A DNA stretch of 29,419 nt from a bacterium (lineage in GTDB: Bacteria; UBP7; UBA6624). Below are positions 1-29,419 of the stretch, one piece after another. Under the pieces are notes generated by a model that had not been told where the DNA came from, did not search any database, and saw only the letters and a list, made by a program, of their open reading frames with translations. The number at the start of each line of letters is the position of its first letter. The first letter of the stretch is position 1. Both the position numbers and the translations under genes were made by a program. The stretch is taken from positions 1 through 29,419 of the forward strand of contig JACNFQ010000056.1 of the NCBI GenBank assembly GCA_014384545.1. The letters run 5' to 3'.

Positions 1-879
1 ATCCATCACCGAGGTAATCACACCCTTGATTTCGTACGGTTTACCCGGATCTAAAGGCACAATTTCTCCCAAAGCAGAATCTCGTCTTTCGGGGTCATCA
101 CCAGCTGCTCCAGTCCGTGGGGCAAGCTCCTTGTTGTTAGACGGAAGATACCCCAACAAATCTCGCACACATTTCAGGCACTGAACCTCGTTCTCGGACC
201 GAAAATGAGCCACCCCGCTCTTCCCTGTATGGACGGATGCACCCCCCAAGTCTTCAAAGGAAATCTCTTCATGGAGAACCGTCTTGATGACATCAGGGCC
301 CGTTAGGAACATATGGCTAGAGCCTGACACCATGAAGGTAAAATCCTGAAGCCCTGGTGAATAGACTGCCCCCCCTGCACAGGGACCCAAAATGACAGCA
401 ATTTGGGGAATAACCCCACTTGAAATCGTATTCTCTCTAAAGATTGATGCATACCCAGCCAAGGATTGAACACCTTCTTGAATCCGTGCTCCGCCCGAAT
501 CAAAAATGCCGACAATGGGTATGCCCAACGCACGTGCTTTCGCCATCAGTTTGAGGATTTTCTCTGCGTGCCGTTCACCCAAGCTCCCCCCCATGACCGT
601 GAAGTCTTGAGAGTAGACAATCACGCGTCGCCCATTGATACGACCAGCACCCCCTACAAGCCCATCCCCTAGATGGTTTTTTGAGTCTCCAAACTTAGCC
701 GGGGCAGATCCGACAAAGAGCCCCATCTCATGAAAAGAACCATCATCCAAGAGGACATCAAGCCTTTCGCGGGCTGTCAGTTTACCTTTCTTATGCTGCC
801 GTTCAATGGCGTCAGCCCCCCCACCTTGGACAGCGGTATTCCTTAACTGTTGGAGTCTGTCTAACTTATCGTTTGTCAT
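1..879 (-). CDS. pccB: Acyl-CoA (propionyl/methylmalonyl-CoA) carboxylase carboxyltransferase subunit, 3' end cut by window
   Basis: This subunit transfers the carboxyl group from carboxybiotin to an acyl-CoA, most likely propionyl-CoA, giving methylmalonyl-CoA. The 293 visible residues are the N-terminal half or more of a family usually about 510-530 residues long; the C-terminal part lies beyond base 1. Family motifs are clear: GGSLGERHAEKI, DSGGARIQEGV followed by a SLAGYASIF segment, GPCAGGAVYSPGL, and a region ending LGGASVHTGKSGVAHF. These are the crotonase-type acyl-CoA pocket and oxyanion-hole glycines. The ATG at 879 overlaps the stop of the epimerase gene by 4 bases (ATGA), so the two are translationally coupled. 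Next to an epimerase and biotin carboxylase/biotinyl genes, a propionyl-CoA role is the best reading. Other acyl-CoA substrates cannot be excluded from sequence alone. Confidence 0.93.
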   Translation of the reverse strand, partial: MTNDKLDRLQQLRNTAVQGGGADAIERQHKKGKLTARERLDVLLDDGSFHEMGLFVGSAPAKFGDSKNHLGDGLVGGAGRINGRRVIVYSQDFTVMGGSLGERHAEKILKLMAKARALGIPIVGIFDSGGARIQEGVQSLAGYASIFRENTISSGVIPQIAVILGPCAGGAVYSPGLQDFTFMVSGSSHMFLTGPDVIKTVLHEEISFEDLGGASVHTGKSGVAHFRSENEVQCLKCVRDLLGYLPSNNKELAPRTGAAGDDPERRDSALGEIVPLDPGKPYEIKGVITSVMD

Positions 880-1262
880 CCTGTAATCTCCATCAGTATT
901 CCCCCCGTGCTTTTTGGATGAAAGAAAAGAGCCCCTTTTCCTTCAGCGCCATCCTGGCGCGTCTCTTCCAAGACGATTCCCCCCGCATCAACAATCTCTC
1001 TCTCCAAAGTAGAGGGGTCTTGACTCCGAAAAGCGAGATGGTGCATCCCTCCACCCCTTTTTTCAAGGAATTTAGATAGAGCTCCTTCCCCCGTGGGTTG
1101 TAGTAACTCCACGGGCAAGTCACCCACCTTGACTAGGGCGATTTCTGCATTTTCAGGGAGGTAGGTTTTTCGCCATTTCAGGCTTCCGCCTAAGCCATCG
1201 CACCAAAGCCTAATCGCTTCGTCTAGGTCTGCGACAACCACCCCCAAATGGGCAATTTCCAT
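876..1262 (-). CDS. mce: Methylmalonyl-CoA epimerase
   Basis: A small glyoxalase/vicinal-oxygen-chelate fold enzyme of 128 residues, which interconverts (S)- and (R)-methylmalonyl-CoA between the carboxylase and methylmalonyl-CoA mutase. The expected metal ligands are present: His5 (MEIAHLGVVV), Gln55 (VELLQP), His75 (MHHLAF) and Glu125 (GILMEI). The chosen ATG at 1262 matches the usual family N-terminus. A -10-like TAGAAT ends 7 bases upstream, so the mRNA may be leaderless. An in-frame upstream ATG at 1313 would add 17 residues but would start beyond that -10 box. The gene overlaps the downstream carboxyltransferase gene by 4 bases. The mutase itself is not in this window. Confidence 0.92.
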   Translation of the reverse strand: MEIAHLGVVVADLDEAIRLWCDGLGGSLKWRKTYLPENAEIALVKVGDLPVELLQPTGEGALSKFLEKRGGGMHHLAFRSQDPSTLEREIVDAGGIVLEETRQDGAEGKGALFFHPKSTGGILMEITG

Positions 1263-1268
1263 ACCGTT

Positions 1269-1311
1269 GATTCTATCCCCTATCCCCCCATTGAGATATG
1301 AGGATAGAATC
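1269..1311. promoter_or_regulatory. Divergent promoter region: mirrored TAGAAT -10 boxes in a 10-bp inverted repeat
   Basis: GATTCTATCC (1269-1278) and GGATAGAATC (1302-1311) are perfect reverse complements flanking 23 bases. Each arm contains TAGAAT facing outward: minus strand 1275-1270, 7 bases before the mce ATG, and plus strand 1305-1310, 9 bases before the accC GTG at 1320. The simplest reading is two back-to-back leaderless promoters. The symmetry could also be an operator. No convincing -35 hexamer is seen on either side. Confidence 0.55.
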
Positions 1312-1319
1312 ACGAGCCT

Positions 1320-2873
1320 GTGGCATTCCGGCGATTACGCATCCGGAAGAGGGCTCCACGCCCTAGTCGAATCCAGTCGATGCTGGTTGCCAACCGTGGG
1401 GAGATCGCTTTGCGTATCATCCGTGCAGGGTGGGAGTTGGGCATCCACTCTGTTCTAGCTGCTAGCGAAGCCGATATCGATTCTTTACCGGCACGCGTTG
1501 CTGACCAAGTCGTTTCCTTAGGGGGTGGAGGAGCTGGAGAAACGTATCTTTCACTTGAGAGGATCATTGAGGCAGCCAAGGAGAGCGAAGTTCAAGCGAT
1601 TCATCCTGGCTATGGATTCTTGAGCGAAAATCCCACATTTTCTCGCCGTTGCGAAGAGGAAGATCTCATCTTTATCGGTCCTTCCGCGGATGCGATGGAA
1701 AAACTGGGCGATAAGGTATGGGCAAAGAAGAAAGCTGAAGAGCTGAAGATTCCTATCATTCCCGGTTCAAAGGATGTTGTCAAGGACGCAAGAGAGGCTT
1801 TTCAGATTGCCAAGCGCGTAGGCTACCCTGTTCTTATCAAGGCTGCAGCTGGTGGAGGTGGACGCGGCATGCGTGTCGTTCAACACCCGCGGGACTTGAA
1901 AAACGCTTTTCTTTCGGCCCAGCAAGAGGCAACCCTAGCGTTTGGTGATGATGCCTGTTTTCTTGAAAAATACCTTGCAAAACCACGCCATGTAGAGATC
2001 CAAATGATGGCGGATACCAGAGGACAAGTGAGACACCTCTTTGAGCGGGAATGTTCCATTCAGCGTCGTCATCAAAAACTCCTAGAAGAAGCGCCTTGTT
2101 TGAAGGTATCACACCTCTTGAGACGATCGATGATTCAAGCCTCGATTGGGTTGGTTCGAGCGGCGAAGTATTACGGGGTTTGTACGATGGAGTTTTTGGT
2201 GGACAGAAACCGTGCTTACTTTATTGAGTGTAATACGCGCGTTCAGGTTGAACATCCTGTAACTGAACAGATTACGGGTATTGATATCGTTCGGGCTGGT
2301 ATCCGTATTGCAGGCAGGGAGAAGATTCCCTTTTCACAACACCAAGTCAAACGACAAGGACACGCTATTGAGTGCCGTATCAATGCCGAAGACCCTCGAC
2401 GAGGATTTGCTCCCACTCCTGGTCGTGTTGAGGAGTTGATACTCCCTGCCGGACCGGGCATCAGGGTAGATACTCATCTCTGCCCTGGATATACTGTTCC
2501 CGATCTTTATGATTCATTGGTCGCCAAGGTAATCGCTTTTGGGCGTACACGAAAAGAAGCGATCAATCGGATGGAAAGAGCTCTTCGAGAAATGGTGATT
2601 CGAGGCTTTCCAACGACACTTCCTTTTCATCGTAGGCTCTTAGCCCACCAGACCTTTAGACGGGGAAAGAGTTGGACACGATTTGTAGAGCAACAAGGAT
2701 CTCGATTGACCGAACCTGATGATTTGGAGTCCGAGAGGGGATTGATGGCAGCAGCACTTCTCTTAGCAGATGAAGAAGACCATCCCCCCGTGGGCAAACC
2801 GATTCCTGAAGACCAAGGCGCCTCTTGGGCACTGGGTGGCACGCCCGAACAACAGGATGCCCCGTGGAACTAA
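1320..2873 (+). CDS. accC: Biotin carboxylase subunit of acyl-CoA carboxylase
   Basis: This enzyme carboxylates biotin on the biotinyl subunit using ATP and bicarbonate. Features in order: N-terminal Rossmann-like segment LVANRGEIALRII, HPGYGFLSEN, ATP-grasp glycine loop KAAAGGGGRGMRVV, the HVEIQ and ERECSIQRRHQK segments, and the catalytic stretch ending CNTRVQVEHPVTEQITGID. It closes with about 65 residues past the carboxylase core (near the RFVEQQ segment) that resemble the start of the linker in fused alpha subunits. I use GTG at 1320 because a TAGAAT -10 box lies 9 bases upstream and because ATG 1380 would trim the first beta-strand (family proteins usually have several residues before LVANRGE). 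The GTG start gives an unusual basic 20-residue extension. The stop overlaps the next gene by about 10 bases. AccC and the next gene together equal one classical PccA alpha chain split in two. Confidence 0.9.
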   Translation: MAFRRLRIRKRAPRPSRIQSMLVANRGEIALRIIRAGWELGIHSVLAASEADIDSLPARVADQVVSLGGGGAGETYLSLERIIEAAKESEVQAIHPGYGFLSENPTFSRRCEEEDLIFIGPSADAMEKLGDKVWAKKKAEELKIPIIPGSKDVVKDAREAFQIAKRVGYPVLIKAAAGGGGRGMRVVQHPRDLKNAFLSAQQEATLAFGDDACFLEKYLAKPRHVEIQMMADTRGQVRHLFERECSIQRRHQKLLEEAPCLKVSHLLRRSMIQASIGLVRAAKYYGVCTMEFLVDRNRAYFIECNTRVQVEHPVTEQITGIDIVRAGIRIAGREKIPFSQHQVKRQGHAIECRINAEDPRRGFAPTPGRVEELILPAGPGIRVDTHLCPGYTVPDLYDSLVAKVIAFGRTRKEAINRMERALREMVIRGFPTTLPFHRRLLAHQTFRRGKSWTRFVEQQGSRLTEPDDLESERGLMAAALLLADEEDHPPVGKPIPEDQGASWALGGTPEQQDAPWN

Positions 2874-3361
2874 AGATACGGGACGAATCGGGGTGTGTCC
2901 ATACTTTGGAGGTGGATACTGTTTCCAAGACAGTCTCTTTGAATGGGGCTGAGTCGATTCCCTACCAAATCATTCGGGGGTCAGAGGGCATAGAGGCGGT
3001 TCGTTTGGACCACCGCAGATTACCTGTGGAGTTTTCAAGGGATGGAATTCGACTTTCACTTCTGTTGGATGGGGTCTCTCACGCCTTGGAACGCGAAACG
3101 ACATACGCTTTCTTGCAGCGAGCTAAGGAGGGGCCTCAACAGGGGCGAATCGAACTGCGCTCGCCCATTCCTGGGATTATTTCCGCCGTTGAGGTCACCA
3201 AAGGCGAGAAGGTCAAAAAGGGAGATGTCCTCGTTGTTCTACAAGCGATGAAGATGGAGAATGAGATCTCCTCCCCAGCCAGCGGCGTCGTCAGCGAACT
3301 GCTCGTTGTTGAGGGAGAGAAAGTGGCGATTGACCACATTCTCCTTATCATCAAAGCGTAA
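2864..3361 (+). CDS. Biotinyl (BCCP) subunit of acyl-CoA carboxylase with BT-like N-terminal domain
   Basis: 165 residues from a GTG at 2864 (weak CAGGA about 7 bases upstream; in-frame TTG at 2825 is an alternative). Residues 1 to about 85 look like the beta-rich linker/BT region of PccA-type alpha chains. Residues from about 95 form a biotinyl domain with VLQAMKMENEI, where the lysine at position 130 would carry biotin, followed by PASGVVSELLVVEGEKV. It carries carboxyl groups between AccC and the carboxyltransferase. The reading frame differs from that of accC, with a short overlap, so this is either a true gene split or a frameshift of an originally fused alpha subunit. Both halves look intact, which favours a functional split. 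Confidence 0.88.
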   Translation: MELKIRDESGCVHTLEVDTVSKTVSLNGAESIPYQIIRGSEGIEAVRLDHRRLPVEFSRDGIRLSLLLDGVSHALERETTYAFLQRAKEGPQQGRIELRSPIPGIISAVEVTKGEKVKKGDVLVVLQAMKMENEISSPASGVVSELLVVEGEKVAIDHILLIIKA

Positions 3362-3391
3362 CTCTTGCCCATTCAACATTTCTAGACCGGG

Positions 3392-3420
3392 TCGAATGCC
3401 TTCTATCTGTGTGGGATAAT
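3392..3420 (+). promoter_or_regulatory. Promoter of tRNA-Leu
   Basis: -10 GATAAT at 3415-3420 and a weak -35 TCGAAT at 3392-3397 with a 17-base spacer. The predicted start falls just before the tRNA at 3430. Confidence 0.5.
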
Positions 3421-3429
3421 AGCCTCATT

Positions 3430-3512
3430 GCCGGAGTGGCGGAATGGTAGACGCGCTTGCCTCAAAAGCAAGTGTCCTTTTGGGCGTGTGGGTTCGAGTC
3501 CCACCTCCGGCA
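3430..3512 (+). tRNA. tRNA-Leu (CAA)
   Basis: 83-base class II tRNA. Acceptor stem GCCGGAG pairs with CTCCGGC (3505-3511) with discriminator A at 3512. Anticodon stem CTTGC/GCAAG encloses loop CTCAAAA, giving anticodon CAA (reads UUG). A long variable arm precedes the T arm with GGTTCGAGTCC. The 3' CCA is not encoded. Confidence 0.96.
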
Positions 3513-3763
3513 CAGCAAGGTGGATCAACCTCGTTGATAGTCGATAACACCCACGAGTAAGGCGATTGAAGGGAACGATTGAATTAATTATCTGGGGGCG
3601 TAGAGATTGATGCCCCCAAAACGATCTCCAAGGCACAGCCTTGGTGGTGTTTGGAGGGGGCATTACTTGGTCTGAAGGACGCCCCCTAGGCTATTGAGGG
3701 GTTTGTGTGAAAACCACCTGCCTATCTGTTATCCTTACCCTTATGAAACTTCGGAGGTTTATC
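3513..3763 (+). other. Non-coding region between tRNA-Leu and the transporter operon, with nested inverted repeats
   Basis: No supported gene here. A short hairpin ATCAAC-CTC-GTTGAT lies at 3524-3538, just after the tRNA. Further on is a nested fold. GGGGGCGT (3594-3601) is the exact complement of ACGCCCCC (3679-3686). Inside it, ATGCCCCC (3610-3617) is the exact complement of GGGGGCAT (3656-3663). Inside that, CCAAGGC-ACA-GCCTTGG forms a perfect 7-bp hairpin (3628-3644). The G- and C-blocks could also pair in other combinations (3594-3599 with 3612-3617, or CTCCAA 3626-3631 with TTGGAG 3651-3656), as in an attenuator or riboswitch. No U-tract terminator follows. I do not recognise the element as a known family. 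Confidence 0.55.
3752..3757 (+). promoter_or_regulatory. Ribosome binding site of the transporter lipoprotein gene
   Basis: CGGAGG lies 6 bases before the ATG at 3764 and decides that start over an upstream ATG at 3707, which would put 19 residues in front of the signal peptide. Confidence 0.7.
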
Positions 3764-4957
3764 ATGAACAAACAGTCCATTCTTACCCTTGTATTCTTAG
3801 CCCTTGCATCCGGTTGTATCCCTGTCAAGGAAAAAGAGACGCTTCAATCTGTATCTGCAAACAGTGCATCCACCCCCGTTTCTAGTGTGGCGTGTCCCAT
3901 TCTGATTGGTGTTGCTGGTCCACGCACGGGACCTCAGGCTAAGAGTGGGATGGATTTGGATCTTGGCACCCAAATGGCTGTTGCCGAATGGAACGAAAAA
4001 GGGGGCGCCTTGGGATGCCAAGTCGAGCGCATCATGAAGGATGACCGTAGTGAAGAGACAGAGGCTAGAAGTGTCGCTCAATCTCTTATTTCTGACGGTG
4101 TTGTCGGGGTGGTTGGTCATTTCAACTCGGGTGTAACCTACCCCGCAAGTGAAGCGTATGCAGAGGCTTTCATCCCCATGATTACACCAGCCAGTACCAA
4201 CCCAAATATCACGGATAGGGCTCTAAGAGAGGGGTGGACAACCGTTTTTCGCCTCTGTGGACGAGACGATGACCAAGGTCCTGTCGCCGCTAACTTTGCC
4301 CTAGAGAGAGGTATGAACCGTATCGCTATCTTCCACGACAAGACAGCGTATGGGGAGGGATTGGCTCAAGCGTTCCAAGACCAAGCCGCCTTGAATGGTG
4401 GGGAGATTGTCCACTTCACTGGGTTTGCCAAGGAAGATACAGACTTTAGACCTCACTTTACACCAATCTTGAATGAAGAGATCGATGTTGTCTTTTTCGG
4501 GGGCATCTTTAACCAAGCTGGTCCTATGGTTCGGCAGATGAGAGAGATGGGTATCACGGCGGCCTTTATGAGTGGTGATGGAACGATTTATCAAGAGTTT
4601 ATTGACATGGCAGGCGAAGATGCCGAGGGGGCTTTGCTTACCTTCCCTAATGTTTACTCTTCCCAAGAAGCTCTCGCTTTTAAAGCGGACTACGAATCTC
4701 GTTTTTCTGATCAGGGTATCACCGAGGCAGGCCCCTACGCCATCTACTCCTATGTGGCAACGAATATGCTCCTTGATGCGATTGTGGCTGCGAACACAAC
4801 TGAAGGTTTGGCGATGTCACGTGCTCTTCGCGCATTGACCCACTCAACACCTTTGGGCTCTGTTCAGTTTAATGAAAAAGGGGATGTTAACGAAAGTCTA
4901 TATGTGATATGGGTGGTTAAGGATGGGGCATTCGTTCCTTGGGACGAATCCCACTAG
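3764..4957 (+). CDS. livJ: Branched-chain amino acid type ABC transporter substrate-binding lipoprotein
   Basis: 397-residue receptor of the periplasmic-binding-protein type I (Leu/Ile/Val, Peripla_BP_6) family, which hands substrate to the LivHM pore outside the membrane. The start at ATG 3764 has an SD sequence CGGAGG and gives a lipoprotein signal: MNKQS, hydrophobic stretch, then lipobox LASGC with the lipidated Cys at residue 18. The mature protein starts with a Ser/Thr-rich tether, then CPILIGVAGPRTGPQAKSG, VVGHFNSGVTYPASEAYAE, TPASTNPNITD and a dinucleotide-like FGGIFNQAGPMVRQMRE, all typical of this family. First gene of livJHMGF. Substrate specificity cannot be read from sequence; amino acids, amides or urea are all handled by relatives. 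Its frame continues through the TAG stop, without another stop, into the permease gene. Confidence 0.92.
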   Translation: MNKQSILTLVFLALASGCIPVKEKETLQSVSANSASTPVSSVACPILIGVAGPRTGPQAKSGMDLDLGTQMAVAEWNEKGGALGCQVERIMKDDRSEETEARSVAQSLISDGVVGVVGHFNSGVTYPASEAYAEAFIPMITPASTNPNITDRALREGWTTVFRLCGRDDDQGPVAANFALERGMNRIAIFHDKTAYGEGLAQAFQDQAALNGGEIVHFTGFAKEDTDFRPHFTPILNEEIDVVFFGGIFNQAGPMVRQMREMGITAAFMSGDGTIYQEFIDMAGEDAEGALLTFPNVYSSQEALAFKADYESRFSDQGITEAGPYAIYSYVATNMLLDAIVAANTTEGLAMSRALRALTHSTPLGSVQFNEKGDVNESLYVIWVVKDGAFVPWDESH

Positions 4958-5071
4958 AACCTGGCTGAAACTTCCCATCCCAAGAGCAGGGTTCAACTAT
5001 TCCTGCAGGCCCTTGTCCCTCTTCTTCTTATAGGGGGGGGACTCACTTGGTGGGGTGCGTCCCATAACCTG

Positions 5072-5989
5072 TTGGGGACCCTTTCTCAAGCCGTCATCAA
5101 TGGACTTACGCTGGGCATGGTGTATGCCCTGATCGCCTTGGGATACACAATGGTCTATGGTATCTTGGGCATGATCAACTTCGCCCATGGCGAGATCTAT
5201 ATGATTGGGGGATATGCGGGAGCGACTTTCCTTGGTCTATGGGGAGGTGGCCTTTCGGTTCCAATCGCCTTGGGTCTTGCTGTTCTATTCTCTATCCTTG
5301 TAAGTAGCCTCCATGGCGCAGGACTTGAGAGGTTCGCCTATCGCCCCCTACGAAATGCGCCTGCTTTGGCACCTTTGATTTCTGCGATTGGAATGAGCAT
5401 CGCCCTCCAACAATATGTCTTTCTAACCCAAGGAACAACCCCCAAGCCCTTCCCTCAGTTTTTCCGACAAGACTTAGTTGCATACGAGGCAGGAATCAAG
5501 TTGTTTGGGGGAACCCTAAGTCCCCTCCAAGGGCTCATCATCATCATCAGTACTCTCTTGATGATAGGACTCTCTCTCTTTGTGAGACATTCAAAAATGG
5601 GAAAGGCGATGAGAGCAACCGCAGAAGACCGCCGTATGGCAGGCCTTGTAGGGATCGATATCAATCGCGTCATATTGACGACTTTTGTCATCGGTTCAGC
5701 ATTAGCTGCAGTCGCCGGTGTGATGGTCAGTGCCTACATCTCAACGATTTTCTACCGCGATGGCTATCTGGCGGGGCTCAAAGCGTTTACGGCTGCGGTC
5801 TTTGGTGGCATTGGGAACATCCCTGGAGCGATGGTTGGGGGTGTTCTTTTGGGTCTGATTGAGGCATTAGGTGTTTGGGCTACAGGGGCTAGTGATTGGA
5901 AAGATGTCTTTTCCTTTGGCGTTCTCATCTTGGTCCTCCTTTTCAAGCCACGGGGGCTCTTGGGCGAAGTCGTCGCAGAAAAGGTATGA
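5072..5989 (+). CDS. livH: Branched-chain amino acid ABC transporter permease LivH
   Basis: Integral membrane subunit that forms half of the transport channel. 305 residues from TTG 5072, with about eight hydrophobic helices. The family opening NGLTLGMVYALIALGYTM with GILGMINFAHGEIYM is clear, as is the cytoplasmic coupling segment MRATAEDRRMAGLVGID that contacts the ATPases. The start is uncertain. No ATG or GTG and no good SD sits near the homologous N-terminus; TTG 5072 follows a GGTGGGG about 16 bases away. The same frame is open back to the livJ stop and encodes an extra hydrophobic stretch (LQALVPLLLIGGGLTWWG), reachable from CTG codons at 4961 or 5003. The 3' end overlaps livM by 4 bases (ATGA). 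Confidence 0.9.
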   Translation: MGTLSQAVINGLTLGMVYALIALGYTMVYGILGMINFAHGEIYMIGGYAGATFLGLWGGGLSVPIALGLAVLFSILVSSLHGAGLERFAYRPLRNAPALAPLISAIGMSIALQQYVFLTQGTTPKPFPQFFRQDLVAYEAGIKLFGGTLSPLQGLIIIISTLLMIGLSLFVRHSKMGKAMRATAEDRRMAGLVGIDINRVILTTFVIGSALAAVAGVMVSAYISTIFYRDGYLAGLKAFTAAVFGGIGNIPGAMVGGVLLGLIEALGVWATGASDWKDVFSFGVLILVLLFKPRGLLGEVVAEKV

Positions 5990-7287
5990 AGGTGTTTCCC
6001 TTGCTCAGAAAAAGTGCTCCCTTCCTCTTGCTGGGGGGCATGGTCATGCTCCCTCTTATTCTTGAGGGGACGATGGGGAAGGGATCCACGGCTTGGGTCG
6101 TCGCGATTCAAGAAATGATGCTTTTTGCCGTATTGGCTTTGGGGCTCAACATTACGGTGGGTCTATCTGGATTACTCGTTTTGGGACACGCCGCTTTTTG
6201 GGCGCTTGGTGCTTACACCTATGCTATCTTGACTGTCGTATTTGGTCTTTCGTTTTGGCTTGCTCTTCCCCTAGGAGCTCTCGTTGCTGCTTTGGCGGGG
6301 TTTCTCTTGGGTATGCCTACGATCCGCCTTCGGGGAGACTACCTTGCGATTGTGACCTTGGGATTTGGAGAAGTTATCCGCTATGTCCTCAAGAACTTCC
6401 AGTCTCTGACGGGTGGGGACCAAGGGATTCCTGGAATCGGGTTCAAGGATGGGAATCTACAGTGGGCAACGGGGTGGATACGGGAACCTGCTGCCCTCTC
6501 ACTTCGCCGACACTTCTCAGCCCTTGATCTCTCTGGGGATTCTCTCCTTTCTAAGTCTGAAGCGATCTCCGGTGGTCTCAACCCCTCTCAACTCCAAGGA
6601 ATTTTCTCGTCATTGGATACGAATCAGAATGGGTTGTCTGCCAAGGAACTCCTATCGGGCGAGTGGGGGTTTGGTTTTCTCTGCCCCTCTCAAGAAGCAG
6701 CGTGGCTCACGCTAGGACGTCCCCTTGAGATGTTCACCTGCAAGCCCTTTCTCCACAGCCCCCTCCACTGGTATCTACTTACCCTCCTTTTCCTTTCCTT
6801 GGCATTGCTCTTTTTCGTGCGGCTAAAAAAGAGTCGGTTGGGTCGTTCCCTCATCGCCTTGAGAGAAGATGAGATCGCTGCCAAGAGCATGGGTATCAAC
6901 ACCACCAAGGCAAAAATGATTGCATTTGCCCTCTCAGCAGCGTGGGCTGGTGCAGCAGGTGTTCTATTTGCAGCGCGAAATAACTTTATCAATCCCGAGT
7001 TCTTTAAGCTAGACAACTCAGTCTTGTTCTTGGCGATGGCTGTCTTGGGCGGTTTGGGAAGCGCGCGTGGTACTGTAGCAGGTGCCACGATTCTCTGGTT
7101 GGGACCTTTTCTTCTAAGGGAACAGTTTCCTCAGTTTCAGGAGTACAAGTGGTTGGCGATTGGTCTCTTGATGGCTTTGATGATGATTATCAGACCCCAA
7201 GGGATATTCGGTGCGAATACGGGCAAAACACGAGTCAAACTTCTTTCGTTATGGCAACGGCTGACCAAGGGGAGGATCTCTAGGTGA
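5986..7287 (+). CDS. livM: Branched-chain amino acid ABC transporter permease LivM with EF-hand-like insertion
   Basis: 433 residues, second channel subunit. ATG 5986 overlaps the livH stop. The family core is present: ALGLNITVGLSGLLVLGHAAFW, RLRGDYLAIVTLGFGEVIRYV, LTGGDQGIPGI, the cytoplasmic ALREDEIAAKSMGIN coupling loop, AGAAGVLFAARN and a final MMIIRPQGIFG. The loop between GIPGI (about 150) and the next helix (HWYLL, about 261) is about 110 residues, much longer than in E. coli LivM. It holds two EF-hand-like loops, DLSGDSLLSKSE (181-192) and DTNQNGLSAKEL (211-222), each in a helix-loop-helix setting, plus two cysteines (233, 252). By the position of the coupling loop this segment should face outward, toward the lipoprotein. 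Loop 2 lacks one spacer residue of the classical motif, so calcium binding there is less certain. Confidence 0.92.
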   Translation: MKVFPLLRKSAPFLLLGGMVMLPLILEGTMGKGSTAWVVAIQEMMLFAVLALGLNITVGLSGLLVLGHAAFWALGAYTYAILTVVFGLSFWLALPLGALVAALAGFLLGMPTIRLRGDYLAIVTLGFGEVIRYVLKNFQSLTGGDQGIPGIGFKDGNLQWATGWIREPAALSLRRHFSALDLSGDSLLSKSEAISGGLNPSQLQGIFSSLDTNQNGLSAKELLSGEWGFGFLCPSQEAAWLTLGRPLEMFTCKPFLHSPLHWYLLTLLFLSLALLFFVRLKKSRLGRSLIALREDEIAAKSMGINTTKAKMIAFALSAAWAGAAGVLFAARNNFINPEFFKLDNSVLFLAMAVLGGLGSARGTVAGATILWLGPFLLREQFPQFQEYKWLAIGLLMALMMIIRPQGIFGANTGKTRVKLLSLWQRLTKGRISR

Positions 7288-8054
7288 CCATCCTCCTACA
7301 GACAGAGAATCTGACGAAGCGCTTTGGGGGGCTGATCGCCGTCAATAACGTAAATCTCGTTGTGCCTGAGGGGAAGATTACAGCGATTATTGGTCCCAAT
7401 GGTGCGGGCAAAACGACCTTCTTCAACTGTCTCACAGGTATCAGCCCTGCCACTTCAGGTTCGGTCCATTGGAAAGGAGAAGAGACGACTCAGTCTGTCC
7501 CCCATGTGATGGCTAGGAATGGCATGGCAAGGACTTTCCAGAACATTCGTCTTTTTGATGAAATGACCTGTGTAGAAAATGTGATGGTAGGGGGTCATTG
7601 CCGAACATCCTCAACCCTTTGGGGGGCCACTTTTCTAACGCAAGCTACAAGACTTGAAGAGAAGGCCGCCCGAGAAAAATCCCATGATCTACTGGCGTTT
7701 GTCGGGTTGGATTCTCTGGCGAACGAGCCGGCGCGCGGATTAGCCTATGGCAACCGAAGGAGGCTAGAGATTGCCCGTGCTTTGGCTGTGGAGCCCCAAC
7801 TTCTCCTCTTAGACGAACCCGCTGCAGGGATGAACCCTAAAGAGACAGCAGACCTTGAGAAGGTCGTTGTAAGCATTCAGGAAAAGGGGATCACGGTTCT
7901 CCTCATCGAGCACCACATGAAATTCGTCATGAACATCTCCAACCATGTCGCCGTACTTGACTATGGAATCAAGATTGCCGAGGGAACACCTTCGGAAATC
8001 CAAACGAACCCCAAGGTGATAGAAGCGTATTTGGGAGCTGAAGCGATTACATGA
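7284..8054 (+). CDS. livG: Branched-chain amino acid ABC transporter ATPase LivG
   Basis: 256-residue cytoplasmic ATPase driving LivHM. Walker A GPNGAGKTT at 38-46, signature LAYGNRRRLEIARAL at 153-167 (the LivG form in place of LSGGQ), Walker B LLLLDEP at 173-179 and the switch histidine at about 210 (LLIEHH). The long insert after the Walker A half, beginning GMARTFQNIRLF, is typical of LivG. GTG start at 7284 overlaps the livM stop by 4 bases and follows a strong GGGGAGG SD. Confidence 0.95.
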   Translation: MTILLQTENLTKRFGGLIAVNNVNLVVPEGKITAIIGPNGAGKTTFFNCLTGISPATSGSVHWKGEETTQSVPHVMARNGMARTFQNIRLFDEMTCVENVMVGGHCRTSSTLWGATFLTQATRLEEKAAREKSHDLLAFVGLDSLANEPARGLAYGNRRRLEIARALAVEPQLLLLDEPAAGMNPKETADLEKVVVSIQEKGITVLLIEHHMKFVMNISNHVAVLDYGIKIAEGTPSEIQTNPKVIEAYLGAEAIT

Positions 8055-8779
8055 CCCCCAACTCTTCCACACCTTTGCTCCAGATCAGTGATCTCCACGT
8101 GCGTTATGGTCCCGTCCATGCGGTACGGGGCATCTCTTTAGATGTTTATCAAGGTGAAATCGTCACTGTAATTGGTGCTAATGGGGCGGGCAAGAGCAGC
8201 ACACTCCTATCCATTGCTGGGGCAGAGAAACTGTCCTCAGGCTCCATCACTTTTCAAGGAATAGAGGTGGGCGGAAAGAAGAGTCCCTTTATGGTGTCTA
8301 GAGGGGTGAATCTCGTTCCCGAAGGGCGACATATCTTTTCCCGCTTGACCGTTGAAGAGAACTTAGAGATGGGTGCCTTTTCTCTCAAAGATCCGTCGCC
8401 TATTCCTGCACGAAAAGAACATGTCTTTGCTACCTTCCCCGTATTGGGCGAACGGAAAGACCAATTGGGAGGCACCTTATCTGGGGGCGAGCAACAGATG
8501 TTGGCAATGGGCAGGGCTCTTATGGTTGCTCCCAAACTCCTCCTCTTAGACGAACCCAGCTTGGGATTGGCTCCTTTGATTGTAAAGACGGTCTTTGAGA
8601 CGATTATTGCTTTTCGTAAAGCAGGAACGACGATTCTCCTTGTAGAACAGAATGCGAATATGGCGTTGCGTCATGCTGACAGGGGGTATCTCCTTGAGAA
8701 TGGAATGATTGTGGGCGAGGGAACCGGGAAAGAACTTCTCGTTGACCCCGCTGTAAGAGAAGCTTACTTAGGCGCATAA
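8051..8779 (+). CDS. livF: Branched-chain amino acid ABC transporter ATPase LivF
   Basis: 242-residue partner ATPase of LivG. Walker A GANGAGKSS at 42-50, the LivF hallmark VPEGRHIFSRLTVEENLEMGA, signature LSGGEQQMLAMGRALM from about 143, Walker B LLLLDEPSLGLAP from about 163, and the closing LVEQNANMAL segment. ATG 8051 overlaps livG by 4 bases. The stop overlaps the polA start (TAATG), so the transporter operon runs directly into polA. Confidence 0.95.
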   Translation: MTPNSSTPLLQISDLHVRYGPVHAVRGISLDVYQGEIVTVIGANGAGKSSTLLSIAGAEKLSSGSITFQGIEVGGKKSPFMVSRGVNLVPEGRHIFSRLTVEENLEMGAFSLKDPSPIPARKEHVFATFPVLGERKDQLGGTLSGGEQQMLAMGRALMVAPKLLLLDEPSLGLAPLIVKTVFETIIAFRKAGTTILLVEQNANMALRHADRGYLLENGMIVGEGTGKELLVDPAVREAYLGA

Positions 8780-11274
8780 TGACTCCATCCAAGAAGAACC
8801 TGCTCCTCTTGGATGGGATGAATCTCCTCTTTCGTGCCTATTACAGCCTTCCACCCACGATGACCGACCCCAAAGGGCGTCCCACAAACGCTCTTTTTGG
8901 ATTCTTGAGGACCTTTATCGCTCTATCAGAAACCCATGATCCCACTCATGTCGCTGTCGCTCTTGATTCGAAAGGAAAAACTTGGCGAGACGAGGTTTAC
9001 CCTGCCTACAAAGAAGGTCGGCAGGATACCCCCGAAGAACTCGTTGAACAGATTATTCGGTTTCGGTCATTCCTAGAAGGTCTCTCCATCTCACTTCTCC
9101 ACGAAGAAGGACAAGAAGCAGACGACCTTTTAGCCTCGGCAGCCCATCAAGCAACCAAGGCGGGCATGAACGCCCTTGTCGTGAGCGGTGACAAAGACTT
9201 GCTCCAAGTTCTTGCGAAGGGCGTTACCTTACTAAAACCAGGTCGTTCCATTCGGGAGATTGCCCCTGTAACAGCTGGGAGTATGGAGAACGAGTATGGT
9301 TTTCCTCCCCATCTCATCCCTGACTACAAGGGATTGGTGGGCGATAGTTCAGACAACCTTCCTGGGGTTCGAGGCATTGGGGACAAAACCGCCAGAAAAC
9401 TCCTAGCTACCTATGGTGATATTGAGGGCATTTATTCTCATTTAGACGCCTTGCCCAAAGGACAGAGAGCTCGGCTTGAAGAGGGGCAAGATGCCGCCTA
9501 CTTATTCCGAAAGTTAGCGACCCTAGATACAGAGCGACCTGTCGAACTTGATGCTTTGCTCCTACCTGACTTCCGTTCCAGTCTGGCAAAGAAAACCCTT
9601 GAGGAAGCGGGAATGACCTCTTTCTTGCCGGCTCCGATTTCTGAAGAGATATCCGTTGAGCGATGTAACGAAGAAGAGTTGGTCTTATTCTTCTCCACCC
9701 AGAACGATTGCCCTCTCTTTGTATTACCCAACGAAGGCTCTTATCTCGTCTTGAAAGGTGAGCGTTTCGTGAGCCCCCAAGAAGGCAACCTGCTTTCTCC
9801 CTCGCCCCCTCCTCTCCACGAACTGATTCCTCAAGGGGCGCGGATCATCGGTTTTGATTTGAAGAGAGTTGGCTTGTCGCGGAGACAGGACTTAGATTCC
9901 TTTGACATTAGGTTGGCGGCGTCCCTTCTCCAGTCGGATGGAGCGCCCTTGGGGGGTTTGTGGCGACGGTACTTGAACGAGAACCCTCCTCGGGATGCTC
10001 CATCTCGATTGGGGGGGCTAAAGCGATTAGCGATAGCCGTAGAAACTGCATTGAGAGAATCTGAGTTGTGGGAGACTCTTGGTGCCATTGAGAGCACCTT
10101 TGTTGCTCTTCTTGCCCAGATGGAAGAGTGGGGCATCTATGTAGATTCTGACATACTAGATAAACTAGATGTTCTCTTTTCTGAGCAACTCGCAGACCTC
10201 AGGTCACAGATGAAGGATGCCACCGATATCTCCTTTAACCCCAGTAGCCCTAAGCAGGTTGCAGAACTCCTTTTTGACCACTTAGAGATTCCTGAAAGTT
10301 CCAGTCGCTCTACAAAAAAGGAAGTGCTAGAAAGCCTCCTTTCAAGACACCCTATTATCCCGCTGATTCTCACCCACAGAAAGATATCAAAACTCCATGG
10401 CACTTATGTAAGACCCCTTGCCCGATTGAGAGATACTTCGGGACGCGTCCACCCCGTTTTTGATCCCTTGGGCACGGCAACAGGCAGGCTGGCTTGTCGT
10501 CACCCCAATCTACAGAATCTCCCTGTAAGAACGCAAGAGGGACGATTGATTCGTACGGCGTTCTGTGCCCCTGCGGGAAAACGACTTCTTTCTTTAGATT
10601 ATTCGCAGATTGACCTCCGTGTCTTGGCTCATCTCTCCCAAGACCCTTCTCTCCTAGAAGCGTTCCGTACGGGTAAGGATATCCACACAGCAACAGCATC
10701 TCTTCTCTTTGAGAAAGAAGAAGACCAACTATCTAGTCAGGATCGCAACCGAGCCAAGATGATCAACTTTGGCATCATTTACGGGATGGGACCTGCCCGT
10801 TTGTCTAAGGAGTTAGAGATACCCATCGTGGAGGCGAAGAGAGAGATTGAGGCTTATTTCAGTAGGTTCTCCCATATCAAGGTGTGGATGGACGGGGTGA
10901 TTAGAGAAGGAATGAAGAGAGGGTATGTAGAGACCTTTGCGGGGCGTAGAAGGCTCATGCCCGACTTGACAAGTAAGAACAACCCCTTGCGCTCTGCAGC
11001 CCAACGGCAAGCGATAAACACGCCTGTACAGGGGGGGAGTGCTGAGATAATCAAGCGGGCGATGCTTAGGTTGGCGCCTCACTTGACAGAAACACGCCTC
11101 TTACTCCTCCAAATCCATGACGAACTCTTACTTGAAGTGGCTGAAGATGATTGTAACGAAGCAGCTGATGCCGCTAAGAGAGCGATGGAAGGAGCCGTTG
11201 ACTGGGAAGTCCCCCTAGTTGTGCACGCAAGAATCGGGAGTAACTTTGGAGAAATGGAACCCCTTGATTCTTGA
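8779..11274 (+). CDS. polA: DNA polymerase I (5' nuclease plus polymerase; proofreading site degraded)
   Basis: 831 residues, for gap filling and Okazaki maturation. 5'-nuclease domain 1 to about 280: LLLDGMNLLFRAYY, EGQEADDLLAS, VVSGDKDLLQVL, GLVGDSSDNLPGVRGIGDKT. The middle domain keeps the fold but not the proofreading site: the DxE pair is FDLKR (Asp360 kept, Glu replaced by Lys362), Asp376 is kept, and the last acidic residue is absent. The polymerase domain is intact. Motif A is DYSQIDLR (607-614), motif B runs from RNRAK to NFGIIYGM (Lys660, Phe664, Tyr668), and motif C is QIHDELL (His780, Asp781). The steric-gate residue, nearly always Glu in DYSQIELR, is Asp612 here. The ATG overlaps the livF stop. 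polA-rpsA-coaE-uvrB is a familiar actinobacterial order, where Pol I also lacks proofreading. Confidence 0.97.
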   Translation: MTPSKKNLLLLDGMNLLFRAYYSLPPTMTDPKGRPTNALFGFLRTFIALSETHDPTHVAVALDSKGKTWRDEVYPAYKEGRQDTPEELVEQIIRFRSFLEGLSISLLHEEGQEADDLLASAAHQATKAGMNALVVSGDKDLLQVLAKGVTLLKPGRSIREIAPVTAGSMENEYGFPPHLIPDYKGLVGDSSDNLPGVRGIGDKTARKLLATYGDIEGIYSHLDALPKGQRARLEEGQDAAYLFRKLATLDTERPVELDALLLPDFRSSLAKKTLEEAGMTSFLPAPISEEISVERCNEEELVLFFSTQNDCPLFVLPNEGSYLVLKGERFVSPQEGNLLSPSPPPLHELIPQGARIIGFDLKRVGLSRRQDLDSFDIRLAASLLQSDGAPLGGLWRRYLNENPPRDAPSRLGGLKRLAIAVETALRESELWETLGAIESTFVALLAQMEEWGIYVDSDILDKLDVLFSEQLADLRSQMKDATDISFNPSSPKQVAELLFDHLEIPESSSRSTKKEVLESLLSRHPIIPLILTHRKISKLHGTYVRPLARLRDTSGRVHPVFDPLGTATGRLACRHPNLQNLPVRTQEGRLIRTAFCAPAGKRLLSLDYSQIDLRVLAHLSQDPSLLEAFRTGKDIHTATASLLFEKEEDQLSSQDRNRAKMINFGIIYGMGPARLSKELEIPIVEAKREIEAYFSRFSHIKVWMDGVIREGMKRGYVETFAGRRRLMPDLTSKNNPLRSAAQRQAINTPVQGGSAEIIKRAMLRLAPHLTETRLLLLQIHDELLLEVAEDDCNEAADAAKRAMEGAVDWEVPLVVHARIGSNFGEMEPLDS

Positions 11275-11311
11275 ATCCTTGACCTCATACAGCCCTCCCT
11301 CCCAATATCAT

Positions 11312-11317
11312 TAGAAT
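11312..11317 (+). promoter_or_regulatory. -10 box of the S1-like gene
   Basis: TAGAAT lies 21 bases before ATG 11339, in the 64-base spacer after polA. It is the same hexamer as at mce/accC and sufC. No clear -35 is visible. Confidence 0.4.
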
Positions 11318-11338
11318 AGTCCACCCAAGCGGGGATTG

Positions 11339-12607
11339 ATGGACAACAAGGAATCTGAAGTGACTGACCCAACTGAACCGAATGAAATCCAGCCCATAGA
11401 GGCTAAAGAAGAGAGAATCCTCCCGACTGAATCTGGGGGTGAGGAAAAGGGGCAAGAAGAGCCTTCACTAGATATGGACGAGATGATTCCTGAACAAGCC
11501 AAAGTAGGCTGCCGCGTCATGGGCCGAATTGCCTTGGCTAGAGAAGATGGATACCTAGTGAGTATCGGAATGAAAACAGATGCTTGGCTACCTGGACGGG
11601 ATGCTGGTGTGGGTGGGCAAGACCTAAAACAAGGTGATTCTCTTGAGGTGATTTTGGTCAAATCAGATGACCGAAAAGGAGATTACATCGTTAGTCGCCG
11701 TCGCCTTGAGGAGACTGAAGCTTGGAAAAGAGCTTTGGTTGCTTACGAATCTAAAGAGCCTTTGGACTGCCGTGTGACCCAATCAACGAAGGGTGGAATC
11801 CGAGTTGACGTGGGCGGATTGGAAGGGTTCATTCCTGGCTCATTGATTGATGATCGGGGTGGGTTTACCAATCTCCAATCCCTTGTGGGTAAGTCGTTCC
11901 GGGCGCTCGTTATTGAAGCAGAAGAAGACCGCAGAGGAAAGAACCTTATTCTTTCTAGAAAGGCGTGGCTAAGGCGACAACAAGCACTTCGTTTTGACCG
12001 ATTTGCCAAGAACCATTCGGTAGGAAGTAAACTGGTCGCGGTCGTCTCTCGACTTATGACCAAGAAAAGAGAAAAACGCCCCTTTGCTGCTCTTCTTGAT
12101 TGCGACGGAATGGAACTCTTCCTCCATGGGGAAGAGGTAGCTTGGGAGAAAGTTCCCTTGGACAAGGTTTTATCTCCCGGGCAGGAACTTGAAGTCGTTG
12201 TGATTCGATTAGATAACGACCAAGAACAGGTCTCTGTATCCATAAAGGCTACACTCCCAGATCCTTGGAAAGATCCTCGCCTCGAGAAGGGGGCTTGGTT
12301 AGATGCCACGATTACCTCTTTGACCAAGTTTGGTGTCTTTATGGATGTAGGACAAGGCATTCAGGGACTTGCTCATAAAAGCGAACTCTCTATGGATATA
12401 AAGGCACAACCAGGGAAGGTAGTAAAGAAAGGGCAACAAGTAAGGGCACGCGTTCTGGGGTGCGACCCCATTCGTCGCGAACTCTCACTTACCCTTCTTA
12501 CTGAAGAGGAATCAAAGAAACCTCGTGGCGAGTCTTTTGGCGAGACCTTTGAAGGGGGCACCAACTTAGGGTCTCTCCTCCAAAACCTCCAGAAAAAGAA
12601 GGGGTGA
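11339..12607 (+). CDS. rpsA: Ribosomal protein S1-like protein with four S1 RNA-binding domains
   Basis: 422 residues. An acidic, disordered N-terminus (1 to about 55) is followed by four S1 (OB-fold) repeats at roughly 57-123, 141-210, 228-305 and 318-390, and a short Gly-rich tail ending in lysines. The last repeat is the clearest (TSLTKFGVFMDVGQGIQGLAH with the RRELSLTLL closing strand); repeat 3 is divergent. It should bind mRNA and help load it on the 30S subunit. Four domains instead of the six of E. coli matches the actinobacterial form. Its position between polA and coaE supports rpsA rather than a stray S1 protein. ATG 11339 has a GGGG about 4 bases upstream; a TTG at 11336 is an alternative. 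The stop overlaps coaE by 4 bases. Confidence 0.85.
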   Translation: MDNKESEVTDPTEPNEIQPIEAKEERILPTESGGEEKGQEEPSLDMDEMIPEQAKVGCRVMGRIALAREDGYLVSIGMKTDAWLPGRDAGVGGQDLKQGDSLEVILVKSDDRKGDYIVSRRRLEETEAWKRALVAYESKEPLDCRVTQSTKGGIRVDVGGLEGFIPGSLIDDRGGFTNLQSLVGKSFRALVIEAEEDRRGKNLILSRKAWLRRQQALRFDRFAKNHSVGSKLVAVVSRLMTKKREKRPFAALLDCDGMELFLHGEEVAWEKVPLDKVLSPGQELEVVVIRLDNDQEQVSVSIKATLPDPWKDPRLEKGAWLDATITSLTKFGVFMDVGQGIQGLAHKSELSMDIKAQPGKVVKKGQQVRARVLGCDPIRRELSLTLLTEEESKKPRGESFGETFEGGTNLGSLLQNLQKKKG

Positions 12608-13176
12608 TTCTTGCGCTGACTGGTGCTTTGCACGCGGGCAAGTCAACCGTGGCAACGCTCCTCGTTGAAAGGGGTTTTTTTTCTTGGAGTGCCGATGACG
12701 TTGTCCATGATCTTCTAGGCAATGAGGGAACTGTTCAAGAGAGCGTCATTCATGCATTTCCCGATGGTGTGGTTGAAGGTGTTCCTTGTAGAGAGTTGTT
12801 GGCAAAGGCGGTATTTAGGAATGCCCAAGATAGAGAACGATTAGAGGGGATTCTTCACCCTCCTCTAAAACGCCTCCTTCTTCTTGCACTTGAGGAGGGA
12901 AGGGATAGGGGAGGCAACTCTTTCTTTGAGATTCCTTTATTGGTGGAATCTAGGATGGCTCCCCACTTTGATGCCGTTTTGACCGTTGAAGCCCCCCTCC
13001 ATCTCCGACTCAATCGTGCCCTCTCTTTGGGGATGAATCAGGAGGAGTTTCTTCTTCGAGATAAGGCACAATCCTCCGTTGAGGAACGGATTGCCCTATC
13101 CGATGGCGTCATTACGAATGATTCAAGGTTGGAGGATCTCAACAAGAAACTCTCTGTTGCTCTAGCATCGTTATGA
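12604..13176 (+). CDS. coaE: Dephospho-CoA kinase
   Basis: 190-residue P-loop kinase that phosphorylates dephospho-CoA in the last step of CoA synthesis. The Walker A loop is GALHAGKST (7-15), fitting GxxxxGKS/T but unlike the usual GGIGSGKS of the family. It is followed by SADDVVHDLL (the Asp that contacts substrate), HPPLKRLL, and the lid/C-terminal FFEIPLLVES and DGVITND segments typical of CoaE. The GTG start overlaps the S1 gene stop, and the stop overlaps uvrB by 4 bases. In an organism handling propionyl-CoA the gene is not specially linked; the location reflects conserved polA-rpsA-coaE-uvrB order. Confidence 0.93.
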   Translation: MILALTGALHAGKSTVATLLVERGFFSWSADDVVHDLLGNEGTVQESVIHAFPDGVVEGVPCRELLAKAVFRNAQDRERLEGILHPPLKRLLLLALEEGRDRGGNSFFEIPLLVESRMAPHFDAVLTVEAPLHLRLNRALSLGMNQEEFLLRDKAQSSVEERIALSDGVITNDSRLEDLNKKLSVALASL

Positions 13177-15131
13177 GCCCCTTCCATCTTGAGGCTCCTT
13201 TCAAGCCAGCTGGCGATCAGCCCAAGGCGATTGGTGAGCTCGTTGAGGGCTTTGATTCGGGCATCCAAGACCAAGTCTTGATGGGGGTAACAGGAAGTGG
13301 AAAGACCTTTACGGTCTCTTCCGTCATTCAATCCCTAGATATGCCTACGATTGTCCTGACCCACAACAAGACATTAGCCGCCCAACTCTTTGAAGAGTTC
13401 AAGGGGTTTTTTCCCCATGACAATGTGGGGTATTTTGTCTCCTATTACGACTACTACCAACCCGAAGCATACTTACCTCATCAAGACAAGTATATTGAAA
13501 AGGATGCACAGGTCAATGACGAAGTTGAGCGTTTGAGACACCACGCTGTTCGGTCGCTTTTGACGGGAAGAAACGCGATCATCGTTGCCACGGTTTCAGC
13601 GATCTACGGGCTGGGCTCGCCCCAAGACCATCGCAAGAGAATGGTATCCGTTGAGGTGGGAGATCAGTTATCTCCTTCCGAATGGGGTCGACGCTTGGTC
13701 TCCATGGGGTACGAATACGAAGAGGGAGCAATCAGACCAGGGACTTTTCAACGGAGGGGAGATGGGATGGATGTCCATCCTAGTGATAGTGAACAGATGG
13801 TTCGGATCGAGTTCTTTGGCGCAGAAGTAGATAGATTGGTGCTTCTAGATCCTCTGGAAAGAACACCCTTGGGGCATCCTCAGAGTTTCCTCTTCTTGCC
13901 TGCCACTCTCCATACGGTCAACGAAGAAGCGATGGAATCGGTACTGGACGATATCAAAGAGGAAATGGAGGTTCAGGAGAGGCGCTTTCTTACATCTAAG
14001 CGTTATCTTGAAGCAGAGAGAATCCGCAGGCGAACCCTTTATGACATTGCATCTCTAGAGAACTTTGGCACCGTGAAGGGAATTGAGAATTACTCTCGCC
14101 ATTTCCAAGGTAGACGTGTTGGGGTCCCCCCACCTTGTCTCTTAGATTACTTTGAGGCACCTTTCCTGACAGTGATGGACGAAAGTCATGTCTCTGTGCC
14201 CCAGTTTCGAGGAATGGTTCGTGGGGATCGCAGCCGTAAAGAGACTTTGGTTGAACATGGCTTTCGCTTACCCAGTGCCTTGGACAATCGTCCCCTCACA
14301 TTTGAAGAATTACGGGAGGCAACAGGGCCCACCCTCTTTCTTTCAGCAACTCCGGGGGATTGGGAACGAGCAGAGGCTGGGCGCATCGTTGAGCAGCTGA
14401 TTCGCCCCACTTACCTCGTTGACCCCCATATTGAAGTAAGAACTCCAGAAGGACAGATGGAAGACCTTCTTCGTGAAATCAGTAAGGCACGTGAGAAAGA
14501 CGAGCGTGTCTTGGTGATCGCCTTGACACAACGGATGGCTGAGGAGATAGCTTCCTTTCTCCAAGAGAAGAGGGTAAGGGCAGGGTGGATTCATGCTGAA
14601 GTAGAGACATTAGAACGAATCAAGACGATTCATCAGCTTAGAGCTGGCAGAATCGATGTCTTGGTGGGCATCAATCTCCTCAGAGAAGGCATCGACATGC
14701 CCGAGGTCTCCCTTGTCGCCATTCTGGATGCAGACAAGCAGGGTTTCTTGAGGAGCACCACAAGCTTAGTCCAGATAATGGGTCGAGCAGCTCGTCATGT
14801 TTCGGGGCGGGTGATTCTCTATGCTGAACAGATGAGTGACGGAATGAGAATGGCGATTGGAGAGACCCAACGCCGAAGGAAGATTCAATCCGCCTACAAC
14901 GACACTCATGACATTACTCCCAAGAGTATCCTCAAACCACTTAGTACGAACCAACTCCTCTTGGTGGGCGAAGAGGCGATTATCCAAGCTAAGAATGTGG
15001 ATGCTGGCAAGAAGGAACTAGCCAGACTTGAAAGAGAGATGCTCAATGCGAGTGACCAACTCGCATTTGAGTTGGCTGCTTCCTATAGAGACCGCATGGA
15101 AGCATTAGCGATTGAGATCGCAAAATGGTAG
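13173..15131 (+). CDS. uvrB: Excinuclease ABC subunit UvrB
   Basis: 652 residues. Nucleotide excision repair helicase-like subunit that receives damaged DNA from UvrA and recruits UvrC. Walker A GVTGSGKT (38-45), HNKTLAAQL, beta-hairpin region YYDYYQPEAYLP (91-102), MDESH helicase motif, LREGIDMPEVSLVAILDADKQ, QIMGRAARH motif VI and a C-terminal UVR domain (last ~45 residues, containing LARLEREM and YRDRMEALA) for UvrC contact. Length is close to the usual about 660-700. The ATG overlaps coaE by 4 bases. It ends the polA-uvrB run; no clear terminator hairpin follows. Confidence 0.98.
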   Translation: MSPFHLEAPFKPAGDQPKAIGELVEGFDSGIQDQVLMGVTGSGKTFTVSSVIQSLDMPTIVLTHNKTLAAQLFEEFKGFFPHDNVGYFVSYYDYYQPEAYLPHQDKYIEKDAQVNDEVERLRHHAVRSLLTGRNAIIVATVSAIYGLGSPQDHRKRMVSVEVGDQLSPSEWGRRLVSMGYEYEEGAIRPGTFQRRGDGMDVHPSDSEQMVRIEFFGAEVDRLVLLDPLERTPLGHPQSFLFLPATLHTVNEEAMESVLDDIKEEMEVQERRFLTSKRYLEAERIRRRTLYDIASLENFGTVKGIENYSRHFQGRRVGVPPPCLLDYFEAPFLTVMDESHVSVPQFRGMVRGDRSRKETLVEHGFRLPSALDNRPLTFEELREATGPTLFLSATPGDWERAEAGRIVEQLIRPTYLVDPHIEVRTPEGQMEDLLREISKAREKDERVLVIALTQRMAEEIASFLQEKRVRAGWIHAEVETLERIKTIHQLRAGRIDVLVGINLLREGIDMPEVSLVAILDADKQGFLRSTTSLVQIMGRAARHVSGRVILYAEQMSDGMRMAIGETQRRRKIQSAYNDTHDITPKSILKPLSTNQLLLVGEEAIIQAKNVDAGKKELARLEREMLNASDQLAFELAASYRDRMEALAIEIAKW

Positions 15132-15593
15132 TCTTATCCATCTCCTAGACGAATCCGTTTCTAAGATGAAGAGCTCTATATTCGGACGAGGGTTGCACAT
15201 TGAACTCCTAGAAAGAGTACTGCCTAGAGATTGAGCGTGGGTGAAGAAAAACCATCCAAACTAGATCTTCTCCGACACCGGTGCACCTGAAGTACCCAAT
15301 GGCGGAAGCATCTCTACGCCCCTAATCGGGCACTCGTCACTGATCTATTGCGTTTGAGGAAGAGACTCTCCCCCACAGACCATCGCAGAGAGGCGCTCGT
15401 CGCCCCCCTACTTAGGGGCTAGTTGGGCTCATCGCCGCAGTTTTAGAGAGACTTGCCAAACGATCAACGCCACGATACCAAGCACCAAGGTGTTGGAATC
15501 CAATGCTCCGAAAAAACGATCAACAGCGGTGGGAGGAATAAAGAGTATCACAAGAGGGGCTATAATACCCTATTGCTCCGTAGGGAGTGGATA
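15132..15593 (+). other. 462-base gap between uvrB and rplU: no gene recognised, several repeats
   Basis: No convincing reading frame. Items seen: overlapping palindromes CACCGGTG (15276-15283) and GGTGCACC (15280-15287); a C-rich hairpin CCCCT-ACTT-AGGGG around 15405-15418; an exact 11-base direct repeat AAACGATCAAC at 15458-15468 and 15514-15524; palindrome TTGGAATCCAA (15493-15503); and the -10 box of rplU near the end. It could hold a small RNA plus the rplU control region, but I cannot assign one. It does not show the core motifs of RNase P RNA, tmRNA or SRP RNA. Confidence 0.5.
15561..15566 (+). promoter_or_regulatory. -10 box of the rplU operon
   Basis: Perfect TATAAT; a poor -35 (17 bases upstream reads ATAAAG). 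The resulting leader of about 20 bases contains the hairpin arms CCCTA/TAGGG (15568-15585) overlapping the GGGAG ribosome site, which could allow translational control of L21. Confidence 0.5.
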
Positions 15594-15914
15594 ATGATCA
15601 TGAAACAGGCAGTCGTTGAAACCGCAGGGACCCAAATGCTCCTTCGGGAAGGAGAGTCTGTCATTACAGATCTCCGAGAAGAAGGTGTGGGAATGGAGGT
15701 CATTTTGGATTCCGTTCTTCTTCTTGTGGATGGGGATACGGTCAAGGTTGGAAAACCCGTTGTGGCTGATGGGAAAGTAACCTGCAAAGTTGTTCGTCAT
15801 TTCAAAGACAAGAAAATTCGTGTTCAGAAATTCAAACCAAAGAAGAACTACCGGAGGGTGATTGGTCATAGACAACGATACACCGAGCTTCGCGTGGTGA
15901 AGATAGAGGGCTAA
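15594..15914 (+). CDS. rplU: 50S ribosomal protein L21
   Basis: 106 residues, the usual size. It starts [14 protein letters not shown] (family MYAVIKTGGKQ), continues [17 protein letters not shown] with the basic [26 protein letters not shown]-binding tail. ATG 15594 follows GGGAG by 6 bases; ATG 15600 is an alternative that would remove two residues. Co-transcribed with rpmA 2 bases downstream. Confidence 0.97.
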
Positions 15915-15916
15915 AG

Positions 15917-16171
15917 ATGGCGCATAAGACAGGACAGGGAAGCACCAAGAATGGACGTTCCACCATTGGAAAGCGATTGGGTGTGAAACGGGCAGATGGA
16001 CAATGGGCCAAAGCGGGAGCGATTCTTGTTCGTCAACGTGGCAAAGGAATCCATCCAGGCACTCATGTGGGTATCGGCAAAGACTACACTCTCTTTGCGT
16101 TGGTAGATGGGCGCGTCTCTTACCGCCCAGCCCGCGGCGGGAAAACCGTCGCCATTGTCTCCCCTGAATAG
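15917..16171 (+). CDS. rpmA: 50S ribosomal protein L27
   Basis: 84 residues beginning [14 protein letters not shown], followed by [29 protein letters not shown]. The N-terminal arm of L27 reaches the peptidyl-transferase centre. No extra N-terminal leader of the Firmicutes type, so no processing is expected. Near-complete family match. Followed by, and slightly overlapping, the degenerate obg gene, as in most bacteria. Confidence 0.98.
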
Positions 16172-17018
16172 TCCCCGTTCAAGATTCGTTGACTCCTGCT
16201 CCTTTGAGGCAAGTGGTGGTAAGGGGGGAGATGGTTTCCTTTCCTTCATGCGTCAAAAACATCGTGCCCGTATGGGGCCTGACGGAGGGGATGGTGGCAA
16301 GGGGGGCAATCTCATTTTCTTTGGGAACGCAGGACTGCCCGACCTTTTCTTACTCAAGAAACAAGGCAAAGCAATTGCTCCTGCTGGGGCTGGTGGGGGC
16401 AAGAAGAACTGCTCGGGAAAACGAGGTTCGGATTTGCGAGTAGGTCTACCTTTAGGTACACGGATAGAAACGGCTCATGGTCAGATTCTCGCTGATATCC
16501 TTGACAAGAACGACGAACTTGTTCTCAAAGGGGGAATGGGGGGGAAGGGGAATGCTAGGTTTGCCCACTCAAAGAATCGCTCTCCCCGAAAGACGACCCA
16601 AGGAAAATTGGGCGATCGTCACAACCTCTTGCTAAGACTTTTCTTACCGTGCAACACCCTCCTTCTTTCTAGGGGTTCTGAAGCGAGGAGTGCCCATACC
16701 TGTGTGACGGGGCGAACGCACCCCAACGAAATCACCAACCCCCTTCCTGGTGTTCTCGTAGACCCTGTTTGGGGACATGAGACCATTCTCCTCCTGCCCA
16801 AGATGGCAAACGGGGGTGGTTTGGGTGCGTCGTTTCTCCACCATGGTCATAGAGCAGAGAGAGTCGTTTGGGTTGGGACGGCTCCTCCCCCACCCCTTCA
16901 AGAGGAACTGGAAGTGAGATTTTCGGACAAGAGGCTCATTCATTGGGGGGAAGGAACTTGGAAGAAAGCCGAAAAGTGGGAAGCGGATGAGACTTGGAAA
17001 CACCATGCCACCCTCTAG
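16155..17018 (+). CDS. obg: Obg-family protein with intact Obg fold but degenerate, truncated GTPase domain
   Basis: Obg normally binds the 50S subunit through a Gly-rich N-terminal fold and is switched by GTP. Here residues about 11-165 keep that fold ([54 protein letters not shown]). The frame then continues without a break, but the G domain is eroded. The P-loop GxPNAGKST aligns gaplessly to SRGSEARSA (172-180), so its glycines are lost and its Lys is Arg. The switch I YPFTTL segment is deleted. The G3 DIPGLIEGA is replaced by [10 protein letters not shown], while the following helix [17 protein letters not shown] still resembles GLGxxFLxHIERxRVL. NKxD (G4) and G5 are absent. Length is 287 against about 330-480 in the family. 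No ATG exists near the homologous start; TTG 16155 (CTG 16164 possible) is assumed. GTP hydrolysis is not expected; 50S binding may persist. Confidence 0.85.
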
Positions 17019-17592
17019 TCTCAACCCGCAAGACAAGTCCGCCTTGTATGGGGGTTCCTTTGACCCCTTTCATGAGGGACATCGTATCGTTATTGAAACG
17101 GCGCTAGAAGCAGGGTATGGTCCCATTTTTGTCTGTCCTGCAGCACAGGTTCCAGGAAAAGGTGAGACCATAGCATCGGGAAGAGACCGACTTGAGATGA
17201 CCCGCCTAGGGACGGTGGGGCTAGAGAGGATTCAAGTTGATTCTTGGGAGATTACAGAAGGTGGTATCTCTTATTCCACCCAAACCTTGGACTACCTTAG
17301 AGAAGAGAAAAGGTGTGGGCATCTCTCTCTCCTCTTGGGAGGAGATGCTGCCACCACCCTTCCTCAATGGCGAGATGGAGAACAGATTCTGAAGACGACA
17401 CCTGTTGTGATTGTCGCTCGTCCCGGATTTGATTTGCCCTCCTACAAACACTCGTTTTTGCCCTCTCCCCAGTTAGAGGTCAGCTCCCGTTCCATCCGAG
17501 AGAGCCTTGTGAAGGGCAAGACTCCCCCTCCCTCTTGGCTAAATCCCCTCGTTCTTGCCCACATTCGGGCTCGGGGGTTGTACACTAACTGA
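17005..17592 (+). CDS. nadD: Nicotinate-nucleotide adenylyltransferase
   Basis: 195 residues; adenylylates nicotinate mononucleotide in NAD synthesis. Nucleotidyl-transferase motif GGSFDPFHEGH (16-26), LLLGGDAATTLPQW, and the C-terminal SSRSIRESL motif (family ISSTxIR). ATG 17005 has GGAAA upstream; ATG 16987 would add 6 residues. The start lies inside the end of the obg gene. The order obg-nadD-LCP-rsfS is conserved in many Gram-positive bacteria. Confidence 0.95.
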   Translation: MPPSSLNPQDKSALYGGSFDPFHEGHRIVIETALEAGYGPIFVCPAAQVPGKGETIASGRDRLEMTRLGTVGLERIQVDSWEITEGGISYSTQTLDYLREEKRCGHLSLLLGGDAATTLPQWRDGEQILKTTPVVIVARPGFDLPSYKHSFLPSPQLEVSSRSIRESLVKGKTPPPSWLNPLVLAHIRARGLYTN

Positions 17593-18407
17593 TGACGGTT
17601 TTTCAGAAAGTGCTCAACCTCGCTATTTTGGGAGCACTCTTAGGGGGAACTCTCTTTCTTACCTTTTTCTCTAAACCCTTTCAACAGGAGAGGTCTGAGA
17701 CGATTCTCATTGTGGGGCTAGATGATGCAGCTGGTTTGCCCGATACGATACTCTTAGTTGCGTTGCCCCCTCAAGGTGGTGCCCCTCGCGTCCTCTCTAT
17801 TCCTCGAGACACCTTGATGGCGATGGGCACCACAGGGGCAGATCGAATCAACCATGCCTGGGCACGGGGTGGAGAAGCAGGATTGAAAGGTGTATTAGGG
17901 CGTTTGGCTGATATTGAGATTGACCGATACATCGTTATTAGCATGTCTGATCTCGTGGGGTTGGTGGATCGTTTGGGTGGTGTTCTTGTGGATGTGCCCA
18001 CAGCAATGACCTACACCGATGAAGCGGGAGGGGTCAAGATTGACTTGGGGGCAGGACCCCAAACTCTGGATGGCGAGGGGGCGGTCGCTTTTGCACGATT
18101 TCGGGGGGATGCCTTGGGAGATATCGGTCGCGTCTCCCGCCAACAGATGTTGGGCCATGCACTCTTGGTCGCATTCAAGAATGCCACTCTACCAACCCAA
18201 TGGAATGCAGCGCGGACTCTCTTGACTGATGCGAAGACAGATATCCAGTTTGAAGAAGCACTCGTTATGATTTTTCGCACACGGGGAGAGAGACCGCTCA
18301 CTGAGATTCTTCCCGGCTGGTTTCACGAGTACGATCCCTATTGGCATCCGGACATGACAAAACTGAATCTTTGGCTTAGAGATGCACTGGGAGCGAATTC
18401 CCCATAA
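17592..18407 (+). CDS. LytR-CpsA-Psr (LCP) family cell-wall ligase
   Basis: 271 residues with an N-terminal membrane anchor (about 8-27) and an extracytoplasmic LCP domain. LCP proteins attach teichoic acids, arabinogalactan or similar polymers from lipid carriers to peptidoglycan. Family landmarks: ILIVGLDDA, DTILLVAL, VLSIPRDT (catalytic-pocket Arg), RINHAWARGG, GGVLVDVP and AFARFRGDALGDIGRVSRQQ. The ATG shares one base with the nadD stop and the gene overlaps rsfS by one base. Presence supports a cell wall with polymer ligation, as in monoderm bacteria, though LCP also occurs elsewhere. Confidence 0.92.
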   Translation: MTVFQKVLNLAILGALLGGTLFLTFFSKPFQQERSETILIVGLDDAAGLPDTILLVALPPQGGAPRVLSIPRDTLMAMGTTGADRINHAWARGGEAGLKGVLGRLADIEIDRYIVISMSDLVGLVDRLGGVLVDVPTAMTYTDEAGGVKIDLGAGPQTLDGEGAVAFARFRGDALGDIGRVSRQQMLGHALLVAFKNATLPTQWNAARTLLTDAKTDIQFEEALVMIFRTRGERPLTEILPGWFHEYDPYWHPDMTKLNLWLRDALGANSP

Positions 18408-18766
18408 TGGCAAAAAAAAGACCTCTCGCACCGTCGTTGCAGGACAAGGTTGCACGATTCCTCTTGGAGGAACTGGCAGAAGAGGTCGTTCTCTTTGAGG
18501 TCAAAGAAGGCCTATCTTGGACAGACGCTTTTGTACTGGCTACAGCTCAGAATCGCGTCCATTTGGGGACACTTAGGGCTAGTGTGAAGAAATGGGGAAA
18601 GACGGAAGGTCTCTTTGCCGTACCCGAAGGTCAATCCCCAGAAACAGAGTGGTCTTTGTTGGACCTAGGCTCCGTCGTCGTTCATCTCTTGACGCCAGCC
18701 GCAAGAGACCGATGGGATCTAGATGCGCTCTTTGCAGATTACCCTAAGGTAGCGTACAATGACTAG
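18407..18766 (+). CDS. rsfS: Ribosomal silencing factor RsfS
   Basis: 119 residues. RsfS binds L14 on the 50S subunit and blocks subunit joining when nutrients are scarce. Family segments: LSWTDAFVLATAQNRVHLGTLRASV and WSLLDLGSVVVHLLTPAARD followed by WDLDALFADYP. ATG overlaps the LCP stop by one base. The 3' end contains the promoter of tRNA-Ala. With obg, rplU and rpmA it makes this a 50S-related locus. Confidence 0.95.
   Translation: MAKKRPLAPSLQDKVARFLLEELAEEVVLFEVKEGLSWTDAFVLATAQNRVHLGTLRASVKKWGKTEGLFAVPEGQSPETEWSLLDLGSVVVHLLTPAARDRWDLDALFADYPKVAYND
18732..18760 (+). promoter_or_regulatory. Promoter of tRNA-Ala inside the end of rsfS
   Basis: TTGCAG (18732-18737), 17-base spacer, TACAAT (18755-18760); the tRNA begins 13 bases after the -10 box. 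Confidence 0.5.
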
Positions 18767-18773
18767 GATGTCT

Positions 18774-18845
18774 GGGGCAGTGGCGCAGCGGAAGCGCACT
18801 TGTATGGCATACAAGGGGTCGCGGGTTCGAATCCCGCCTGCTCCA
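18774..18845 (+). tRNA. tRNA-Ala (GGC)
   Basis: 72-base cloverleaf. Acceptor GGGGCAG pairs with CTGCTCC (18838-18844) with a G3-U70 wobble, the alanine identity element; discriminator A at 18845. Anticodon stem CTTGT/ACAAG, loop ATGGCAT, anticodon GGC. T arm GCGGGTTCGAATCCCGC. CCA is not encoded. Confidence 0.97.
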
Positions 18846-18870
18846 GATTTGAGGTTTTTTGAGGTTAATT

Positions 18871-20133
18871 ATGAATAAGAAACTTTACTTTTGGCTCGTC
18901 CCTGGAGCATTTTTGATGTTTTTGGGTATGCTACCTGGACAACCCGACATCGTCCATCTATCGTTCAACCCCCCCGTCGGCGGCGACCCCATGCGGTATG
19001 TTCTCAGGGCACAGTCTAGGGGAGAAGTTTGGGCTCATGACGACACCGCAAACGCTTCGGAGTTTACAGCGATTCAAGGTTTTACCCAAGCCATTCTTAG
19101 TGAAAACGTAGTGGGCGACGAGTTCGAAGTTTCGCGTTCTGTGCTACGCTTTGATGATTACTTTTATCAGAGGGAAGCGTTCGATGTATCCGGTGGTGGC
19201 GGCGTGGATGGAGATGGTGGAGAAGAAGGAGGGGGCGAAGGACTAGGTGGAGGAGAAGGGGGAGAGGGTGGAGGTCCTGGTGCAGGGCGTCCTCCAGGAG
19301 GTGGTGACGGTGGAGGTCCTGGTGCAGGGCGTCCTCCTTCTTCCAACGACCCCTTTGGTGGAGGTGCAGGAAGACCACCTGGTGGAGGTGGTGGTGGTGG
19401 AGCAACAGCACCCACCCCCAGTTCTGGTGAGTATGCCGATTTACTTGAGGGCGAACATACTTTGATTCGGAACCGCAACGGAGAAGTTTTGACCTCTATG
19501 GGGATTGACCTAGAGTTGATTAAGGACGAACGAGAACGAGGAAATGTTTCGTTGAGCCAGTTGATGGAGTATTTCCATATTCTTCGGTTCCCCAACAGCC
19601 GTGTGCGCTTGGGACAGACTTGGGTTGCACCTGTCTATCTTACGATTCCAGGTTTGAGAACGCTCCAACGGATTGATTTAGAGTTTCGGTTGCCGATTAG
19701 GGATTCAATGGCTGTTTCGGGGCAGTTTGGAGGAGGGAGAATGATGAATCTTCCCAACTTCAAGGCTTACCGCTTTTCACCTTCCTTAGTCGTTGATATA
19801 TTTGGTCATTCTGCTTTTGAGGGAGATGAAGAAGATGTAGATGGTGATTGGCGCACAAAGCGTTCTTTTGAAGGAACGATGGATCTCCAGGGTCGGGTTT
19901 ATATCAATTCGCTAACAGACGAGCTTTTGGACCTCCTTTTACAGATTCAGACAAATATGCGCGTCAACGAAGACCGTCTCCCGGAAAACGAAGCGTACCG
20001 GAGCAAGACAAGTCTCCGTGAGATCGTAAGCCACGGGATGTCCATCATGGTTTGTGAAGAGCGTGCGATGATGGGAACCACGAGTTTGGGTGGTGCTTCT
20101 TGCCCCATCGGACATAGTGATTCTGGTTTCTGA
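18871..20133 (+). CDS. Exported or membrane-anchored hypothetical protein with Gly-rich linker
   Basis: 420 residues, not recognised. ATG 18871 has TGAGG 7 bases upstream. Residues 1-22 form a signal or anchor helix (MNKKLYFWLVPGAFLMFLGM). An N-terminal domain (to about 105) and a C-terminal domain (from about 187) are separated by an 80-residue Gly/Pro-rich linker (107-186) with three GAGRPP motifs. The C-terminal part is rich in beta-like strands (VRLGQTWVAPVYLTI, IDLEFRLPI, GRVYINSL) and has no catalytic motif I can name; two cysteines lie near its end. The domain layout (two globular parts joined by a flexible hinge) suggests a surface or envelope protein. It overlaps a tiny zinc-ribbon gene by one base, so the two are likely co-expressed. 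Confidence 0.75.
   Translation: MNKKLYFWLVPGAFLMFLGMLPGQPDIVHLSFNPPVGGDPMRYVLRAQSRGEVWAHDDTANASEFTAIQGFTQAILSENVVGDEFEVSRSVLRFDDYFYQREAFDVSGGGGVDGDGGEEGGGEGLGGGEGGEGGGPGAGRPPGGGDGGGPGAGRPPSSNDPFGGGAGRPPGGGGGGGATAPTPSSGEYADLLEGEHTLIRNRNGEVLTSMGIDLELIKDERERGNVSLSQLMEYFHILRFPNSRVRLGQTWVAPVYLTIPGLRTLQRIDLEFRLPIRDSMAVSGQFGGGRMMNLPNFKAYRFSPSLVVDIFGHSAFEGDEEDVDGDWRTKRSFEGTMDLQGRVYINSLTDELLDLLLQIQTNMRVNEDRLPENEAYRSKTSLREIVSHGMSIMVCEERAMMGTTSLGGASCPIGHSDSGF
19267..19337 (+). repeat. 29-bp direct repeat encoding the GGGPGAGRPP motif
   Basis: Two exact 29-base copies (19267-19295 and 19309-19337), 42 bases apart start to start, hence in frame. They make the linker prone to expansion and contraction by slippage or recombination. 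Confidence 0.9.
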
Positions 20134-20312
20134 TGGATAGCCCCATTCGAACTTCTCGCCCTACCAAAGGTGAAGGCACAAAGTGGGATTTGTACAACGG
20201 TGGCACCACACATAGAGTCGTTCTTTGCCCCACTTGCGACAAGGAGTATTCTTCTGCATTCAAGCACAATCGTCGTATGGCTCCTGTTTGTAGCGATTGT
20301 CTCTCTAAATAG
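20133..20312 (+). CDS. 59-residue zinc-ribbon-like protein
   Basis: Short gene starting at an ATG that shares one base with the preceding stop (TGATG). The product starts MDSPIRTSRPTKGEG and carries two CxxC knuckles, CPTC (32-35) and CSDC (53-56), 17 residues apart, with basic residues between (FKHNRR). This is a treble-clef or zinc-ribbon layout, probably binding zinc and perhaps nucleic acid. I do not recognise a family. It ends 21 bases before tRNA-Arg. The tight coupling and the clean Cys pattern argue that it is real. Confidence 0.7.
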   Translation: MDSPIRTSRPTKGEGTKWDLYNGGTTHRVVLCPTCDKEYSSAFKHNRRMAPVCSDCLSK

Positions 20313-20333
20313 ATAAGAGTGATACCAACCCCT

Positions 20334-20406
20334 GCCCCCGTAGCTCAACCGGCAGAGCGACGGCCTTCTAAGCCGTAGGTTGCAGGTTCAAGTCCTGCCG
20401 GGGGTG
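20334..20406 (+). tRNA. tRNA-Arg (TCT)
   Basis: 73-base cloverleaf. Acceptor GCCCCCG pairs with CGGGGGT (20399-20405) with a G-U first pair; discriminator G at 20406. Anticodon stem ACGGC/GCCGT, loop CTTCTAA, anticodon TCT. T arm GCAGGTTCAAGTCCTGC. CCA is not encoded. Confidence 0.96.
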
Positions 20407-20464
20407 CCCATCCCTCCTCGTTCCGTCAGTGATTAAGTTCTATTTCGTATGAGACTATCTGGGT

Positions 20465-20470
20465 GATAAT
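20465..20470 (+). promoter_or_regulatory. -10 box of the MFS gene, probable leaderless promoter
   Basis: GATAAT ends 8 bases before ATG 20479. The intervening CCCCCCCT holds no ribosome site, so transcription should start at or within a base or two of the ATG. Confidence 0.5.
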
Positions 20471-20478
20471 CCCCCCCT

Positions 20479-21750
20479 ATGTCAGGTATCCTCCAATCGA
20501 TCCGTCAAGGCCCCCCTTGGCTACCGAGACTCTTAGTCGCCGTCGCCGCCTTCAACCTCTCTTTTGGAATCTTGTGGGTCGCCTACAACCTCTACCTCAA
20601 GGCATTGGGGTATGGGGAAGAACTCGCTGGATATGCCACTGCCGCTTCATCGATCGCTGCCCTTATCTTTGCTCTGCCCATCGGAAAACTGACCGATAAA
20701 TGGGGGGCTGGTCCTGTCTTACTAGTGGGGCTTTATTTGATGAGTGTGGGGATTCTCCTCCGTGGTGTCGCCATGGTGCCCCTAACCGTTCTTGCCACAG
20801 CGTTCTTCTCGGGTGCCCTCTTTGAGCCTCTGCGCCATGTCGTTGATCCGCTCTTGGCACTGGGTGAAGAGAAGTCCGCCAATCGTCGGTTTGCATTCAC
20901 CTTTGCCTTGGGAAGCACTTTCACAGCTTTGGGCACTTGGCTGGGGGGGCATCTTCCCGAGATTCTCTCCCCACATACTTCCTGGCTACCCGGTGGCTTG
21001 GAGGTAGGGGGGTACCAAGCGACTTTCCTCCTTGCTGGACTCGTCCTCCCCCTAGCAGCATGGATTGCCTCCCCCCTTATGGATGTCCACCATGGACAAG
21101 GTGCACGGAGCCAAAAAGAGAACCGCCTGGGGCTTCGTCAACTTCTGTCTAGAGATAATTGGGCTGTAGGAAAGTACTGGTTGACGATGCTCCCCATCGG
21201 GCTGGGTGCTGGACTTTCTGTCCCCTTCATGAATCTCTACCTACGCAACATCCATAACCTGACAGATGCCTCTGTGGGGAACGCCTTTTCTATTCAGCAG
21301 ATTGTCTTGGTCTTTGCCTTTTTTCTAGGACCTTGGATCGCCAACAAGATAAGAGCGACGAGGGGCATTGTTTTGTTGGAAGTTCTCTCCCTTCCTTTCT
21401 TGGTCACATTGGCTTTTACAACTTCTCCCTTATGGGCTGTCGTCGCCTTTATCGCAAGGGGGGCTTTGATGAATGCTTCTATGCCGTTGGGCACCCGCCT
21501 ATTGATGACTTTATCACCCCCCGGCTCGCGCGGGCTCTCTTCGGCTGTGGTGGGGATGATTTGGGGGTTGGGGTTTGCCGTTGGCCCCGCCTTGGGAGGG
21601 GGGTGGATTGAGAAGTCGGGATATGTAGGACCCTTTCTTCTGACAGCATCCCTTTATCTCATCTCTCTTATCTTGTTTTGCCTCTTTTTCTGGAATCTGA
21701 AAATGGCTGAAGAATCTGAACTTCCCTCTCCGAGTGAGACTATTCGGTAG
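20479..21750 (+). CDS. Major facilitator superfamily transporter
   Basis: 423 residues with about 12 hydrophobic helices in two halves and a central cytoplasmic loop (about 200-225, including HHGQGARSQKENRLGLRQLL). The loop between helices 2 and 3 has the MFS signature form GKLTDKWGAGPVLLVG. The C-terminal half contains a second family-like stretch (GMIWGLGFAVGPALGG). It is likely a proton-coupled exporter or uptake carrier; substrate is unknown. ATG 20479 is the only good start and lacks an SD, fitting a leaderless mRNA. The 3' end overlaps the convergent sufU gene by 11 bases. Confidence 0.9.
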   Translation: MSGILQSIRQGPPWLPRLLVAVAAFNLSFGILWVAYNLYLKALGYGEELAGYATAASSIAALIFALPIGKLTDKWGAGPVLLVGLYLMSVGILLRGVAMVPLTVLATAFFSGALFEPLRHVVDPLLALGEEKSANRRFAFTFALGSTFTALGTWLGGHLPEILSPHTSWLPGGLEVGGYQATFLLAGLVLPLAAWIASPLMDVHHGQGARSQKENRLGLRQLLSRDNWAVGKYWLTMLPIGLGAGLSVPFMNLYLRNIHNLTDASVGNAFSIQQIVLVFAFFLGPWIANKIRATRGIVLLEVLSLPFLVTLAFTTSPLWAVVAFIARGALMNASMPLGTRLLMTLSPPGSRGLSSAVVGMIWGLGFAVGPALGGGWIEKSGYVGPFLLTASLYLISLILFCLFFWNLKMAEESELPSPSETIR

Positions 21751-22174
21751 TCGCTTCCCCCTCTCCATCCAAAGCGATACCCAAGGCAACCCACGGCAAA
21801 GTAGCACATTTCACGCGGACAGCGAACTTCGCTACGCCCGCCAGCGCCTCAACTTCTCCCAAGTCCTCCTTGGGCTCTTCCCCGCGAACGAGCGCTTTGA
21901 CACTTTCGGCCCATGCGAGAGCCTCATCAACACGCTTGCCCTCAATCGCCTTGGTCAGCATGGACGCGCTAGCACAACAAATAGCACATCCCTCTCCCTC
22001 CCACCCCACCGCAACCAAGTCGTCTCCCTCTAATCGGATGGACAAGACCAAATCGTCGCCGCAGGAAGGGTTCTTCCCTTCCCCGATAACGTTCTCTCCT
22101 TTTACCCTCCCCTTGTTGCGGGGTGAACGGTAATGATCAAGAATCACCCTGCGGTAGAGGTTGTCAAGGCTCAT
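21740..22174 (-). CDS. sufU: SufU zinc-dependent sulfur-transfer protein
   Basis: 144 residues. SufU accepts persulfide from SufS and passes it to SufBCD. NifU-like N-terminal fold: LYRRVILDHYRSPRNKG, NPSCGDD (Cys38, Asp40), EGCAICCASASM (Cys63 and neighbours) and VKCATLPW (Cys123), the expected zinc/persulfide residues. The extra segment before the last Cys (about 85-115) is the SufU-specific insert, distinguishing it from IscU. ATG overlaps the sufS stop by 4 bases. Last gene of the operon; its stop overlaps the MFS gene on the other strand. Confidence 0.95.
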   Translation of the reverse strand: MSLDNLYRRVILDHYRSPRNKGRVKGENVIGEGKNPSCGDDLVLSIRLEGDDLVAVGWEGEGCAICCASASMLTKAIEGKRVDEALAWAESVKALVRGEEPKEDLGEVEALAGVAKFAVRVKCATLPWVALGIALDGEGEATTE

Positions 22175-23385
22175 AGAAGATACGCTCTAGCCCGATCCAA
22201 TGCACCCAAGAATACCTCCACATCATCCTCATCGTTATATCCATAAAAACTCGCGCGCAGACTACTTTGGATTCCTAATCGCCTGTGGAGGGGCTTGGCA
22301 CAATGGTGTCCTGCCCGCACGGCAACGCCCTCTTGGTCCATTAGGTGAGATAGGTCATGAGGATGGGCTGCCTCTACCCAAAATGAGACGACACCATGGG
22401 GCTCTCCTTTTGCCAGGAGGTGTACACCATCCCTTGCTTTGAGTCCATCAACAGCAAGGCGGGTCATTCCAGAGATATGGTCTTCCATCCCTTCATCTAA
22501 GAGTGCCCTCATGACATCAAGAGCAGCATGAAACCCCACCGCACCTGCTACATTCATCGTCCCTGCTTCAAATTTCGCTGGAATGGGTGCCCAATCGGCG
22601 TCACGATCCCGCACATCCAGAATCATCTCCCCCCCACCCATCCACGGTGGGGTCCCTTCCAAAAAGGTCTTGGTGCCAACCAAAGCACCAATCCCCATGG
22701 GCCCCATCATCTTATGTCCACTCAAGGCGAGCACATCGCAGCCCCATTCATCCCTATCGATCCGACGATGAGCGGCGGCTTGGGCTGCATCCACCACCGA
22801 CAAGGCACCCGCAGTTCTCGCCATTTGGCAAACCCCTGATACGTCTTCGGGAGCACCCAAAACATTACCCTGTGCCGTGAAGGCAACGACTTTGGCACCT
22901 CTCTCCAACTCCCTCGCCAAGGCCTCTTTGTCGATAAGGTCATCCTCTCCAAGGGGGAGAAGAATCAGGTCTGCCCCTGCTCTTTTACACGCCATTTGCC
23001 AAGGGACAAGATTGCTATGGTGCTCACCCACCGTCACCAAAACTCTATCTCCTCTACCTAGGTTCTCCCCCCCCCAAGCCTGAGCAACGAGGTTGATGCC
23101 TTCTGTAGCACCTCGTACAAATATGACTTCCGTTTCATCTACCCCCACCCAAAATCCCAAAGATTTTCTTGCCCCTTCATAGAGCGTCGTTGCTTCTTCC
23201 GAAAGGGTGTGGAGACCTCTATGAACGTTCGCATTGCTTTCTTGATAAAAACCGGAGACAGCATGAATCACTTCAACCGGTTTTTGGGTCGTTGCAGCGT
23301 TGTCTAAGTAAACCAACCTCTTCCCGTCGCCCACTGTGCGCGAAAGGACAGGGAACCTATCCCTTAGGGAAACCCCCAAAGCCAT
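22171..23385 (-). CDS. sufS: Cysteine desulfurase SufS
   Basis: 404-residue PLP enzyme (class V aminotransferase fold, group II desulfurase) that removes sulfur from cysteine for Fe-S assembly. VYLDNAATTQKP, NANVHRGLH, TEGINLVA and GEHHSNLVPWQ precede the PLP lysine in LSGHKMMGPMGIG (Lys225). The active-site cysteine is Cys362 in RAGHHCAKPLHRR. A GGATAGGGG stretch lies upstream of the ATG at 23385, only 4 bases after the sufD stop. Confidence 0.97.
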   Translation of the reverse strand: MALGVSLRDRFPVLSRTVGDGKRLVYLDNAATTQKPVEVIHAVSGFYQESNANVHRGLHTLSEEATTLYEGARKSLGFWVGVDETEVIFVRGATEGINLVAQAWGGENLGRGDRVLVTVGEHHSNLVPWQMACKRAGADLILLPLGEDDLIDKEALARELERGAKVVAFTAQGNVLGAPEDVSGVCQMARTAGALSVVDAAQAAAHRRIDRDEWGCDVLALSGHKMMGPMGIGALVGTKTFLEGTPPWMGGGEMILDVRDRDADWAPIPAKFEAGTMNVAGAVGFHAALDVMRALLDEGMEDHISGMTRLAVDGLKARDGVHLLAKGEPHGVVSFWVEAAHPHDLSHLMDQEGVAVRAGHHCAKPLHRRLGIQSSLRASFYGYNDEDDVEVFLGALDRARAYLL

Positions 23386-23389
23386 ACCC

Positions 23390-24511
23390 CTATCCTAAAA
23401 CCGAGGTCAGTCTGCGCGCAAAAGCGTCCACAACCCAAGAACCCACAGCGGGAAAGTCATCAGCGATTTCGGCAAAGAATCCCTCTGCCAATAACCGGGA
23501 TGCCTCTTCTTTTCCAATACCTCTGCTTGCTAGATAAAAAAGCGCCTTGGTCTCCAAGCGATGGACGGTAGCACCATGGGAGCATTTCACATCATTCGCT
23601 TCAATCTCTAGCCCGGGAATCGTCCCGATTTGAGCGTGAGGAGAAAAAGCTAAGTTTCGGTTCGTTTGGTAGGCATTGCTACGCTGGGCTTGGGGACGAA
23701 TATTTATCATCCCTTGAAATTGGGTCTTGCCGCCCTCTCCTGCCCCCGCTTTGACGAGGAGATTACTAAGGGTATCTCCGACCACATGGTCTTGCCCAGT
23801 CTGAACCTCCATCTCCTGCCCTGCAGCAGGAAGAAGGATGCCATTGAGGATTGATTCGCCACCAGTACCCTCCATCCCTAATCGCCATTCGGTGCGCGTC
23901 TTTCCACCGCCCAACAAAGCAAATCCAGTCTGCAACCTACTCTCCTTTGCCACATGTGAGTCTAGGGCAATGCGTCCATCAATTCCTCTCCCTAACGCCT
24001 GAACGAAGGTATACCCAGCTCGTGCTCCCTCTGCCGACCGGAGGGTGATGATCCCGGAGAAAAAACCGTGACTATCTTCTGGACCTTCTAAGAGATGAAC
24101 GAGTTGCCCAGAACCGTTTACCCCTACATCAAATCCGAGTTGGGTAGAGAGAGTCCCCCCTTGAGGAGAGACACTCTCTCTAACGATGAGAGGTTTCTCC
24201 AAGACCACATCGGGAGCAACGGATATTACGCTGTTCTTTCCACGGGCGATTGACCACTCAGCCCACCCCTCGCCGCCAGGCAACGAAGAGATACTTATCT
24301 TCCCATTCCCTTTTTCCAGAGAAGTTATCGATACACCATCAGGTAGGTTTTCGGAGATGATTTCTCCGTTATCAATCGTTACATTCTCTTCAACATCTGG
24401 GGCGATCGTGGGCGAACACCCCACTGAGGATGCCATTTCGCCTTCTGGGGGTTTTAGGAAGGGTGAGCGCCTCCATATCTCTTCTTTTCTGGTGGGCCAA
24501 ATATAGGTCAT
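23390..24511 (-). CDS. sufD: Fe-S cluster assembly protein SufD
   Basis: 373 residues, partner of SufB in the SufBC2D scaffold. A variable N-terminal region precedes the beta-helix core (from about 90). The C-terminus has the family pattern EANDVKCSHGATVHRLETKALFYL (written across a longer stretch in the protein), then ASRGIGKEEASRLLAEGF. The His in the KCSHGAT segment corresponds to the one used with SufB Cys in cluster building. Shorter than E. coli SufD (about 420). ATG overlaps the sufB stop by 4 bases. Confidence 0.92.
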   Translation of the reverse strand: MTYIWPTRKEEIWRRSPFLKPPEGEMASSVGCSPTIAPDVEENVTIDNGEIISENLPDGVSITSLEKGNGKISISSLPGGEGWAEWSIARGKNSVISVAPDVVLEKPLIVRESVSPQGGTLSTQLGFDVGVNGSGQLVHLLEGPEDSHGFFSGIITLRSAEGARAGYTFVQALGRGIDGRIALDSHVAKESRLQTGFALLGGGKTRTEWRLGMEGTGGESILNGILLPAAGQEMEVQTGQDHVVGDTLSNLLVKAGAGEGGKTQFQGMINIRPQAQRSNAYQTNRNLAFSPHAQIGTIPGLEIEANDVKCSHGATVHRLETKALFYLASRGIGKEEASRLLAEGFFAEIADDFPAVGSWVVDAFARRLTSVLG

Positions 24512-25938
24512 CCCACCGAACCCTCCAGCTCCAGCTCTACCAACCTTTGGAACTCAACCGAATACTCCAACGGAAGCCTCTTTACGAGAGGTTCTAGGAA
24601 CCCATTGACGATCATCTTCATCGCCTCAATCTCAGAGATGCCTCGGCTTTGGAGATAGAAAATCTGGTCTTCACTCACTTTAGAGACACTCGCCTCGTGG
24701 GCGATACTTGCAGAATCCGTTGCACTATCCATCACGGGATATGTATCGGTTCGGCTGCTTTCGTCTAGGAGCAAGGCGTCGCACTCTACTCGGGCACTTG
24801 CCCCCACAGCGTTCTTCGCCATCTTTATCATTCCTCGATAGGAAGAGCGTCCCGTCCCTTTGGAGATGCTCTTGCTCGTTACAATACTGGTCGTTCTTGG
24901 TGCCAAATGAATCATCTTGGCTCCGCTATCTTGGGTCTGCTCATCATTGGCAAACGCGATGCTTTGGACCTCCCCTCTCGCCCCCTCGCCCATCAGCATC
25001 ACCCCGGGATACTTGATGGTGATTCGGCTACCCACATTGATATCCAGCCATGTTACGGTGGCATCCTTCATCGCCTTGGCCCGCTTCGTCACGAGGTTAT
25101 AGATGTTCTTATACCAATTCTGAATGGTCTGGTAGTCGATACGTGCACCCTCTAAAGCGATCAGTTCCACCACCGCTGCGTGTAGAGAGGATGCCGCCCA
25201 TTTTGGGGCCGAGCAACCTTCGTTGTAGACGACTTTAGCGCCCTTGTCGGCGATGATAAGCGTTCGTTCAAACTGCCCGAAAGATTTTTCATTGATGCGG
25301 AAATACGTTTGGAGAGGCGTCTCTACCGAAACACCAGGAGGAATGTAGATAAATGACCCCCCGCTCCAAACCGCTGTATTCAAAGCACTGAATTTGTTAT
25401 CTGTTGCAGGGATAACGCTGCCCCAATATTCCCTCAACAATTCAGGGCACTCCTTAACGGCAGCATCCATTGTCAAGAAGATAACGCCTTGCTCTTCTAG
25501 GTCCTCTCTCAGTTTGTGATAAACCGCTTCGGATTCATATTGCGCTGTTGCCCCGGCAAGGAACTTCTGCTCTGCCTGAGGGATACCCAACTTGTCGAAA
25601 GTCGCTAGGATCTCTTCGGGCATATCTTCCCAATCATCTGATTCCCCTTCGGTACTTCGGATAAAGTAGGTGTAATCCTCAAAGTTGATTTCAGAAAGGT
25701 CTGGTCCCCAAGTGGGCATCGGCATCTTGACGAATGCTTCGTACGCTTTTAGGCGGATTTCCAACATCCAATCTGGTTCTTCTTTCAATGCGGAGATCTG
25801 GCGAACAACGTCTTCGGAGAGACCAATCCCCGTGGTGGCTAGGGGCTTGACATGGTCAAAATGACCAAATTCGTAGTCGTCAAACTCCGAGAAATCCTTA
25901 CTAAGGGCACCGGTCTCGTTGTCGGGAGGCATACTCAT
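24508..25938 (-). CDS. sufB: Fe-S cluster assembly protein SufB
   Basis: 476 residues, normal for SufB. Scaffold on which the nascent cluster forms, bound to SufC and SufD. Recognised by PEWMLEIRLKA-like PDWMLEIRLKAYEAF, YIPPGVSVETPLQTYFRIN, EGCSAPKWAASSLHAAVVE, WLDINVGSRITIKYP and the end YLQSRGISEIEAMKMIVNGF. The ATG at 25938 overlaps the sufC stop by 4 bases; an in-frame ATG two codons downstream (25932) would be an equal start. No intein or truncation. Confidence 0.97.
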   Translation of the reverse strand: MSMPPDNETGALSKDFSEFDDYEFGHFDHVKPLATTGIGLSEDVVRQISALKEEPDWMLEIRLKAYEAFVKMPMPTWGPDLSEINFEDYTYFIRSTEGESDDWEDMPEEILATFDKLGIPQAEQKFLAGATAQYESEAVYHKLREDLEEQGVIFLTMDAAVKECPELLREYWGSVIPATDNKFSALNTAVWSGGSFIYIPPGVSVETPLQTYFRINEKSFGQFERTLIIADKGAKVVYNEGCSAPKWAASSLHAAVVELIALEGARIDYQTIQNWYKNIYNLVTKRAKAMKDATVTWLDINVGSRITIKYPGVMLMGEGARGEVQSIAFANDEQTQDSGAKMIHLAPRTTSIVTSKSISKGTGRSSYRGMIKMAKNAVGASARVECDALLLDESSRTDTYPVMDSATDSASIAHEASVSKVSEDQIFYLQSRGISEIEAMKMIVNGFLEPLVKRLPLEYSVEFQRLVELELEGSVG

Positions 25939-26702
25939 GCCAAAACTCCCAAAGAGGGTCCGGTATATTCGCCATACCCCTTCTCTTCCAGTTCCAAGGC
26001 AAGTTCGGGTCCTCCAGTACGCACAATCTTCCCCTTATGGAGGACAGAAACGGTATCGGGTTTGATGAAGTTGAGGATGCGCTGGTAGTGGGTAATGATA
26101 AGGATACTCATCCCTTCGTCCCGCAGACGATTGACGCCCTTAGCAACGATACCGATGGCATCGATATCCAATCCGCTATCCGTTTCATCAAGGATGGCGA
26201 GTTTCGGTTTGAGGAGGAGCATCTGTAGGATTTCTGCGCGCTTCTTCTCTCCCCCAGAAAAGCCGTCGTTGACATACCGTTCGGCGAAGGTGGGGTCCAT
26301 ATCTAGGAATCTAAGTTCCTTTAGGAGGCGGCGATGGAACGAGAAGACATCCCCTGCTTCCTCTTCTCCCCGCACGGCACGAACAGCGCTATGGAGGAAG
26401 GGCTCCATCTTGAGACCGGGAACCGCTAGAGGGTATTGGAAAGCGAGAAAAAGCCCTGCTTGAGCGCGCTCGTCGGCATCCATTTCCAAGAGGTCCTCGC
26501 CATTTAGATGAGCACTGCCCCTAGTAGCCTCGTAAGAAGGATGACCTGCCAAGGTGTATGCAAGGGTAGATTTTCCTGATCCATTTGGTCCCATTACGGC
26601 ATGTACCGAACCCTTCTTCACAGTGATATCTAGTCCACTTAGCACATCGCACCCTTCCACCGAAACGCGCAATCCATCAACGGTTAAAACTGACTGATCC
26701 AT
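25935..26702 (-). CDS. sufC: Fe-S cluster assembly ATPase SufC
   Basis: 255-residue ABC-type ATPase that energises the SufBCD scaffold. Walker A GPNGSGKST (38-46), Q-loop FLAFQYP, signature FSGGEKKRAEI (148-158) and Walker B LAILDETDSGLDIDA (168-182), all in their SufC-specific form. First gene of sufCBDSU. A strong AAGGAGG precedes the ATG at 26702. A FUR-family palindrome and a -10 box lie immediately upstream. Confidence 0.97.
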   Translation of the reverse strand: MDQSVLTVDGLRVSVEGCDVLSGLDITVKKGSVHAVMGPNGSGKSTLAYTLAGHPSYEATRGSAHLNGEDLLEMDADERAQAGLFLAFQYPLAVPGLKMEPFLHSAVRAVRGEEEAGDVFSFHRRLLKELRFLDMDPTFAERYVNDGFSGGEKKRAEILQMLLLKPKLAILDETDSGLDIDAIGIVAKGVNRLRDEGMSILIITHYQRILNFIKPDTVSVLHKGKIVRTGGPELALELEEKGYGEYTGPSLGVLA

Positions 26703-26715
26703 AACTTCCTCCTTT

Positions 26716-26730
26716 TGAGAATGATTCTCA
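26716..26730 (-). promoter_or_regulatory. FUR-family operator-like palindrome before the suf operon
   Basis: Perfect 7-1-7 inverted repeat: TGAGAAT, one base, ATTCTCA. It differs at one symmetrical position from the Fur form (TGATAAT) and at one from the Zur form (TGAAAAT). It sits just downstream of the -10 box and 13 bases before the sufC ATG, where a bound repressor would block transcription. Confidence 0.65.
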
Positions 26731-26737
26731 TTAGCCT

Positions 26738-26743
26738 ATTCTA
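26738..26743 (-). promoter_or_regulatory. -10 box of the suf operon
   Basis: TAGAAT on the minus strand, placing the start near 26731 at the edge of the palindrome. No good -35 is visible. Confidence 0.45.
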
Positions 26744-26799
26744 CTCTCCATTTGCCATCTTCCTTAGTAAGAAGATCTCTCTTGCCACTTCCTTGAGTT

Positions 26800-26805
26800 T
26801 ATGAT
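26800..26805 (+). promoter_or_regulatory. -10 box of the SdpI-family gene, probable leaderless promoter
   Basis: TATGAT ends 6 bases before ATG 26812; the bases between (GGTGGG) could alternatively act as a very close ribosome site. Confidence 0.4.
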
Positions 26806-26811
26806 GGTGGG

Positions 26812-27540
26812 ATGGACGAAGAAGGGAATAAAGCTCCCAGCCAGCCAACCGCTCTGCACAAAGCGGTGGATTGGCTCTGCTGGGTTGCGCCCTTGGGGAT
26901 GGCGCTGTGGGGCCAACGAGCCTGGGACACCATACCTAAGCCAGAAGGATGGCGAGGCGTTGCGGTTCACTTTGGACCAGATGGAGAAGCCGACAGGTGG
27001 TCGACCCAACCCTTTGAATCCGTCTGGTTGATGCCCATCACCATCCTCTTCGTGGTTGCGCTCCTTACTTACCTCCCTGCCGTTTCTGCTCTCCCGGAGA
27101 ATGCCCGTGCTTCTCTTAGCGCCCTGAGGTGGCTAAAACTCCTCATGGTGGGCTGGTTGGGGTGGCTCCACGTGAGCATCCTCCAAAGCGGCACCTCTGG
27201 CTTGTCCGACTTGGGCGGACATCTCCTCCTTTGGCTAGGCGTTCTTTTTGGGGTGATGGGCTTTATCTTCCCGGGCATCAAGCGAAACGCTTTCGCTGGC
27301 ATCCGTGTGCCTTGGACGCTTATGCATGAGGAGGTGTGGGAAGAGACCCACCGTCGTGCGGGGGGGGCTTGGAAGGGGCTAGGAATCGTTCTTATCCTGA
27401 TGGACCTCCTTTGGGGAGGAAAAGAGGCTTTCGCGTGGGGTTTTGGTCTCATGATGGTCGTCGCCGTTCTCTGGACGGCACTCATCCTCCCCTTTTCGGT
27501 GTTCAAGCGTCTCCAACGCGAAGGCAAACTCTCCACCTAA
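26812..27540 (+). CDS. SdpI-family (DUF1648-containing) membrane protein
   Basis: 242 residues with about six hydrophobic segments. An N-terminal DUF1648-like part (AVHFGPDGEADRWS following a first helix) is followed by the SdpI signature: NAFAGIRVPWTLMHEEVWEETHRRAGG, here present in full across residues about 160-190, then two more helices and a short basic tail. SdpI of Bacillus gives immunity to the SdpC toxin and takes part in signalling, but most homologues have no known toxin partner, and none is seen here. It stands alone between the suf promoter and the convergent repeat protein. The conserved core suggests a working gene; the role is open. Confidence 0.8.
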   Translation: MDEEGNKAPSQPTALHKAVDWLCWVAPLGMALWGQRAWDTIPKPEGWRGVAVHFGPDGEADRWSTQPFESVWLMPITILFVVALLTYLPAVSALPENARASLSALRWLKLLMVGWLGWLHVSILQSGTSGLSDLGGHLLLWLGVLFGVMGFIFPGIKRNAFAGIRVPWTLMHEEVWEETHRRAGGAWKGLGIVLILMDLLWGGKEAFAWGFGLMMVVAVLWTALILPFSVFKRLQREGKLST

Positions 27541-27554
27541 CGAGTCCTCACTCG
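27541..27554 (+). terminator. Possible weak terminator hairpin between convergent genes
   Basis: CGAGT-CCTC-ACTCG, a 5-bp stem followed on the plus strand by CCTTTTG. Only 7 bases separate the two stop codons, and the stem includes the stop of the minus-strand gene. Confidence 0.3.
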
Positions 27555-29419
27555 CCTTTTGTGGGACGATACCCCCAAAAACGCCCCTTGAGGCTGTCTA
27601 TCCCCACAGCGTGGATACGGAGACGAGAGCGCTGGGCGGGATCCTTCACCGCCAACCACCGTGCACCATTCTTCCAGATAGTGCTGGGGCGGGTCTCTCC
27701 TGTTCCGACATCGAAAAGATCTAAATAGGGATCTTCCCCGCCAATATCCACAAAGATACCCACATTGTCGCTGTAGACATAATAGAGGTCGGGGTTGGCG
27801 TGTTCTTCCCGCTGGTCGGTTCCTCCTAAGCCACATCCGGATTGCGGGAACCGGTAGGTGTCGTCCCCCCCGATATCGGCAAAGATGCTGACACTGCGAA
27901 TATGGGCGCATCCTATGGAGATGAGTTCAGCACTGTACGCGTCATCCCCCCCCACATTCAGGAGGAGGGTTGCGACATAGTCCCACCCAAAGGAGAGCCC
28001 GGCACCCCCCCCAAACTGCGCTTCATCGGTATGGCTGCCCCACATAAGGTAGTTATCATTTCCACCGTAATCCACCATAGCGCCAATGGCATAGTGGGCG
28101 CCACTAGCCGTGGAAAAATAGACACTACTGTAGGTGTCGTTCCCCAAAGCGTCATAGATGAGACCTGTGCCATACCAATATCCGACGCCTTGAGCCCAGT
28201 TCCCTGCGAAGTAGCGGTCGTCCCCCTCTAAGTCTGCAAGGAACCCCAACCCCCCCGCCCAACTGTGGCCATCAGTTAGGTCGCCCCGTCTTCCGAACCC
28301 TGCACCCTGCCCGTTATTCCCCAAGATATGGTCACCGCTGTGGTAATCCCCTGCAAGCCCTGCCTTGGCAGACCACGGCTCCAAGCGGTAGTGGTCGTTC
28401 CCTGCTCCATCTACCAAGACCCCCACCCCAAAGGCATTCCCAGATGCTTGGCTGGTGGTGATGCCCGAATAGGTGTCGTTTCCCCGTCTGTCCACCACCA
28501 TACCGATTCCAAACCAAGCCGAACCTTGTGCCTGATGGTTGGCGCTGTAGGCGTCGTCCCCCGCTAAATCAAAGAGAATGCCCGCCCCCGCTTGTCCAAA
28601 CCCCTGACCCTGCTCGTCCATTTGGTAGTGGTCGTCCCCCCCTCCATCCCATAACACCCCCACCCCCCCTAACCCCGCACCAAAACCCGGGGAGGGGGTT
28701 GAGCGATCCGCATTGGAATGACCTTCATCACTTCCCCAAGTATCGTCCCCACCCAAATCGATTGCCAAGCTAATGGGCTGGGAGGGAGAGCCACTAGCCG
28801 CTTGGTCCCAATAACTGTCGCATCCCACCAAATCCATCTGGAGAAGCCCTGACGTGGCAATCCAAGTCTGCCCCTTTCCCTTCACCGTGGCGTTCTCTGG
28901 ATCACACATTCTCCCTATTACGACGAGACCTATGGGTGTCTCCCAAACTAAGTCCTCTCCCGACCACTCCCTTTCTGTGATTGGGATCGCAAGAAGTGCC
29001 CGCCCCGCCCTATCAGCAGCGTTGGCGGCGATCTGCGTCCCCGTCATAAAGCTATGGAGATCCCAGTCCTTCATCAGGTCGTCAAACTGCGGGTAGTAAA
29101 CCTGCCCATCCGATTGGGTCTCCTCCAAATCATGGACCGAGGCAACCGCCTCTCTGACCGAGTAGGGCACATTTCGAAAACTCCTCTCAACCCATTCGTG
29201 GGCGGCAGCCACGTCTAGGAGGAGGTTCCCTAGGATTTGCCTTGTAGCCCCATCCATCCCCTCCCATTGAGTGGGGTCAACCTCTGCGCCCAAACTCTCC
29301 AAAGCTGAGGAAAGCGGAGATTCAGAGGGGGCGATGTTTTCACAATAGGAACAATAGGACCAGTACGAACGAAACCCCGACACCAACCTATCTACGCCCA
29401 AGTGGTAAACGAGCATAGC
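27548..29419 (-). CDS. Large repeat protein with D-x-x-G-[DN]-D-x-Y repeats, 5' end probably beyond the window
   Basis: At least 622 residues. An ATG lies at 29416, but the frame is open to the edge and no signal peptide follows it, so the true start may be outside. Residues 1 to about 190 form a non-repeated, partly helical domain. Residues 195-564 carry about twelve copies of a D-x-x-G-[DN]-D-x-Y motif, mostly spaced 26-27 residues, with Gly-rich turns and a hydrophobic strand (such as GVGVLVD) before each motif. A short non-repeated tail follows. The pattern suggests a beta-solenoid with acidic turns that could bind calcium, reminiscent of but different from RTX GGxGxD repeats. An extracellular or envelope location is likely but not shown. 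No enzyme motif recognised. Convergent with the SdpI-family gene. Confidence 0.75.
   Translation of the reverse strand, partial: AMLVYHLGVDRLVSGFRSYWSYCSYCENIAPSESPLSSALESLGAEVDPTQWEGMDGATRQILGNLLLDVAAAHEWVERSFRNVPYSVREAVASVHDLEETQSDGQVYYPQFDDLMKDWDLHSFMTGTQIAANAADRAGRALLAIPITEREWSGEDLVWETPIGLVVIGRMCDPENATVKGKGQTWIATSGLLQMDLVGCDSYWDQAASGSPSQPISLAIDLGGDDTWGSDEGHSNADRSTPSPGFGAGLGGVGVLWDGGGDDHYQMDEQGQGFGQAGAGILFDLAGDDAYSANHQAQGSAWFGIGMVVDRRGNDTYSGITTSQASGNAFGVGVLVDGAGNDHYRLEPWSAKAGLAGDYHSGDHILGNNGQGAGFGRRGDLTDGHSWAGGLGFLADLEGDDRYFAGNWAQGVGYWYGTGLIYDALGNDTYSSVYFSTASGAHYAIGAMVDYGGNDNYLMWGSHTDEAQFGGGAGLSFGWDYVATLLLNVGGDDAYSAELISIGCAHIRSVSIFADIGGDDTYRFPQSGCGLGGTDQREEHANPDLYYVYSDNVGIFVDIGGEDPYLDLFDVGTGETRPSTIWKNGARWLAVKDPAQRSRLRIHAVGIDSLKGRFWGYRPTKGE
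27725..28834 (-). repeat. Tandem ~27-residue (about 80-bp) protein repeats
   Basis: Motif starts at residues 195, 220, 257, 283, 309, 336, 395, 422, 449, 487, 514 and 557 of the product. Typical units are DLAGDDAY, DRRGNDTY, DALGNDTY, DIGGDDTY. The first (DLVGCDSY) and last (DIGGEDPY) units are the most divergent, as expected for the caps of a solenoid. Confidence 0.85.

Follow-up and report, generated by a model that had tools for sequence, protein, structure and literature searches.

The only Obg protein found in UBP7 bacteria keeps the Obg fold and lacks the GTPase motifs

Obg is regarded as a universal GTPase that is usually essential. The N-terminal fold of ObgE mimics the acceptor arm of an A-site tRNA and binds the peptidyl-transferase centre (PTC), recognition of which is put down to this N-terminal domain; substitutions at K27/K31 or R136/R139 nearly abolish binding of ObgE to the 50S subunit, and apo ObgE binds 50S weakly, the binding being strengthened by guanine nucleotides, above all ppGpp (PMC4028186). 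On the pre-50S particle the GTPase domain of ObgE is contacted by RsfS, and ObgE assists the folding of helix H89 and the incorporation of uL16 and bL36 (PMC10693566). A 2025 survey of ribosome biogenesis factors, based on gene presence, found obgE in more than 99% of genomes outside CPR, and loss of obgE within CPR (PMC12641178).

The window analyzed here, by which we mean the whole stretch of 29,419 nucleotides, comes from a 1.39-Mb draft genome that is 79% complete and belongs to UBP7, a marine candidate phylum about which little is known. An earlier note on this DNA had described an Obg with a dead GTPase domain in the canonical rplU-rpmA-obg locus. A scan of named genome contigs with the single protein gave no match; a scan with the C-terminal alignment matched two UBP7 contigs. 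Two UBP7 relatives (isolate SP4379, UBP7_UBA7824), both metagenome assemblies from another genus of the same family, encode a 279-amino-acid Obg that is also P-loop-less, with the same locus order as in the window. The UBP7 sample consists of these three genomes, all incomplete drafts (completeness 79, 86 and 62%).

The obg locus in UBP7

The gene order at the window locus is rplU-rpmA-obg-nadD-lytR-rsfS, with the rplU and rpmA neighbors expected of Obg/CgtA, and rsfS is encoded nearby in all three UBP7 genomes.

15594-15914, plus strand: rplU (bL21), PF00829 match at 4.6e-27
15917-16171, plus strand: rpmA (bL27), its stop overlapping the obg start (ORF list, sequence); also upstream of obg in both relatives
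16155-17018, plus strand: obg, single copy, with an eroded G domain (ORF list, sequence); the only PF01018 match in the genome
16987-17592, plus strand: nadD, overlapping the obg end, PF01467 match at 1.2e-17
17592-18407, plus strand: LytR-CpsA-Psr family gene, PF03816 match at 1.5e-30
18407-18766, plus strand: rsfS, ribosomal silencing factor, PF02410 match at 6.6e-18

Comparison of start contexts left two options for obg in the window, a TTG at 16155, from which the product counts 287 amino acids, or a CTG at 16164 that overlaps the rpmA stop and lies at a position common to the window and both relatives. Neither ATG nor GTG occurs near the start in UBP7 (window 16155-16170; 7385-7407 in L032; 7751-7773 in L033), and only ATT or CTG precedes the Obg fold in the relatives. 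Given that in each of the three genomes a CTG equally distant from the residues FVD overlaps the stop codon of rpmA, coupled translation from a rare start codon is suggested. Further downstream, a gene at 18859-20133 in the window contains a long glycine-rich low-complexity stretch, and its counterparts in the relatives (L032, L033) carry at this place a stretch rich in Asp and Gly between conserved flanks.

The Obg fold and the remnant of the G domain

The following features of the obg product were located in the window.

16188-16640, plus strand: intact Obg fold (PF01018, profile 1-153 of 155, 1.0e-39)
16257-16259, plus strand: Lys equivalent to ObgE K27, a loop 1 PTC contact (alignment with E. 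coli ObgE)
16575-16592, plus strand: loop 3, NRSPRK, whose Arg residues correspond to R136 and R139 of ObgE; invariant in UBP7 (alignments)
16623-17015, plus strand: remnant G domain of about 131 amino acids, conserved between genera, dN/dS 0.14 between the two relatives
16668-16694, plus strand: former P-loop (G1), SRGSEARSA; SNDTLCLDV / SNDILCLKV in the relatives (alignments)
16785-16814, plus strand: former G3/switch, [12 protein letters not shown], in which DxPG has lost its Asp and Gly (alignment)
16818-16868, plus strand: helix that follows G3, [17 protein letters not shown], with LHH and the next Ala invariant in UBP7 (alignments)

As the earlier note had claimed, the frame at 16155-17018 is unbroken and the Obg fold well kept (PF01018, 5.5e-39): PF01018 (GTP1_OBG) covers residues 28-178 of the 303-amino-acid frame counted from the ATG at 16107, and a Pfam search of that frame returned no GTPase-domain family. 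The NCBIfam Obg equivalogs align mainly with the first half of the protein and stay far below their cut-offs; TIGR02729 scores 145 bits in the window and 145 to 149 bits across the three UBP7 genomes, below its equivalog cut-off of 280.25 bits. When residues are numbered by an E. coli ObgE sequence typed from general knowledge, several of the basic residues that touch the PTC are kept in UBP7 Obg, namely the equivalents of K27, R136 and R139. At the K31 position the window has Arg and the relatives have Ser; the loop-2 residues R76 and R82 are K and R in the window only, basic residues not being kept here in the relatives.

The P-loop of Obg/CgtA has the form GxPN[AV]GKS[ST], in place of which the window reads SRGSEARSA and the relatives SNDTLCLDV. 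SRGSEARSA aligns to GFPNAGKST without a gap, just as had been proposed, and a gap falls immediately after the P-loop; in alignment with intact Obg proteins, the P-loop position of the window protein reads [10 protein letters not shown]. G3 is likewise gone, DxPG being replaced by LxPK in the window and by LxPK or IxPN across UBP7. Switch I had been described as deleted; it has lost its threonines and is shortened, but only by a few residues, and there is no clean deletion. Both NKxD (G4) and SAK (G5) are absent from the window Obg frame aligned with intact Obg proteins, and the claim that G4 and G5 are missing needs only a narrower wording: the residues KRLIHWG in the window may be a persisting remnant of beta-5, in which case the residues of G4 and G5, together with the domain's end, would be what is missing. 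The helix after G3 is recognizable in the alignment, as noted before. A pattern match in the relatives, GAGGDGKT, was rejected as a P-loop candidate, since it lies near residue 13, inside the Obg fold.

These losses bear on the possibility that non-canonical residues of the remnant still allow binding of a guanine nucleotide, leaving the protein a weak kind of switch. The window keeps R-S at the place of the P-loop K-S, and the Obg proteins L077 and L083 of another lineage have changed Lys to Arg while retaining the remainder of the P-loop. However, the relatives have no G1-like residues, none of the three UBP7 genomes retains G3 or G4, and the base-recognition motif and the G5 end are lost, making such a switch decidedly unlikely.

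We compared the remnant with G domains by Smith-Waterman alignment, using 500 shuffles for each comparison. The window remnant scored 60 against the intact G domain of L066 (shuffle maximum 58) and also exceeded the shuffles against the two Lys to Arg G domains, L077 (68 versus 65) and L083 (64 versus 50); scores against four other intact Obg G domains fell inside the shuffle range. The remnant of one relative (G001), taken alone, gave no signal against intact G domains. A profile of the three remnants, part of which is the end of the Obg fold, found one intact Obg among 290 genomes (E 8e-4), and hhalign matches of the remnant profile to intact G domains were weak (P about 0.01-0.04). Structure prediction, which the earlier note had proposed, gave two AlphaFold models from the three sequences with poor confidence (mean pLDDT 49 and 44). 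At this low confidence, the first model runs strand, helix, strand, strand, helix, strand, helix, strand, helix, an order that resembles a G domain lacking its final strand and helix. Foldseek ranked Obg structures first for the model; the T. thermophilus Obg crystal structure 1udx aligns across both halves (model residues 11-278, 239 residues, Z 7.8, rmsd 8.7), most of the score being driven by the Obg fold. Given the poor quality of the models, the fold matches serve only as support. Based on its place after the Obg fold, the scores above shuffles with three domains, and the G-like order in the models, we conclude that the C-terminal half of the window protein descends from a GTPase domain.

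Conservation within UBP7 and Obg in other lineages

Between the two UBP7 genera, the remnant is recovered by BLASTP at 1e-14 over 94 residues, and the C-terminal halves reach a Smith-Waterman z of 22.5 relative to shuffles, which puts the similarity beyond chance. Global-alignment identity of these halves (27% versus a shuffle mean of 24) does not discriminate, and local scores were therefore used. Invariant across the genera are PC-T, TGR, N, GV-V, E-ILL-P, LHH and A. As the local G+C of the two genera differs (52% versus 35%) and even their Obg folds are only 46% identical, these residues are not a by-product of close kinship. With the codons closest to the overlaps with rpmA and nadD excluded, dN/dS between the two relatives is 0.14 for the remnant (bootstrap 0.07-0.25), compared to 0.11 for the Obg fold (0.06-0.17) and 0.04-0.21 for neighboring genes, and thus purifying selection acts on the eroded half in the two relatives. 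The window copy is too distant for dN/dS, and selection on it is read from conservation.

Low C-terminal identity between genera (27%, versus 46% for the Obg fold) is what would be expected of a decaying pseudogene or near-useless relic, in which the C-terminal half would drift after the loss of GTP control, leaving the N-terminal half, or no part at all, in use. Yet the normal enzyme NadD diverges just as much (27.8%), the frame is unbroken in all three genomes, residues remain invariant across genera with the high z score given above, and the remnant dN/dS of 0.14, with an upper bound of 0.25, argues against a pseudogene. The earlier note had named close relatives with a normal G domain as the sign of such decay; both relatives are P-loop-less. 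We regard a pseudogene as highly improbable. The chance that assembly or sequencing error, or chimeric binning, produced the eroded gene is negligible: all genomes are drafts and both relatives derive from metagenomes, but the same state and locus recur in three separate assemblies from two genera with 52% and 35% G+C, and change between the relatives is patterned like that of a selected gene, so that this explanation, also anticipated earlier, is refuted by the relatives.

A second, intact Obg, or an Obg-type G domain acting in trans, could have been missed in drafts that are only 79, 86 and 62% complete. A profile search found PF01018 only once in each of the three genomes, known GTPases account for the PF01926 matches examined, and the canonical locus itself carries the eroded gene. 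If the gaps are independent, absence from all three by chance has a probability of about 1% (0.21 x 0.14 x 0.38), and we consider a missed Obg very unlikely. In sum, the Obg fold is intact, G1, G3, G4 and G5 are absent, this state is common to both UBP7 genera, and no second Obg was found in the three genomes.

Other UBP7 GTPases, named from sequence and length, have intact P-loops (Der (both), RbgA, HflX, MnmE, FeoB, IF2 and EF-Tu), and the loss is thus specific to Obg. RelA/SpoT is present in all three genomes; ppGpp is probably made, yet it would not act via UBP7 Obg as it does on ObgE. Era, otherwise deeply conserved, does not exceed the TIGR00436 cut-off in any of eight genomes searched, which are 62-96% complete and comprise the three of UBP7 (G000, G001, G002) and five of the second phylum described below (G018, G306, G165, G406, G407).

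Across several hundred genomes surveyed for Obg, chosen low-scoring matches were examined among the matches listed, and most of the Obg proteins so examined carry a P-loop. In a second phylum, Obg is P-loop-less in eight of the eight genomes with an Obg match (10 genomes, three families). Similar to UBP7, these proteins (G018, G165, G406 and others) keep the Obg fold and have lost the P-loop and NKxD, the remnant is conserved within the phylum, no Era scores over the cut-off, and rpmA adjoins in three loci (L085, L086 and L100). Unlike UBP7, they have a remnant with a distinct conserved core (RPR, LP, HLY/HAYW), and the C-terminal part is longer; pairwise tests found no significant direct sequence similarity between the UBP7 and second-phylum remnants. 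A third lineage, family f149 (G150, G288), resembles UBP7 in that the P-loop lysine is replaced (PNAGRST / PNGGRS), but the rest of its G1-G3 region is near normal and Era is present (TIGR00436). Its Obg proteins, L077 and L083, with Arg for Lys in the P-loop, have no Obg-type NKxD at G4 and perhaps represent an earlier stage of GTPase loss.

An RpoB tree with UBP7 and the second phylum as one clade has a p-AU of 0.515 and a lnL difference of 0.01, and a single loss common to the two is neither shown nor rejected; placing the Lys to Arg lineage in one clade with them was rejected (p 1.2e-06). We tentatively entertain, as possible though somewhat doubtful, that the ancestor common to UBP7 and the second phylum had already lost Era and the GTPase activity of Obg, and that this whole bacterial lineage matures its 50S subunit with a non-GTPase Obg. 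If true, the RNA-probing fold would be the essential part of Obg and the GTP switch dispensable. As a separate observation, the PF00562 match in RpoB begins at profile positions 15-30 in UBP7 and the second phylum (L118-L127) and at 1-5 in other genomes sampled, possibly an RpoB peculiarity common to the two.

Two reverse cases were seen in the survey, with the Obg P-loop intact and part of the fold not matched: profile 78-143 in L090 (G042, 293 amino acids) and 38-68 in L089 (G224, 299 amino acids). The first pattern matches in L002, L016 and L088 lie inside the Obg fold and were rejected as P-loops; L002 and L016 have a normal P-loop further downstream.

A possible switch-free Obg and its comparison with known systems

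With nucleotide-binding motifs lost and the domain kept by selection, as seen in dN/dS between the two relatives and in invariant residues, UBP7 Obg is a putative pseudoGTPase. Taken as a whole, we think it probable that the sole UBP7 Obg is a conserved pseudoGTPase aiding 50S maturation without a GTP switch. It would still bind immature 50S by inserting the three loops of its Obg fold into the PTC, assist helix H89 and the catalytic centre in settling, and hold the 30S subunit off, acting constitutively and free of GTP or ppGpp control. The shrunken G-like domain may be retained as a docking piece for the stalk base, the sarcin-ricin loop or RsfS, and release would occur by displacement as the subunit matures instead of by GTP hydrolysis. 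A 50S factor that acts through the N-terminal fold independently of GTP, as the earlier note had supposed, would fit both the kept PTC residues and the biochemistry of ObgE. Since guanine nucleotides strengthen binding of ObgE to 50S (PMC4028186), a nucleotide-free form might bind poorly.

Alternatively, the remnant could be a binding site for another ligand or protein, with the whole protein in a new, non-ribosomal role, and the conserved motifs PC-T, TGR and LHH, absent from intact Obg, are consistent with this. Against it, the order with rplU, rpmA and rsfS and several PTC-contacting residues are kept, and Obg is otherwise nearly universal, with no replacement seen. We therefore consider a new role unlikely and prefer the pseudoGTPase acting on 50S.

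The UBP7 obg gene is present, conserved and single-copy, yet its product cannot be a normal GTPase. The loss of the GTP-binding parts from a gene kept under selection suggests that the job of Obg is feasible without a GTP switch. The UBP7 protein separates the PTC-acting Obg fold from the GTP/ppGpp switch, which is hard to do by laboratory genetics, and UBP7 proteins offer natural material to test which Obg function is essential. The literature searched, which covers the field in part, yielded no published Obg without a GTPase domain.

Among known systems, Obg/CgtA/ObgE (PF01018 plus a G domain; TIGR02729) shares with UBP7 Obg the fold, the rplU-rpmA-obg locus, the single copy and, in loops 1 and 3, the equivalents of K27, R136 and R139 for the PTC, and differs in the motifs, UBP7 having no P-loop, G3, G4 or G5, a G domain of only about 131 amino acids, and a score of 145 bits versus an equivalog cut-off of 280. 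The eukaryotic AAGAB pseudoGTPase domain, like the UBP7 remnant, has a G-like fold without nucleotide-binding motifs, but it belongs to an unrelated family with an unrelated function and gave one weak structural match (9ddt, Z 3.2). The mitochondrial Obg homologues GTPBP5 and GTPBP10 also place an Obg fold on H89 and the PTC in large-subunit assembly but, unlike UBP7 Obg, are both described as GTPases (PMC10693566). Finally, CPR bacteria have lost the obgE gene itself, whereas UBP7 has kept the gene and lost the GTPase.
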